Shown here one piece after another: positions 1 through 64,000 of a stretch of DNA of 64,000 nucleotides. Both the position numbers and the translations under genes were made by a program. Origin of the DNA: Bacteroidales bacterium (GTDB taxonomy: Bacteria; Bacteroidota; Bacteroidia; Bacteroidales; UBA7960); assembly GCA_012521995.1 (NCBI GenBank), contig JAAYLH010000060.1, positions 1 through 64,000 of the forward strand, written 5' to 3'. The stretch's first letter is position 1. Each line of letters begins with the position of its first letter. The notes under the pieces were generated by a model, which had not been told where the DNA came from, did not search any database, and saw only the letters and a list, made by a program, of their open reading frames with translations.

Positions 1-294
1 CAGGTGTTGTATGATTTGGTCATTACCCGCGACCCCGAATACCAGCTGTCGACCAACACTGGTGCTGCGTTGATCGAAGAGATCATGACCCACCGCAGGA
101 TTGAACTCTGGGGTGAAGGATTCCGCTGGCTCGATCTGAAACGCCTCAACCTGCCGCTCGACCGTACCGGTTCGAATCATGATGCCTCTGTAGCCATTAA
201 GATGGAAGAACCTGCAGGCACCAACCTGTGGCAGTACCTGATCACTCGTGATGAAATCAATGCTAACGCCAACATGGTACAGAACGAATTGTAG
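1..294 (+). CDS. SusD/RagB family nutrient-binding outer-membrane lipoprotein, C-terminal fragment (5' end outside window)
   Basis: Open from the window edge; ELxxEExxHRRIELWGEGFRWLDLKR is typical of SusD C-terminal regions (compare NERRIELAMEGRRWPDIHR in the SusD at 3727). Confidence 0.85.
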   Translation, partial: QVLYDLVITRDPEYQLSTNTGAALIEEIMTHRRIELWGEGFRWLDLKRLNLPLDRTGSNHDASVAIKMEEPAGTNLWQYLITRDEINANANMVQNEL

Positions 295-317
295 TCTGTT
301 TCCTGATATCTGAATTA

Positions 318-354
318 AGTGGAGGGCGGTTTTTGACCGCCCTCCACTTTTTTT
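318..354 (+). terminator. Rho-independent terminator after the SusD fragment
   Basis: Perfect 13-bp stem AGTGGAGGGCGGT/ACCGCCCTCCACT (318-330/336-348), 5-nt loop, T7 tract. Confidence 0.9.
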
Positions 355-631
355 ATCAGCGCCCTAAATGGAAATCCATGCGCTTTTTTGTTGAATTAGT
401 GGCTTAATTAATTTTTTTTTAGAGAACTAAGCATCAGAGGCTCAGGGTTTAAACCCTATTTTTAAACATATGTATAGCATATAGGTATATAATAATAAAC
501 GAGAAAAACAAAAAAATTAACAAGAATTAACAAACTATAACAATTTTTAATAAATTAGTACTCCTCAAAATCGGTCAAAATCCTGAGGGGAATAAACCAA
601 CTCAATCAATTATTAACTAAAACAAAGAAAC

Positions 632-3600
632 ATGAAGCGAATTCTGGTTCTAACCGGACTTTTGCTGTTTATGGGCGCCAGCCTGTTTGGGCAAACGATC
701 CGTGTTACAGGTAGGGTTTCTGATGCTTCGGATGGGAGCACCCTTCCGGGTGTTTCCGTGGTTGTAAAAGGAACCACGCAAGGTACTGTTACAGACATTA
801 ACGGACAGTACGAAGTGCAGGTATCGCCGGAAGCGGTCCTGGTGTTTTCCTTTATTGGTATGCGCACGGTAGAGATACCAGTAGGAGGACGCAACCTGGT
901 GAACGTTGCCCTGGAGCGGGATGTCATCTCGGTAGAGGAGTTTGTGGTGGTGGGATATGGTGTTCAGCGCAAGCGCGAGGTCACCGGTTCCATTGCCCAG
1001 GTTAGGGGGGAAGAACTGACAAACCTGGCTACGCCGAGTTTTGACCAACAGCTTGCAGGCCGCGCTTCAGGGGTCCAGATTACCCAGCAATCGGGTGTTT
1101 TGGGTGAAGCTCCGAGGATACGTATCCGCGGGGTTGCCTCCATCAACTCGGGTACTTACCCACTAATCGTGGTTGATGGACAACCCATTCTGACCGGAGA
1201 CCTTGGAGGGGAAGCCAACACGAATTCACTGGCCGACATCAACCCTTCTGACATCGAGTCCATCGAAATTCTTAAGGACGGTTCGGCAACTGCTATTTAT
1301 GGTTCAAGAGCTGCCAACGGGGTGATCCTGATTACCACCAAGCGTGGGCAGGCCGGGAAATTCCAGTTGAACTACAACAACTATTTTGGTTTTGCCAATG
1401 CGGTAAAATTGTTTGATCTGACAACAGAAGCCGAGTGGTTACCCCTTATGGCTGAGATGTTTGGCGCTGCAGGGCTTACCAACCCGGCTGTTGCTTCTGG
1501 TTTGAATACCGACTGGCAGGAAGCTGTGCTGCGTCAGAATGCTTTCCAGCATGACCACAGCCTTTCGCTTTCGGGAGCTACTCCACAAACTTCTTATTAT
1601 TTCTCCCTGGGGTACACCGATCAGGAAGGGATTGCCAAGCCCAATACTTTGGACCGTTTTACAATCAGGGCCAATGTTGACCAAAAAGTAAGGAACTGGC
1701 TGACCGTGGGTACCAATGCCAACCTGGCCAGGACCAATTATTTTGGGATGCTTACAGGCGAGAACAACCTTTCGGGGAACATCTTCTCGGCCATTCGTCA
1801 GTTGCCGAACACCCCCGTATACAATCCGGATCACCCCACGGGCTACAACATTGATTTCGACAGTCCCCAGTTGGTAGGTAAATGGAATAACCTTCAGACC
1901 ATTGACGACAACCTGCCCAACATTATGTATGTGCTCGACAATAACATCTTTTCTTCAAAAGTGAACCGGGCCACCGCCAATGCCTATGGTATGGTGAACA
2001 TCCTTCCCTCGCTGATTTTCCAGACCAGGGTTGGGGCCGACCTGTCCATTGCCGAAGGTTTGCTTTATTATAACCCGATCCACGGCGATGGCGCTTCAGT
2101 AAACGGAAGGGTCCACAACAATATGACGAACTATTTGAGGTGGAACACAATCAACACCCTTACGTTTGTCGAGACCTTCGCCGACCTTCACAACCTGAAT
2201 GTTACCCTGGTTCACGAGGTGGGTAAGCAGCGTTATAACTACTTCGAGGGTTCAGGGACTAACCTCTCTGACACCTATTTCAGCCAGGGTCTGATTGGCG
2301 GTACCTATTCCACGCTTTCCTCCACGGGTAGCATGTCGGAAAATGGGATCATATCTTATGCGGGTCGTTTCAACTATAACTTTGACTCCAGGTACTTCCT
2401 GCAATTGTCAGCCCGTTATGATGGTCTATCGTCGCTTCCGGCCGCCAACAAATGGGGTTTCTTCCCCGGCGGTTCCATTGGCTGGACCATTTCGCGCGAA
2501 AGCTTTATGCAGGATGTTGAATGGCTGTCTGACCTTAAACTCAGGGCTTCTTACGCAGAGGTAGGTAACGCCAACATTGGCAACTATCCCTACCTTGGCC
2601 TGTACAGCGGTGTCAGGTATGCCGACTACACAGGAATTCTCTTCAGCCAGATGGGTAACGACCAGCTGAAGTGGGAAACCAGTAAGAAGCTGAACTTTGG
2701 GGTTGACCTTGCAGTTCTGGAGGGAAAATACTCTCTGACCTATGATTACTTCGTTGATGATGTAGATGGTTTGATTCTTGATAAACCCACGCCTCCGTCC
2801 TTTGGGGTTCCCCTCAACAGGGTAGCCACCAACATTGGCCGCCTGAGGAACTGGGGTCATGAATTTGGCGTTCAGGCAAACTTTATCCGCACCCGCGATT
2901 TGTCGTGGACGGTTGATTTCAACCTTTCCCTGGTTCAAAACGAGATTGTGGAATTGGTTGATGATCAGCCTATAACATATGTCTATACCATTGTTGATGT
3001 AGGCGAATCAATTCGTTCGGTTTATGGTTATGATTATGTAGGCGTAAACGCTGCCAATGGTAACCCCATTTACCGCAAGGCTGATGGCAGCTTGATCCAG
3101 GGTGACATCGATGCCCAGGCCTATAAGGTTTATAACCCTGCCAATCCTGGTGATATATCCCAGGCCGCCATTCTTGAAGGCAAGGACCGCATCGTATTCG
3201 GACCCTCGCTGCCCACCTATTATGGGGCTGTGAATTCTATGCTCAGGTTCAAGGACTTTGATTTTTCGGCCATGTTCCGTTTCTCGGGTGGCAACTATAT
3301 CATGAACCGTACCCGTGCAGAAATCGTAGCTAACTCGTTCACTAACTCAGGGAAGGAACTTCTTGGCAGGTGGCAGAGCCCGCAGGAGCCCGGTGATGGC
3401 TGGACGCCCAGGCTGTATTATGGACGCACAAACTTCATCAACCAGCAGAATGAAACTTCGGGTCGTTTTGTTGAAAAAGGTGATTTCCTCAAGTTGCAGA
3501 ACCTGATCCTGGGATATACCCTTCCCAGCCAATTGGTTGGACGCATTGGGGTTGACCGCCTCAGGATCTTCGTTTCCGCTACCGAACTGTTCATGATCAC

Positions 3601-3706
3601 CGATTATACGGGGATCGACCCGGAGATGGAACGTGGGGCAGGTTATGACTACAACGGAACTCCCCGTCAGCGGACATTTACCTTTGGTCTTAATCTGAGT
3701 TTGTAA
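632..3706 (+). CDS. SusC/RagA family TonB-linked outer membrane protein
   Basis: Signal peptide, carboxypeptidase-like N-terminal domain (GRVSDASDGSTLPGVSVVVKGTTQGTVTDINGQY), plug domain (IRGVASINSGTYPLIVVDGQPI, EILKDGSATAIYGSRAANGVILITTK), C-terminal beta-barrel ending in F. Confidence 0.96.
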   Translation: MKRILVLTGLLLFMGASLFGQTIRVTGRVSDASDGSTLPGVSVVVKGTTQGTVTDINGQYEVQVSPEAVLVFSFIGMRTVEIPVGGRNLVNVALERDVISVEEFVVVGYGVQRKREVTGSIAQVRGEELTNLATPSFDQQLAGRASGVQITQQSGVLGEAPRIRIRGVASINSGTYPLIVVDGQPILTGDLGGEANTNSLADINPSDIESIEILKDGSATAIYGSRAANGVILITTKRGQAGKFQLNYNNYFGFANAVKLFDLTTEAEWLPLMAEMFGAAGLTNPAVASGLNTDWQEAVLRQNAFQHDHSLSLSGATPQTSYYFSLGYTDQEGIAKPNTLDRFTIRANVDQKVRNWLTVGTNANLARTNYFGMLTGENNLSGNIFSAIRQLPNTPVYNPDHPTGYNIDFDSPQLVGKWNNLQTIDDNLPNIMYVLDNNIFSSKVNRATANAYGMVNILPSLIFQTRVGADLSIAEGLLYYNPIHGDGASVNGRVHNNMTNYLRWNTINTLTFVETFADLHNLNVTLVHEVGKQRYNYFEGSGTNLSDTYFSQGLIGGTYSTLSSTGSMSENGIISYAGRFNYNFDSRYFLQLSARYDGLSSLPAANKWGFFPGGSIGWTISRESFMQDVEWLSDLKLRASYAEVGNANIGNYPYLGLYSGVRYADYTGILFSQMGNDQLKWETSKKLNFGVDLAVLEGKYSLTYDYFVDDVDGLILDKPTPPSFGVPLNRVATNIGRLRNWGHEFGVQANFIRTRDLSWTVDFNLSLVQNEIVELVDDQPITYVYTIVDVGESIRSVYGYDYVGVNAANGNPIYRKADGSLIQGDIDAQAYKVYNPANPGDISQAAILEGKDRIVFGPSLPTYYGAVNSMLRFKDFDFSAMFRFSGGNYIMNRTRAEIVANSFTNSGKELLGRWQSPQEPGDGWTPRLYYGRTNFINQQNETSGRFVEKGDFLKLQNLILGYTLPSQLVGRIGVDRLRIFVSATELFMITDYTGIDPEMERGAGYDYNGTPRQRTFTFGLNLSL

Positions 3707-3726
3707 CCTAAAAAAAGAAGTAAATT

Positions 3727-5343
3727 ATGAAGAAACTACATAAAATTCAGCAAGTGACCGGCAAGCTGTTTATGCTTGGGGTTTTTGCGGTGGGTTTATG
3801 TTTTACTTCCTGCTCAGAGGAAGACATCATAGATCTGCAACCCTTCAACCAGATTTCTGAGACGGTGGCCTTCTCCACCCCTGAGAAAGTGGAACTCTCC
3901 GTGATCGGTATGTATCGTGCTGCCCAGCTGGGTTACTACGAGAACCCTCCCGGATCAGGATTGTTTGGCTATCGCGGTTATCCCTTTGGCGCTGCTTTTG
4001 TGCAACAGGGTGACAACCGTGGTGAGGACGTCATCAACATTTTTGCGTTCTATGCCATTACCTATCAAACCACCTACAACCCCACCACATTGAACAATGT
4101 GTATTACTGGCTTGACACGTATCGCCTGATCAATACCATCAACATTGTTTTGGAAGGGGTTCAAATTGCTGCTGACAATAGCGTCATCAGCCAGGAAAAA
4201 GCCAATGAGTATAAGGGCGAGGCCCTTCTGTTGCGTGCCGCAGCATATAATGAGTTGCTGTTCCACTTTGCCCGCCCTTACAAGCATACTGCCGATGGTT
4301 CACACCTTGGGGTGCCTTATCACAAGCGTTCGTTTACTACCCAGGAAGCTATTGATGAAGGCTTTGCTACGGGCCGTCATACCGTTGCCGAATGCTATGC
4401 CTGGATACTGGAAGACCTGGAGCTTGCTGAGCAATACCTGCCCCTGAAGTCACAGCGTACGGGTAACTTCAAGGTTTCTAGAGGTACCAAAGGCGCTGCC
4501 GCCGCTTATAAGGCCAGGGTACACCAGCACATGTGGAATATGCCCGGGGTCATTACCGAAGCTTCCAAGTTCTTTGGCAGCGGAATCTATGCCGGTCATT
4601 ATGCTCTGGGTGCTGAGCCCTGGACCGTGTTTGCCAACAACTATGGCAGCGACGAATACCTCTTCGGGATGGAAAGCTCGGCAACCAACTATCCGAGTGT
4701 GAACGGTGCCCTTGCCTCCCAGTACAAGCGCCGCTTCCTGGTTGCCCACAGCCCCATCAACTGGAGGAATCCCTTCTGGCTGGCAGATGATAAGCGCCGC
4801 GACCCTGTGCAAATGGTTTTCACCAACAGTGGGAACATTTTTACCAATAAGTACAGGGATGATGTAGGCTATACCGACCTTTCACCCATGATGCGGTTTG
4901 CCGAAGTGGTGCTTAACCTTGCGGAGGCCTATGCCCGCCAGGGAGACGTAACCAATGGCCTGACCTACCTGAATATGGTCAGGAACCGTGCCCTTGCCGA
5001 TCCTGAAACCCAGGCCTACACGGCAAGCAGCTTTGCCGACAACATCGAATTGCTCGAGGCCATCTTAAATGAAAGGAGAATTGAGCTGGCAATGGAAGGC
5101 CGCCGCTGGCCCGATATCCACAGGCTGCAGGCTTGCCCGCATTTCCCCATTAACGGGATTCCCGGCAAGCTGGCCAATGGTTATACCGATCCGGCCAACT
5201 ATGACCTTTCTTTAGGACCTTACACAGGCCCCTATCCGTTGGCCCCGATTCCTTACACCGACCACAGGTTTGTATGGCCGATTCCACAACTTGAGATCAA
5301 CTCGAATCCCACCCTGGCTGCCCAGCAGAACCCCGGTTGGTAA
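3727..5343 (+). CDS. SusD/RagB family nutrient-binding outer membrane lipoprotein
   Basis: Lipobox CFTSCSEED; immediately downstream of SusC; C-terminal NERRIELAMEGRRWPDIHR and WPIPQLEINSNPTLAAQQNPGW. Confidence 0.95.
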   Translation: MKKLHKIQQVTGKLFMLGVFAVGLCFTSCSEEDIIDLQPFNQISETVAFSTPEKVELSVIGMYRAAQLGYYENPPGSGLFGYRGYPFGAAFVQQGDNRGEDVINIFAFYAITYQTTYNPTTLNNVYYWLDTYRLINTINIVLEGVQIAADNSVISQEKANEYKGEALLLRAAAYNELLFHFARPYKHTADGSHLGVPYHKRSFTTQEAIDEGFATGRHTVAECYAWILEDLELAEQYLPLKSQRTGNFKVSRGTKGAAAAYKARVHQHMWNMPGVITEASKFFGSGIYAGHYALGAEPWTVFANNYGSDEYLFGMESSATNYPSVNGALASQYKRRFLVAHSPINWRNPFWLADDKRRDPVQMVFTNSGNIFTNKYRDDVGYTDLSPMMRFAEVVLNLAEAYARQGDVTNGLTYLNMVRNRALADPETQAYTASSFADNIELLEAILNERRIELAMEGRRWPDIHRLQACPHFPINGIPGKLANGYTDPANYDLSLGPYTGPYPLAPIPYTDHRFVWPIPQLEINSNPTLAAQQNPGW

Positions 5344-5365
5344 TATGAACTGATCCTGGATATAC

Positions 5366-5403
5366 AAGAAGCCGCCTCACAACCCTGAGGCGGCTTCTTT
5401 TTT
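5366..5403 (+). terminator. Rho-independent terminator of the SusCD operon
   Basis: 14-bp perfect stem AAGAAGCCGCCTCA/TGAGGCGGCTTCTT (5366-5379/5386-5399) followed by T-run. Confidence 0.9.
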
Positions 5404-5460
5404 ACCCGGGAAGGAATACGGAACAGGACTTTTTCAGGTTTGGTAAAACGCTTTTTTTTT

Positions 5461-5546
5461 ACCGTTTTTCAACCGTATCATGACCGTAAAAATACGGTCA
5501 TGATACGGTCATGATACGGTCGAGATACGGTCGAAATACGGTCGAA
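5461..5546. repeat. 11-bp-periodic TACGGT-N5 array: about 3 inverted and 5 direct copies, with a 16-bp perfect hairpin
   Basis: Direct copies ATACGGTCATG x2, ATACGGTCGAG, ATACGGTCGAA x2 at 5492-5546; inverted ACCGT at 5461, 5472, 5483; stem CCGTATCATGACCGTA (5473-5488) with TACGGTCATGATACGG (5493-5508), AAAA loop. Confidence 0.95.
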
Positions 5547-5793
5547 CTTCCTGTATGTTTCAGTTCGGGGGAATCCCGGGTTTTCTCTTTTTTTGAAAAA
5601 AGGCCTTGTGAAGGGCAAGGGCGTTCCGGATGGGGTAACTTAACCCCGTTTTTTGCATTCTTCCCTTTCAGGAGGAAAACAGAGTGCTGCCTATTGCCGG
5701 TGCGGTGATTCCTGTTTTTCTTGCTCTTTTTTTTGTACATTTATTACGTTTTTGGAAATCCTGCTCTTTCATTTTTTAATTAAATACCTATCC

Positions 5794-8175
5794 ATGAAAC
5801 AAGTCAGGTTCATTTGTGCTGTTTTGTTAATGTTCCAAGTTTTCCCGGGCATCCCAGCCATTCTAATGGGGCAACAGCCCACCGCAACGAATTTTCAGCA
5901 GCAGCTTGAGCGTTACCGGGCGGCAATACATCCCCAGAAGCTATTTGTTCATTTTGACAAGGAGGCCTATGCTGCAGGGGAGACTATATGGCTGAAGGGC
6001 TACCTGGTGGAGGCCGCCGACCATGCCCTCCTGAGGGATTCGGCCAATGTTTATCTTGAGTTGTGGGATACTCGCGGGGAAAAGATCACCGAACTGATCT
6101 TCCGGCCCCGTGAAGGTGCTTTTTATGGGCAAATACCGATAGGGAGTGATTTCGCTGATGGCAATTATGCGATCAGGGCCTTTACTGACCGGATGCTTAA
6201 CAGGGATGAATCCTACTGGTTTCACAAAAACATCTATATCAGCAACTCGTCCTTTGCCAACCGGCTTGATAATGAAACCCGAAAATTCAACCGCGACTTC
6301 AACGAGTCAATACAGGGTTTCAGAGATGCCACCCGGGTTGATTTTTTTGCTGAAGGAGGAAGCTTGGTAGAAGGGCTTGAGAGCCGTTTGGTGGTCAGGG
6401 TTGCCGATGGACTGGGAAAAGGAAAAAGCGTCAAGGGGCAAATCAGCGAACAGAACGGGGGTGTTGTCACGGAGTTTGAGACCGGGCTTGATGGGCTTGG
6501 GCTGGTTGTATTCAGGCCGGAACCGGGGAAGAGCTACGTGGCGGGTGTTACCGGTGCCAGGAGGGGTTTGTCTGTGGTTCCACTGCCTCCTGTCAAAAAG
6601 GAAGGCTTTGTACTGAAGGCAGATATCCTTGAAGATGAACTGGAAGTTCAAATTTCCGGAAACATGGAAATGACAGGGCATTCGCTGCTTGTTCAATCCG
6701 GTGGAGAAATATTGTTCATTAAAGATGGTTTGCCCAATGAAAAGAACCGGACCTTCAGGTTCTCACTGGAATATTTTCCTACAGGGATAAGCCAGGTTGT
6801 GCTGTTTTCGCCCGGAGGGGTTCCCCTTGCGGAAAGGCTTGTATTTGTCAATCACGACGACCAGATCTATTTGGATATGAATGCCAGGGTTTTGCGTTCG
6901 GAAGGGGATGCCGTCTTGCGCATTGAGGTTCTGGCCAGCGACCAGGAAGGGCAAGCTGTTCAGGGCAATTTCTCCGTTGCGGTGCAGTATGGGCAAGTAG
7001 GTGAAAGGACTTCTTACGATAATATTTTCAGTAACCTGCTCCTGGGGTCTGATGTGGAAAGGTTTCTTGACCTCCCGGGGCAGTATTTCGATTACAGCCG
7101 GGATAATCCTGAGGCTTTGCTCGATTTGTTGTTAATGACCCAGACCTGGGGGCGCTTCTCGTGGTCTGAGGTGATGGACTCAATGATTCCGGATGGCCCT
7201 TTTCTGCCCGAATATGGAGTGGATGTGGGAGGGGCTCTGGTAGCACCTCAGGGGCAAGTGGGGATAGGCAATGCAGAGGTCAGGTTGCGGGTGGTTGAAG
7301 AACCCTCACAAGCTTACCAAACGAAAACCGATGCAGAGGGAAGATTCTTGTTCAGGGGGCTTCAATTGTTTGACACCACTATGGTGGAGGTCATCCCACC
7401 CATGATTGCCGGCCGGCAGGTCCCCGAAGTGGAGCTCGACCAAACAGGCAGGCTTGATCAGGGTATTCCTCCCCTGGTATTCACACCCAAGGCCAATACG
7501 CCTCTTCAGCAGATTACCGAAAGGGGAAAAGATTGGAGGCGTCCAAGGACAGGCCGCAGCGGAACGCCTCCCGAAAGGGGAGGTCAGCTGTACGGAACAC
7601 CAGATCAGACCATATATATTGACAGCAATGAGCCCTATACCAACATCCTCGACGTATTGAGGGATAAGGCCATTGGCTTGAGTATCTCGCCTTCGGGGTT
7701 CATTACAATCAGGGGTATTACCAGCATCAATTATCAGAATCCTCCCTTGTTCATTGTGGATGGGGTAGAAAGCGAGGGAGCCTTTAGCAGTCTGCATCCC
7801 AGGGATGTAGAACGTATAGAGATTTTCAGGGGTGCCAGCACGGCAGCCTTTGGGGCCCGGGGTGCGGCAGGGGCTTTGGTAGCCTATTCCAAGCGCCGGG
7901 ATTTCCAGGCAGAACTGCTGTTGTCGAGCATGTTCCTGGTCAATGGATTCCATGTCGCGGAATCCTTCAGGCCCGAAACGGAGCCCCTGTCAGGCTTTGA
8001 CTCCATGAATAAGGTGAAGACGGCCTTTTGGGAGCCATTGCTGAAGTCAGGGGAAGACGGGACAGCCACCTTTCAGTTCCGGCCCATTCCCGGGCTCAGC
8101 CAGTACCGCATTGTAATCCAGGGAGTAGGGGAGAACGGAAAGGTGGGTTACGCTGAGTTTATCCTTGGAAACTGA
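5794..8175 (+). CDS. Large secreted protein with MG2-like N-terminus and an isolated TonB-receptor plug domain (no beta-barrel)
   Basis: ATG at 5794 gives a signal peptide (MKQVRFICAVLLMFQVFPGIPAILMG); KLFVHFDKEAYAAGETIWLKGYLV is MG2-like; plug motifs SISPSGFITIRGITSINYQNPPLFIVDGVE and DVERIEIFRGASTAAFGARGAAGALVAYSK; only about 100 aa follow the plug. Confidence 0.8.
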   Translation: MKQVRFICAVLLMFQVFPGIPAILMGQQPTATNFQQQLERYRAAIHPQKLFVHFDKEAYAAGETIWLKGYLVEAADHALLRDSANVYLELWDTRGEKITELIFRPREGAFYGQIPIGSDFADGNYAIRAFTDRMLNRDESYWFHKNIYISNSSFANRLDNETRKFNRDFNESIQGFRDATRVDFFAEGGSLVEGLESRLVVRVADGLGKGKSVKGQISEQNGGVVTEFETGLDGLGLVVFRPEPGKSYVAGVTGARRGLSVVPLPPVKKEGFVLKADILEDELEVQISGNMEMTGHSLLVQSGGEILFIKDGLPNEKNRTFRFSLEYFPTGISQVVLFSPGGVPLAERLVFVNHDDQIYLDMNARVLRSEGDAVLRIEVLASDQEGQAVQGNFSVAVQYGQVGERTSYDNIFSNLLLGSDVERFLDLPGQYFDYSRDNPEALLDLLLMTQTWGRFSWSEVMDSMIPDGPFLPEYGVDVGGALVAPQGQVGIGNAEVRLRVVEEPSQAYQTKTDAEGRFLFRGLQLFDTTMVEVIPPMIAGRQVPEVELDQTGRLDQGIPPLVFTPKANTPLQQITERGKDWRRPRTGRSGTPPERGGQLYGTPDQTIYIDSNEPYTNILDVLRDKAIGLSISPSGFITIRGITSINYQNPPLFIVDGVESEGAFSSLHPRDVERIEIFRGASTAAFGARGAAGALVAYSKRRDFQAELLLSSMFLVNGFHVAESFRPETEPLSGFDSMNKVKTAFWEPLLKSGEDGTATFQFRPIPGLSQYRIVIQGVGENGKVGYAEFILGN

Positions 8176-8222
8176 TTGGCTTGCCGATAATATGTATCTT
8201 TGAGGAAATTTTTGGGAGACAT

Positions 8223-9338
8223 ATGGAAAACCAAACCGATAAGCAGGCCTCCATCCGTATTGGGATTACCCATGGGGATGTAAATGGCATAGGATACGAG
8301 GTGATTATGAAGACCCTTGCCGATGTAAGGGTGCTTGAATTCTTCACGCCTGTGGTCTATGGTTCTTCAAAGGTAGCTTCCTACCACCGCAAGGCCCTGG
8401 ATCTGCATGATTTTAACTTCAATATTGTGAAATCGGCCGAATATGCCCAGGAGGGTAAGGCCAATTTGATGAATATTTATCAGCAGGAGATCAAGATCGA
8501 CCTGGGGCAATGCACCGAAATTGCAGGAGAAGTTGCGTTTCTTGCCCTTGAGGCAGCCACCGAAGACCTGAAGAAAGGCCACATCGATGCGCTGGTGACT
8601 GCCCCCATCAACAAGCAGAACATACAGAGCGAGGCCTTTCAGTTTCCGGGGCATACCGAATACCTTTCGGAGAAATTCGGGGTTAGGGAAAGCCTGATGC
8701 TGATGGTGAGCCATCACATGCGTATTGGCGTTATCACGGGTCATGTGCCTCTGTCGAAGGTACCAGCAATGGTTTCCAAAGAGTTGATTTTGAAGAAAAC
8801 GCGCTTGATGCATCAGTCGCTGCTGCGTGATTTTGGCATCCGCAAGCCCCGCATTGCGGTCCTGGGGCTTAACCCCCACTCCGGAGACCAGGGTGTGATT
8901 GGTACGGAAGAGCAGGAGGTGATTATCCCTGCCATACAGCAAGCCTTTGATGAAGGCATGCTGGTGTTTGGGCCTTACCCCGCTGATGGCTTTTTTGGGT
9001 CGGCTTCTTTCCGCCAGTTTGACGGGATATTGGCCATGTACCACGACCAGGGACTGATCCCCTTTAAAGCCCTTTCTTTTAAAAGCGGGGTGAACTTCAC
9101 AGCGGGTCTGCCCTATGTGCGGACCAGCCCTGCCCACGGTACCGCCTATGATATTGCCGGGAAAAATGATGCTTCACCCGATGCATTTCGCGAGGCCGTA
9201 TATCTTGCCATTGATGTGGTGAGAAACCGCCGCATGTATGAAGAGATCACTGCAAATCCCTTGTCAGCCTCTTCACTGGATGCAGATACTGACAGCGACC
9301 GCAATGCATTAAAAGAATTGCCAGAGACAGGCGATTAA
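8223..9338 (+). CDS. pdxA: 4-hydroxythreonine-4-phosphate dehydrogenase
   Basis: IGITHGDVNGIGYEVIMKTL start, PINKQNIQSEAFQFPGHTEYL, GLNPHSGDQGVIGTEE, AMYHDQGLIPFKALSF, VRTSPAHGTAYDIAGK. Start at 8223 preferred over the 8181 ORF start. Confidence 0.95.
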   Translation: MENQTDKQASIRIGITHGDVNGIGYEVIMKTLADVRVLEFFTPVVYGSSKVASYHRKALDLHDFNFNIVKSAEYAQEGKANLMNIYQQEIKIDLGQCTEIAGEVAFLALEAATEDLKKGHIDALVTAPINKQNIQSEAFQFPGHTEYLSEKFGVRESLMLMVSHHMRIGVITGHVPLSKVPAMVSKELILKKTRLMHQSLLRDFGIRKPRIAVLGLNPHSGDQGVIGTEEQEVIIPAIQQAFDEGMLVFGPYPADGFFGSASFRQFDGILAMYHDQGLIPFKALSFKSGVNFTAGLPYVRTSPAHGTAYDIAGKNDASPDAFREAVYLAIDVVRNRRMYEEITANPLSASSLDADTDSDRNALKELPETGD

Positions 9339-9357
9339 CTAATATTTTGCCCTGCCC

Positions 9358-11853
9358 ATGCCTGCCTATAAGCTTTCGAGATTTTGTGAGATGGCCGGGG
9401 GAGCGTGTCATGGAGCTCCTCTGAATGGGTTTGAGGTCAGGCATTTGCTCACCGACAGCCGCAGGCTTCTTTCGCCGGCTTCCACGGTTTTCGTGGCTAT
9501 TGTTACTGCAAAAAACGACGGGCATCAATACGTGGAGGCCCTGTTTGAGCGCGGGGTAAGGTGCTTTATGGTGTCGCGTCTGCCTGACAGGGAATCCCCA
9601 ATGCTGAGGGAGGCAGCCTTTATCGTGGTGAATGACACCCTGGCTGCCCTTCAGCAGGTGGCAGCCGCCCACAGAGCTGCTGTTTCCCTGCCTGTGGTTG
9701 CCATTACCGGGAGTAACGGGAAGACCATTGTAAAGGAGTGGCTTTTCCAGCTGCTTTCCGAAAAAATGCCCGTGGTGCGCAATCCCCGCAGTTATAACTC
9801 ACAGTTGGGGGTTCCCCTGTCGTTATGGCAAATTGAGGAGGAACATCGCCTGGGAATCTTTGAGGCAGGCATTTCCCAGGCCGGGGAAATGGAAAAGCTG
9901 GAGCGGATGATTGTCCCACAATTCGGCATCTTCACCAATATCGGGCCTGCGCACGATGAGGGTTTTCCCAACAGGGAAAGCAAGATTCGTGAAAAACTCA
10001 GGCTCTTTGTGCATGCCGAATCATTGATTTATTGTCGTGACCATACCGAGCTCGACCACAATATACGTAAATGGCAGGCCCTGCACCCTGGCGTTGCTTT
10101 ATTTACCTGGTCGCATAAGCCAGGTGCCGATATACAGGTAATTTCCCTGAGGCACAGGGAAAATCAAACTCATATACAGATGGATTTCAGGGGTGTCTCC
10201 TTCGATTTCCTGATTCCTTTCACCGATCACGCCTCAATTGAAAATGTTATGCACTGCATGGCTTTCCTTTGCCATAGGGGTTACAGCAATGGCTGGATTC
10301 GTGAGAAGATGGTGCAGCTGCAACCTGTGGCCATGCGTATGGAGATGAAGGAAGGGATCAACGATTGCCTGGTGATCAACGACAGCTACAACAATGACCT
10401 CTACTCACTGATGATTGCCCTCGATTTCCTGAACAGCCAGACGCGGTTGCCGCGAAAAACGCTGATTCTTTCAGATATTCTGCAAACAGGCATGCCTGCT
10501 AAAGCCTTATACGCCGAAGTGGCTGCCATGCTAAAGGCTAAAGGGGTGGGGCGGTTCATAGGCATTGGACAGGGGATGATGTCAAACCGTAAATGCTTTG
10601 ATGAGGAGTCACGTTTTTTCCAGACTACCGAAGAATTCTTGCATCTCGTTGATGTTTCGGAGTTCAGCCATGAGGCCATACTTCTGAAAGGGGCCAGGGT
10701 GTTTGGGTTTGAACGAATCAGCAATTTGTTGCAACAAAAGGATCATCAGACCATCCTTGAGGTGAATCTGGATGCCCTGGTCCACAACCTCAATGTTTTT
10801 CGTTCCTTCCTGAGGCCCAAAGTGAAGGTGATGGCCATGGTGAAAGCCTTCTCCTATGGCAGTGGCAGCGTGGAGGTGGCAGGCGTGCTGCAGTATTACC
10901 ATACCGATTACCTGGCTGTGGCTTATGCCGATGAAGGTAAGGATCTTCGTAAAGGGGGCATTCATATCCCCATCGTGGTGATGAATCCCGAAGTGCATAA
11001 CTTTGGAGTGCTGCACCAGTATCGCCTCGAACCTGAGGTATACAGTCTGAAATTATTCTGGAAACTGGCCGAGGCCACACGATCCTTTGATGGCATAGGT
11101 GTTGGAACCCCTTTCCATATCCACCTGAAAATGGATACGGGCATGCATAGGCTCGGGTTTATGCCCGAAGAGCTTGAGGAACTGATTGCAGGGCTGAAAA
11201 ACAATCCACAAATCCGGGTAGCCTCGGTATTTTCACACCTTGCCGCCAGCGATGATGTATTTCACGACGATTTTTCGCGGCAGCAGATACAGGTATTTGA
11301 GGGCATGAGCCAAAAGATCAGGGAAGGGCTTGGCTATGATTTCCAGAAGCATATCAGCAATTCCGCTGCCATTACCCGTTTTCCCGATGCACAGTATGAC
11401 ATGGTTCGATTGGGGATTGGCCTGTATGGGGTTTCTGCTGAACCCGCATTGCAGGGCCTGCTAAATCATGTGAGCACATTTCGCTCGCTGGTGTCACAGG
11501 TGAAACGCATCCCTGCCGGGGAAAGTATCGGTTATAACCGTGCTGCCAGGTCAAGCGAAGAAATGGAGATCGCCATTGTGCCCGTTGGATATGCTGATGG
11601 GCTAAACCGCAAGCTGAGCAATGGTGCAGGACACCTTATGGTCAAAGGGCAAAAGGTGCCTATTGTGGGTAATATCAGCATGGATATGTGTACCATTGAT
11701 GTCAGCGGTTTGAATGTTCAGGAAGGGGATGAGGTCATTATTTTTGGAGCCGGTTTGCCCGTTACTGAAATGGCCCGCGCTTTGAATACCATCCCCTATG
11801 AAGTGCTGACTTCTATTTCTCAAAGGGTTAAGCGGGTTTATTTTCAAGAGTAA
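9358..11853 (+). CDS. Bifunctional UDP-N-acetylmuramoyl-tripeptide:D-alanyl-D-alanine ligase / alanine racemase (MurF-Alr fusion)
   Basis: N-terminal Mur ligase (VVAITGSNGKTIVKEWL, RNPRSYNSQLGVPLSL, INDSYNNDLYSL); C-terminal alanine racemase (EVNLDALVHNLNVFRSFL, MAMVKAFSYGSGSVEVA, SNSAAITRFPDAQYDMVRLGIGLYG, VPVGYADGL). Confidence 0.95.
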   Translation: MPAYKLSRFCEMAGGACHGAPLNGFEVRHLLTDSRRLLSPASTVFVAIVTAKNDGHQYVEALFERGVRCFMVSRLPDRESPMLREAAFIVVNDTLAALQQVAAAHRAAVSLPVVAITGSNGKTIVKEWLFQLLSEKMPVVRNPRSYNSQLGVPLSLWQIEEEHRLGIFEAGISQAGEMEKLERMIVPQFGIFTNIGPAHDEGFPNRESKIREKLRLFVHAESLIYCRDHTELDHNIRKWQALHPGVALFTWSHKPGADIQVISLRHRENQTHIQMDFRGVSFDFLIPFTDHASIENVMHCMAFLCHRGYSNGWIREKMVQLQPVAMRMEMKEGINDCLVINDSYNNDLYSLMIALDFLNSQTRLPRKTLILSDILQTGMPAKALYAEVAAMLKAKGVGRFIGIGQGMMSNRKCFDEESRFFQTTEEFLHLVDVSEFSHEAILLKGARVFGFERISNLLQQKDHQTILEVNLDALVHNLNVFRSFLRPKVKVMAMVKAFSYGSGSVEVAGVLQYYHTDYLAVAYADEGKDLRKGGIHIPIVVMNPEVHNFGVLHQYRLEPEVYSLKLFWKLAEATRSFDGIGVGTPFHIHLKMDTGMHRLGFMPEELEELIAGLKNNPQIRVASVFSHLAASDDVFHDDFSRQQIQVFEGMSQKIREGLGYDFQKHISNSAAITRFPDAQYDMVRLGIGLYGVSAEPALQGLLNHVSTFRSLVSQVKRIPAGESIGYNRAARSSEEMEIAIVPVGYADGLNRKLSNGAGHLMVKGQKVPIVGNISMDMCTIDVSGLNVQEGDEVIIFGAGLPVTEMARALNTIPYEVLTSISQRVKRVYFQE

Positions 11854-11856
11854 CCC

Positions 11857-12432
11857 TTACCCCAACACCCAGTTCTTCAGGATCTGTCTTCCCACCTTGG
11901 TCAATACGCTCTCGGGGTGAAACTGGACCCCATGCACATCCAGGGTTTTGTGTTGCAAGCCCATGATGTTGCCCGAGGGATCTATTGCAGTGATCTCCAG
12001 GCAATGGGGGAAGCTTTTCTTGTCGGGAACCCACGAATGATAGCGCCCCGTTTCAAAAAGTTCAGGGCAATTACTGAAAAGCAGGGCATCGGTTTTTACC
12101 ACACGGGTGGGGATGGCCACCCCGTGAAGCACCTCATCCAGGTTTTTCAGCTTACCGCCAAACACCTCGGTAATGGCCTGATGCCCCAGGCAAACCCCGA
12201 GAATACTCTTCTTGTCAGCATATCTGCGGATCAATTCAGTGATAATGCCCGCTTCTTCAGGTAAGCCTGGTCCGGGTGAGATAATGATTTTATTGTAGGC
12301 ACCCACTGCATCCAAAGAAATCTGATCGTTGCGGAAAACCTCAAGGATATCTTTATTCCCAAGGAGGTCCTCCACGATGTGAAAAAGGTTGTAGGTGAAG
12401 GAGTCGTAATTGTCGAGGATCAGGATTTTCAT
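11857..12432 (-). CDS. Glutamine amidotransferase, anthranilate/aminodeoxychorismate synthase component II
   Basis: ILILDNYDSFTYNLFHIVEDL, ISPGPGLPEEAGI, GVCLGHQAI nucleophile motif, GVQFHPESVLT. Confidence 0.92.
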   Translation of the reverse strand: MKILILDNYDSFTYNLFHIVEDLLGNKDILEVFRNDQISLDAVGAYNKIIISPGPGLPEEAGIITELIRRYADKKSILGVCLGHQAITEVFGGKLKNLDEVLHGVAIPTRVVKTDALLFSNCPELFETGRYHSWVPDKKSFPHCLEITAIDPSGNIMGLQHKTLDVHGVQFHPESVLTKVGRQILKNWVLG

Positions 12433-12650
12433 TCGGGGCTAATGTGGGTGGCTTTAGCTGTTTCATGCAAAGATCGTAATTTATTTAACGCGGAATTTGT
12501 GATAAATGGCTTAGCGAACTATGCGTTTTTATCCTTCGCTTTTTTTTCGGAAACTTGTTCCACTGCTTACAAAAAATAATTGCAAAATGCTTCCCTGAAA
12601 TAATTTCTTAAATTTGCCCATTCACAAATCACATCTAAAAAACAATCATA

Positions 12651-13028
12651 ATGAAAAAAATTATCAATACCCCCGATGCTCCAAAACCCATAGGCCCTTA
12701 CAACCAGGCTGTTATGGCAAATGATACCTTGTATATATCGGGCCAGATTGGCATTGACCCAGCTGCAGGCAAAATGGTTGAAGGCGACGTTGTAGTTCAG
12801 GCCAAGCAAGTGATGAAAAACCTTGAGAACATTCTGAAGGCTGCCGGAATGGACTTTTCCAATGTGGTGAAAACCTCCATTTTTCTAAAGGACATGCACG
12901 ACTTTCCCAAGGTGAATGAGGTCTATGGCGGCTGCTTCAAATCTGATCCCCCTGCACGGGAGACCGTTCAGGTAGGAGCCCTCCCGCTTTTTGTGGATGT
13001 GGAAATCAGTCTTATCGCCGTGAAATAG
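12651..13028 (+). CDS. ridA: RidA family reactive intermediate/imine deaminase
   Basis: DAPKPIGPYNQAVMANDTLYISGQIGIDP, VVKTSIFLKDMHDFPKVNEVYGGCFKSDPPARETVQV. Confidence 0.94.
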   Translation: MKKIINTPDAPKPIGPYNQAVMANDTLYISGQIGIDPAAGKMVEGDVVVQAKQVMKNLENILKAAGMDFSNVVKTSIFLKDMHDFPKVNEVYGGCFKSDPPARETVQVGALPLFVDVEISLIAVK

Positions 13029-13050
13029 CGTTATCCGTTTATTGGAACTT

Positions 13051-13075
13051 AAGGGGCCTGCGGGCCCCTTTTTCT
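13051..13075 (+). terminator. Rho-independent terminator after ridA
   Basis: AAGGGGCC (13051-13058) tgcg GGCCCCTT (13063-13070) followed by TTTCTTT. Confidence 0.85.
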
Positions 13076-13290
13076 TTGAGAAATAGTTTTGATCTCCTTT
13101 GCCTAAAAGGGTTCCATCCTGCCTTTCCCGGTGTTTTCCGTCTTAGGGTTATATGAATTATTGGATATTAGGTTTAACCTATTAATATATGAATTCATAT
13201 TGATAACTTAATACATATATCTTGCATTTAATTCTTTTTGTTTCTTTGTAAAAAGATGTATTTTTAATAACCGAAAAAACACTTGGGATT

Positions 13291-14832
13291 ATGTTGGTCA
13301 AAACATTCGGAAGTGCCGTTCACGGAGTGAGTGCAACCACCATCACCGTGGAGGTGGACGTTGGTCAGGGGGTGAATTTTTTCATGGTGGGCCTGCCCGA
13401 CAGCGCTGTAAAGGAAAGCCACCAGCGCATTGAAACCGCCCTGAAGCACCAGGGGCTAAAAATTCCGGGGAAACGAATTGTGGTTAACATGGCACCTGCC
13501 GACATCCGCAAGGAGGGCTCGGCCTACGACCTGACCATTGCCATCGGTATCCTGGCTGCCAGTGGTCAGATCAGCGCCGAGAAAGTAGGCGAATACGTCA
13601 TCATGGGTGAACTGTCACTCGATGGCAGTCTGCAGCCCATCAAGGGGGCCCTTCCCATTGCCATCAAAGCCAGGGAGGAAGGTTTTCGTGGTTTTATCCT
13701 CCCCGAGAACAATAGCCGCGAGGCTGCAGTGGTGAATAACCTGGATGTGTATGGTGTAGAGAACATCAGGGAGGTGATTGATTTTTTCAATGGGGTGAAC
13801 CAGCTTGAGAAAACCGAGGTCAACACGCGTGAGGAGTTTTTTTCCAAGCTCAATGATTATGAGTTCGACTTCTCGGATGTCAAGGGCCAGGAAAACATCA
13901 AGCGGGCTTTTGAAGTGGCGGCGGCCGGGGGGCATAACCTGCTGATGATCGGCCCCCCTGGTTCAGGAAAGACCATGCTTGCCAAGCGTTTGCCCGGCAT
14001 TCTTCCGCCTCCTACGCTTAAGGAGGCCCTGGAGACCACCAAGATCCACAGTGTGGCAGGGAGGCTTGGAAAGAACGCCTCCCTGCTGTCTGTCAGGCCT
14101 TTCAGGGCGCCTCACCATACCATTTCAGATGTTGCTCTCGTAGGCGGAGGATCTTTTCCCCAACCGGGCGAAATCAGCCTGGCCCATAACGGCGTTTTGT
14201 TTCTGGATGAGTTGCCCGAGTTTAAGCGCACTGTTCTGGAGGTTTTACGCCAACCTCTTGAGGATCGGGTGATGACCGTTAGCCGCGCCAAATTCAGTGT
14301 TCAATATCCTGCGAGTTTTATGCTCGTGGCATCGATGAACCCCTGTCCCTGTGGTTATTATAACCATCCCGAGAAGGACTGCGTTTGCCCGCCGGGGATG
14401 GTACAGAAATACCTGAACCGCATCTCAGGGCCCTTACTCGACCGCATTGACATCCACGTGGAAGTCACCCCTGTTCCTTTTAAGGAACTGAGTGAACTAA
14501 AACCTGCCGAGAAAAGTGCCCTGATCCGCGATCGGGTGATCCAGGCCCGCGAGGTCCAGGCCGAACGTTATAAGGCGTGTGATGGCATTTATTGCAATGC
14601 TCAGATCAACACCAAGCTGTTACGTGAATTTTGCCAGATCGACAATGCAGGGGGCCTGCTACTGAAAACCGCCATGGAGAAACTGGACCTGTCGGCACGT
14701 GCCTACGACCGTATTTTGAAAGTTTCACGAACCATTGCCGACCTCGACGGAAAGCCTGCTATCCTTCCTGAACACCTGGCAGAAGCCATTCATTATCGCA
14801 GTCTCGACAGGGAAACCTGGGGCGGGGGATGA
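13291..14832 (+). CDS. YifB/ComM family Mg-chelatase-like AAA+ ATPase
   Basis: KTFGSAVHGVSATTITVEVDVGQGVNFFMVGLPDSAVKESHQRIETAL; Walker A MIGPPGSGKTMLAKRLPGILPP; RPFRAPHHTISDVALVGGG; ASMNPCPCGYYNHPEKDC. Confidence 0.95.
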   Translation: MLVKTFGSAVHGVSATTITVEVDVGQGVNFFMVGLPDSAVKESHQRIETALKHQGLKIPGKRIVVNMAPADIRKEGSAYDLTIAIGILAASGQISAEKVGEYVIMGELSLDGSLQPIKGALPIAIKAREEGFRGFILPENNSREAAVVNNLDVYGVENIREVIDFFNGVNQLEKTEVNTREEFFSKLNDYEFDFSDVKGQENIKRAFEVAAAGGHNLLMIGPPGSGKTMLAKRLPGILPPPTLKEALETTKIHSVAGRLGKNASLLSVRPFRAPHHTISDVALVGGGSFPQPGEISLAHNGVLFLDELPEFKRTVLEVLRQPLEDRVMTVSRAKFSVQYPASFMLVASMNPCPCGYYNHPEKDCVCPPGMVQKYLNRISGPLLDRIDIHVEVTPVPFKELSELKPAEKSALIRDRVIQAREVQAERYKACDGIYCNAQINTKLLREFCQIDNAGGLLLKTAMEKLDLSARAYDRILKVSRTIADLDGKPAILPEHLAEAIHYRSLDRETWGGG

Positions 14833-14849
14833 TTTAACGACCTGCAGCC

Positions 14850-15182
14850 TCAGTCGGCATTGCGGCGGGTATAAGTCCAAACATTAAAAAAGCTTCCGTC
14901 CGTGGTTTTTACAGTTAACTTTTCCCGCTGGTAAACAACGGGGACCTCTTCCCAGCGGTCAGCTTGCTCAAGCTGTTCGGTATTCAAGTGAAGGATCATA
15001 CCCTCGACGGTTTTGCCCTCTGAGGGCTTAATGTAAGGATATTCCTTGTTTTTAATCAATACCCAGTCCTTTAGGATGGCCTTCGAAAATACAGGGGGTT
15101 GCTTCCCAAAAAGGTCTTTCTGGGTTTGCCGCTTTTTGAGTGACCCGTAGACAAACACTTTGTGGATTACCATAGAGATCAA
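14850..15182 (-). CDS. Gamma-glutamylcyclotransferase (AIG2-like) family protein
   Basis: KVFVYGSLKKRQTQKDLFG motif and short AIG2-like length. Confidence 0.8.
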   Translation of the reverse strand: MISMVIHKVFVYGSLKKRQTQKDLFGKQPPVFSKAILKDWVLIKNKEYPYIKPSEGKTVEGMILHLNTEQLEQADRWEEVPVVYQREKLTVKTTDGSFFNVWTYTRRNAD

Positions 15183-15480
15183 GGCTTTGAACAGGATAAG
15201 ACAGATTGCCCCTAAAGTTAAACAAATTTTTATACCTGTCCCTTTACAGATGGCTTATTATTGCAGCATTTTCAGGCGGAAGCATAATATTTTTAGCGTT
15301 CATTGCCCCTTTCTAAGGCGCTTTTCCCTGTTTCGCCCTGCAAAATCAAATCAAAAAATTTGCATTAATACTTGTTTTCAAATCGCCTGAAAGCGGTAAA
15401 AAATAACGTTTGCTAATGGCTAATTTCTTATTTTTGCTAATCTATTGACCGTTGAACGTTAAACCAAATAAAAACATATT

Positions 15481-16680
15481 ATGAGCAAAGTATTGATCAT
15501 AGGAGCAGGCGGGGTAGGAAGCGTGGTTACCCGCAAATGTGCTGCCGTACCCGAAGTGTTCACAGATATTATGCTTGCCAGCCGCACCCTGGAAAAATGT
15601 GATCAAATCGCCCGCGATATTGGAGGCGACCGTGTTAAGACAGCACAGGTGGATGCTGACAACGTGCCTGAATTGGTGGAGCTTATCAACAAGTTCAAGC
15701 CCGATATGGTGATCAATGTGGCTTTGCCCTACCAGGACCTTACCATTATGGAGGCCTGCCTGGAAACCAAAACCCACTACCTCGACACCGCCAACTATGA
15801 GCCTAAGGATGTGGCCAAATTTGAATATAGCTGGCAGTGGGCTTACCACGAACGCTTTAAGGATGCAGGGCTGCTGGCCATCCTCGGCTGTGGATTCGAC
15901 CCTGGAGTTACAGGCGTTTTTACTGCATACGCTGCTAAGCACTACTTCGATGAGATACATTACCTGGATATTGTTGACTGCAATGCCGGTGACCACGGCA
16001 AAGCATTTGCCACCAACTTCAATCCAGAGATCAACATCCGTGAGATCACTCAGAATGGCCGTTACTGGGAAAACGGCAAATGGGTGGAGACTGAACCCCT
16101 TGAAATCAATAAGCCCATCGAATATCCGGGGATAGGTCCCCGCGACTCCTACCTGCTTTTCCACGAAGAACTTGAATCACTGGTAAAGCATTTCCCCACC
16201 ATTAAGCGAGCACGCTTCTGGATGACCTTTGGAAAGCAATACATCAATTATCTCAATGTGCTTCAGGATGTTGGAATGACCAGCATCAAGCCGATCAACT
16301 TCAAGGGGCTGGATATTGTCCCCCTTGAATTCCTGAAGGCTGTGTTGCCCGAGCCGGCTTCCCTGGGTGAAGGGTATAAGGGTCAGACCTCCATCGGATG
16401 CCAGATCCGCGGCATTAAGGATGGCAAGGAGCGCACCTATTACGTATGGAATAATACTGAGCACGCCTCAGCTTATCGCGATGTAAAAGCCCAGGGCATC
16501 AGTTACACCACGGGAGTGCCTGCAATGATTGGCGCCATGATGGCTCTTACAGGAAAATGGGCAGGCAAAGGGGTCTTCAATGTCGAACAATTCAACCCCG
16601 ACCCATTCATGGAAGCCCTGCCCAAGTATGGTCTTCCCTGGCACGAGCAGATAGACCAAGCTTTACCAGTTGAAAAATAA
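15481..16680 (+). CDS. Saccharopine dehydrogenase family, carboxy(nor)spermidine dehydrogenase
   Basis: SKVLIIGAGGVGSVVTRKCAAVPEVFTDIMLASRT; LDTANYEPKD; GCGFDPGVTGVFTAYAAKHYFDEIHYLDIVDCNAGDHG; followed by a carboxynorspermidine decarboxylase. Confidence 0.9.
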   Translation: MSKVLIIGAGGVGSVVTRKCAAVPEVFTDIMLASRTLEKCDQIARDIGGDRVKTAQVDADNVPELVELINKFKPDMVINVALPYQDLTIMEACLETKTHYLDTANYEPKDVAKFEYSWQWAYHERFKDAGLLAILGCGFDPGVTGVFTAYAAKHYFDEIHYLDIVDCNAGDHGKAFATNFNPEINIREITQNGRYWENGKWVETEPLEINKPIEYPGIGPRDSYLLFHEELESLVKHFPTIKRARFWMTFGKQYINYLNVLQDVGMTSIKPINFKGLDIVPLEFLKAVLPEPASLGEGYKGQTSIGCQIRGIKDGKERTYYVWNNTEHASAYRDVKAQGISYTTGVPAMIGAMMALTGKWAGKGVFNVEQFNPDPFMEALPKYGLPWHEQIDQALPVEK

Positions 16681-16745
16681 TGGAAAAGGTTTAGTAACAG
16701 GAGTTAACATCGAAGCCCGAACTCCTAACCTCGAACTTTTTATCG

Positions 16746-17897
16746 ATGAGCATAAACTTCAACCAGATCCCCTCGCCCTGCTATGTGCTCGACGAGACTT
16801 TGCTTAGGATAAACCTGGAAATACTCAGCCTGGTGCAGGAAGAGGCAGGGGTGGATATTATCTGCGCCCTGAAAGGTTATTCAATGTGGAGCACTTTTCC
16901 GCTGGTGGGGCAATACCTCAGGGGTGCCACCGCCAGTTCACTCCACGAGGCACGGCTGATCTTTGAGGAAATGGGGGTGAAAGCCCATACTTATTGCCCC
17001 GTTTACAGGGATGATGAGTTTGAAGCCATCCTGCAGTACAGCAGTCACATCACCTTTAACTCCCTCAGCCAGTATGAAAGGTTCAGGGACAGGGTGAAGG
17101 CCTTTCCCGAGCCTGTGTCGATGGGCTTGCGCATCAACCCCGAATATTCGGAGGTGGAAACAGAGCTGTACAATCCCGCCATCCCCGGCTCCCGCCTGGG
17201 CATCACCATAGACCAGCTTGGCGACGCACTTCCTGAAGGCATTGAGGGACTGCACTTCCATGTATTGTGCGAGCACGACAGTTTTGTGCTTGAGCGCACC
17301 CTCGAAAAGGTGGAAGAAAAGTTCGCTCACTTAATCCGCCAGGCCAAATGGTTTAATTTGGGTGGCGGGCACCATATCACACGCAAGGATTATGATGTGA
17401 AGCACCTGGTGGCCCTGCTCATCAGGTTCCGCGCGCGCTATCCCAACCTTAGTAAAGTAATCCTCGAGCCGGGGGAAGCCGTAGGCTGGCAAACAGGATA
17501 CCTGGTGGCTTCGGTGCAGGATATCATTGAAAAACCTGATATGCGTATTGCCATGCTCGATGTCAGTTTTTCGGCCCATATGCCCGACTGTCTCGAGATG
17601 CCCTATAAGCCTCATGTGCTTGGCGCAACAGATGCCATAGAGGGTCAACCTGTCTACCGCCTGGGAGGCACTACCTGCCTGGCAGGCGACTATATGGGCA
17701 TGGGCGATTACAGCTTTGGCAATGAGCTGAAGCTGGGCGATAAGGTCGTTTTCGATGATATGATCCATTATACAATGGTCAAAACCACCTTCTTCAACGG
17801 GGTGAAACATCCCGCTATTGGGATTTGGCAGGACAAGGGCGAGTTTGTCCTCTTGCGTGAATTTAGTTACGAAGATTACAAGGGTAAGCTTTCCTGA
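16746..17897 (+). CDS. nspC: Carboxynorspermidine decarboxylase
   Basis: PSPCYVLDETLLRINLEIL, ALKGYSMWSTFPLV, GLRINPEYSEVETELYNPAIPGSRLGI, WFNLGGGHHITRKDYD, ILEPGEAVGW. Confidence 0.92.
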   Translation: MSINFNQIPSPCYVLDETLLRINLEILSLVQEEAGVDIICALKGYSMWSTFPLVGQYLRGATASSLHEARLIFEEMGVKAHTYCPVYRDDEFEAILQYSSHITFNSLSQYERFRDRVKAFPEPVSMGLRINPEYSEVETELYNPAIPGSRLGITIDQLGDALPEGIEGLHFHVLCEHDSFVLERTLEKVEEKFAHLIRQAKWFNLGGGHHITRKDYDVKHLVALLIRFRARYPNLSKVILEPGEAVGWQTGYLVASVQDIIEKPDMRIAMLDVSFSAHMPDCLEMPYKPHVLGATDAIEGQPVYRLGGTTCLAGDYMGMGDYSFGNELKLGDKVVFDDMIHYTMVKTTFFNGVKHPAIGIWQDKGEFVLLREFSYEDYKGKLS

Positions 17898-17900
17898 GCC

Positions 17901-18806
17901 TTAAGCCTCAGTCAGGCCACAGGCAGCAATAAGCTTTAAAGCCTCAGCGGGCGTTTCTTTCTTAAGAAGCGCCCGTATTTTTCTATGGATGGCCTCGCTA
18001 CGGGCTGCCTGTTTCACAGGCAATGCAATAAGGAACCCGGCCACTGCCTCTTCCTTCATATAAGCCTCCACCTCTTCCTTCCCAGGCCATTGGGTTTGTC
18101 CTGCAAGTATGGCCAGTTCCTGCCCGCTCAGAATCCTGCTGGTTCTGATTGACTCAGGCAGGCCATCCATTCCTAAAGCCTGGCTGCTGCGGGGTTGTAC
18201 GATTTCAAAGATGCAGTCTCCCTGTACCCGGGTATAATAATAGTTGCCAAGGCGGCCTATGAGGTCTAGCTGATAGGGGTCGATTTTGTGGTCAGAATCG
18301 ATAATCCGCTCGTCGAAGTGCATCACAATTACCTCTGCAATCACCAGGTTGGCAGCCCCTGGCTGTTCGCCCAGTGTCTTGATTTCAAGTAACCTGCATT
18401 CGAATTGTGCGAGACTCTCTTTCACCCTGAAGGGTTTGACCTGTTGGGAAGCCAGCGGACTAAAGCCTGCCTTCACGAATTCGTTGATTCCGTGTTCATA
18501 GTCAAGTCCTGCCAGAGTCATCTGACGGGCCATGGCGAAGGTGATCATGTTGATGACCAGCTCTCCCGTCTCACGGACATTCTGAAGCGTGTCTTTGGGT
18601 TTGCCCTCGCGCAGCCTGCTGTTGGCCGAAAAGATAAGAACCGGGGGCGTGCTGCTAAAGATGTTAAAGAAACTGTACGGGGCCAGGTTCGGCCTGCCTT
18701 CCTTGTCCAGCGTGCTGACGAAAGCAATGGGCCTGGGCCCAATGGCACCCAGCAAAAACTGCGATCGCTGGCGGGCATCCAGCTCTTTGGGAATAAAGGT
18801 TTTCAT
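17901..18806 (-). CDS. Flavin reductase family (FMN-binding split barrel) protein
   Basis: LLGAIGPRPIAFVSTLDKEGRPNLAPYSFFNIFSSTPPVLIFSA, KDTLQNVRETGELVINMI. Confidence 0.88.
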   Translation of the reverse strand: MKTFIPKELDARQRSQFLLGAIGPRPIAFVSTLDKEGRPNLAPYSFFNIFSSTPPVLIFSANSRLREGKPKDTLQNVRETGELVINMITFAMARQMTLAGLDYEHGINEFVKAGFSPLASQQVKPFRVKESLAQFECRLLEIKTLGEQPGAANLVIAEVIVMHFDERIIDSDHKIDPYQLDLIGRLGNYYYTRVQGDCIFEIVQPRSSQALGMDGLPESIRTSRILSGQELAILAGQTQWPGKEEVEAYMKEEAVAGFLIALPVKQAARSEAIHRKIRALLKKETPAEALKLIAACGLTEA

Positions 18807-18889
18807 AGGATACAGACAGGAAAATGTCTCACCGCCGCTTACACTGGCAAACGGAAAGGATTATTAAATAGAATTGAAGACGGGTGTTC

Positions 18890-19150
18890 TTATTCTTCCG
18901 AGTATTTCACTCGGCCGGAGTGTTTTTTCTCTTCCATGGCTTTGCGCGAATGCCGCAGGTAACTCCAAAACCAACCCGAAAAGAAGCCAAGGGCAAAAAT
19001 GACCAGAAACACAATGAACGATCTGCCCTCGACTTTAAGTCCTAAAACATTAATGTTTACGGGTTGCCAGTTTTGAGCAATAAAAACCACAAGCAAAATG
19101 GCAACAATTACATAAAGGATCATCAAAAAAACATTCGTGGTTTTCTTCAT
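18890..19150 (-). CDS. LapA family (DUF1049-like) small membrane protein
   Basis: Two TM helices, VVFIAQNWQPVNINVLGLKVEGRSFIVFLVIFALGFFSGWFWSYLR. Confidence 0.7.
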   Translation of the reverse strand: MKKTTNVFLMILYVIVAILLVVFIAQNWQPVNINVLGLKVEGRSFIVFLVIFALGFFSGWFWSYLRHSRKAMEEKKHSGRVKYSEE

Positions 19151-19254
19151 TTTCTTCTTCCTTTTGTTTTGTTTGAATTTGAAATACTATTTCAAAAATG
19201 GTACTGAAGGTTAATTAATCCTATTTTATTCAGGAACAGACTTTTTAGATTCGT

Positions 19255-20505
19255 TTACCTGAGCAGGTAGGCAATGGTCACCCCAAGATAATTGCCAACG
19301 GCATAACCGATGATGCCAATGGTCATCCCCGAAACAATGACCTGTCTATTGTTGATAGCACCAGCAATGACGGGCACAAAGGCAGGCGAGCAGATGAAGG
19401 CCGTGGAAGTGATCATGGTGGTGTCGGCATCCACCTTGAAGATTTTGCTCAACAGCACGTGCAGGAATAAGGACCCGAACACGGCAAGGGTGACATAACC
19501 GAACAGCCCGGGCGTGATGCCCCCGAAGTTTCGGATATCAGCCATGGAAGAAACCACAAGGCTGAAGACCAGGATAAAGTACATGCCTGCATCAAAGGTT
19601 TTGTCGATCTTGTTGATGCCCGGGATCAGTGAAGCAATGATGCCCAGGGTGGTAATGGTCAGGATTATCACGGTCATCTCCATGCTTTTTGGAAGTATGA
19701 TGCTTAGGCCATAGCCCAGACCAAAGATGAGGACGGCTACTCCGATAGCTTTCAGCAAAGGGATGAAATATCTCCGCTGAAAAACGTGGAAGAAAGGCCT
19801 TTTCCCCTTTTGCCCAGGAGCGGTAAAAACCTCCGCAAAGTCGGGAAATTTGGGCAGGAACTTATGAAAAACCCGTTGTCCGATGGTGATCAGGAAGGCC
19901 AGGTAGAATACCCCCACCACGAGGTCGTAGGTGTGGGTGAGGATGTAAATCTCAGGGTCTACATCCAGGGCCATTTTGATGGATGCCAGGTTGGGCGTGC
20001 CTCCCGTATAGACCCCTATCAACATACCCGAAACCTTCCACAGGTCCTCGGTACCCGAGTCCTGGAAGATATAATATCCGGCAATGATGACCGAAACCAC
20101 TGCCACCATCCCGGCCAGCATCGAAACCATGGTTTTTCCTGCCACCTTTTTCCATTGATGGATGTTTGTAGAAAAGAGCATTAGCGGGATGGCCAGGAGT
20201 ACCGTGATGGACATTAGCAGGTCGCGCAACTTATAAACCCGAAAAGCCATAACATCCTCTGCTGTGATTTCCCCATTTGCTTCCATCACCTGCAGGTCTG
20301 AAAGGCTGACTCCCGGCTGGTTGAGCAGGATACTGTTGATCACCTCTCCGGGACTGGGGATCAGCCCAATATTGCCCAGGATCAGTCCAACCAGGTAGGC
20401 AATGATGACTGATCCAAGCCGGTCGGCAGTTCGGAATCGATAGGTAAGGTATAGGATTAAAACCGGGGTGAGAACATAAAACAACGCAAGTAAAATTATC
20501 TCCAT
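19255..20505 (-). CDS. DUF819 family integral membrane protein
   Basis: About 10 hydrophobic segments; GVYTGGTPNLASIKMALDVDPEIY and TSTAFICSPAFVPVIAGAINNR are typical of DUF819 transport-like proteins. Start at internal Met (20505) preferred. Confidence 0.75.
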   Translation of the reverse strand: MEIILLALFYVLTPVLILYLTYRFRTADRLGSVIIAYLVGLILGNIGLIPSPGEVINSILLNQPGVSLSDLQVMEANGEITAEDVMAFRVYKLRDLLMSITVLLAIPLMLFSTNIHQWKKVAGKTMVSMLAGMVAVVSVIIAGYYIFQDSGTEDLWKVSGMLIGVYTGGTPNLASIKMALDVDPEIYILTHTYDLVVGVFYLAFLITIGQRVFHKFLPKFPDFAEVFTAPGQKGKRPFFHVFQRRYFIPLLKAIGVAVLIFGLGYGLSIILPKSMEMTVIILTITTLGIIASLIPGINKIDKTFDAGMYFILVFSLVVSSMADIRNFGGITPGLFGYVTLAVFGSLFLHVLLSKIFKVDADTTMITSTAFICSPAFVPVIAGAINNRQVIVSGMTIGIIGYAVGNYLGVTIAYLLR

Positions 20506-20686
20506 GGTGGTACGAATTTTGGTTGCCGGGTGAAAACAATCACATAAAGGTAAATTTTTTTGACATATGTAGCCTACCCCGGGCATATGTCCCTAAAAAT
20601 AATGGGTGTTTGATGCCCAAAGCCCTGTAATTATTAGTAATTTTGAAGGCTGACAACATTATTATTCAACCCAAAACATCAACCCA

Positions 20687-22324
20687 ATGAAGCATTTATC
20701 CGTACTGTTGCTTTCGGTGATCCTGGCCTTTGGGGCCCTGACCGGATGCGCACCCAAAACCGATGAATACACTGAAACGATGAAAGCCAAACTTGAGCAG
20801 TTTAAGGAAGTGACCCTCACCACCGACCTGTCGTGGTTAAGTGAAAAAGAACGTGAAATGATCAGCATCCTGATCGATGCGGCCGACCTGATGGACGAGG
20901 TGTTCTGGATGCAGGCCTATGGCGATAAGGATCAGTTGATGCGCGAGCTCGACAATGAATTTGCCCGGCAGTACGCCCTCATTCATTATGGGCCCTGGGA
21001 TCGCCTTGGCGGGATGGCCCCCTTTGTTCCTGAGCTTGGAGCGAAACCCGAAGGAGCCAATTTCTATCCCACCGATATGACTAAGGAAGAATTTGAAGCA
21101 TGGGATGACCCCAATAAAACAAGCCTTTATACGGTGATTCGTCGTGATGAGGCCGGAAATCTCGTCAGTGTGCCTTATTCGCAAGCCTATGCCGAACAGC
21201 ATCAGAAAGCTGCTGAGCTGCTGCGCCAGGCCGCTGAGCTGGCCGAAGACGAAGGTCTGAAGACATACCTGCTGGCCCGCGCCGAAGCCCTTCTGAACGA
21301 CGACTACCAGCCCAGCGACTTTGCCTGGATGGCCATGAAGGAAAGCAATATTGATTTTGTCGTCGGCCCAATTGAGAATTATGAAGATCGCCTCTTCGGA
21401 TATAAGGCTGCCAATGAAGCTTTTGTGCTGGTCAAGGATCCTGAGTGGAGCGCTCGCCTGGTGAAGTTCAATGCCATGCTTCCCGAGCTGCAGGCCGGTT
21501 TGCCTGTCCCGGCCCAATATAAGGCCGAAACCCCGGGTATCGATGCCGATATGAATGTGTATTATGCCCTGTATTATGCCGGCGACTGCAATGCGGGCAG
21601 CAAAACCATTGCCATCAACCTGCCCAACGACCCTGAAATCCATACCTCGGTAGGAACCCGCAAGCTGCAACTCAAAAACTCCATGCAGGCAAAATTCGAT
21701 AACATCCTGGTGCCGATTGCCAATATGCTGATCGACGAGAGCCAGCGCAAACACATTAAGTTTGATGCATTCTTTGAAAACACCACTTTCCACGAGGTAT
21801 CACACGGGATGGGCGTGAAGAACACGATCACGGGTCAGGGCCCCATGCGCGAAGCCCTGCGCGAATACTACAGCCCCATCGAAGAAGCCAAGGCCGATAT
21901 CATGGGCCTTTACCTGGTGACCCAGCTCTATGAAATGGGTGAGATCACCAGCGGAGAGGTGATGGACAACTATGTGACCTTCTTTGCCGGAATCTTCCGT
22001 AGCAGCCGTTTTGGGGCGAGTAGCGCTCACGGACGAGCCAATATGCTGACAATGAAATATTTTGCTGACCGCGGCGCTTTCGTATATCAGGAAAACGGAA
22101 CCTATCTGGTGAATTTTGAAGCGATGCGTGAAGCCGTCTTTGCACTTTTGGCCGATATCCTGATGGTGCAGGGCGATGGGAACTACGCTGAAGCAAAAAA
22201 TTGGGTGGACCAGGATGGCGTGATGACTGACCAGCTCCGCACTGACCTTGAAAAAGTGAATGCTGCCGGCATCCCCGTTGACATTGTCTTCAAGCAGGGC
22301 AAGGAAGTCCTTGGACTCAGATAA
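20687..22324 (+). CDS. Dipeptidyl-peptidase III-like (M49) zinc metallopeptidase lipoprotein
   Basis: Lipobox LTGCAPKT; ENTTFHEVSHGMG zinc motif; second motif EEAKADIMGLYL. Confidence 0.85.
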   Translation: MKHLSVLLLSVILAFGALTGCAPKTDEYTETMKAKLEQFKEVTLTTDLSWLSEKEREMISILIDAADLMDEVFWMQAYGDKDQLMRELDNEFARQYALIHYGPWDRLGGMAPFVPELGAKPEGANFYPTDMTKEEFEAWDDPNKTSLYTVIRRDEAGNLVSVPYSQAYAEQHQKAAELLRQAAELAEDEGLKTYLLARAEALLNDDYQPSDFAWMAMKESNIDFVVGPIENYEDRLFGYKAANEAFVLVKDPEWSARLVKFNAMLPELQAGLPVPAQYKAETPGIDADMNVYYALYYAGDCNAGSKTIAINLPNDPEIHTSVGTRKLQLKNSMQAKFDNILVPIANMLIDESQRKHIKFDAFFENTTFHEVSHGMGVKNTITGQGPMREALREYYSPIEEAKADIMGLYLVTQLYEMGEITSGEVMDNYVTFFAGIFRSSRFGASSAHGRANMLTMKYFADRGAFVYQENGTYLVNFEAMREAVFALLADILMVQGDGNYAEAKNWVDQDGVMTDQLRTDLEKVNAAGIPVDIVFKQGKEVLGLR

Positions 22325-22349
22325 GCCCCAAATCTCAGTTTTATTTTAC

Positions 22350-22397
22350 GGCTTCCCAGAATTTGCCAGAGGGCATTTTTGGGAAGCCATTTTTTTT
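22350..22397 (+). terminator. Rho-independent terminator after the M49 peptidase
   Basis: GGCTTCCCA (22350-22358) with TGGGAAGCC (22380-22388), then T8. Confidence 0.8.
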
Positions 22398-22436
22398 GGA
22401 CCCGATTTCCTAGGTTCCAAGGAAGAACCATTCAGC

Positions 22437-22510
22437 TAGTTTAACCGTACTTTAACCAATTACAATTGGTTAAAGTACGGTTAAACTACGGTTAAAGTAC
22501 GGTTAAACTT
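22437..22510. repeat. Second 11-bp-periodic TACGGTTAAA(S) array with a long perfect hairpin
   Basis: GGTTAAAGTAC (22468), GGTTAAACTAC (22479), GGTTAAAGTAC (22490), GGTTAAACTT (22501); inverted arms TAGTTTAACCGTACTTTAACCAATT (22437-22461) and AATTGGTTAAAGTACGGTTAAACTA (22464-22488). Confidence 0.95.
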
Positions 22511-22710
22511 ATATTTTGGAATTGCCTTAAGCAGGGTTTGATTCATGCTAAACAGAAAAGTTGTTGAGAATTATTTGTGCCATTGTCAATGACTGGCCCG
22601 GTTTTTGGGAAAAGAATATCCAAAAAACAGTATTTTTACACTTCGCTGGAAAATACTCCTTGAAAAAAGGAAGGAACCCCGGCATTTTCTTAATTCATTA
22701 TTCATAAGCT

Positions 22711-24390
22711 ATGAGAATATTAAAATCGATTTTCACCCTGTTGATGGTTTTTTTGCTTCAGGGCTCCTTTGGACAGTCAAACTTTGATTTTTCGGACGAG
22801 CGAGTGCTCGAGCGTCTGAAAAAAGATATTTACACCCTGGCCGACGAGCGCATGGAAGGCCGGGAAGCAGGCACGCCCGGAGAGCGGCTGGCTGCTGAAT
22901 ACATTGCAAATCAAATGCTTGAGGCAGGTCTTAAGCCCATTTTCAATGAGTCGTATTTCCAGGAGGTTCCTTTCCCCGGTGCTTTCGTTGAAGGCCCCGA
23001 TAATTTCCTGGTGATTGATGGAGTGACTTATACATTCAATGAAGACTTTTTTGCCCTGCCCAATACGGGCAATGCAGTGGTGAATGCACCCGCTGTATTT
23101 GCAGGTTTTGGGCTGGAAGGGGTGGAAGGCATTGACAACTATGGCGGCCTGGGATCTGTTGCAGGACGGGTGGTTGTGCTCGATTATTATTCGCCCGAAG
23201 GTCTGAACGAGAGACTTGATATTACGACCCGAGAGGCTTTGGCGCAGAAGATAGAACTGGCGGTAAAGAAGGGTGCTGCCGGGATAATTCTTGTCAATAC
23301 CCTTTCGTGGCAGTCGGATCCGCGCATCAGCCTGGGTATGGAGGTGCCGCGAGAGGGCATTCCTGTGGTATTTGGCACTGAACGGGTCAGGGATGTGCTT
23401 CTGGCTAAGGCAGACGTCGAAGTGCTCTTATCTACTGAGCTGGAGCGGCCGATGTACACGGGGTACAATGTGGCAGGCTATTGGGACAATGGGGCGCCTA
23501 CCACTGTAATTATTGGGGGTCATTACGACCACCTGGGCTATGGCGGATCGGGCTCACGCAGCCCCGGGGAGCACGCCCTTCATCCCGGTGCTGATGACAA
23601 TGCCAGTGGAACGGCAGGAGTGCTGGAAGCCGCCCGCTACCTGGTTCAATCTGACCTGAAAAAACACAATTATATTTTCATCGCCTTTACGGCGGAAGAA
23701 AAGGGGCTGATTGGCAGCCGGTATTTTGCCGACAGCGAAGCCTATGATATGGGCAAGGTGAATTATATGTTCAATTTTGATATGCTTGGTCGTTTGACTG
23801 ACAATAAACTGTCGCTGATCGGCACGGGCACTACCCCCATCTGGGAAGCTGCAATCGACCATGTTGCCCCCGGTCATTTCAACATTCGTAAAAGCCCCGG
23901 TGGCCTGGGAGGTTCTGATCATACTGCTTTTTACCTGAAAAATATTCCTGTGCTGTTTTTCTTTACAGGTATTCACGATGACTACCACCGCCCCGGGGAT
24001 ACGCCCGATAAGGTGAACTACCAGGGCACCCTTGAGATCATGAAGTTTACCTACGATTTGATGCGGGAACTCGAAACCGAAGACAGGCTGGCTTTTACGC
24101 CTACCCAGTCGAGCGACACGCGTCGCCGTCGCACGGAAGGGGTGACCCTGGGCCTGATGCCTGACCATGTATATACGGGGGAGGGCCTGAAAATTCAGGC
24201 GGTGATGGATGATCGTCCCGCTCAGAAGGCCGGCATTGCCAACGGGGATGTAATTATTCGCATTAATGATGATGAGGTTAGTGAGATTCAGACCTATATG
24301 CGGGCCCTTGGAAACCTTAAGGGGGGAAGCAAGGCCATGATCACCGTCAAAAGGGGAGAAGAGGTTATGACCTTCCAGGTACAGCTTTAA
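22711..24390 (+). CDS. Secreted M28 family aminopeptidase with C-terminal PDZ domain
   Basis: Signal peptide; VIIGGHYDHLGYGGSGSRSPGEHALHPGADDNASGTAGVLEAAR, FTAEEKGLIGSRYF, GGLGGSDHTAFYLKNIPVLFFFTGIHDDYHRPGDT; PDZ-like tail LGLMPDHVYTGEGLKIQAVMDDRPAQKAGIANGDVIIRIND. Confidence 0.94.
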   Translation: MRILKSIFTLLMVFLLQGSFGQSNFDFSDERVLERLKKDIYTLADERMEGREAGTPGERLAAEYIANQMLEAGLKPIFNESYFQEVPFPGAFVEGPDNFLVIDGVTYTFNEDFFALPNTGNAVVNAPAVFAGFGLEGVEGIDNYGGLGSVAGRVVVLDYYSPEGLNERLDITTREALAQKIELAVKKGAAGIILVNTLSWQSDPRISLGMEVPREGIPVVFGTERVRDVLLAKADVEVLLSTELERPMYTGYNVAGYWDNGAPTTVIIGGHYDHLGYGGSGSRSPGEHALHPGADDNASGTAGVLEAARYLVQSDLKKHNYIFIAFTAEEKGLIGSRYFADSEAYDMGKVNYMFNFDMLGRLTDNKLSLIGTGTTPIWEAAIDHVAPGHFNIRKSPGGLGGSDHTAFYLKNIPVLFFFTGIHDDYHRPGDTPDKVNYQGTLEIMKFTYDLMRELETEDRLAFTPTQSSDTRRRRTEGVTLGLMPDHVYTGEGLKIQAVMDDRPAQKAGIANGDVIIRINDDEVSEIQTYMRALGNLKGGSKAMITVKRGEEVMTFQVQL

Positions 24391-24463
24391 GCTTCCTAAT
24401 AAAGAAACAGGCATACCTTTCCGGGAAGCGGAATTGTATGCCTGTTGCTGTTTTAGGCGCGTA

Positions 24464-24925
24464 TTATTTAAATTCAATATTGCTGCGTCGGGTGATCTTC
24501 TCGCAGAAATGGCATTTGAGCCTCAGGTCTTCCTTTTCGATCACGGAAAAGCGTGTGTTTATCTGTTCGTGATTGGTGACACAATTGGGGTTGAAACATT
24601 TAACAATGCCAGTAACCTGCTCGGGGATCTCGACGACCTTTTTGCTGCTGACCTGGAAGTCTCGGATCTCGATGATGGAAGCATGAGGGGCCACCAGGGC
24701 GATCTTGTTGAGTTCCTCGGGTTTGAAGAATTTATTGCTCACTTTGATAAGGCCCTTGGTGCCGTATTTTTTGCTTTCGAGGTTTGTGGCAAACAAGACC
24801 ATATTGTCAAAGCTGTCGAGTTTTAGAATGCGGATAACCTGGAATACGGCAGTGGAGGGGATATGATCGATGACGGTTCCGTTTTCGATGGCCGATACCT
24901 TTAATTCCTTTATTTTTTCGCTCAT
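24464..24925 (-). CDS. pyrI: Aspartate carbamoyltransferase regulatory subunit
   Basis: KVSAIENGTVIDHIPSTAVFQVIRIL; zinc ligands CFNPNCVTN...CHFCEK. Confidence 0.96.
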   Translation of the reverse strand: MSEKIKELKVSAIENGTVIDHIPSTAVFQVIRILKLDSFDNMVLFATNLESKKYGTKGLIKVSNKFFKPEELNKIALVAPHASIIEIRDFQVSSKKVVEIPEQVTGIVKCFNPNCVTNHEQINTRFSVIEKEDLRLKCHFCEKITRRSNIEFK

Positions 24926-24959
24926 TGTAAAAGGGGTTAATGATTTTTACCAGGATGGA

Positions 24960-25868
24960 TTAGCGTAAGCCCAGGATCAGTGCCATGAGGGCTTGGCGAA
25001 CGTACACCCCGTTGAGGGCTTGCTCGAAGTAATAGGCCTTGGGGCTGGAATCGACATTGATGTCGATCTCATTGACTCTAGGCAGGGGGTGAAGCACCTT
25101 AAAGTTTTCCTTTGTATCAAGGATCATGTGGTTGTGGAGGTTGTACGAGTTTTTGATTCTTTCGTATTCGAGGGGATCGCTGAAGCGCTCGCGCTGGATG
25201 CGGGTCATGTAAAGAATATCAGCCTGGGGGATTACCTCTTCCATGTCGGTGTACTGGTAATAGGTAAGATTCTTTTCCTTGATGTGCATTTTCACTGAGC
25301 TGGGCAATTTCAGTTCGGTGGGAGAGACCAGGTGAAAGGTTGTGTTGTAGTTGCATAGGGCGATGACGAGAGAATGGACGGTACGGCCGTATTTCAGGTC
25401 GCCTACAAATGCGATGTTCAGTTTGTCTAAGGTTCCCTGTGTTTTCATGATGCTGTACAGGTCGAGCAGGGTTTGGGTAGGGTGCTGGTTGGCGCCATCG
25501 CCTGCGTTGATGATAGGGACAGGGCTGATCTCGGAAGCGAATCGGGCACTACCCTCAACAGGGTTTCGCATAACGATGAGGTCGGAGTAGTTGGCGATTG
25601 TGAGGATGGTGTCGCGCAATGACTCTCCCTTTTTGACGCTGGTGTTTCCAGCCTCAGAGAAGCCAATGATCTTTCCGCCCAACCGGTTAACGGCGCTTTC
25701 GAAACTCAGGCGGGTGCGGGTGGAAGGTTCAAAGAACAGGGAGGCTACCACATAGTCCTGGAGAATGGTCTGCACGGGTTTTTTTTCAAACTCGCGGGCC
25801 ACTTCCAGCACGCGCAAATGCTCTTCCTTGCTGAAATCGTTGATGGAAACGAGGCTTTTGTTCTTCAT
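24960..25868 (-). CDS. pyrB: Aspartate carbamoyltransferase catalytic subunit
   Basis: FFEPSTRTRLSFESAVNRLGG, VMRNPVEGSARFA, NAGDGANQHPTQTLLDLYSI, VGDLKYGRTVHSL. Confidence 0.97.
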   Translation of the reverse strand: MKNKSLVSINDFSKEEHLRVLEVAREFEKKPVQTILQDYVVASLFFEPSTRTRLSFESAVNRLGGKIIGFSEAGNTSVKKGESLRDTILTIANYSDLIVMRNPVEGSARFASEISPVPIINAGDGANQHPTQTLLDLYSIMKTQGTLDKLNIAFVGDLKYGRTVHSLVIALCNYNTTFHLVSPTELKLPSSVKMHIKEKNLTYYQYTDMEEVIPQADILYMTRIQRERFSDPLEYERIKNSYNLHNHMILDTKENFKVLHPLPRVNEIDINVDSSPKAYYFEQALNGVYVRQALMALILGLR

Positions 25869-25915
25869 TGTTTTGCGGGTTAGGATTTGGTTTCAGGATT
25901 AGTATAAAAATACGT

Positions 25916-25941
25916 AAAAAAAAAGGGGCCTTAGCCCCTTT
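25916..25941 (-). terminator. Rho-independent terminator for the 25947-27305 minus-strand gene
   Basis: AAAGGGGC/GCCCCTTT (25922-25929/25934-25941), with an A-run on + equal to a T-run in the transcript. Confidence 0.8.
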
Positions 25942-25946
25942 AGAAA

Positions 25947-27305
25947 TTATTTACACTTGCAATCAGCCTTGATGAGCTTCTTGTCTGTGAGGAAATCGCA
26001 GATCAGTTTATCGAAGGTGGGAGAGCCAATTTCCTGAAGTGAATATTCCACTTTCACAATGGGCTTGTTGATTTTCACCACGCGCGACAGGTCGATGGGA
26101 GTGCCAATGACCACGGCATCGCAATCGGTGTTGTTGATGGTTTTCTCCAGGTCGGCCACCTGCTGTTCGCCATAACCCATAGCTGGAAGAAGGGTTCCGA
26201 TGTTGGGGTAGATTTTGAAGGTCTCGGCCAGTTTGCCCACGACGAAGGGCCTGGGATCAACGAGTTCTTTTGCGCCGAATTTTTTAGCGGCAACGGTACC
26301 TGCGCCAATCTTCATATGTCCGTGGGTGAGGGTTGGGCCGTCTTCAACCACCAGTACGCGTTTGCCTGTGATCAGCTCAGGCTTGTCCACGCAAAAGGGA
26401 GAGGCGCCGTCTACCACGATGGCCTTGGGGTTCACCTTTTCAATGTTGTCACGAACAGTCTGGATATCCTCGGGGCCGGCTGTGTCCATCTTATTGATGA
26501 CTACGATATCAGCCATGCGCAGGGTAACTTCACCGGGGTAGTATTCAATTTCGTGTCCAGGGCGGTGGGGGTCCACCACGGTAACCATCAGGTCGGGTTT
26601 ATAGAAGGGGAAGTCGTTGTTGCCGCCATCCCAGAGGATGACATCGGCTTCTTTTTCGGCTTCGTGCAGGATGGCTTCGTAATCTACCCCTGCATAAATG
26701 ATATTGCCGCGCACCACATGGGGTTCATATTCTTCCATCTCCTCGATGGTGCACTTATGGGTGTGGAGGTCTTCCACAGTGGCAAAGCGCTGAACCTTTT
26801 GGGCTACAAGGTCACCGTAGGGCATGGGGTGACGGATGGCCACCACTTTAATGCCATGCTTCATGAGTACTTCAATGATCCGGCGCGAGGTTTGGCTTTT
26901 TCCGCAACCAGTGCGGACTGCTCCGATTGCAATCAAGGGTTTGGTGCTTTTCACCATGGTTTCCTTGGGCCCAATGAGCAGGAAGTCAGCGCCGTTGGCG
27001 TTGACAATAGCGCTGATGGCCATGACCTGTGGATAGGAAAGGTCGCTGTAGGAAAAGGCGCACATATCTACATCAAACTCTTTGATAAGCCGGGGGAGTT
27101 CGTCCTGTGCGTAGATAGGGATTCCTTGAGGATAAAGGCTTCCTGCCAGTTCAGCAGGGTATTTGCGTCCGTCAATGTCCGGGATCTGGGCTGCAGTGAA
27201 GGCCACAACGTTGCACTGGTTGTTGTCCCGGTAGTAGGTGTTGAAATTATGGAAGTCCCTTCCGGCGGCTCCGATAATGATTACATTTTTCCTGATTTTA
27301 GACAT
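25947..27305 (-). CDS. Cyclic 2,3-diphosphoglycerate synthetase-like P-loop protein
   Basis: VIIIGAAGRDFHNFNTYYRDNNQCNVVAFTAAQIPDIDGRKYPAELAGSLYPQGIPIY; P-loop GAVRTGCGKSQTSRRI; VVEDGPTLTHGHMKIGAGTVAAKKFGA; NNTDCDAVVIGTPIDLSRV. Confidence 0.85.
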   Translation of the reverse strand: MSKIRKNVIIIGAAGRDFHNFNTYYRDNNQCNVVAFTAAQIPDIDGRKYPAELAGSLYPQGIPIYAQDELPRLIKEFDVDMCAFSYSDLSYPQVMAISAIVNANGADFLLIGPKETMVKSTKPLIAIGAVRTGCGKSQTSRRIIEVLMKHGIKVVAIRHPMPYGDLVAQKVQRFATVEDLHTHKCTIEEMEEYEPHVVRGNIIYAGVDYEAILHEAEKEADVILWDGGNNDFPFYKPDLMVTVVDPHRPGHEIEYYPGEVTLRMADIVVINKMDTAGPEDIQTVRDNIEKVNPKAIVVDGASPFCVDKPELITGKRVLVVEDGPTLTHGHMKIGAGTVAAKKFGAKELVDPRPFVVGKLAETFKIYPNIGTLLPAMGYGEQQVADLEKTINNTDCDAVVIGTPIDLSRVVKINKPIVKVEYSLQEIGSPTFDKLICDFLTDKKLIKADCKCK

Positions 27306-27646
27306 AGAATGGAATTTTATGGTTTGATGTTAGAGTATGAATGGACTTCTATAAGGCTGCACAAATTTACAGGTTTAAGTTTTTTTTGCAAGATAAAGAA
27401 GATTTTTTTTTGAAGAGGGAATTTTAAGGCTAATCGGGATGGCTTGAGGGGATGGATAAAGAATGATCTTATTTGGTATGATTCTTGAGTTAAAACTAAA
27501 GAAGTGTTTGGGGTTTCCTGTTTTTTCCATATTTGGGGTAGAATGCCCGGGCTCTGAGGCTAATGAGATAGCTCAGCCGGGGATGGATACGTCAAACTAA
27601 AGTATTTAATTGTTACCTTTGTAATTGAACCAAAAACCATTAGCAG

Positions 27647-27847
27647 ATGAAAAAACTTTTCTTGATTTTACTGGCAGCAGGTTTTATGACTGCCTGCACC
27701 GGGCAGGGTAAGCGTGAAGCAGCGGAAGCTGAAGTAACGGTAGAGATGGATACGGAGCTGGAAGAAGCCCTGGACAAGAATATAGAATTAAATGCAAAGA
27801 TCGATTCACTTGAAAGTGAATTGGACAGTTTGTTGAACAACCTTTAA
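27647..27847 (+). CDS. Small acidic lipoprotein
   Basis: LLAAGFMTACTGQ lipobox; 66 aa; acidic coiled-coil-like tail. Confidence 0.7.
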   Translation: MKKLFLILLAAGFMTACTGQGKREAAEAEVTVEMDTELEEALDKNIELNAKIDSLESELDSLLNNL

Positions 27848-27860
27848 AAAAGAAAGAAAG

Positions 27861-28616
27861 ATGAAAAGAATATTTTTAATGGCGGGTGTAATCCTGGTTT
27901 CTGTAACAATGTTTGCCCAGAGTCCCCGCTCGCAGCAAGAGAGTCAGGCTCGACAGCAGGGGCAGGCAGCTCGTGAACAGGCACATCAATCTCGTGAGGA
28001 AGCTCAGAAGGCGCGTGAACGTGCACGTGAAGAGGCTCAAAAAGCGCGTGAGATGGAAAAGGAAGAAGCCAGCAGGGCGCGTGAACAGGCTCATGAGAGG
28101 GCGAAGGAAGAAGCAGAATATTTGCGTGAGCAAAGTAAGCATGAAGCTGAGATGGCCCGTGAGCAAGTCCAGCACGAAGCTGAGATGGCTCGTGAACGAG
28201 GAGAAGGGGCCAGTGGAAATGCTTACGGTCGCAATAAAGGCGGCCTGAGTGGCCGTGATTTTGGTCAGGCTCGCGCAGCGGCAGCCCGTTCAAAAGAGGA
28301 GAAGGAAGAAGTAACGCGCGAAGTGGCGGTTGAAGTGGAAGAGGGGGTTCAGAGGACCACCTCACGCATTGAAGAGGCCCGCCAGCGCCTTGAAGAAAGG
28401 GTAAAAAACCGTGAGATCACGCGCGAAGAGTATGAGGAGCGCAGCAAGCGGGTGGCCGAGATTGAAGAGGAGATCCGTCGTATTGAGGCCGTTCGTCAGG
28501 AGACCGAACGGGTGATTCTTGAACGTTTGCCTGAAAGGGCTCCTGCAAACACTCCTGAAGCTAAGCCTGAAAGGGAAAATGAGCCTGCACCCGCAAGAAC
28601 CACGGAAAGGCGTTAA
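27861..28616 (+). CDS. Secreted Arg/Glu-rich coiled-coil protein with internal repeats
   Basis: Signal peptide MKRIFLMAGVILVSVTMFAQ; repeated REEAQKARERA / REQxxHEAEMA motifs; starts 14 bp after the upstream lipoprotein. Confidence 0.75.
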   Translation: MKRIFLMAGVILVSVTMFAQSPRSQQESQARQQGQAAREQAHQSREEAQKARERAREEAQKAREMEKEEASRAREQAHERAKEEAEYLREQSKHEAEMAREQVQHEAEMARERGEGASGNAYGRNKGGLSGRDFGQARAAAARSKEEKEEVTREVAVEVEEGVQRTTSRIEEARQRLEERVKNREITREEYEERSKRVAEIEEEIRRIEAVRQETERVILERLPERAPANTPEAKPERENEPAPARTTERR

Positions 28617-28636
28617 TTTATTCTGAAGAAAGACCA

Positions 28637-28668
28637 GCCCCGGATCGTAAAGACGGTTCGGGGTTTTT
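28637..28668 (+). terminator. Probable Rho-independent terminator
   Basis: CCCCGGATCGT...ACGGTTCGGGG (with mismatch/wobble) followed by TTTTT. Confidence 0.6.
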
Positions 28669-28687
28669 CATAACAAAAAATCCGGGT

Positions 28688-29284
28688 ATGGCTAAGGCGT
28701 TTTGGGATCAGCGATATGCGGAGGATGGGTTTGTTTATGGCCCCCATCCCAACCTGTTTTTTTGCAAGGAACTGGGCAAGCTGAAGCCCGGTCGGCTTTT
28801 GTTGCCGGGAGAAGGCGAGGGGCGCAATGCTGTCTATGCAGCTCGCAGGGGCTGGGAGGTTGTGGCTTTTGACCAAAGCAGCGAGGGCCAAAGGAAGGCC
28901 CTTGCACTGGCCGCCCAAAAACAACTGAGCATTGAATACCTGGTGTGTGGAGTGGATGCCTTTGAAGCAGAACCCGAATCTTTTGACTGTTTGGCCTTGA
29001 TCTTTGTGCATTTTCCTTCAGTGGAAAGAAAGGGCATTCATCAAAAATTGATCTCATATTTAAAGCCAGAGGGCACGCTCATCATGGAAGTGTTTTCGAA
29101 AGAGCAATTGGGCCGAAAATCAGGAGGCCCTCAACACCGGGATATGCTTTATTCGGAAGAAGAGCTGATGGAAGATTTCGGGTTGTTGAAGTCAGCCAAA
29201 ATCCTGCACCTTGAAACGGAGCTTACAGAGGGCAGGTACCATGAAGGATTGGCTTCAGTAATCAGACTTATAGGGAAAAAATAA
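28688..29284 (+). CDS. Class I SAM-dependent methyltransferase (TehB-like)
   Basis: FWDQRYAEDGFVYGPHPNLFF; GRLLLPGEGEGRNAVYAARRGWEVVAFDQSSEG. Confidence 0.88.
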   Translation: MAKAFWDQRYAEDGFVYGPHPNLFFCKELGKLKPGRLLLPGEGEGRNAVYAARRGWEVVAFDQSSEGQRKALALAAQKQLSIEYLVCGVDAFEAEPESFDCLALIFVHFPSVERKGIHQKLISYLKPEGTLIMEVFSKEQLGRKSGGPQHRDMLYSEEELMEDFGLLKSAKILHLETELTEGRYHEGLASVIRLIGKK

Positions 29285-29342
29285 AATGGCTTGAAAGAAT
29301 CTCAATTTGTTATTGGTCTGCTTTTACTACCAAAAGACAATC

Positions 29343-29375
29343 TTGAAAAGATTCCTTCAAAAATGCATAATTTTG
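29343..29375 (+). promoter_or_regulatory. Putative Bacteroidota promoter of argS
   Basis: TTG (29343-29345) N22 TAATTTTG (29368-29375), matching TTG/TANNTTTG; 21 bp upstream of the preferred ATG at 29397. Confidence 0.5.
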
Positions 29376-29396
29376 CAGCCTAAAAAAGGAAACAGA

Positions 29397-31190
29397 ATGA
29401 AGGCTGAAGAAAAGATTCTCAATGCTCTTGAAATGATCATCAGGGATGAATTCGGGGCAGATGCGCCTGCTTCATTGCTTAGTGTGCAGAAAACCCGAAA
29501 GGAATTTGAAGGCGATTTCACCCTGGTGGTGTTCCCCCTGGTAAAGATGGCAAGGCGTTCTCCCGAACAGGCTGCCGAAATGCTGGGAAAGGCTTTGCTG
29601 GAAAAAGTCCCTGAGATAAGTGACTTCAACGTCATAAAAGGGTTTCTGAACCTGAGCCTTAAGCCCGAATACTGGTTGGATTTCCTCAAGGAGGAAATGA
29701 ACAATACTTCCTATGGGATAGCCCCGCAAGGGGATGATGCTCCTGTAGTGGTTGAGTATTCATCGCCCAATACCAACAAGCCCCTCCATTTGGGCCACAT
29801 CAGGAATAATTTACTGGGCTATTCGGTGGCGAGCATCCTTGAAGCCAGCGGAAAAAAAGTTCATAAGGTCAACTTGGTGAATGACCGAGGGATTCATATT
29901 TGCAAATCGATGCTAGCCTGGATGAAGTTTGGAGGTGAGGAAACCCCTGAATCCTCAATGAAGAAGGGAGATAAGCTGGTAGGAGATTACTATGTAAGGT
30001 TTGAGGCCGAATTGCGCAAGCAGGTGAAGGGCCTCATGGAAACGGAAGGCATCAGTGAAGAAGAAGCACGTAAGGAGGCCCCATTGATTCAGGAAGCTCA
30101 GTCCTTGCTGCGTAAGTGGGAACAGCGCGAGCCCCGGACCATGGCAGTATGGGAACTGATGAATGGGTGGGTTTACGAGGGTTTTGATGCCACCTATCAC
30201 AGGCTTGGCGTGGACTTCGACAAGATATACTACGAATCGGAAACTTACCTGCTTGGGAAGGATTTGGTGAAAGAAGGTCTTGAGAAGGGCGTATTTCACA
30301 AACGTGAAGATGGCTCGGTGTGGGTGGACCTTACGGCTGAAGGCCTGGACGAGAAATTGCTGTTGCGTTCGGATGCTACTTCAGTTTACATCACCCAGGA
30401 TCTTGGGACTGCCCAGCTTCGCTACGATGATTTCAAGCCGGGAAAAATGATTTATGTGGTGGGCAATGAGCAAAACTATCACTTTGACGTGCTTCAGAAA
30501 GTACTTGCCAAACTCGAAAAGCCCTATGCTGACGCCCTGTATCACCTGAGTTATGGTATGGTGGAATTGCCTGAGGGTAAGATGAAATCGAGGGAAGGCA
30601 CTGTAGTGGATGCCGATGACTTAATGGACGAAATGGTTGAGACTGCCAGGCGGACCACTGAGGAGTTGGGCAAGGTCCAGGATTTCAACGAGGAGGAGAA
30701 AGCCAACTTGTTTCACATTATCGGTCTGGGTGCCTTGAAGTATTTTATCTTAAAGGTGGATCCCAAGAAAAACATGCTTTTCAATCCTGCAGAGTCGATT
30801 GATTTCAACGGGAACACAGGGCCCTTTATTCAATACACCTATGCCAGGATCCGCTCTATTCTTCGTACAGCAGGGCAGGAGCAGGTGGCTGCTATCCGAG
30901 TTTCGATGGCAGCTGAAAAGCTGAATCCAAGAGAGCGCAATCTGCTGCGCAGCCTGTACGAATTTCCTTCCGTGCTTGGTGAAGCAGCTGAACAATTGAG
31001 CCCCTCCGAAATTGCCAATTATACGTATGAATTGTGCAAGGAGTTTAACCAGTTCTACCATGAACATAGTGTTCTCAATGAACCTGATCGTGAAATCAGC
31101 TATTTCCGCATCAAACTGTCGCAACTGACTGCCCAGACCATAAAAAACGCCATGGCCTTGCTGGGAATTGAAGTTCCCGAAAGGATGTAA
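29397..31190 (+). CDS. argS: Arginyl-tRNA synthetase
   Basis: VVVEYSSPNTNKPLHLGHIRNNLLGYSVASILEA; YGMVELPEGKMKSREGTVVDADDLMDEM; DALM-type C-terminus. Internal Met at 29397 preferred. Confidence 0.97.
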   Translation: MKAEEKILNALEMIIRDEFGADAPASLLSVQKTRKEFEGDFTLVVFPLVKMARRSPEQAAEMLGKALLEKVPEISDFNVIKGFLNLSLKPEYWLDFLKEEMNNTSYGIAPQGDDAPVVVEYSSPNTNKPLHLGHIRNNLLGYSVASILEASGKKVHKVNLVNDRGIHICKSMLAWMKFGGEETPESSMKKGDKLVGDYYVRFEAELRKQVKGLMETEGISEEEARKEAPLIQEAQSLLRKWEQREPRTMAVWELMNGWVYEGFDATYHRLGVDFDKIYYESETYLLGKDLVKEGLEKGVFHKREDGSVWVDLTAEGLDEKLLLRSDATSVYITQDLGTAQLRYDDFKPGKMIYVVGNEQNYHFDVLQKVLAKLEKPYADALYHLSYGMVELPEGKMKSREGTVVDADDLMDEMVETARRTTEELGKVQDFNEEEKANLFHIIGLGALKYFILKVDPKKNMLFNPAESIDFNGNTGPFIQYTYARIRSILRTAGQEQVAAIRVSMAAEKLNPRERNLLRSLYEFPSVLGEAAEQLSPSEIANYTYELCKEFNQFYHEHSVLNEPDREISYFRIKLSQLTAQTIKNAMALLGIEVPERM

Positions 31191-31326
31191 TTCATCATTA
31201 GTCCATTCAATAATACGCGGCTTTTTTAAATTGCCCCGGGGATTTAGAAAAGGGTTTCAGACTCCGGTAAATAGGGGAATCCAGATAAATTGTTTTCAAA
31301 AACTTATTGTTGGGGAGCTGAAAAAA

Positions 31327-31360
31327 AACAGGCCGTCTCCTGGTTTCGGAACGGCCTGTT
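31327..31360 (-). terminator. Rho-independent terminator for the 31380-31790 minus-strand gene
   Basis: AACAGGCCGT/ACGGCCTGTT (31327-31336/31351-31360), A-run on + side. Confidence 0.8.
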
Positions 31361-31379
31361 AGTAAATTTTGGGCTTTAT

Positions 31380-31790
31380 TTATTCCTTTTTCTTGGAAAG
31401 GATCATGGTTTGCACATTGCCTTCGGTGTCGGTTGAACGCCACAATTGTTTGCTGCGGCTTGATTCGACAATGATCCAGGCTTTGCGGTACTGGGCATCT
31501 CTTCCCCAGATGAAAACCACATTGGCATTGTTTTCCCAGCGGAAGTCTCCCGTATTAGAGGCATCGATCTGGGTAATGGCGCTGGTAAAGGTTTGCTGGC
31601 CTCGACCGGAGTTTAGGAATACAATTGTGCCTGCATTTTCCATGCGGGTTTCACTTCCGTTTGCCAGGGAGACTTCGTATTCTTCAATGATCCATTCACC
31701 TGAAAGTCTGGAGGCAAGTTGACGCTGGGCGCTGCAGGAGATCATTCCCAGGGTAAGGAGAAGTAGAGAAATTTTGTAAATCGTTTTCAT
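31380..31790 (-). CDS. Small lipoprotein, lipocalin-like fold possible
   Basis: Lipobox LGMISCSAQ; SGEWIIEEYEV...GTIVFLNSGRG...FRWENNANVVFIWG, lipocalin-like domain style. Confidence 0.6.
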   Translation of the reverse strand: MKTIYKISLLLLTLGMISCSAQRQLASRLSGEWIIEEYEVSLANGSETRMENAGTIVFLNSGRGQQTFTSAITQIDASNTGDFRWENNANVVFIWGRDAQYRKAWIIVESSRSKQLWRSTDTEGNVQTMILSKKKE

Positions 31791-31904
31791 AATATTGGGG
31801 TTAAGGTTTTGATTTTTGATTCAATAAAACAAAGATCAAATATATAAAAAAACGATGAATTAAAAGCAAGGTCTATTTTTTGCATTCAACATTCCTGTGT
31901 TGGG

Positions 31905-33452
31905 TTAATTCATAAAGATTGGGCCATCGGGACCCAATGGAATACCCAGAAGCATCCAGATGGCCAGGGCTCCAATCCAGAAGATAGTAAGCACAACGGT
32001 ATAAGGAATCATTGTAGAGATGATGGTTCCTATGCCGTATTTCTCATCATATTTTTGGGCGAAAGTGACGATGAGGGCAAAATAACTCATCATGGGGGTA
32101 ATGAGGTTGGTGACGGAGTCCCCAATGCGGAATGCTGCCTGGGTCAGGCCGGGGTGATAGGGGGGGTCGATAAGCATGAGCATCGGGATAAAAACTGGTG
32201 CCATTATCGCCCATTTAGCGGACGCACTGCCCATAAATAAATTGATAAAAGCCGACAATAGTACGAAAGCCACAATGAGGGGCACCCCGGTAAGGTTAAT
32301 ACTTTGAAGGCCTTGTGCTCCCTTGATTGCCACGATAATACCCAGGTTGCTGTAATCGAAAAAGTACACGAACTGGGCAGCGAAGAACACCAGGACGATA
32401 TAGCTGGCCATGCCAGCCATAGCCTGGGAAATATGCTTGGCCACATGTTTGTCGTTTTTAATGGTGCCAACCGCAATGCCATAGAACAGTCCGGGAATAA
32501 AGAACATCAGCAGGATACCTATGATGATCCCGTTGAAGAAAGGGGAGTGCAGAATGGAACCTGTTTCAGGGTCGCGCAGGATTCCCCAGGAGGGTACAAC
32601 AGTAAGTGCCAGTAGCCCCAAGGTGGCAAGGAGGCTGTAGCCTGCCCAGCGCAAACCCTTTTTTTCGACTGCGGTTAGTTGTTCGATGGGGAGTTTTTCA
32701 GCCTGTCCCGAATATTTTCCCAGGCGGGGCTCTACGATTTTCTCAGTAATCCAGGTGCCCACAAAAATGACCAGAAAGGCTGAGAAGAACATAAAATAAT
32801 AGTTGACAGCAGGATTAACGACCATGTCGGGAATGATCATTTGGGCGGCCGATTCGCTGATACCAGCCAGGATGGGGTCTATAGAGCCAATGAGGAAGTT
32901 AGCGCCAAAGCCTCCACTCACGCCACAGAAAGCAGCGGCAAGGCCCGCCATGGGATGTCTTCCCAAGGCATGAAATATCATGGCTCCCAAGGGGATGAGA
33001 ATCACATAGCCGGCTTCTGAGGCGAGGTGTGAGATGAGCCCCGCGGTGACAATAGCTCCAGTGATGAGCTTAGGGGGGGAGCTAAGCACCAACGAACGGA
33101 TCATAACGGTAAAAAGCCCGCTGCCCTCAGCAACGCCAATCCCTACCATAACCACCAGGACATATCCAAGGGGAGGGAATTTCAGGAAGTTGGCAATGAT
33201 GTTGGTATAGATCCACCGGAAGCCTTCTGCGCTGATCAGGTTGTTGACAGTGATCAGGCTACCGTCTACGGGGTGACTGGCGCTGACATTTAGGGCGGCA
33301 GAAACCCACGACAGCACCATTACGGCTATTGCAAGAAGAAGAAAGAGGGTTGCAGGGTGAGGAAGCTTGTTTCCGACCAACTCAATGTAGTCGAGGGATT
33401 TGGCAAAAGCTTTGGAAGAGAATCGTTTTAGGGCTGTCAGAAAATCCTTCAT
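31905..33452 (-). CDS. AbgT family transporter
   Basis: VGNKLPHPATLFLLLAIAVMVLSW, VMVGIGVAEGSGLFTVMIRSLVLSSP, INLFMGSASAKWAIMAPVFIPMLM. Confidence 0.93.
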   Translation of the reverse strand: MKDFLTALKRFSSKAFAKSLDYIELVGNKLPHPATLFLLLAIAVMVLSWVSAALNVSASHPVDGSLITVNNLISAEGFRWIYTNIIANFLKFPPLGYVLVVMVGIGVAEGSGLFTVMIRSLVLSSPPKLITGAIVTAGLISHLASEAGYVILIPLGAMIFHALGRHPMAGLAAAFCGVSGGFGANFLIGSIDPILAGISESAAQMIIPDMVVNPAVNYYFMFFSAFLVIFVGTWITEKIVEPRLGKYSGQAEKLPIEQLTAVEKKGLRWAGYSLLATLGLLALTVVPSWGILRDPETGSILHSPFFNGIIIGILLMFFIPGLFYGIAVGTIKNDKHVAKHISQAMAGMASYIVLVFFAAQFVYFFDYSNLGIIVAIKGAQGLQSINLTGVPLIVAFVLLSAFINLFMGSASAKWAIMAPVFIPMLMLIDPPYHPGLTQAAFRIGDSVTNLITPMMSYFALIVTFAQKYDEKYGIGTIISTMIPYTVVLTIFWIGALAIWMLLGIPLGPDGPIFMN

Positions 33453-33708
33453 GTATGCGTTCTTTTTGGTTTAGGGTGCCATATGGGCGGGTTTTTGACA
33501 GGATGGGCCCTCGGTTTCCGGACTTTAGGGCCTGAAAATCTGTTGGGGGCAAAGATAAAATAATTGTTTGTTTTTGGGGGATAAAACTTGCAGGTTGAGC
33601 TGTTTTAATACTTTTTTGGAACACTTTTTGAAGGAAAAACAGGTTGGCTTTTCAATCAGTGGCAAGGGGAAAGGCAAAAATTGGCAGAAGGGGAAGATGA
33701 GGGTGTTC

Positions 33709-34533
33709 CTATCCAACGTTCAATTCAATCCGGGCATTAGCCATGGGGAAAGACTTAAGAAAGTTTTTTGAAGGGGTTTCTTTGAATATTCCAAACATAG
33801 CCGAGCCACTTCCGCTCATTGAAGCATACAAGGCTCCAGCTAGATAGAATTCCTGTTTGATTTGATCCAGGATAGGGTGTTTTTTGAAAATGGATACTTC
33901 AAAGTCATTTTTTAAAAAATATTTCCAATTTTCAAGGGGTTGGTTCAGTGCTTCGCGAAGGGGAATTTCAGGTATGACAGGTTTTACCCCTGCATAAGCT
34001 TTAGCAGTGCTGACATGGATGTGTGGATTAACCACAAAGAGAGACAAGCCCGACAGGTCAATAGAGAATGATTCCAGTTGTTCACCGCGACCGCTAACCA
34101 GAATAGGTTTATTTTCAATAAAGAAAGGGCAATCGCTTCCCAGTTTTTCGGCAAGCTTTTTCAACGCATTGGAGGAAATCTGGAGGGAGAATAACTGATT
34201 GATGAGTTTCAGGGTGAATGCTGCATCGGCACTTCCCCCTCCCAAGCCTGCACCCATAGGGATGTTTTTGTGGAGGTGGATGGAAACATCAGGGATGCCA
34301 TATTTTTTCTTCATCAACAGGGCTGCCTGCTGGCACAGGTTGGGTTTTCCATTTGAGGGGATCTCCAGTCCTGAGGAAGTAAATGAAGGTTGGCCGTTTT
34401 TTGCCTGAATTACCTCAAGGATATCATAAAGGGTAATGGGAAGAAGCAGGGATTCAATGTTGTGAAAGCCATCGGGGCGGCGTTCAAGGATATTGAGGCC
34501 CAGGTTTATTTTTGCATTTGGGAAAGTGATCAT
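33709..34533 (-). CDS. ispE: 4-diphosphocytidyl-2-C-methyl-D-erythritol kinase
   Basis: MITFPNAKINLGLNILERRPDGFHNIESLLLPI; NIPMGAGLGGGSADAAF; ASMSGSGSAMFGIF. Start at 34533 preferred over the 34719 ORF start. Confidence 0.95.
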   Translation of the reverse strand: MITFPNAKINLGLNILERRPDGFHNIESLLLPITLYDILEVIQAKNGQPSFTSSGLEIPSNGKPNLCQQAALLMKKKYGIPDVSIHLHKNIPMGAGLGGGSADAAFTLKLINQLFSLQISSNALKKLAEKLGSDCPFFIENKPILVSGRGEQLESFSIDLSGLSLFVVNPHIHVSTAKAYAGVKPVIPEIPLREALNQPLENWKYFLKNDFEVSIFKKHPILDQIKQEFYLAGALYASMSGSGSAMFGIFKETPSKNFLKSFPMANARIELNVG

Positions 34534-34552
34534 AAGAGGGCAAGGTTGAGGA

Positions 34553-37156
34553 TCATGGGCCGTCTTCGTCCCATCCGATCTCAAATTTGGTTTTTTCTTT
34601 TCTCCTGCGGAACAAACCTTGGCGCTGGTTCTGGTTTTCATCGGGAACGATGTTTTCCGTCGGGGTTTCGTTGCCTCCAAATTCCCTGCGAAAGGCATCG
34701 CGAAGGTTTTGTCCTTCATTTCTTAAGTTGTCGCGCATTTTTTCGCGTACTCCCTGGGAATCATACCTGAATTCTGGGTTCTCTGTAGTGCCTGTGACCC
34801 TCAGGAAGAGGGTGGTTCGGCCTAAGCCATCATCAATGATGTCACCATATTGTTCCTGGGGGTTTCTGCGTTGTCGGTTTTTGCGGGAGAGGATCTCGCT
34901 GAGAAGGATATGGATACGGTAATCAATTTTGTTCTCAAAGGTATGTTCACCCGAGAGTTTCAGGTCAAGGGCGCTTGAGTTGATCTCCATATCGGGGATA
35001 ATAATTTTGTTATCCTTGATCCTGATTTTGTTTTCGAGGGTGGAGAAAGTGACCTTATCGAGGTCATCGACCCTAAGGAATCGTGAAAGGGCAATGAGGG
35101 GCTCGAAATTGATCAATGCACCCTGGTCGACCCTCATATCGGCAGTGGTTTCAATGCTATTCCAGTCAACAGCCAACTCGGGAGTCCAGCGTCCCCCAAA
35201 ATCGAGATCGGCAGTCATTTTTCCAAAAATGTTCTCATCGGTGATGCTGGCTTGACCAAAGTTACCCATCTGGTAGAAAAGCTTGTTGATATCTACCTCC
35301 TGAATACTTGCGTGGATTCCAATGGTAAAAAAGTCATTGCGGACACCATCGATAAATCCTGAAGCCCTGACCTGCCCATCCATTGAACGGAAGGAAAGAT
35401 CCTGTGCGAGAAATCTTTTGTTTTGGAGGCTTGCCTGCCCCATGACATGGGTAGCTTCAAATTTCTGAAAGGTTAAATGTACCACATTGGCTTCAAGGTT
35501 AAAGCCGACGCGTTCAGAGAACTTTAATTGGTATGTGGTGTCGGCTTCGCTGACGCTGTATTTCAGCAGTTCATTGAAGTTGAGGTTGTTACTGTACAAG
35601 CTTGCAACTATGTTTATCTTTTCATTTTCGAGGAAAAGGAAAGGAAGGACATTGCGGAAGTAGCCTTTGAGCTCGAAGTCACTGCTTCCTGCGTGTCCGC
35701 TGAAATTTTCCACCACAAGGTCGTTGTTGCTAAATAGCAGGGCGCCGTTAAACTCCCTGAAGGCAATGGGGTTTCCTTTAATCTCAAAGCTAAGGTCTTC
35801 GTAATTAAGGGTTCCTGATGCTCTAGCGGAGACAAAGTCTTGGCCTGTAAAACGGTTTTTTTCACTCATCCCTCCCTTAAAATTCAGGTCCATATGGATT
35901 CTTCCTGAGGCATTTGGGATTGTATCGACTCGGAAGAGTTTCACAAGGTCGCCTGCATCGGCATCGGCAAACATATTGAAGTCAAGGCGAGGTTTGGTGA
36001 AATCGGTCAGGGAGAAATGCCCCCGAAGCACGCCTTTGTTTATTGTAGTATAGAACTCTTTAAGGGAAAGCATTGAAGAGGAGAGGTTATTCTTATGCCC
36101 ATTATCGAAAAGCCCATCAAGTTGAATCTGTTTAAGGGAAAGGCCACTTCCTCTGTGGGTGAGTTCACCCTTTGAGATGTTAAAGGATGCCTTGATGTTT
36201 GGGTTTTCTTCTGAGTTAAGCAAGCCATTGACATTCACATCCAGTTGAAGAGTTCCTTTTCCGCGATAGCCCTTCACATAGGGCAAAAGGCTTTCTGGAA
36301 GGTCATTCAGGAGTTGAGCAAGTTGCAGTTGTTTTCCCAGTATATGGGTTTCAAATTGAAGGGCTTCGGGGAGATTGACAATGGTGCCCTGAACTTCGAA
36401 AGCGTTTTGGTTGATTTCCAGGAGACCTTTTTTGAAAATGAATTCGCGGTTTTCGTTAACCTGGAGGGCCATATCCAGATCCAACGGCCTTTGCCTGATA
36501 AACACGGCCGAATCAATGGCCACCAGATTTCCCGTCAGGTTTCCCTTTGCAGAGAGGTGATAGGAATCATTCCTGAAGTTTCCGCTCATCGAAACTTTTC
36601 CCAGATCAAGGTCGATCAGGCTATTCTGTTTCTGGTCGTGAAAGATGAAATGAACATTTGTAAGCAGGACTTTCTTGAGGTCGAAGGCAAATTCAGATAC
36701 CTGCTCCTCTTTTTTCTCTTTCCAGATTTCATAATTTGGATTTCCTTTAGGGTCGAGTCTCAAAAAGACTTTTGCCTTGTTGATTTCCACTTCGCGGATT
36801 GTGTAATTTCTGAAAAGGAAATTCCACAGGCTGAATTTGAAGTATACCCTATCGGCCCGAAGAAGGGGGTCTTCTTCTGGCAATTGATCATGGCCAGTGA
36901 TTGATATTCCGGAAAAGGTAACGGAAGCCAGGGGGAAACGCCTGATGAGGTCAAGACTGATATTGTCGACGGCAACCTCGGTGTTCAGGTTTTGGTTAAT
37001 GGTTTCGACGAATACCTCCTTGATCTTATTCTGGAATATCAGGGCGGTAAGGCTTAAGATCAGAAACAGGCCAGTAATAAATAACCCGCCTGAAATTCCT
37101 GCTATTTTCAGGAATTTCAGCGTGGATTGTTTTTTACTGAGCCCTGTTTGCTCCAT
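34553..37156 (-). CDS. AsmA family membrane-anchored protein
   Basis: Single N-terminal TM; long beta-rich chain with AsmA-type LRADRVYFKFSLWNFLFRNYTIREVEINKAKVFLR and AsmA_2-like C-terminal DMEINSSALDLKLSGEHTFENKIDYRIHILLSE. Confidence 0.85.
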   Translation of the reverse strand: MEQTGLSKKQSTLKFLKIAGISGGLFITGLFLILSLTALIFQNKIKEVFVETINQNLNTEVAVDNISLDLIRRFPLASVTFSGISITGHDQLPEEDPLLRADRVYFKFSLWNFLFRNYTIREVEINKAKVFLRLDPKGNPNYEIWKEKKEEQVSEFAFDLKKVLLTNVHFIFHDQKQNSLIDLDLGKVSMSGNFRNDSYHLSAKGNLTGNLVAIDSAVFIRQRPLDLDMALQVNENREFIFKKGLLEINQNAFEVQGTIVNLPEALQFETHILGKQLQLAQLLNDLPESLLPYVKGYRGKGTLQLDVNVNGLLNSEENPNIKASFNISKGELTHRGSGLSLKQIQLDGLFDNGHKNNLSSSMLSLKEFYTTINKGVLRGHFSLTDFTKPRLDFNMFADADAGDLVKLFRVDTIPNASGRIHMDLNFKGGMSEKNRFTGQDFVSARASGTLNYEDLSFEIKGNPIAFREFNGALLFSNNDLVVENFSGHAGSSDFELKGYFRNVLPFLFLENEKINIVASLYSNNLNFNELLKYSVSEADTTYQLKFSERVGFNLEANVVHLTFQKFEATHVMGQASLQNKRFLAQDLSFRSMDGQVRASGFIDGVRNDFFTIGIHASIQEVDINKLFYQMGNFGQASITDENIFGKMTADLDFGGRWTPELAVDWNSIETTADMRVDQGALINFEPLIALSRFLRVDDLDKVTFSTLENKIRIKDNKIIIPDMEINSSALDLKLSGEHTFENKIDYRIHILLSEILSRKNRQRRNPQEQYGDIIDDGLGRTTLFLRVTGTTENPEFRYDSQGVREKMRDNLRNEGQNLRDAFRREFGGNETPTENIVPDENQNQRQGLFRRRKEKTKFEIGWDEDGP

Positions 37157-37172
37157 AGATATGTTTTTTTGT

Positions 37173-38273
37173 TCACCTTAGCATTTTGAGGAAACTCACC
37201 TCTTTTTCAGTGAGAAACCTCCATTTCCCCCTGGGCAAGTCTCTTTTGGTAAGTCCTGCAAAGATTACCCGGTCGAGTTTGGTCACTTTGTAACCGAAAT
37301 GCTCAAAGATCCTGCGGACAATTCGGTTTTGCCCTGAGTGAATCTCAATGCCGACCTCTTTTTTATTTTCCGCCTTATCAATATATGATACGGCATCAGG
37401 CTGTACAAGGTTATCCTCAATTTTTACTCCTTTTGCGATCGAATCGAGATCTGCCCTGGTAAGGGTTTTGTCCAGGTGCACATGGTAGAGCTTTCTGATG
37501 CCGTGTTTTGGGTGGGTAAGTTTTTTTGCAATTTCGCCATCATTGGTAAGCAGGAGCAGGCCGGTGGTATTCCTGTCGAGGCGTCCCACTGGGTATACCC
37601 TCTCGGGGCAAGCGCCTCTTACCAGGTCGATGACGGTCTTACGTTCCTGGGGGTCATCTGAAGTGGTGATGTAATCTTTGGGCTTATTCAAAAGGATGTA
37701 CACTTTCCTTACATTGTTGAGGCGTTCATTTCCATACATGACCACATCACCGGGCTTTACTTTTATGCCCATCTCGGTGACGATCTCTCCATTGACGGTA
37801 ATGGCTCCGTTGCGGATCAGCATATCAGCCTCACGGCGTGAACACACCCCTGCATTGGCGATGAATTTGTTCAGGCGAATACTTTCATCAAGAGCGCCTT
37901 TACGAAGAGATGATTTCCTCTCGTATTTTGAGGGTACTTTGTCTCTTTGGGGAGCACTCCCGTATTTTCCTCTTTTTCTTGGCCTTTCCTCAGAAAAGCG
38001 GTTTTCCCTGGGGGAGGATTCATCCCGGGCTTTTTTCCTGTCTTTTCCATAAGGTGTTACGGGCTTCTCACTTCTTCCGCGCGAGGAGGGGTTATTCCTG
38101 CGGTTGTCACTGTCTTTTGATGGCCAGCTGTCTTTCTGAATGGGGTTATGGTCTCTGGTTCTTTTTTCGGGACGGGCCTCGCGGCTGGTTTTTTTGCCCG
38201 GAGTTCTCTTGCCAGGGTTTTCCTGACGCTTTTTGCGCCGGTCTCCTGTGGATCCGGCTGAAGGTTTTCTCAT
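37173..38273 (-). CDS. RsuA/RluB family pseudouridine synthase with long basic N-terminal extension
   Basis: S4 domain (IRLNKFIANAGVCSRREADMLIRNGAITVNGEIV), GRLDRNTTGLLLLTNDGEIAKKLTHP, EIHSGQNRIVRRIFEHFGYKVTKLDRV. Confidence 0.93.
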   Translation of the reverse strand: MRKPSAGSTGDRRKKRQENPGKRTPGKKTSREARPEKRTRDHNPIQKDSWPSKDSDNRRNNPSSRGRSEKPVTPYGKDRKKARDESSPRENRFSEERPRKRGKYGSAPQRDKVPSKYERKSSLRKGALDESIRLNKFIANAGVCSRREADMLIRNGAITVNGEIVTEMGIKVKPGDVVMYGNERLNNVRKVYILLNKPKDYITTSDDPQERKTVIDLVRGACPERVYPVGRLDRNTTGLLLLTNDGEIAKKLTHPKHGIRKLYHVHLDKTLTRADLDSIAKGVKIEDNLVQPDAVSYIDKAENKKEVGIEIHSGQNRIVRRIFEHFGYKVTKLDRVIFAGLTKRDLPRGKWRFLTEKEVSFLKMLR

Positions 38274-38317
38274 TCGGTTTTGAAATTGGGGTGTTTAATT
38301 AAGCAACGCTTATTTTA

Positions 38318-38998
38318 CTAAAAAAGTGTCAGGTTGGGGTCCTGCCAGGGTAATATTAATTCAGGCAGATTAACAGCTGCACTGTTCACTTTTGGGGATA
38401 CCTTAAATCGATTCATTTTGTTGGCGGGGTAAGGCTGAAGGATATCCTCCAGTTTGTTCCAATTGGTTTCGCTGAACCATTTTTTATGGCTTTCCCGGTC
38501 AAGTATCACGGGCATTCGGTTGTGAATTCCATCTAAAAGGGAATTTGCCCTGGTGGTGATAATGGAAAACGAAAACCTCAGCGAGCCGTCTGTTTCCCTG
38601 GTTTGGTTGAAAAGTCCCGCAAAAGCAAACAGGTCCTCATTTTTCAACTGGAAACGCCAGGGCTGTTTGATTCGGCCAGCTTTTTCCCATTCAAAAAAGC
38701 CATCTGCCGGGATGATGCATCGTTGGGTGTCAAGCAAGCTGTTGAACATTTTTTTCTCGCGCAAAGATTCGGAGCGAGCATTGATCACAGGAGCGGATTC
38801 ACCTGCAAAATTTTCCCAGGGAGCACTAAGCCCCCACTGGAACATTTGCAGATGTGAGGGTTGATCCATGGCAATCACAGGCAAGAATTGCGTTGGGGCA
38901 GCATTGTAAACCTGACCCTGAAAGTCAGGAGGAATTATGACCCTGAAATGGTCACCGATCTCCCGGGCTTTTTTGCTTATGGAATATCTCCCGCACAT
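38318..38998 (-). CDS. SOS response-associated peptidase (HMCES/YedK family)
   Basis: MCGRYS catalytic Cys2; NARSESLREKKMFNSLLDTQRCIIPADGFFEW; HNRMPVIL. Confidence 0.95.
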   Translation of the reverse strand: MCGRYSISKKAREIGDHFRVIIPPDFQGQVYNAAPTQFLPVIAMDQPSHLQMFQWGLSAPWENFAGESAPVINARSESLREKKMFNSLLDTQRCIIPADGFFEWEKAGRIKQPWRFQLKNEDLFAFAGLFNQTRETDGSLRFSFSIITTRANSLLDGIHNRMPVILDRESHKKWFSETNWNKLEDILQPYPANKMNRFKVSPKVNSAAVNLPELILPWQDPNLTLF

Positions 38999-39016
38999 GC
39001 AAATGTATATTACTAT

Positions 39017-39041
39017 AAAAAAAGGCGCTGGAAGCGCCTTT
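39017..39041 (-). terminator. Rho-independent terminator for the 39064-39345 minus-strand gene
   Basis: AAAGGCGCT/AGCGCCTTT (39021-39029/39033-39041). Confidence 0.7.
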
Positions 39042-39063
39042 GATATCTTCTGGAATGCCGGTT

Positions 39064-39345
39064 TTATTCGGATATCTTGTTGAGTTTGTCAAAAGCGTCG
39101 TTTACTTTCTCAAGTAGCTCATCGAACAAGGTACGGTAAAAGTTTCGGAGGCTTTGGCCATTCTCGTTTACCTCAGGGTTGTTGATCCGGAAAATCATGT
39201 TTTCACGAAACTCAATCATTTCGTTAATGATCTGGTCAAGTTCTTCATGTTTATCCTGTTGGGTATACTGATGGATCATGCAAGTCCCGATCACTTCATC
39301 GATCAGGTAATTGAGGTCCTTTTTAAGGTTCTTGATGCTTGCCAT
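39064..39345 (-). CDS. Conserved hypothetical small helical protein
   Basis: 93-aa ORF, intergenic, followed by a terminator; no recognised motif. Confidence 0.65.
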   Translation of the reverse strand: MASIKNLKKDLNYLIDEVIGTCMIHQYTQQDKHEELDQIINEMIEFRENMIFRINNPEVNENGQSLRNFYRTLFDELLEKVNDAFDKLNKISE

Positions 39346-39420
39346 TTTTTTTCAATTATTTTGGCTGCAAAAATAACAATAGTTTTTGAGCCTTTTAAGA
39401 AAAAAATCAAATAGTTGCTA

Positions 39421-39891
39421 TTAATAAAAGTCAATCATTTCAATGTCATAGATTAATACGGCATTGGGGGGGATTGTGTAGTTTCCGTATACTCCATAAC
39501 CCAGGCCTGAAGGGATGAGAAGTTTTCCCTTGCTACCCCTGTTGAACATTGGGATACCATATTTAAAACCAAGGATGGTTGCGCTCAGATTGAATTTTTG
39601 TCCCTGACCTCCTCCAAACTCTTCTCCATCTAATAAAAACCCTGTGTAATTGATTTCTACAGTGGAGGTTTCAACAGGGAAGCTCCCTGAGCCAGCCTTT
39701 TCGATTAGATAAAACACACCGGATTCAAGTTCCTGGGCATCCAGGTCGTGCTCCTCAATATATTTAAGGATTTTTTCCCGGTCTTTTGCAGCTTGTTTTT
39801 CAGGGTCATCTGAGCCGCAGGAAACTGCCATGATCAGGAAGGGCAGGACGAACAGGGGTTTAAGCAGGGTTTGAAAACTAATGGGCTTCAT
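39421..39891 (-). CDS. FKBP-type peptidyl-prolyl cis-trans isomerase lipoprotein
   Basis: Lipobox IMAVSCGSD; VEINYTGFLLDGEEFGGG...LGFKYGIPMFNRGSKGKLLIPSGLGYGVYGNYTIPPNAVLIYDIEMIDF. Confidence 0.9.
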   Translation of the reverse strand: MKPISFQTLLKPLFVLPFLIMAVSCGSDDPEKQAAKDREKILKYIEEHDLDAQELESGVFYLIEKAGSGSFPVETSTVEINYTGFLLDGEEFGGGQGQKFNLSATILGFKYGIPMFNRGSKGKLLIPSGLGYGVYGNYTIPPNAVLIYDIEMIDFY

Positions 39892-39963
39892 CTTTTGTAA
39901 TTCCTTCAAATACTTTTATTTGAGTGCAAAGCTACAAATAAAACTGGTTTGTGGTGATGGGGG

Positions 39964-39993
39964 AGAAAAGAAAAAGCCGGACAAGCCGGCTTT
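39964..39993 (-). terminator. Rho-independent terminator downstream of ftsZ (end of dcw cluster)
   Basis: AAAGCCGG/CCGGCTTT (39973-39980/39986-39993), with pyrimidine/T-run on the minus-strand transcript. Confidence 0.75.
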
Positions 39994-40053
39994 CTCTGAG
40001 AAAACAAAACCAAAGAATGATTAAAACAAAAAACAGCAAAACAAGGCAGGGCC

Positions 40054-41598
40054 TTAATCCACGTTATCGTGGAGGAAAGAGTTGTTGGATTTAATCTGAG
40101 CCTTTTGGTCTTCGCCTTCATTGAGGGTAAACCTGGAGACTTGGGAGTCGGAGCTCAGGGGGGTATTGTTCAGGGCTACATTTCTTCTGACGAAAGCAGG
40201 TTGCCTTTCCAGATCCTGGAGTCCTTCAGGGGTTTTTAGCTTCATGCTGAGTTCGCGCAAACGTTGTTCTCTGTCTCTGATTTTCCTTTGAAGATCAGCT
40301 TCTGAGACCGGGTTTGACATTGGTTCCATTTCGGGCCTGATATCGTTATCAGGTGCTTCATTTTCCAGGGATGAGTGGTTTGTAAGGCTGAAATCAGAGT
40401 CATCTCCCATACCGGGGAATTCGTAGGTCACTGCAGGCTGATCAGGACGAATCTCAGGTTTCGATTCAGGCTTCTTCTCGGGTGAAGGGGTAGTCTTGAT
40501 GAATTTCTTCATGCCACTATTTTCTTCTTCATAAGGATTGTTATGGTTCGAATGGCTTGTTTTATCAACCTTTTCACCAAGATCGATCACCGTTTTTTCA
40601 GGTAGCTGATCTGTCAGGTAGCCTTTGCCTTCCCCAAAGCCTGTAGCAACCAGGGTAACACTGACTCTGGACTCGAGGGATTCGTCCTTTCCAAGCCCCC
40701 ATATGATTTCAGCTGTTGAGCCTGATTCGTCTTGAATATAATCAGTGATTTCAGAGATCTCATCCATGAGGATTTCCTCCACTCCACTGGTAATATTCAG
40801 TAAAATATTTTTGGCACCACGAATGTTGTTGTCATTAAGCAGGGGAGAGGACAGGGCCATTTCGATGGCTTTGATTGCACGGTTTTCTCCTTCAGCGCTT
40901 CCGCTACCCATTATGGCTACGCCGCTGTTTGACATAACCGTTCTGACATCGGCGAAGTCGACATTGATATTTCCCGTAAGGGTAATAATCTCTGCAATGC
41001 CCTTGGCAGCGGTGGTCAAAACATTGTCGGCCCGGGCAAAAGCTTCAGTCACAGAGAGGTTTCCGTAAAGTTCACGCAGGCGGTCGTTGCAAATGACCAG
41101 GAGGGTATCCACATGCTCCTGGAGCTGTTTGATGCCTTCTTCGGCTTGCTGTCTTCTTTTTCTTCCTTCAAACATAAATGGGATTGTGACAATACCTACT
41201 GTCAGGATGCCCATTTCTTTAGAAGCGCTGGCAATAACAGGGGCAGCACCAGTGCCGGTGCCACCGCCCATCCCTGCTGTGATAAACAGCATTTTAGTGC
41301 CTTTGTCCAGGACTTCCCTGATGCGGTCAAGGTCTTCAATAGCGGCATTTTTACCCACTTCTGGAAGGCTTCCGGCGCCTCTCCCTTCGGTAAGGCTGAC
41401 ACCAAGCTGGATTTTATTGGGAACGGGGCTAATATCCAAGGCTTGGCTATCGGTATTGCATATGATAAAGTCAACACCTTCAATACCTTGCTTGAACATG
41501 TGGTTTACGGCATTACTGCCTCCGCCACCAACACCCAGCACTTTGATAATGGATGATTGGTTTTTTGGCAGGTCGAATTTGATCATTTCTTTGGTCAT
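40054..41598 (-). CDS. ftsZ: Cell division protein FtsZ
   Basis: IKVLGVGGGGSNAVNHMFKQGIEGVDFIICNTDSQAL; tubulin signature ITAGMGGGTGTGAAPVIA. Confidence 0.98.
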   Translation of the reverse strand: MTKEMIKFDLPKNQSSIIKVLGVGGGGSNAVNHMFKQGIEGVDFIICNTDSQALDISPVPNKIQLGVSLTEGRGAGSLPEVGKNAAIEDLDRIREVLDKGTKMLFITAGMGGGTGTGAAPVIASASKEMGILTVGIVTIPFMFEGRKRRQQAEEGIKQLQEHVDTLLVICNDRLRELYGNLSVTEAFARADNVLTTAAKGIAEIITLTGNINVDFADVRTVMSNSGVAIMGSGSAEGENRAIKAIEMALSSPLLNDNNIRGAKNILLNITSGVEEILMDEISEITDYIQDESGSTAEIIWGLGKDESLESRVSVTLVATGFGEGKGYLTDQLPEKTVIDLGEKVDKTSHSNHNNPYEEENSGMKKFIKTTPSPEKKPESKPEIRPDQPAVTYEFPGMGDDSDFSLTNHSSLENEAPDNDIRPEMEPMSNPVSEADLQRKIRDREQRLRELSMKLKTPEGLQDLERQPAFVRRNVALNNTPLSSDSQVSRFTLNEGEDQKAQIKSNNSFLHDNVD

Positions 41599-41698
41599 AA
41601 TTTTCGGGGTTGAAGGTAAAAATTTTCAGTGAGCGGAATAAGACGGAAGGGCAACTTTTATTAACAAGTTTTTCCGCCTTATTGTTAATAAAATCTGA

Positions 41699-42967
41699 TT
41701 AAACGGACTGATCTTTTTCAAAGAAATCAATCCCCTGATTGAATATCTTTGAGAAGAAGCCTGCACCAATGCTTGTTTTTGGAGCTTTTGATGTTTGTCT
41801 TTTTTTCTTGATCTCCTTGTTGTCCAGTCCTTTAATGACCAGTCCTATACCCGTTGCATGCATGGGGCTTCCCGTTTCTCCCGAAAGGGATTTAGCCAAA
41901 TGCTCATTGGGATATCCAATGCGGGTATCCATCCCTGTGATGAATTCAGTTAACTGCGCGGCGTGACGAAGTTGGCTGCCTCCTCCTGTAAGGACGATCC
42001 CAGCAATGAGTTTTTTCTCAAAGCCGGAGTTTTTGATCTCATAAAGCACGTGCTCGATGATCTCTTCCATCCTTGCCTGGATAATATGGGCCAGATTCCT
42101 GAGGGAAATTTCCTTGGCGCTACGGCCTTTTAACCCGGGAATAGAAACGACTTCCTCATCCTTGTTTTCGCTGGCCAGTGCCGAACCAAAACGTTTCTTC
42201 AATTCTTCTGCCTGAACGCGGATTATGGAGCAGCCTTCCTTGACGTCATCAGTTATCACGTTGCCGCCCAAAGGAATGACTGCCGTATGGCGTATGATGT
42301 CGTCCTGGAAGATGGCTATGTCGGTAGTACCCCCGCCAATATCCACCAGGGCAACTCCAGCTTCTTTTTCTTCACTGCTCAGAACGGCCTCAGCTGAAGC
42401 CAAAGGCTCAAGGATCATGGAGGAAATTTCCAATCCGGCCTTTTTAACGCATTTTTCAATATTTTTTGCCGCTGCAACCTGGCCAGTAATAATGTGGAAG
42501 TTCGCCTCAAGAAGAATGCCTGACATCCCTATGGGCTGGCGGGTCCTTTGCTGGTTGTCAATGATATATTCCTGGGGGATAACATGAATAATCTCTTCAC
42601 CCGGAGGAAGGACAAGTTTATACATATTCTCAATGAGATTGGACACATCATCGTGTTCGATCTCATCTTCAATGCTGTTTCGCATAATGCTCCCGCGATG
42701 TTGCAGGCTTCTGATATGTTGGCCAGCAATTCCAACGTTGACAACTTTAATGTCAACCCCTGAGTTATGGCTCGCTTCGGCAACTGCCTTATTGATGGAG
42801 TCAACGGTGTTCTGAATGTTTTCTACCACACCCCTGTTCACCCCAAGCGAATCGGAGCGGCCGAGTCCCAGGATCTCAACTTTTCCGTATTCATTCTTTC
42901 GCCCGACAATACAAGCGATTTTGGTGGACCCAATGTCTAATCCTGCGACAATTTCTGACTGTATCAT
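41699..42967 (-). CDS. ftsA: Cell division protein FtsA
   Basis: EIVAGLDIGSTKIACIVGRKN; VALVDIGGGTTDIAIF; GIVLTGGGSQL. Confidence 0.97.
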   Translation of the reverse strand: MIQSEIVAGLDIGSTKIACIVGRKNEYGKVEILGLGRSDSLGVNRGVVENIQNTVDSINKAVAEASHNSGVDIKVVNVGIAGQHIRSLQHRGSIMRNSIEDEIEHDDVSNLIENMYKLVLPPGEEIIHVIPQEYIIDNQQRTRQPIGMSGILLEANFHIITGQVAAAKNIEKCVKKAGLEISSMILEPLASAEAVLSSEEKEAGVALVDIGGGTTDIAIFQDDIIRHTAVIPLGGNVITDDVKEGCSIIRVQAEELKKRFGSALASENKDEEVVSIPGLKGRSAKEISLRNLAHIIQARMEEIIEHVLYEIKNSGFEKKLIAGIVLTGGGSQLRHAAQLTEFITGMDTRIGYPNEHLAKSLSGETGSPMHATGIGLVIKGLDNKEIKKKRQTSKAPKTSIGAGFFSKIFNQGIDFFEKDQSV

Positions 42968-42975
42968 AACAATAC

Positions 42976-43767
42976 TTATTTAGAACAAATTACTTGATTG
43001 CTGTATTTTAGATTTACCCTCCTGTATTGGTACCAGCCGGTTCTGGCCAGTCCATTTTGGTAAAAGATCATCAATTTATTAAACTTTTCCTGCATCTGGT
43101 TCAGGTTCCCCAATTCAATGATATGAGCCCCGTTCTTTGGCGTTAATTCAAAATGACCGGTTTGGGTGACGTAAATGTGGTCGATATACGCATTCCAGAA
43201 AGGATCTGTTTCAATAAATGAAGCCAGTTTAAAAAGCTCCCTGAGCTTTCTTTCATTGGTGGATATTTCAGCAGGGTCTTTTTCTTCCAGCAAGTTGACT
43301 AGGGGAGAATAGCCTGCGTGGATATGCCCTGTTGCAACGATGACCCTGGCTGTATAATCCGGACTTAATGGCATCATGGATCCAGTTCGGTCCAGGTAGT
43401 AACTTTGATTGTGTGCGTTAATAATCCGAATGACGGGCTGACGTTGGGTGATCAAAATGTTCAGGTCACCATCGATGTTTTCATAAACCCTTGCTTTTTC
43501 AACGTAGGGGATACCTGTTACGACGGACTCAACCTGGCCCAGTTTGCCTTCAGGCAATTGATGACCTTCAATTTTACTCACCGAATTTTCAACTTTTGCC
43601 TTAACATCTTCGGGTGTAATAAAATGATGGCCGTTAAGGTAGTCAACGTTTACAAGAAGCTGGTTGCAGGGCAGCTTGCGGTTTTCCTCCACGGCAAATC
43701 CAAGCAATACCATCATGATAACGGGTAGGACAGTAATGGTTAATATGTTCAGTATTCTCCTGATCAT
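42976..43767 (-). CDS. ftsQ: Cell division protein FtsQ-like
   Basis: Single N-terminal TM, POTRA-like region (VESVVTGIPYVEKARVYENIDGDLNILITQRQPVIRI), located between murC and ftsA. Confidence 0.9.
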   Translation of the reverse strand: MIRRILNILTITVLPVIMMVLLGFAVEENRKLPCNQLLVNVDYLNGHHFITPEDVKAKVENSVSKIEGHQLPEGKLGQVESVVTGIPYVEKARVYENIDGDLNILITQRQPVIRIINAHNQSYYLDRTGSMMPLSPDYTARVIVATGHIHAGYSPLVNLLEEKDPAEISTNERKLRELFKLASFIETDPFWNAYIDHIYVTQTGHFELTPKNGAHIIELGNLNQMQEKFNKLMIFYQNGLARTGWYQYRRVNLKYSNQVICSK

Positions 43768-45122
43768 GATTTTCTCTTCTTCAGGGTTTCAACAATTACA
43801 GGTACCAGGCGATCAACATCGCCAGCGCCCATTGTAAGCAGAACTTCTGGCGTATTGGTATCCAGGAGCCCGGTAATTTCCTCCTTTCGTACAAAATGTT
43901 TTTCCTTCAGCTTAATTTTTTCAAGCAGCATTTCTGAACTTACGCCTTCAATGGGTAACTCTCTGGCGGGATAAATATCCATCAACCAAAGAGCGTCGGC
44001 TAAGGCGAGCGATTCACAGAATTGAGCGGCCAGGTCACGTGTCCTGCTGTAGAGGTGTGGCTGAAATATTACTGTAACTTTCTGCTTAGGGTAGAGTTCC
44101 CTGGCAGCATGGATACAAGCCCTGATTTCTACAGGGTGATGGGCGTAGTCGTCAATATAAATGGTGTTGTTGTCCTGGTAGCAGGTTTCGAAACGCCTTT
44201 TGACGCCCCTAAACGTTGACAAAGCTTTAGTTATGGTTTCATTGTCAATTCCAAGGCTCCATGCAATAGCAGCAGCACCCAGGGCATTTTCCAGGTTATG
44301 CCTTCCGGGAAGGCCCATTTCACGCAATGAGGCCTGAAAGAGTCCGTCCAGTGCTGCAAAATATTTCCCATTACTGACTTTTATTTCACTAGTATAAATA
44401 CCAGCAGGCGGGTTACAATTGTAGGTCAGCATTCTTCCATCAAAAGGAAGAGTTGGTTCAATGCCTTTTTTTACAACAAGAGTTCCATCTGGTTTAATCC
44501 TTTGAACAAACTCTCTGAAACTTTCCTGTATAGCATCCTCCGAACCGTAAACGTCCAGGTGGTCGGCATCTATGGCGCTTATCAGTGCCACATCGGGGTG
44601 TAAATGAAGGAAAGAACGATCAAACTCATCGGCCTCCACCACCGCCCATTCAGGATATTCATCACCAAGGAAGTTGGTCTTGTAATTTACGCTAATGCCT
44701 CCAAGAAAAGCTATGGTTTTGATCTCTGCGGTTTTCAAAATATGCGTTACCAGGGTACTGATTGTTGTTTTGCCATGTGTACCTGCAATGGCAATGGTTT
44801 TCACATCTCTGGTCAGCAGCCCGAGCAACTCAGCCCTTTTTATCATCGGGATGTTTCTGGTTGACAATGTGTTGAAAAGCACTGTGGTTTTTGGAACTGC
44901 AGGAGTGTATACCACTAAATCTATGTGTGTGGGAATAATGTCTTGCCTGTCCTCAAACCAAATTTTGATCCCTTCTTGCTGCAATTCACAGGTCAGGTCA
45001 GAGGGCGTTTTGTCGTACCCGCTTACTTCAACCCCTTTGGCATTGAAATACCGGGCAAGGGCGCTCATGCCAATGCCTCCGATGCCGAGGAAGAAAATGT
45101 TATGTAAGCGGTCAATATTCAT
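43764..45122 (-). CDS. murC: UDP-N-acetylmuramate--L-alanine ligase
   Basis: HNIFFLGIGGIGMSALARYFNAKGVEVSGYDKTPS; IAIAGTHGKTTISTLV; YIDDYAHHPVEIRACI. Confidence 0.97.
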   Translation of the reverse strand: MNIDRLHNIFFLGIGGIGMSALARYFNAKGVEVSGYDKTPSDLTCELQQEGIKIWFEDRQDIIPTHIDLVVYTPAVPKTTVLFNTLSTRNIPMIKRAELLGLLTRDVKTIAIAGTHGKTTISTLVTHILKTAEIKTIAFLGGISVNYKTNFLGDEYPEWAVVEADEFDRSFLHLHPDVALISAIDADHLDVYGSEDAIQESFREFVQRIKPDGTLVVKKGIEPTLPFDGRMLTYNCNPPAGIYTSEIKVSNGKYFAALDGLFQASLREMGLPGRHNLENALGAAAIAWSLGIDNETITKALSTFRGVKRRFETCYQDNNTIYIDDYAHHPVEIRACIHAARELYPKQKVTVIFQPHLYSRTRDLAAQFCESLALADALWLMDIYPARELPIEGVSSEMLLEKIKLKEKHFVRKEEITGLLDTNTPEVLLTMGAGDVDRLVPVIVETLKKRKS

Positions 45123-46247
45123 TTATTTGTTTTTTACAAGGCTAAGTGCGACTCCTGCAATAACATCAGCAGCATCCCTGAACGACAGGCCCGCCAGTTT
45201 TTCCTTCAGTCTGAATCGTTTCCCTTCGTCATGAATCAGGTCAACTACAGCCGGACCCAATTTTTCCCTTGCTTTACCATCTTCAATCAGTACCGCTGCA
45301 TGATGGTTTACCAGTGCAAGGGCATTTTTAGTCTGGTGGTCTTCGGCAACATTGGGGGAGGGAATCAGAATTGCTGGTTTTTGTACTGTGCAGATTTCAG
45401 ATACGGCAATTGCGCCTGCCCTGCTTACCACAAGATCACAGGCAGCATATGCAAGATCCATCCTGTCGATAAAAGGCTTAATATATGCTTGTTGCTCAAA
45501 ACCCTTTGCCAATTCAATGGCTTTTTGAAAAAATGTTGTCCCCGTTTGCCAGATAACTTGGATGTCTTGTTCCACAAAAAGTTTAAGATGATGGGCAATG
45601 CTTTCATTGATTGTCAAAGCCCCTAGGCTTCCCCCCGTTACGAAAAGAACAGGGTGTTTAGGGGTAAACCCAAAAAATGTCATGGCTTCTTCATATTTGC
45701 CTTCCAGGCTTACAATGTCTTGCCTGACAGGGTTTCCTGTAAGGAAAATCTTTGATTTATCAAAAAAGCGTTCCATGCCTTCGTAGGCAACACAAATCTT
45801 ATCAGCTTTTTTCCCAAGGATCCTGTTTGTGAGGCCAGGGAATGAGTTTTGCTCCTGGATAAGGGTAGGAATGCCTTTTTTGGCGGCTGCCCTAACAATG
45901 GGCCCGCTGGCATAACCCCCAACACCAATGACAACATCAGGTTTAAATCGCTTTACGATGTTTTTTGCCCTTACCATGCTGTCAAGCAATTTGAACGGTA
46001 CTTGCAGGTTCTTCCATGTCAGCCTTCGCTGTAAGCCCGAAATGTTAAGGCCAATAATGTGAAACCCTGCAGCGGGTACTTTCTTCATTTCCATACGCCC
46101 TTTGGCGCCCACAAAAAGAATTTGCGCATTGTACACCTTCTTTTTTATGGCTAGGGCAATGGCAATGGCCGGGAAAACATGTCCCCCGGTTCCTCCCCCG
46201 GCAATGATTACCCGTAACACATCAGCTTGTGACAATGGCTTTTCCAT
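45123..46247 (-). CDS. murG: UDP-N-acetylglucosamine--N-acetylmuramyl-(pentapeptide) pyrophosphoryl-undecaprenol N-acetylglucosamine transferase
   Basis: RVIIAGGGTGGHVFPAIAIA; VIGVGGYASGPIVRAAAKKGIPTLIQEQNSFPGLTNR; VVSRAGAIAVSEI. Confidence 0.97.
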   Translation of the reverse strand: MEKPLSQADVLRVIIAGGGTGGHVFPAIAIALAIKKKVYNAQILFVGAKGRMEMKKVPAAGFHIIGLNISGLQRRLTWKNLQVPFKLLDSMVRAKNIVKRFKPDVVIGVGGYASGPIVRAAAKKGIPTLIQEQNSFPGLTNRILGKKADKICVAYEGMERFFDKSKIFLTGNPVRQDIVSLEGKYEEAMTFFGFTPKHPVLFVTGGSLGALTINESIAHHLKLFVEQDIQVIWQTGTTFFQKAIELAKGFEQQAYIKPFIDRMDLAYAACDLVVSRAGAIAVSEICTVQKPAILIPSPNVAEDHQTKNALALVNHHAAVLIEDGKAREKLGPAVVDLIHDEGKRFRLKEKLAGLSFRDAADVIAGVALSLVKNK

Positions 46248-47373
46248 TTAATTCGTTTTCTTCAATTTTTCTGCTGACACTTAAAATGATCCCTATGGCA
46301 AGGCTTGAAAACCAAAGGGAAGTACCTCCCATACTGATCAGCGGTAGGGGTTGACCTGTAACAGGGAAAAGATTTACTGCTACCGCCATGTTTATCAATG
46401 CCTGGAATACCAGGCTGAAACTCAGTCCAGCTGCCAGTAATGCCCCAAATGTCCCGGGGCTTTCCCGTGCGATCCTGATCCCTCGGTAAAATAAAATCAA
46501 GTATAAAAGAAGGACAATAAAGCCTCCTATTAGGCCATACTCTTCAATGATGATGGCATAGATAAAATCGGAATAGGCGTGAGGCAGGAAATTTCGCTGC
46601 GTTGAGTTTCCAGGCATCTTGCCAAAAACGCCTCCTGTTGCGATGGCGATTTTAGCCTGGTCTGTCTGGTAAGTATCACCCGAGTCACCGAAATGGGCCT
46701 CAATTCGGTTTGTCCAGGTTTCTGCCCTGCTTCCCTCAGGCAACTGGGAGGCAATAAGGATAAACAAAGCGAGACCTGTAATCCCGATCCCTCCAAAAGC
46801 AGCCAGATATTTTATGTTCACACCACCGATAAACATAAGGATTATGCAAGTAAGAAAGAGGATGCCTGCCGTCGATAAGTTGGCGGGAAGAATGAGCCCC
46901 GTGATGATCAATATTGGAATTAGAACAGGAACAAAAGCATCCTTGAAATCCTTAATTGTTTCTTGCTTTTTGGTAAGCATTCGCGAAACAAACATGATCA
47001 GGGCCAGTTTGGCAAAGTCAGAACTCTGGAAACTGATATTTATGATGGGCAGCGTCAGCCAGCGGCTGGCCTCATTGATATTGGTTCCCCTGACCAGGGT
47101 GAACAATAAAAGCGGTGCAGCTATCCAAAGGGCTAGTTGGGAAATCCTTGAATAATAGGTATACTTAACCCTGCTTGCCAGGACCATAAGCCCCAGACCC
47201 AGTAACATAATAATGAAATGCTTAATGATATAGTATTCCGTATTCCCCGAGCGAAAGCGATAAGCCAACGTCCCCGTGGAACTGTATACCGCAAGCAGAG
47301 AAAAGATGGACAAGAAAATGACCACCATCCAGATTGCCCTGTCGCCTTTTATTTTTTCCAAAAACTTGTTCAT
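46222..47373 (-). CDS. ftsW: FtsW/RodA/SpoVE family lipid II polymerase (FtsW)
   Basis: Polytopic; SDFIYAIIIEEYGLIGGFIVLLLYLILFYRG; NLFPVTGQPLPLISMGGTSLW; dcw context. Confidence 0.95.
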   Translation of the reverse strand: MNKFLEKIKGDRAIWMVVIFLSIFSLLAVYSSTGTLAYRFRSGNTEYYIIKHFIIMLLGLGLMVLASRVKYTYYSRISQLALWIAAPLLLFTLVRGTNINEASRWLTLPIINISFQSSDFAKLALIMFVSRMLTKKQETIKDFKDAFVPVLIPILIITGLILPANLSTAGILFLTCIILMFIGGVNIKYLAAFGGIGITGLALFILIASQLPEGSRAETWTNRIEAHFGDSGDTYQTDQAKIAIATGGVFGKMPGNSTQRNFLPHAYSDFIYAIIIEEYGLIGGFIVLLLYLILFYRGIRIARESPGTFGALLAAGLSFSLVFQALINMAVAVNLFPVTGQPLPLISMGGTSLWFSSLAIGIILSVSRKIEENELNGKAIVTS

Positions 47374-47384
47374 AAATTCAGGTT

Positions 47385-48725
47385 TTACAAATCGTAAACA
47401 GCCTGCTTAAATTGTTTGCCACGGTCTTCAAAGTTTTCAAACAAGTCAAAGCTTGCACATGCAGGCGATAACAACACCACATCGCCTGGGTTACCTGCCA
47501 GGTAAGCAGCCTTCACAGCATCGGTAGCAGAGCTGGTCTCAAAAATGGCAGGCACCATCTTTCCAAAGACTTTAATAATATGGCTATTGTCCTTTCCTAG
47601 GCAAACAATAGCCTTTACCTTTTTTTGCACCAACTCGCCCAAATCTGAATAATCATTGCCCTTGTCCTGCCCCCCAACAATCCAGATTACAGGCTTTGTC
47701 ATGGATTCGAGTGCATACCAGGTTGAATTCACATTGGTAGCCTTGCTGTCGTTGATGAACTCAATACCTCGGACATAACCCACAGACTCCAGCCGGTGTT
47801 CTACATTCTGGAAGTCGCTAAGGCCTTCCCTGATTACTTCCTTGCGTATCTCAAGCAGGCGGGCGGAAATTCCACTGGCCATGCTGTTGTAAATGTTATG
47901 TTGTCCTTTCAAGCTTAGTTCCAGGAGGTCCATATTGAATTCCTCAGATTTTATGTTAATGGTCAAAATTCCATTGTCGTTTATCCAGGCTCCCTCTACC
48001 AATGTTTTCTTGATGCTAAAGGGAATTAGCCTGGGTCCATTTTCCGTTTGTTTTATCCTTGCCTCCAACACGGGGTCGTCGGCACAATAAATCACGGTCT
48101 CTGCCGGGGTCTGGTTCTGCATGATGTGCAGTTTCGATTGAATGTATTTTTCAAAACTGTGATCATAACGGTTGAGGTGATCGGGTGTGATGTTTAACAA
48201 AACTGCGATGTCGGCCCTGAAATCTTTCATCCCGTCAAGTTGAAAAGATGATATTTCCAGAACATAAACATCATGCTTTTGTTCCGCCACCTGCCAGGCA
48301 AAACTGCTGCCCACATTACCCGCTATACCCACGCTTACTCCTGCCTTTTGAAGTAAATGCCCGGTAAGTAGAGTCGTGGTGGTTTTTCCGTTGCTGCCGG
48401 TAATGCAAATTGTTTTTGCCTGGGTATACCTGCCTGTAAATTCTATCTCTGAAATGACAGGTATTCCTTTTTTCTGTATGGCTTTTACAAAGGGTGCATA
48501 ATCCGGAATGCCAGGGCTTTTCATCACTTCATCCGCATTCAGGATCCGTTCAGCAGTATGCTTTCCCTCTTCCCAGCTGATATCATTATGTAAAAGAGCG
48601 TTCTTGTATTTTTTCTTAATGGGGCCCTTGTCGGAAACAAAAACATCCCATCCTTTTCTTCGGGCTAAAATGGCTGTCCCTGTACCGCTTTCTCCTGCTC
48701 CAAGTACCACCAGCCGCTTGCCCAT
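47385..48725 (-). CDS. murD: UDP-N-acetylmuramoylalanine--D-glutamate ligase
   Basis: LVVLGAGESGTGTAILARRKGWDVFVSDKG; ICITGSNGKTTTTLLTGHLL; FINDSKATNVNSTWYAL. Confidence 0.97.
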   Translation of the reverse strand: MGKRLVVLGAGESGTGTAILARRKGWDVFVSDKGPIKKKYKNALLHNDISWEEGKHTAERILNADEVMKSPGIPDYAPFVKAIQKKGIPVISEIEFTGRYTQAKTICITGSNGKTTTTLLTGHLLQKAGVSVGIAGNVGSSFAWQVAEQKHDVYVLEISSFQLDGMKDFRADIAVLLNITPDHLNRYDHSFEKYIQSKLHIMQNQTPAETVIYCADDPVLEARIKQTENGPRLIPFSIKKTLVEGAWINDNGILTINIKSEEFNMDLLELSLKGQHNIYNSMASGISARLLEIRKEVIREGLSDFQNVEHRLESVGYVRGIEFINDSKATNVNSTWYALESMTKPVIWIVGGQDKGNDYSDLGELVQKKVKAIVCLGKDNSHIIKVFGKMVPAIFETSSATDAVKAAYLAGNPGDVVLLSPACASFDLFENFEDRGKQFKQAVYDL

Positions 48726-48727
48726 GC

Positions 48728-49984
48728 TTACCTCAGTTTAAGTGTTATCACACTAAACACCGCCAGGATAATACCAACGATCAGAAATCGCTGCACAATC
48801 TTTGCCTCGTGGTATCCAATTATCTGGTAATGGTGATGAAGTGGGGCCATCTTGAAAATCCTGCGCCCCTCACCAAATCGTCTTTTTGTAAACTTGAACC
48901 AGCTGACCTGCATGACCACTGAAAGGTTCTCAACCAGGAAAATGCCGCAAAGCACGGGGATGAGCAATTCCTTTCGGATCACAATGGCAAACACCGCAAT
49001 GATGCCTCCCAGTGCAAGGCTGCCTGTATCTCCCATAAAGACTTGTGCAGGATAGGTGTTGTACCATAAAAAGCCAATACAGGCACCCACAAAAGCAGCT
49101 ATGAAGATTACCAGCTCACCCGTCATGGGGATATACATGATGTTGAGGTAATTTGCAAAAACGGTGTTACCTGATACATAGGCCAGTATTCCAAGAGTTA
49201 CACCAATGATGGCTGAAGTCCCCGTGGCTAGCCCGTCAAGCCCATCCGTGATGTTTGCTCCGTTTGAAACTGCTGTTATGATCAGGATGACAATGGGGAT
49301 AAAAATCAGGAATGCCCATTTTGAATATCCCTCCCCAAGGAATTTTAACAGCACGGAATAATCAAACTCATTATTCTTAAAAAATGGAATGGTCGTTTTG
49401 GTTGATTTCACCGATTCAATTGAAAAGGTTGAGGCCGGGCTTGAAGACCCCTCAAGAACCATAATTTGCTCCGTGTTATCAAATTGCAGGGGGCGGTTGT
49501 CTTTTTCACGGATCACTACCGATTCGTTAAAGTACAGGGTGGTCCCAACAACAATGCCCAGTACTACCTGGCCCAAAATCTTAAACTTTCCTTGAAGCCC
49601 TTTTTTGTCTTTTTTGAAAACCTTTATATAATCGTCAACGAAACCAATGAGTCCAAGCCAGACGGTAGAAATCAGCATGAGGACAATGTAGATGTTGTCG
49701 AGCCGTGCAAAAAGCAGTGTTGGGATTAAAATGGCAGCAATAATTATGATTCCTCCCATTGTCGGGGTTCCTTGCTTTTTCATCTGGCCATCCAGTCCAA
49801 GATTGCGTACCACTTCACCAACCTGCTTCTTCTGCAAGAAACGAATAATCCTGCGCCCAGAGATCATGGTAATGAAAAGAGAAAAGATCACTGCCATCCC
49901 CGCCCGAAACGAGATGTACTGAAACACGCCCGCTCCAGGGATGTCAAATGCTTTATCAAGGAAATCAAACAGATAATAGAGCAT
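48728..49984 (-). CDS. mraY: Phospho-N-acetylmuramoyl-pentapeptide-transferase
   Basis: [61 protein letters not shown]. Confidence 0.98.
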
Positions 49985-50014
49985 CTTTTCGCTTTTAGTT
50001 TTTTTCCCGGGGGA

Positions 50015-51466
50015 TTATCCCAGGAATTCCTTTAAAATTTGTTTGTCATCAAAGGGATACTTAACCCCCTTGATCTCCTGGTATTTTTCATGACCTTTTC
50101 CTGCAACAAGGATGATATCTCCAGGCTGAGCCAATGCACATGCCGCATTAATAGCCTCCCTTCGGTTTATTATGCTTATGGCCTTTCGAATGCTGACGGC
50201 GTTCAGACCAGCCTTCATTTCTTCTATTATTTGTTCAGCCGGTTCATTGCGGGGGTTGTCGCTTGTAAGAATAACCTGAGTGCTTAACCTTGCGGCAATG
50301 GCTGCCATAGCAGGGCGCTTGGCAGCATCACGGTTTCCACCGCAGCCAACTACAGTGATCAGCTTTTCTGCCCCGGTACGGGCATCTTCAATGGTCTTGA
50401 GCACGTTTTCCAGGGCGTCGGGGGTGTGGGCATAATCCACAATGCCAATTACCCCTTTGGGGCCTTTAAAGAAATCAAACCGCCCTTCCGCTGGCTTACA
50501 ATTGCTTAACGCGGTTAGCGTTTCCTCCGGTTCCCTCCCAAGCATTCGTGCAGTGGAATAAATGGCCAGAAGATTATAAGCATTGAACTCCCCTACAAGT
50601 TTACACCAGACTTCTCTGCCATCTATTTGTAATTGAAGACCGGAAAATCCGTTTTCGAGAACCTTGCCCTTGAAGTCAGCCATGCCCCTGAGGCTGTATG
50701 TCATTTTCCTGGCCAGTGTATTTTGTAACATTACCATCCCGTTCTTATCATCGAGGTTGGTTATGACAAATGCCCGTGTACCTAGTTGATCAAAAAAACC
50801 CTTTTTCGCCTTCAGGTATTCGCTGAACGTTTTATGGAAGTCCAGGTGGTCATGGGTGAGATTCGTGAATACCCCTCCCGTAAAAGATAATCCTGCAATG
50901 CGGTGCTGAACAATGGCATGGGAACTGACCTCCATGAACACATATTCACATCCCGCTTCCGTCATTTGGTGCAGCAAGCCATTCAACTGAAGGGGGTCGG
51001 GGGTGGTGAAATTGGCAAGGATTTCCTTTTGTCCGATAATATTGCGCACCGTGGAGATTAATCCGCAAGCATAACCAAGTTGTGAAAATAAATCGTGCAA
51101 CAAGGTGACAATGGTGGTCTTCCCATTGGTACCAGTAACCCCGATTAACTTTATTTTCTCTGATGGATTGTCATAAAAATTTGATGCCAGGACACCCAGG
51201 GCATAGGCCGAATCCCGAACCCTGATAAAAGTGACTCTTTCAGGGGTGCTCTTGGGGAAATCTTCGCAAACAACAACGCTCGCGCCGCTTTCAATGGCGT
51301 TGGGAATATAAAGGTGGCCATCGGTGGTGAGTCCCTTTATTGCTACAAAGAGGGTGCCAGACTGAACTTTCCTGGAGTCAAATTCAAGCCCCTTTATCTC
51401 ACGGTCCATCAGCCCCTTCGTTTCGAGAAGCCCCGCTTTATACAATATGTTGCTCAGGTTCTTCAA
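50015..51466 (-). CDS. murE: UDP-N-acetylmuramoyl-tripeptide synthetase MurE
   Basis: LIGVTGTNGKTTIVTLLHDLF; EVSSHAIVQHRIAGLSFTGGVFTNLTHDHLDFH; TSDNPRNEPAEQII (DNPR, consistent with meso-DAP type). Confidence 0.97.
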   Translation of the reverse strand: MKNLSNILYKAGLLETKGLMDREIKGLEFDSRKVQSGTLFVAIKGLTTDGHLYIPNAIESGASVVVCEDFPKSTPERVTFIRVRDSAYALGVLASNFYDNPSEKIKLIGVTGTNGKTTIVTLLHDLFSQLGYACGLISTVRNIIGQKEILANFTTPDPLQLNGLLHQMTEAGCEYVFMEVSSHAIVQHRIAGLSFTGGVFTNLTHDHLDFHKTFSEYLKAKKGFFDQLGTRAFVITNLDDKNGMVMLQNTLARKMTYSLRGMADFKGKVLENGFSGLQLQIDGREVWCKLVGEFNAYNLLAIYSTARMLGREPEETLTALSNCKPAEGRFDFFKGPKGVIGIVDYAHTPDALENVLKTIEDARTGAEKLITVVGCGGNRDAAKRPAMAAIAARLSTQVILTSDNPRNEPAEQIIEEMKAGLNAVSIRKAISIINRREAINAACALAQPGDIILVAGKGHEKYQEIKGVKYPFDDKQILKEFLG

Positions 51467-51479
51467 TACCCGTGATTTT

Positions 51480-53576
51480 TCAGTTCAGTTCTATATAAAT
51501 TTGATTCCCTGGACTTACTCTTATTCCTGCTTGCAAACTTTGCCGCCTGACAACCCCGCGGCCGGTGAACCTTACCCTTAAACCGGAATTTTCGAGCACA
51601 AATAAAGCATCCTTTAAACTCATTCCTACAACATCAGGAACCAGGTTTTCAATAAAATTCTTTTCCCAGAAGCTTACCGTGTCATTGCTTGCCACAGTGC
51701 TGGCCCAATGGCTTTGAACATTGTCAATCATTTTGCAGTCAAACGCTGAATAAATGGTTCTGACATCCTCAGTATTGGCATTTCTGAACGATGGGAGGGA
51801 AGCCAACAGAGTTTCCGATTGCTTGGGTTGGGGGTAATTCAATTGGGTGGCAAAGATCTTGTCTGCTACCTCTTTAAATACAGGCGCTGCCACCTGGCTT
51901 CCTGTGAATATGTAACCCTTCGGATTGTGTATCACCACAATCATGCTGTATGCAGGCTGGTCGGCAGGAAAATAACCAACAAAGGATGCACGGTAGGAGG
52001 TTCTTCCATCCGTACGATAACCTTGGCTGGTGTTGGCAACTTGTGCAGTACCCGTTTTGCCAGCTATGTCATAAAGAGAAGTCCTGATGTTTTTTGCAGT
52101 CCCATTTTCCACTACCCCTACCAGCATTTCCCTGACGGTCTCAAGAGTCGACTGGCTGGCAATGCTCCTGAGAATGATTTCTGGCTGAAAACGCTTGATG
52201 GTCTTTCCAGTTTGTCTGATCTCCTCTACAAACATGGGCTTCATCATCCGCCCGTTGTTGGCCACTGCATTGTATAACGACAAGGTTTGAAGTGGGGTGA
52301 CAGAAACCTCATAACCGATAGACATCCAGGGTAAGGTGACCCCTGACCAGGATGCACCTTTGGGGTCATTGATCCAGGGCTTGCCTTCACCAGCAATTTC
52401 CAGACCCAGGGGCTGATCCAGCCTGAGCCCTTTTATGCGGTCAATAAATTGTTGGGGATGATCCTTGTATGCATTGTAAACCAACTGGGAGATGCCAACG
52501 TTGGAGGAAACCTCAAATGCATGCATCGCTGTTATGCTGCCAAAGCCCTCCTCTTTCGAGTCCCTCATGATACGGTCGGCATATCTAATCACTCCATTGC
52601 CTGTATGAACAATGTCTTCTGGTTTTACCTTCCCGTCTTCCAGCAAAGCAATCATGCTTGCCAGTTTAAAAGTTGAGCCGGGTTCCGCACTTTCTCCAAC
52701 AGCATAATTGTAAGTCTCACGGTAATTTCCATCCGTTTGGCGGGTAAGGTTGGAAATGGCCTTGATCTTCCCTGTCGAAACTTCCATCAGCACCGCGGAG
52801 CCAAATTCGGCATCATACCTGTTTAAGGATTTTAGCAGGGCATTCTCGACCATGTCCTGCATGGTGATGTTGATAGTGGTAATAAGGTCTTTGCCATTTT
52901 CAGGCTGAATCTCATTCTCGTCATTTATGGGAACCCAGGTTCCTGCTGTGCGCAGCATCAGGCGTTTCCCCTGAATTCCCTCAAGTTCCTTGCGGTAAGC
53001 TCCTTCAAGGCCCACATACACCCCTTCTGCCTCATAGCCAATGGTGCGGGCTGCCATGGTCTTATAAGGCATCTCTCGGCGTGCACGTTCATTCTCAATG
53101 CGCCCTCCACGGTATTTGCCAAGCCTGAAAATGGGGAAGTTTCGAAGAACCTGAAGCTGATTGTAAGTCACGTTGCGCTTCACCAGAAAGTAACGCTCTT
53201 CCTTGTCCCTGGCACGGTTAAGTGCTGAAAGGTATTGGCCTTTGGTGCGGTCACCAAAAAGCTGCGAGAGCATCAGGGCCAGTGAATCAATGCCCTGTTT
53301 GTAAACATCATCAGTGATCACATCAGGGCCCATGTCCATCCTGATTTCATATATGGGAACACTGGTGGCCAAAAGCCGACCATCCTCAGCGCATATGTCT
53401 CCTCTTAAGGCCTCAATGTTTTCATAGCGCAAGGTGGTGTTTTTAGCCTTTTCTCGCCATTTTTCGCCATCTACCGTTTGTATGTATATGGCCCTGAACA
53501 GGATGGAAAGCCCGAAAACTACCATAGTGAAATATACCAGGTAAGTCCGTTGTATTATTTGTTTTCTTTCATCCAT
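51480..53576 (-). CDS. ftsI: Penicillin-binding protein 3 (FtsI) with C-terminal PASTA domain
   Basis: ESAEPGSTFKLASMIALL (SxxK); EVSSNVGISQL; IAGKTGTAQVA (KTG); PASTA tail VPDVVGMSLKDALFVLENSGLRVRF. Confidence 0.95.
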   Translation of the reverse strand: MDERKQIIQRTYLVYFTMVVFGLSILFRAIYIQTVDGEKWREKAKNTTLRYENIEALRGDICAEDGRLLATSVPIYEIRMDMGPDVITDDVYKQGIDSLALMLSQLFGDRTKGQYLSALNRARDKEERYFLVKRNVTYNQLQVLRNFPIFRLGKYRGGRIENERARREMPYKTMAARTIGYEAEGVYVGLEGAYRKELEGIQGKRLMLRTAGTWVPINDENEIQPENGKDLITTINITMQDMVENALLKSLNRYDAEFGSAVLMEVSTGKIKAISNLTRQTDGNYRETYNYAVGESAEPGSTFKLASMIALLEDGKVKPEDIVHTGNGVIRYADRIMRDSKEEGFGSITAMHAFEVSSNVGISQLVYNAYKDHPQQFIDRIKGLRLDQPLGLEIAGEGKPWINDPKGASWSGVTLPWMSIGYEVSVTPLQTLSLYNAVANNGRMMKPMFVEEIRQTGKTIKRFQPEIILRSIASQSTLETVREMLVGVVENGTAKNIRTSLYDIAGKTGTAQVANTSQGYRTDGRTSYRASFVGYFPADQPAYSMIVVIHNPKGYIFTGSQVAAPVFKEVADKIFATQLNYPQPKQSETLLASLPSFRNANTEDVRTIYSAFDCKMIDNVQSHWASTVASNDTVSFWEKNFIENLVPDVVGMSLKDALFVLENSGLRVRFTGRGVVRRQSLQAGIRVSPGNQIYIELN

Positions 53577-53602
53577 TTTTTCTGTTGCTCTTTTGGGCCA
53601 GG

Positions 53603-54007
53603 TTAGCGAAGCAGTTTTTTTAAGAAGTTGCCGTTTGAAACTTTACTGGAGATTTGCCTGGGCGGAACCGTTGATTCAACAAATCCCTTGTTTTGAAGCC
53701 TTCGGGCAATCTCTGATTGATTACTCAGGAACATAAGTTCTGATTTGGTCAGGGTATGTCGTGTACGCAATTCCACGATCTCCTTGCGTAAGGTTTCTAC
53801 TTCGCGGGCCTTCTTCTCTGCGTAATAGGTGTTGGAGATCAGGAAAAATGCCAACCCGGCAAGAAAAAAGAAAAAGGGCAGGGAAGTGGCCATCCCTTCC
53901 TTGGTTAGAATGCTCCCATCCAGCATGTTGTGGATGAAACGAGAAACAGTACCCTTACGGGAAGTTGCTTTTTTCTTTTTCTCCTGCTTGAGTTTGTTTT
54001 TACCCAT
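53603..54007 (-). CDS. FtsL-like division protein
   Basis: 134 aa, basic N-terminus, single TM (SLPFFFFLAGLAFFLISNTYYAEKK), coiled-coil segment; position between rsmH and ftsI. Confidence 0.8.
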   Translation of the reverse strand: MGKNKLKQEKKKKATSRKGTVSRFIHNMLDGSILTKEGMATSLPFFFFLAGLAFFLISNTYYAEKKAREVETLRKEIVELRTRHTLTKSELMFLSNQSEIARRLQNKGFVESTVPPRQISSKVSNGNFLKKLLR

Positions 54008-54010
54008 AGG

Positions 54011-54931
54011 TTATTTTCCCTCCTTATCTCCGTTAATTCTTTTTTCTGCAATTCTTAAGCGGGCACTACGTGCCCTGTTGTTATTATTCATTTCTTCTTC
54101 CCCGGGCTTTATGGTCTTCCCAATCGGCACTAGGGGAGTCAAGGGATTACCAAAAAAGTCCTTTTCTACCTCCCCCCTGAAGTTGCCCGCTTTCATGTAG
54201 TGCTTCACAAGGCGGTCCTCCAATGAATGGTAGGAAATGACCACCAGCCTTCCACCTGGCCTGAGTACATCAGCGCTTTGTTCCAGGAATTCTTTTAAGG
54301 CTTCCAGCTCCTGGTTCACCTCAATGCGAAGAGCCTGGAATACTTGTGCGAAGAATTTGTTTTCCTTTCCCTTGGGTGCAAGTCTCTCCAGAATGCCTGT
54401 GAGTTGAAGCGTTGTGTCAATGCTGCCTTCTTTCCGGTGACGCTCAATAGTCCCTGCAATTTTATAAGCATTTCGCAACTCCCCGAAAAGAAAAAAAACA
54501 TCAGCCAGTTTCTCCATCGGATACTCATGAATCACCTCCCTGGCAGTTAACTTGGCATCACGGTTCATCCGCATGTCGAGGGGGCCTTCAAAGCGTGTCG
54601 AAAATCCTCGTTGAGCCTGGTCAAACTGGTGTGACGAAACTCCGAGATCTGCAAGGATCCCATCCACAGGCAATAAACCATATAGCTTCAGGAAGTTCCT
54701 CAGGTACCTGAAATTTTGGTTCAGGAATAAAACCCTCCGATCTTCAGGTACATTGGCCGCCGCATCCCAGTCCTGGTCAAAAGCAATGAGCTTGCCTGTT
54801 CCCAGCTGTTCCAGGATAGCCGCCGAGTGGCCACCGCCCCCAAAAGTCGCATCCACATAACGCCCTTCGGGTACTATCCGGAGCCCCTCAATGGAAGGCT
54901 CCAGCATGACCGGCTTATGATACCCCTTCAT
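54011..54931 (-). CDS. rsmH: 16S rRNA (cytosine(1402)-N(4))-methyltransferase
   Basis: YHKPVMLEPSIEGLRIVPEGRYVDATFGGGGHSAAIL; GILADLGVSSHQFDQAQRGFSTRFEGPLDMRM; VVISYHSLEDRLVKHY. Start at 54931 preferred; overlaps mraZ by 17 bp. Confidence 0.97.
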   Translation of the reverse strand: MKGYHKPVMLEPSIEGLRIVPEGRYVDATFGGGGHSAAILEQLGTGKLIAFDQDWDAAANVPEDRRVLFLNQNFRYLRNFLKLYGLLPVDGILADLGVSSHQFDQAQRGFSTRFEGPLDMRMNRDAKLTAREVIHEYPMEKLADVFFLFGELRNAYKIAGTIERHRKEGSIDTTLQLTGILERLAPKGKENKFFAQVFQALRIEVNQELEALKEFLEQSADVLRPGGRLVVISYHSLEDRLVKHYMKAGNFRGEVEKDFFGNPLTPLVPIGKTIKPGEEEMNNNNRARSARLRIAEKRINGDKEGK

Positions 54932-55391
54932 TCCCGGATTGGTTGGTGATTTTTCCCATGACATCCTCTGCAAGCGAAGAGAAGTCTTCCGGCTCGTTGT
55001 TCATCATCGATTCGTAAACTTCCCTTGCCCAGATTTCTATCCTTTGTCCGTAAGCAAAAAGAACGATCTCCTTTTCTATTCCTGCATATTCGAGCAGCGA
55101 CTTGGGCAATAGCAAACGATTGGCCGAATCTAGCATGACCTCCGAGGCCCCTCTGAAAAAATAACGCACAAATTCGCGGTTCTTTTTGTTATACAAATTC
55201 AGGGAATTTACCTCCTGTGAGATCTTTTGCCACTCACTTTGCGGGTATAGCGTAAGGTTTTTCTCAAATCCACGGTTAATGACGAATCGCTCCTGGTCTC
55301 CTTCCGTCAATTGCTTTTTCAAGCCGGAGGGCAACATGAAGCGGCCTTTGGAATCAACTTTAATATCAAATTCTCCAAGCAGATACGTCAT
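54915..55391 (-). CDS. mraZ: Transcriptional regulator/division protein MraZ
   Basis: LLGEFDIKVDSKGRFMLPSGLKKQL; DSANRLLLPKSLLEYAGIEKEIVLFAYGQRIEIWAREVYE. Start at 55391 preferred. Confidence 0.95.
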   Translation of the reverse strand: MTYLLGEFDIKVDSKGRFMLPSGLKKQLTEGDQERFVINRGFEKNLTLYPQSEWQKISQEVNSLNLYNKKNREFVRYFFRGASEVMLDSANRLLLPKSLLEYAGIEKEIVLFAYGQRIEIWAREVYESMMNNEPEDFSSLAEDVMGKITNQSGNEGVS

Positions 55392-55431
55392 TCTCCCACA
55401 AATTTGTTTTGGTCTGTAAATATAATGCAAA

Positions 55432-55460
55432 TTTTACCACTTTTTACCACTTTTTACCAC
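55432..55460 (-). promoter_or_regulatory. Probable MraZ operator: three 10-bp-spaced GTGGTAAAA repeats upstream of mraZ
   Basis: Minus strand reads GTGGTAAAAA GTGGTAAAAA GTGGTAAAAT, 41-69 bp upstream of the mraZ start; resembles known 10-bp-spaced TGGG-type MraZ boxes. Confidence 0.7.
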
Positions 55461-55709
55461 ATTGTTGATAACTTTTCACCCTCAAATCCATTGATTTAAT
55501 TGAAAAAGTTATTAAAGCATTGATAATCAAGAATTAAAAAATGCATGCAATTTATTTTGGTTATACATGTTTTTGGAATACAGATTATTAGGCATTGCAA
55601 TGTTTTTTCTTACATTATCCTTAATTTTGTATTATCTGCTTTTGACCTTTCACAGACTTTTTGTCCACCTGAAAGGCTTCATTTGCTGAATTTTTTATCA
55701 GACTTAAAA

Positions 55710-56567
55710 ATGATGGAAGAACAAAAGGAATCGGAGAGGAATTTTCTGGATGTTGACAGTGTGTTTCGCAAAAAGGGTAAAAAAATTTACCCCTATATTC
55801 CGAAATTCATTATTCATTATCTTGAGCGGGTTGTTCATCAGGATGAAATGAATGAGGCATTGAACAGGCTTCATAATCTTGATGTCCATGACTTCCTGAA
55901 GGAAATCCTCCTGAATGAGTTTAAGGTCAACATTCATACCCAAAATTTTGATTACTTGCCTGCTGAAGGCTCATATATTGTTGCAAGCAACCATCCTTTG
56001 GGTGGTTTGGATGGCATTGCTTTGATGCACGTTGTAGGAAAGAAAAGAAAGGACTTTAAGTTTTTGGCCAACGATATCCTGATGGAATTGCCCAATGTTA
56101 AAGAATTATTTGTGCCCATCAACAAACATGGCCGCAATACTTATGAAGCTGTGCGAATGCTTGACAAGTTGTTCAGCTCAGGGGAAGCCGTGCTCATCTT
56201 CCCTGCCGGGTTGGTGTCGCGAAAGCAAAAACATGGCATTTACGACTTGCAATGGAAAAAAACGTTTATTTCCAAAGCGATTAAGTACCGGCGCGACATC
56301 ATTCCTGTGCATATTGACGGGCAGAACTCTCGGTTTTTTTATAACCTTGCAAATTGGCGTAAGCGGTTGAAAATCAAAGCAAATATAGAGATGCTCTATC
56401 TGCCCGATGAAATGTTCAAGCAAAAAAACAAAAATATTACGATTACCTTTGGGGAACCTGTTTCATATACTACCTTTACCAATGCATTAACACACCAGCA
56501 GTGGGCCGATCAGATGAAGGAGCATGTTTACGGTTTGCCAAAAGGCCAGTTGAAATTTCAGGTTTAG
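55710..56567 (+). CDS. PlsC-like lysophospholipid acyltransferase, candidate glycine-lipid O-acyltransferase (GlsA-like)
   Basis: Acyltransferase motifs ASNHPLGGLDGIALMHVVGKKR, NDILMELPNVKELFVPINKHGRN, VLIFPAGLVSRKQ; immediately upstream of an OlsB-like N-acyltransferase. Confidence 0.8.
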   Translation: MMEEQKESERNFLDVDSVFRKKGKKIYPYIPKFIIHYLERVVHQDEMNEALNRLHNLDVHDFLKEILLNEFKVNIHTQNFDYLPAEGSYIVASNHPLGGLDGIALMHVVGKKRKDFKFLANDILMELPNVKELFVPINKHGRNTYEAVRMLDKLFSSGEAVLIFPAGLVSRKQKHGIYDLQWKKTFISKAIKYRRDIIPVHIDGQNSRFFYNLANWRKRLKIKANIEMLYLPDEMFKQKNKNITITFGEPVSYTTFTNALTHQQWADQMKEHVYGLPKGQLKFQV

Positions 56568-56590
56568 AGGTTTTAAATTAAACCAGTAAG

Positions 56591-57541
56591 ATGAAGGAGA
56601 TGAATGAGGAGCTGATCCCCCCCGTAGGTAGGGGTCTGATAATGGGAGAGTTAACAAGGGAGCGTTTCCTGAGGAAAACCAACAACGCTTCCAATGAGAT
56701 CTATGTAATTAATGCCCACAATGCGCCCAATGTCATGCGCGAGATCGGGCGTCTGCGCGAACTGTCCTTTAGAAATGCTGGTGGAGGGACGGGGAAACCC
56801 CTCGATATCGACCACTATGATACTGGGACGCTTCCCTATGAGCAATTGATCGTCTGGGACCCCGATAAAAAGGAAATTGTCGGTGGCTATCGTTATATTT
56901 TGTGTAAGAACGCTCCCATCGACAGCCTGGGCGTGCCTGATTTGGCTACCTCTGGATTATTCAGGTTTTCTCAAAAATTCCTTGCCGATTATCTGCCCTA
57001 TACCGTTGAATTGGGCCGGTCCTTTGTGCAGCCTGCCTATCAGCCCTCAAGGGAGAACCGCAAAAGCATTTTCTCACTCGATAACCTTTGGGATGGATTG
57101 GGTACCTTGGTAATCGATTTTCCCGAAGTAAAATATTACTTTGGAAAGGTTACCATGTATACCCATTTTAACTTGTATGCCCGCGACCTGATCCTCTATT
57201 TCCTTGGGCGTTACTTCCCTGATCCCGAAAAGCTTGTTTACCCCATTGAGCCCCTGGAAATGGTTACCCCCCTTGAGAAATTGAAGAAGGTCTTCACCGG
57301 CAAGAACCTTGAAGAAAACTTCAGATTGTTGTCAAAGGAGGTTCGAAAACAAAAGGAAAACATTCCGCCTCTGATCAATGCCTACTCAGCCCTTAGTTCT
57401 ACAATGAAAACCTTTGGTACTGCCATCAACCACCACTTTGGAGGAGTAGAGGAAACGGGCATTCTGATCACTGTTGCTGACATTCATGAAGCCAAGAAAG
57501 ACCGGTACATGAAGAGTTACCTGGATATTAAAGAAGAATAA
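56591..57541 (+). CDS. GNAT-like (OlsB/GlsB family) amino-acid N-acyltransferase
   Basis: LRELSFRNAGGGTGKPLDIDHYD, EQLIVWDPDKKEIVGGYRYI, YTVELGRSFVQPAYQP, hemolysin/OlsB-like pattern. Confidence 0.8.
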   Translation: MKEMNEELIPPVGRGLIMGELTRERFLRKTNNASNEIYVINAHNAPNVMREIGRLRELSFRNAGGGTGKPLDIDHYDTGTLPYEQLIVWDPDKKEIVGGYRYILCKNAPIDSLGVPDLATSGLFRFSQKFLADYLPYTVELGRSFVQPAYQPSRENRKSIFSLDNLWDGLGTLVIDFPEVKYYFGKVTMYTHFNLYARDLILYFLGRYFPDPEKLVYPIEPLEMVTPLEKLKKVFTGKNLEENFRLLSKEVRKQKENIPPLINAYSALSSTMKTFGTAINHHFGGVEETGILITVADIHEAKKDRYMKSYLDIKEE

Positions 57542-57580
57542 GGATTCTCCCTGGATGTTACCCTAAAAGGAAGGCCAGAT

Positions 57581-58195
57581 ATGGTGATTCGCTCGGCTGA
57601 ATTCATAAAAAGTTCACCCTCGCTCAATGAGTGCCCCGAAAGCACGCTGCCCGAATATGCATTTATTGGACGCTCCAATGTGGGAAAGTCCTCACTCATC
57701 AATACAATTACGGGATTCTCAAAACTGGCTAAAATCTCTTCAAGTCCCGGAAAAACTCAGCTGATCAACCATTTCCTGATCAATGAGGCCTGGTATCTTA
57801 CCGACCTCCCTGGCTTTGGCTTTGCTAAAGTTCCTGTCCGAATCAAACGCAAGTGGGATTTAATGATTCGCAACTATCTGCTGAAACGCCCAAACCTGGT
57901 TTGTTCATTCCTGTTGATTGATATAAGACATGAAGCCCTGAAAAATGACCTTGAGTTCATGGCCTGGATGGGCGGCCGCAGAATCCCGTTTTACCTGATC
58001 TTTACCAAAGCCGACAAACTGACCCACAACCAACGGCAATCTGCCATCGCAGCCTATATGAAGGTCCTGGGCGAGCAGTGGGAACCCCTGCCTCCTTTTT
58101 TGGTTACCAGCAGCGATACTGGTATGGGAAGGGAAGAACTTCTTGCCCTGATCGAAACTTTTAACAACGGCTTTCAAGCCGAAGGCCTGGGTTGA
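57581..58195 (+). CDS. engB: Ribosome biogenesis GTP-binding protein YihA/YsxC (EngB)
   Basis: LPEYAFIGRSNVGKSSLINTITG (G1), SSPGKTQLINHF, LTDLPGFGFAKVP (G3), FTKADKL (G4). Confidence 0.97.
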   Translation: MVIRSAEFIKSSPSLNECPESTLPEYAFIGRSNVGKSSLINTITGFSKLAKISSSPGKTQLINHFLINEAWYLTDLPGFGFAKVPVRIKRKWDLMIRNYLLKRPNLVCSFLLIDIRHEALKNDLEFMAWMGGRRIPFYLIFTKADKLTHNQRQSAIAAYMKVLGEQWEPLPPFLVTSSDTGMGREELLALIETFNNGFQAEGLG

Positions 58196-59215
58196 TTATG
58201 GCCTGAACCCTGATTGATTCAATATCTTCTGTGCGTCATTTTCCTTGAACAGCCCGGCAAGTCCCTTGACTTGATTCCTTTCCATATATTTCCTTACAAT
58301 CTGCCAGCCGATATAGGCTGCCGTCCGCGGTGGGGCATTCCTCGAAAAAGGTGCAGTAAATGGAGCATCGCCCAGGAACTTAATGATGATCTGGCGGTCA
58401 CTTGAATACAGCATTTCATTTTCCAGAAAATACGACCATGCCCTGCCCATATTTGCCTCCAACCATTTCAACTGACCCTGGTCATAAGTCATCTTTAGGG
58501 TGTCGGGATGCTGGGGAAGCATACAATCCAAAAAATACAGAATCTTTCCTTCATAGATCATATAGTCCAGAAAACGCTCAGGCATTGCGGCCATTTCCTG
58601 CAGCTTTCGTTCACCCAGCAGCTTCATCACGTCAATGCTCACAAAGGCTGGTTGCATCCCAAAAGTCTGGTAGGATGGAACCCCAACTTTCGGGTATAAG
58701 TGGTAGTCCTTCCCCAGGTACATGTCCAGTCCGATCACAATGATGTCTTCATAATCTTTCACGGGGTATTGAAAATCCAGGCCGGAAATATAAGTGAACA
58801 CCCTTGGAATGGCTTCACCCGGAAAATGATGGTGGTAGTAACGGAATGCCTCACTCAACTCTTTTTCAAGGAAAGTAACATCAGGCCAGACTTCTTTTGT
58901 GTCGAGATACAACTCCCTAATCTGCGGATCGCTGATATAGTCAAATAATTGTTGCCGGCCCTGTTCTGTTCTGATGTTTTCTCCCAGGAAAACATAATAC
59001 CTATCAATATAGGGTTCGATTTCATCTTTCAGGGCGTAAGGGTTGAGGTTAAAAAGCACTTCCTCATAACGGCCAATAGAAACGGGCTCAATTTTTATTC
59101 CGGAAATATCTGCTTGGTAATGAGGTCTTTTTTCGGTGCCCCCGCAGGAAATCATTACGGCAGAAAAGAAAAACAACAGTAGGAAAAGGGTTTGATGGTT
59201 CGGTCGTATCTTCAT
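58196..59215 (-). CDS. gldB: Gliding motility lipoprotein GldB-like
   Basis: Lipobox SAVMISCGG; IVIGLDMYLGKDYHLYP, YDQGQLKWLEANMGRAWSYFLENEMLYSSD, GWQIVRKYMERNQV; flanked by engB and nadE as in flavobacterial gld loci. Start at 59215 preferred. Confidence 0.88.
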   Translation of the reverse strand: MKIRPNHQTLFLLLFFFSAVMISCGGTEKRPHYQADISGIKIEPVSIGRYEEVLFNLNPYALKDEIEPYIDRYYVFLGENIRTEQGRQQLFDYISDPQIRELYLDTKEVWPDVTFLEKELSEAFRYYHHHFPGEAIPRVFTYISGLDFQYPVKDYEDIIVIGLDMYLGKDYHLYPKVGVPSYQTFGMQPAFVSIDVMKLLGERKLQEMAAMPERFLDYMIYEGKILYFLDCMLPQHPDTLKMTYDQGQLKWLEANMGRAWSYFLENEMLYSSDRQIIIKFLGDAPFTAPFSRNAPPRTAAYIGWQIVRKYMERNQVKGLAGLFKENDAQKILNQSGFRP

Positions 59216-59318
59216 AAGGGTTGAAAAATTTGGGTTAAAAACCAAAACTGCCTTTATTGAAATCTAAAAAAATAAAAAATAATGGTTAATATTGTATTTA
59301 ATTATAAACGCCAAAATT

Positions 59319-59999
59319 ATGAAAAAAATATTGTTGTCGGTTCTGCTGGTCGTATTGTTGGTCCCAATGGCCTTTTCATTGGATCCCAGTGGATTTCGCT
59401 TTGGGCTAAAAGCCTCTCCTTCCGTTGTCTGGATGCGTCCCGAAACCACCAATTACACCAGCGATGGCCTGCGTGTCGGGTTCTCCTATGGGCTTGTTGG
59501 CGATATTCGCCTGGGTGATTTTTATGATTTCTCCACAGGAATTACAATTAATATGGTTGGGGGAAAACTTGTTTATCCCTTCAAACTTTCCATTGAGGAG
59601 CAAGTGGACTTGTCACGGACCTATAAACTCAACTACCTCGAGATACCCCTGACCATTAAGATGCATACACAGGAAATTGGCTACCTGACTTATTATGGCC
59701 GCTTTGGTTTTGGGGCTGGCGTTAATTTACGTTCTAAGGCAAGTGATAGTTATGTTTCTGCCGGTAATCAGATTACCATTGAACGCGAGGATATAAAGAG
59801 CGAGACTCGTTTGCTGCGTGGATCACTCATTGTTGGAGTGGGGGTGGAATACTCTGTGGGTGGAAGAACCGCGCTTGTGGGTGGCCTCACCTTCAACAAT
59901 GGCTTCACCAATGTCCTGAAGGGCACCAACGATGCGGTCGGCCGTAAACCCAGCGCCATAAATAATTTCCTCGAGCTAACCCTGGGAGTCATGTTCTAA
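59319..59999 (+). CDS. Outer-membrane beta-barrel (PorT-like) protein
   Basis: Signal peptide MKKILLSVLLVVLLVPMAFS; RFGLKASPSVVW..., LNYLEIPLTIKMHTQEIGYLTYYGRFGFGAGVNL; C-terminal aromatic (ELTLGVMF). Confidence 0.82.
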   Translation: MKKILLSVLLVVLLVPMAFSLDPSGFRFGLKASPSVVWMRPETTNYTSDGLRVGFSYGLVGDIRLGDFYDFSTGITINMVGGKLVYPFKLSIEEQVDLSRTYKLNYLEIPLTIKMHTQEIGYLTYYGRFGFGAGVNLRSKASDSYVSAGNQITIEREDIKSETRLLRGSLIVGVGVEYSVGGRTALVGGLTFNNGFTNVLKGTNDAVGRKPSAINNFLELTLGVMF

Positions 60000-60009
60000 A
60001 CCTTGCTGA

Positions 60010-61656
60010 ATGAAAATTGCCCTTGCCCAGTTGAATTTCATTGTAGGGCATTTCGAACACAATACCGCTTTAATGATCTACGCCCTCGACAGGGCCCGCG
60101 CACAGGGCGCTGACTTGGTGGTATTCACCGAACTTTCCGTCTGCGGCTATCCTCCGCGCGATCTGCTCGAAATGGAGCATTTTATCGACCAGTGCGAAGC
60201 CGCAATCAGAAAAATTGCCGGCCATTGCAAAGGTATTGCCGCTATTGTAGGCGCTCCTAGCCGCAACCCCAGGGCTTTCGGAAAACGACTCCTGAACTCA
60301 GCCTTCCTGCTTGTAGAAGGCGAAATCTGCGGCACCTATCACAAAGGCCTCCTGCCTACCTATGATGTTTTTGACGAATACAGGTATTTCGAGCCCGCCT
60401 CTTCTTTCAAGTCTATCGTTTTTAAGGGCAAAAAGATCGCACTGACCATTTGCGAGGACCTCTGGAACCTCGATGTCCACGCCCTCTATTCAATGAACCC
60501 AATGGATGTGCTGATCCGCGAAGAACCCGACCTGATAATCAATATCTCCGCCTCGCCTTTTGCCTGGAGCCACTTGGCCGACCGCCATTACACCTTCTCC
60601 GAGAATGCCCGGAAATATAGAATCCCGCTTTTTGTTGCCAACCAGATGGGCGGCCACGATGAACTGCTATTTGACGGGCAGTCAGGGGTTTATAACCCCA
60701 TGGGAGGGCTGGTAGATCAGATTGATTCCTTCACCGAAGACGTCAGGGTGTTCGATTTGGATGAAGTAATACAAAGCCGGGAACAACCCGGGGAGATTAA
60801 GCTTAGCGAAACCGAAAAAAACGAGGTGATTTTTAAGGCTCTGGTGTTCGGTATCCGCGAGTATTTTGGGAAATTGGGTCTGAAAAAAGCAATCCTGGGC
60901 CTTTCAGGAGGACTCGACAGCGCTCTTACCCTTGTCTTGGCAGCAGAAGCCTTGGGACCGGGAAACTGCAAGGCAGTCTTGCTCCCCGGCCCATACAGCA
61001 CCGACCACTCCATCTCCGATGCGGTGCAATTGGCTCAAAATCTGGAAGTACCCCACGAAATCATCTCCATCAACGAAACTGTTGACGCCTTGAACCACGC
61101 CCTCGAACCCCATTTCAGGGGAACCAAACCAGGAGTGGCTGAAGAAAACCTGCAGGCCAGGGCAAGGGCAGTTATCCTGATGGGACTGGCCAATAAATTT
61201 GGGTATGTGCTGCTCAATACCTCAAACAAGAGCGAAGCCGCTGTGGGATATGGCACCCTCTACGGCGATATGTGCGGGGGACTGGCAGTCATCGGTGATA
61301 TCTACAAAACCGAGGCCTACAGCCTGTCGCGCCACATCAATCGACACCTGGAGATCATTCCTGCCAACATTATCAATAAACCGCCTTCGGCAGAATTGAA
61401 ACCTGGCCAGCGCGATACCGATTCTCTGCCGCCCTACGAGATCCTCGACGATATCCTCTTCAGGTATATTGAAAGGAAAATGTCAGCAGAAAAAATCATT
61501 GCAGCTGGTCATCCCGCAGAGCTGGTGCGGAGCGTCCTGCAAATGGTCAACGCCAATGAATACAAGCGCCATCAAACCCCACCCATCCTTAGGGTGTCAA
61601 AAAAAGCCTTCGGCTCAGGCCGCAAGATGCCTTTAGTGGCACGCTTCCCCGGTTAA
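60010..61656 (+). CDS. nadE: Glutamine-dependent NAD+ synthetase
   Basis: N-terminal nitrilase domain (ADLVVFTELSVCGYPPRDLL, TICEDLW); synthetase domain GLSGGLDSALTLVLAAEALG, NTSNKSEAAVGYGTLYGDMCGGLAVIGDIYKT. Confidence 0.97.
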   Translation: MKIALAQLNFIVGHFEHNTALMIYALDRARAQGADLVVFTELSVCGYPPRDLLEMEHFIDQCEAAIRKIAGHCKGIAAIVGAPSRNPRAFGKRLLNSAFLLVEGEICGTYHKGLLPTYDVFDEYRYFEPASSFKSIVFKGKKIALTICEDLWNLDVHALYSMNPMDVLIREEPDLIINISASPFAWSHLADRHYTFSENARKYRIPLFVANQMGGHDELLFDGQSGVYNPMGGLVDQIDSFTEDVRVFDLDEVIQSREQPGEIKLSETEKNEVIFKALVFGIREYFGKLGLKKAILGLSGGLDSALTLVLAAEALGPGNCKAVLLPGPYSTDHSISDAVQLAQNLEVPHEIISINETVDALNHALEPHFRGTKPGVAEENLQARARAVILMGLANKFGYVLLNTSNKSEAAVGYGTLYGDMCGGLAVIGDIYKTEAYSLSRHINRHLEIIPANIINKPPSAELKPGQRDTDSLPPYEILDDILFRYIERKMSAEKIIAAGHPAELVRSVLQMVNANEYKRHQTPPILRVSKKAFGSGRKMPLVARFPG

Positions 61657-61706
61657 CCCACTGCCCTTTACCTGATCATTCAAAAAAACCATTTGAATTT
61701 CTCAAA

Positions 61707-61740
61707 AAAAGGAAGCTAACCCTGTGGGTTGCTTCCTTTT
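61707..61740. terminator. Bidirectional Rho-independent terminator between convergent nadE and the nucleotidase gene
   Basis: AAAAGGAAGC-T-AACCC-TGT-GGGTT-GCTTCCTTTT (15 paired bases, one bulge), A-run and T-run on either side. Confidence 0.88.
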
Positions 61741-61775
61741 GTTAATGAAGAATTTCTTGTGTTTTCCTCGCGAAC

Positions 61776-63392
61776 CTATCTGAACTGATATCCTCCTTCT
61801 TTCATTTGTGAAAAGGCCTGTGCGCCAAGGTCCTTTGCAATGGCACGGCCATCAAGGGTGGGATGAACCGTCCCTTTCGCTGCCAGGTATTCTTCAACGG
61901 CCTCGTGCATGGTATATTCCTGGATGCTGACCTCCCTGGCATGCTGCATCCTGCACATGGTGGAAAGAGGCTCACCGGTTCTGTTACAGGAGGCCATCGT
62001 GTACATTTTTTCCAGGTCAAGGGCTTCGCCCTGTATGGTGATGTTTTCAATGCGGCTTCCCTGCTCCTTTGAACTGTCAAATTCTACGGTCATGCCTGAA
62101 AACCTTACCAGCCAGCCACCGAAGCGCTCCTGGTAGTTGGCGGCAAAAACATTGTTGATTTCCTTCTCCAGCCAGTTTTTTATTTGCTGCCCGCTGACTT
62201 TTCCAATCTTAATGTTTTCATCCACAGGCAGCATCCTCCACAGGTCAGCCTTGGTGACAGGCGTTTTGCCGCTTGCATCTGGAACAATAGGCACACCAAA
62301 GCGAAAACCGTTTGAAGTGGCAAAATCTACTCCTGTTTTCCAGCGTATCGCATCGGTAATCAGGTTGTCCATTGGATTCTCAACAACCAGGTAACGGTAT
62401 AGTGGGGCGGTGGTATAGCCCAACACGCTTTGCATCTCCTCTTTGTAAGGGGAAATGGCATCGTCGATAAGCTGCTGTACCACGGGATCTGCCTTATATT
62501 TCTCAGGCGAAACCTCTATCAGCTCATAGCTGTAATCCACAACTTCTCCATTGCTGACTTTCAGGTCCAGTTTTCCCACAAAAGAACTAAACGCTCCGGG
62601 TTCTACAACCTTAGCATACTTCCCGTGAATGGGCTCCCTGATCCTTTCATGCGTATCATTGCCTAAAATAAAATCGACGCCTTCCACGGCGGGGTTATTG
62701 GCCAGCGTCACCTGCTTCGAGATCCCCATATGGGCCATCAGGATTAAAAAATCAACTTCCTCATTGGTGCGTAAATGGCTGACCAGCTCATTCAGGTTTT
62801 CTTCCACAGGGGTAAAGTGCATCCCTTCACTGTAGGATGGGTTCTGCCGGATGGGTATTTCCGGGTCGTTGTAGGCGATAAACCCTATTTTAACCCCCTT
62901 CTTCTCGGTTACCCAATAGGGCGGAAATAAAGGCTCTCCGCTTGCTTCGTCATACATGTTCGCCACAATGACATTCGTTTGGTAGTCGTTCATGAGGTTC
63001 ATCATCACATCTTTACCATACACTACCTCCCAGTTTCCCGGGATAAGCAAATCGTAATCCATGGCCCGGACTATTGGGGGGAAGATACTCCCCAATGAAC
63101 GCACACTTTCACCACTACCCTGGTAAAGGTCGCCGCCGTCAACCAAAATGGTGGCATCCTGATTCTGACTTCTTATGCCGTCGACCAGCGTTTTGATATG
63201 CGCCAACCCCCCTGCTTCCCTGAAAACAATACTGCCGTTCTCAACAAAGAGCTCGTTGTGCGGATTAAGATATGCATGGATATCAGCGGTTTGTAATATG
63301 GTTATGGTTTCTTCCTTCATCTTTCCTGGTTTATTCTGACAGGCGCTTAAGGTCAACAATGCAAAACCTGCCAAAATGAGAATTTTTTTCAT
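61776..63392 (-). CDS. 5'-nucleotidase/metallophosphatase family lipoprotein (UshA/SoxB-like architecture)
   Basis: Lipobox LTLSACQNK; TILQTADIHAYLNP, VDGGDLYQGSGES, IPGNWEVVYGKDVMM, LMAHMGISKQ, ILGNDTHERI; 5'-nucleotidase C-domain. Confidence 0.88.
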   Translation of the reverse strand: MKKILILAGFALLTLSACQNKPGKMKEETITILQTADIHAYLNPHNELFVENGSIVFREAGGLAHIKTLVDGIRSQNQDATILVDGGDLYQGSGESVRSLGSIFPPIVRAMDYDLLIPGNWEVVYGKDVMMNLMNDYQTNVIVANMYDEASGEPLFPPYWVTEKKGVKIGFIAYNDPEIPIRQNPSYSEGMHFTPVEENLNELVSHLRTNEEVDFLILMAHMGISKQVTLANNPAVEGVDFILGNDTHERIREPIHGKYAKVVEPGAFSSFVGKLDLKVSNGEVVDYSYELIEVSPEKYKADPVVQQLIDDAISPYKEEMQSVLGYTTAPLYRYLVVENPMDNLITDAIRWKTGVDFATSNGFRFGVPIVPDASGKTPVTKADLWRMLPVDENIKIGKVSGQQIKNWLEKEINNVFAANYQERFGGWLVRFSGMTVEFDSSKEQGSRIENITIQGEALDLEKMYTMASCNRTGEPLSTMCRMQHAREVSIQEYTMHEAVEEYLAAKGTVHPTLDGRAIAKDLGAQAFSQMKEGGYQFR

Positions 63393-64000
63393 CCTTCTGT
63401 TTATTTTTGGTCATTATTTTTTTGGTGTCTTTTTGAAGCCCGAAAATTGATTTCTTCAATGAGAACACACAGACCAAACAAGAGGAAGATATAAAAGGTT
63501 TAAATGTTTAACATTTTTTTAAACCATTTTATCTCTTTTGCCAAAGCACAGACTGATAAGACAGGCATTTTTTTAACTTAAAGAGAAGAAATAATACAAT
63601 AAAGCACCTCCATGAGGTTAAAATAAGAAAAAAAAACCACAAACATCCTCCGGAGCAACCTCAGATGTCAGGATTTTTTTTAGGACAACAACAAACATTC
63701 TTTTATAGTGATAATCACTTCCAATATAGACTGTTAACCCTCCACCTTTTGATTTAATAATTTCTGAGTCAGTGATATATACATTGAAAGAAATTGAATA
63801 TTTACCCTAAATAGAAGTTGGAGGATGTCTATGACTTTAACAATCCGGATATTATTTATTTACATTTTCAGGCAATCAAGAAGGAATCCCTAAGCAAGGG
63901 ATATTTGCCCGTGAAGCTCTGGGATAAGATGTGAGCTAAGCAGGATTCATCTCAATGAAATTCCCTGAGGCTCTCGTGGATTCCCTTGTGAATTTCAAAC

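Follow-up and report, generated by a model that had tools for sequence, protein, structure and literature searches.

The BIME and ERIC elements of enterobacteria are intergenic palindromes at transcript ends, and ParR/parC and other iteron systems have 11-bp phased direct repeats that are bound by an oligomer. The BrickBuilt MITEs of Porphyromonas gingivalis consist of 23-nt direct repeats with leader and tail segments and IS-like terminal inverted repeats (PMC4596501). REPIN-RAYT systems combine REP doublets with a linked Y1 tyrosine transposase (PMC8049555, PMC3116915, PMC3733652). REPIN-RAYT is the nearest known system, in organisation, to the arrays described here, in which 11-bp units form inverted arms between genes and fall into classes matched to genes of the DUF6266 family (PF19781). 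These matched classes suggest an undescribed set of paired proteins and DNA sites between genes. A literature search for intergenic 11-bp palindromic repeats gave no match, and no paper naming DUF6266 was found.

The window, the whole 64,000-nucleotide stretch that was analysed, comes from the genome referred to as G000 and contains two such arrays (Table 1). The initial annotation described the one at 22437 as a perfect inverted repeat with 11-bp units. This is confirmed: the arms at 22437-22461 and 22464-22488 are exact reverse complements (25+2+25 nt, centre AC at 22462-22463), and the core pair TACGGT-N5-TACGGT occurs seven times in the window and never in 100 shuffles. Across G000 the pair occurs 69 times, against 0 for a reversed control pattern. 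The number of units, given as four, has to be amended. Three full TACGGTTAAAS units lie to the right of the centre, preceded by a fourth that is degenerate (ATTGGTTAAAG at 22465), and the left arm has one full TACGGT unit and a degenerate unit. The described order of gene, intrinsic terminator, array and gene is visible in the sequence, the terminator lying between the upstream gene and the array. Elsewhere in the window there are a 33-bp tandem repeat of 2.2 copies within overlapping reading frames (28125-28195) and an intergenic perfect 10-bp tandem repeat of 2.9 copies (TTTTACCACT, 55432-55460), the latter with no relation to the arrays.

Table 1. Features of the two arrays in the window, and units of the other G000 classes
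Feature	Position	Strand	Details
Class A array, unit TACGGTTAAAS	22437..22510	+	inverted arms around AC, two more units on right
Three full 11-bp units TACGGTTAAAC / TACGGTTAAAG / TACGGTTAAAC	22476..22508	+	cores at 22476, 22487, 22498
Intrinsic terminator of upstream gene, 9-bp stem, T8	22350..22397	+	GGCTTCCCA...TGGGAAGCC + T8, read directly in sequence
Upstream gene, peptidase family M49-like	20687..22324	+	PF03571 E=2.6e-11; context only
Downstream gene, M28 peptidase with PDZ domain	22711..24390	+	PF04389 E=5e-39; context only
Class B array, units TACGGTCATGA, TACGGTCGAGA, TACGGTCGAAA	5461..5546	+	2 inverted units, short AT centre, 5 forward units
SusD/RagB gene 5' of class B array	3727..5343	+	PF07980 E=1.5e-28; context only
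Class C1 units			TACGTCTGAAC/TACGTGTTAAC
Class C2 units			TACGTCTAAGG/TACGTCTTAAG
Class D unit			TCCGTATTAAC

The array at 22437 belongs to class A, which has 19 aligned loci, one of them (L049) a gene-linked array. The array at 5461 is one of six class B loci. The two had been matched to each other in the initial annotation; they do have the TACGGT core and the period in common, but their unit classes are different, the class B spacers being CATGA, CGAGA and CGAAA. The view that they represent a family of elements, not a duplication of one sequence, is borne out, and 11-bp phasing, core and inverted layout define that family. Loss of the 11-bp spacing had been named beforehand as one outcome that would speak against it. 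When this was examined the period was 11 in every class looked at, and thus the finding survives its own refutation test.

The class A half-site reads outward AATTGG TTAAAS TACGG TTAAAC TACGG TTWAAC T and is symmetric about a fixed centre. The first TACGGTT is invariant in 38 of 38 arms. Further, partly conserved positions lie near 44-49 and 58-61 (TTTGATAC...AAACG), so the element, which ends CGTTT...AAACG, is about 120 bp; beyond position ~62 the sequences are unrelated. A MITE would have terminal inverted repeats and a target-site duplication; at class A loci no duplication was seen by eye and no empty site was recovered. Units tend to be alike within one arm. The two arms at one locus can differ, and most classes are therefore not constrained to form a perfect hairpin. 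At inner positions 13, 21 and 24 of class A the loci differ on both arms together (permutation p below 0.001), and no arm-arm covariation was found outside the inner class A arms. A sequence-only model of class A, used to scan the genome and its congeners, found many further loci, its weaker matches reading as real arrays with other units. Weak matches in G058 and G110 looked like chance and were rejected, and repeats of TACGGTGGTCA in G093 were set aside as direct repeats only.

A contiguous 761 kb of G000 sequence holds 26 arrays, which extrapolates to ~110 per genome. Of these, 24 are two-armed loci from a unit-profile scan that found no two-armed locus in shuffled sequence, and two are further loci. 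Self-similarity in the same 761 kb gave 20 clusters at lag 11 and 0-7 at other lags, except at the double, lag 22 (17). By gene calls that were our own and ORF-based, the array gaps (n=25) are 12 convergent, 12 tandem and 1 divergent, compared with 26, 65 and 29 among all 120 gaps of at least 250 bp. The convergent excess (12/25 vs 26/120) has a Fisher p=0.009 and the divergent deficit p=0.015; at G180 and G302, from two other families of the order, all 17 loci are non-divergent. The arrays also repel each other. The minimum gap in the censused DNA is 10.8 kb (P=0.0002 against matched intergenic positions), and in G180 the smallest gap among those listed is 15.2 kb (P=0.008 under an exponential null).

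The layout noted at the two window arrays, an array before a secreted-protein gene, is not general, as half of the arrays sit between convergent genes. The neighbouring genes are functionally mixed (ribosomal protein S6, amino acid kinase, glutamine synthetase, SusD, transporters). A regulon of secreted or SusCD genes was rejected on account of these mixed neighbours together with the convergent half of the gaps. Nor do the other sites lie at regulon promoters, as expected of a regulator, since divergent gaps are avoided and the neighbours are mixed.

Nearly all arrays are 3' of at least one gene and class A is able to fold as a long hairpin, as would suit a role at transcript ends, either as RNA hairpins or as bidirectional terminators. 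This reading is very improbable. In the window, as at the other loci inspected, the array comes after a separate intrinsic terminator, the arrays have no U-tract, and Rfam gave 0 matches in the window. Outside class A the two arms have unlike unit sequences and are mostly not kept complementary, and between the close species G003 and G004 changes on one arm can be uncompensated. At the DUF6266 genes, moreover, the arrays are 5' of the gene. The structured RNA suggested in the initial annotation is thereby disfavoured. A regulator site array, another of its three proposed roles, comes closest, inasmuch as every class is linked with a DUF6266 gene, and the third, a short non-autonomous intergenic repeat, also fits the dispersed copies.

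DUF6266 was first noticed twice beside arrays during annotation of the neighbours. The array-linked genes at L049 (E=2.2e-18) and L040 (E=3.6e-9) score above the Pfam gathering score, and matches over the cut-off were collected genome-wide: 9 in G000, 6 in G001, 2 in G003, 6 in G004, 5 in G180, 7 in G053 and 10 in G170. There are 0 matches in G002, G417 and G268 of the same genus, where arrays were also not found, and 0 in the remaining tested genera of the family. A phased inverted array lies directly 5' of all 21 intact array-type DUF6266 subfamily genes with upstream DNA read (six in G000, four in G001, two in G003, three in G004, two in G053 and four in G170; the genus plus two other genomes). 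For comparison, an array lies in the upstream gap of 14 of the 561 called genes by our count. Two frames in G004 are without an array: a frameshifted DUF6266 gene (C24:25358-25988, L275) and a classical-type DUF6266 frame with an in-frame TAG (C22:131320-131919, L248).

The strong arm usually lies away from the DUF6266 gene and the weak arm runs into the gene's promoter. A TAnnTTTG-like -7 box follows directly after the array in most DUF6266 genes of the genus, usually 33-52 bp before the ATG. Thus, as expected of a regulator, the array adjoins the predicted promoter of the DUF6266 gene.

Each class in G000 has its own gene: A pairs with the DUF6266 gene on C122, B with C51, C1 with C78/C31, C2 with C25 and D with C93. 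Solo and gene-linked classes agree elsewhere also (AACGCTTAAA in G053, TACGGTTACTC in G170, ACGGTT-ATC in G180). Solo arrays were assigned by local alignment against 21 DUF6266-linked arrays from seven genomes. The best match was a gene-linked array of the same genome for 43 of 51 solo arrays in G000, 12 of 13 in G180 and 13 of 18 in G001. In G003 and G004, where the arrays are more heterogeneous, this was so for just 2 of 19. The array at 22437 is assigned to the one 5' of the C122 gene (score 51, next 35), and that at 5461 to the one 5' of the C51 gene (score 57, next 28). Protein and unit distances are correlated (Mantel r=0.70, p=0.0002, 16 genes). Part of this correlation is shared ancestry of the gene and the adjacent DNA, and the agreement of solo arrays with genes therefore carries more weight as an argument. 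Taken as a whole, the partnership of gene and array is highly probable.

A third protein might read the arrays as operators, the DUF6266 genes being one target set among others. The arrays do adjoin DUF6266 promoters, and a few array-bearing genomes are without detectable DUF6266. This is nevertheless improbable, since it leaves unexplained both the paralogue-specific units and the co-divergence of unit and protein, and solo arrays avoid gaps that hold only promoters.

The DUF6266 protein here has ~211 residues. Its predicted model (mean pLDDT 83.6) comprises a basic N-terminal part of 60 residues, a pair of long helices and a sandwich that resembles FN3. The N-terminal 60 residues, with a net charge of +7 to +10, a pI of 10-12 and three predicted strands, are modelled at low confidence (about 50); the remainder is near 0 charge. 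FN3 domains are more usual outside cells. Fold searches found no known DNA-binding fold, and those against PDB and viral structures returned mainly FN3-like matches to the C-terminal part. The protein has no conserved His or HxH and no HUH or DDE-type set. No usable relative came from PDB sequence search, PADLOC, PHROGs or NCBIfam, and no plasmid or phage record has a relative.

Between genomes the positions of the arrays are kept while their units change. In G001, a congener, at least 10 of 12 fetched class-A' loci share the gap with a G000 array; the counterpart of 22437 is L117, flanked by the same genes. The inner units are ACCGGTTAAAC in G001 vs TACGGTTAAAC in G000, ACCGG vs TACGG, and this TA/AC difference recurs in several units per locus at many loci. 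Identity of array vs flank between G000 and G001 is uninformative, as unrelated global alignments also reach 0.71. The units could have been homogenised by selection through a binding protein or by gene conversion, with positions conserved either way; concerted change could come about by gene conversion without any protein. A few gaps hold different classes in the two genomes (L048/L115, L088/L114). The close relatives G003 and G004 share loci, some pairs having changes concentrated on one arm. In G004 a 244-bp segment surrounding an array has a ~95% duplicate (L129/L131, on C19 and C21), and in G003 two arrays have one common flank and a different second flank (L144/L140). These two cases suggest recombination or copying at arrays.

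An alternative is a selfish system of the REPIN/RAYT kind, in which a DUF6266 gene and the array linked to it would be the parent, and the solo arrays its non-autonomous offspring without host function. The copies would be spread by DUF6266 or another enzyme acting on palindromes and kept recognisable by gene conversion. Several observations are consistent with it: a linked cognate gene and dispersed copies of the same repeat, the duplicated 244-bp stretch, outer ends common to solo class A copies and the gene-linked array, and the matching two-sided differences of the inner class A arms, which are expected from palindrome correction or copying. The extragenic location, convergent excess and near absence from divergent gaps are also as for REPs (PMC3733652). 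We regard this reading as a serious rival, though rather unlikely. DUF6266 is without a conserved transposase motif, no target-site duplication is seen by eye at class A loci, the outer parts are locus-specific while the inner units are nearly identical, and arrays are kept at orthologous sites. A RAYT/Y1 transposase as the partner was rejected because it does not track the arrays: PF01797 is absent from array-bearing G033 (perhaps contamination) and present in the array-less G002, G007-G009, G011 and G015. G033, from another genus, was itself dropped as an array bearer. Its arrays lie on small contigs (L147, L148, L149) that resemble G003/G004 DNA, one of them closely, and they are thus probably contamination of the assembly, judging by the sequence.

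The association extends across the order. Among 393 genomes the ACGK-core pattern was found in 23, the DUF6266 profile in 46 and both in 10, against 2.7 expected (Fisher p=7e-5). With no core assumed, period 11 was best upstream of 22 of 36 DUF6266 homologues, and of random segments from the same loci for a mean of 2.6 (maximum 8). In other families the units are built on different cores, such as AAAGGTAGAGA in G170, and the general rule is therefore the period and inverted layout, not TACGGT. DUF6266 homologues of other families (L249, L283, L302, L303, L304) have upstream 11-bp repeats of very different units (for example of GTCCGTATCAA and CGATGATGG type), in some cases apparently as direct repeats alone. 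The array-bearing G302, G104 and G246 gave no match to DUF6266. G302 C1, a 5.26 Mb contig (L241-L244, L215), and G104 (L152, L058) have the same architecture with ATACGG-N5 units and an ATATAT-like centre; their partner protein may have diverged too far to be recognised.

The best explanation appears to be that DUF6266 paralogues bind the arrays cognate to them, regulate their own genes and have solo sites chromosome-wide, a proposal that on balance is probable. It builds on the observed array classes, their linkage and co-divergence with the genes, their co-occurrence with DUF6266, their spacing and their conserved positions. Against it speak the low model confidence of the N-terminal part, the negative search for a DNA-binding fold, the FN3-like C-terminal part, the array-bearing genomes with no DUF6266 match and the poor assignment of solo arrays in G003 and G004. 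Direct binding of DUF6266 to the arrays is predicted and fairly likely. The array would be a multi-unit DNA site of the DUF6266 protein, on whose 11-bp units one or more subunits dock via the basic N-terminal 60 residues. The docked units would all be on one face of the helix, symmetric on both sides of the dyad. Where the weak arm reaches the promoter of the DUF6266 gene, the protein would control its own transcription. In the gaps between transcription units, solo arrays with the same unit as the gene-linked array would serve as bound sites; thus 22437 would be a solo site of the C122 class and 5461 one of the C51 class.

Solo copies, when bound, may anchor or insulate between transcription units, or they may have been retained and titrate DUF6266. 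That they are regularly spaced and have been retained speaks for a structural or insulating use. An architectural role is proposed tentatively, and a selfish nature of the solo copies is entertained with the same reserve. It is also conceivable, though speculative, that DUF6266 proteins in many families of one order are fast-diverging sequence-specific DNA binders, several per genome, each with ~5-20 dyad arrays at least ~10 kb apart between transcription units, which organise or insulate the chromosome and whose recognition shifts with the protein.

DUF6266 is present in many genomes of the order without an assigned function, and its link to a concrete DNA site opens that function to immediate testing. 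The paralogues form a natural series in which known changes of the protein have probably been accompanied by shifts in DNA recognition. The link would also account for an entire class of intergenic repeats.

The arrays share with BIME/ERIC an intergenic, palindromic character and a location at transcript ends, but BIME/ERIC have neither the 11-bp internal periodicity nor a cognate paralogous gene family. BrickBuilt elements are likewise intergenic, multi-copy and based on tandem repeats, in a host that is probably of the same phylum as G000, whose SusC/SusD genes suggest Bacteroidota. They are without inverted arms and a linked DUF6266 gene, and their 23-nt repeats and IS-like terminal inverted repeats were not found here, where the period is 11. 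ParR/parC is alike in having phased units 5' of the gene for the proposed binder, suited to oligomeric docking; the arrays differ from it in their two divergent arms, ~100 chromosomal sites and unrelated protein.

The likeness to REPIN-RAYT is the closest. Both have dispersed extragenic inverted repeats, ~100 per genome, with a linked protein gene beside the same repeat; in both the sequence type varies by lineage, inheritance is vertical and tandem and convergent gaps are preferred. The partner there is a Y1 transposase, whereas here DUF6266 stands in the place of RAYT. REPs are tagged hairpins of 20-40 bp; no hairpin with an unpaired GTAG or CGTC tag was found here, the units being 11-bp phased tandem repeats in two divergent arms. 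Unlike REPIN-RAYT, the arrays come in several paralogue/array classes per genome, and the linked array adjoins the promoter of its gene. DUF6266 and its arrays would thus be a non-transposase counterpart to the puzzle that REPIN-RAYT poses, of why a genome keeps a protein plus many copies of its site.
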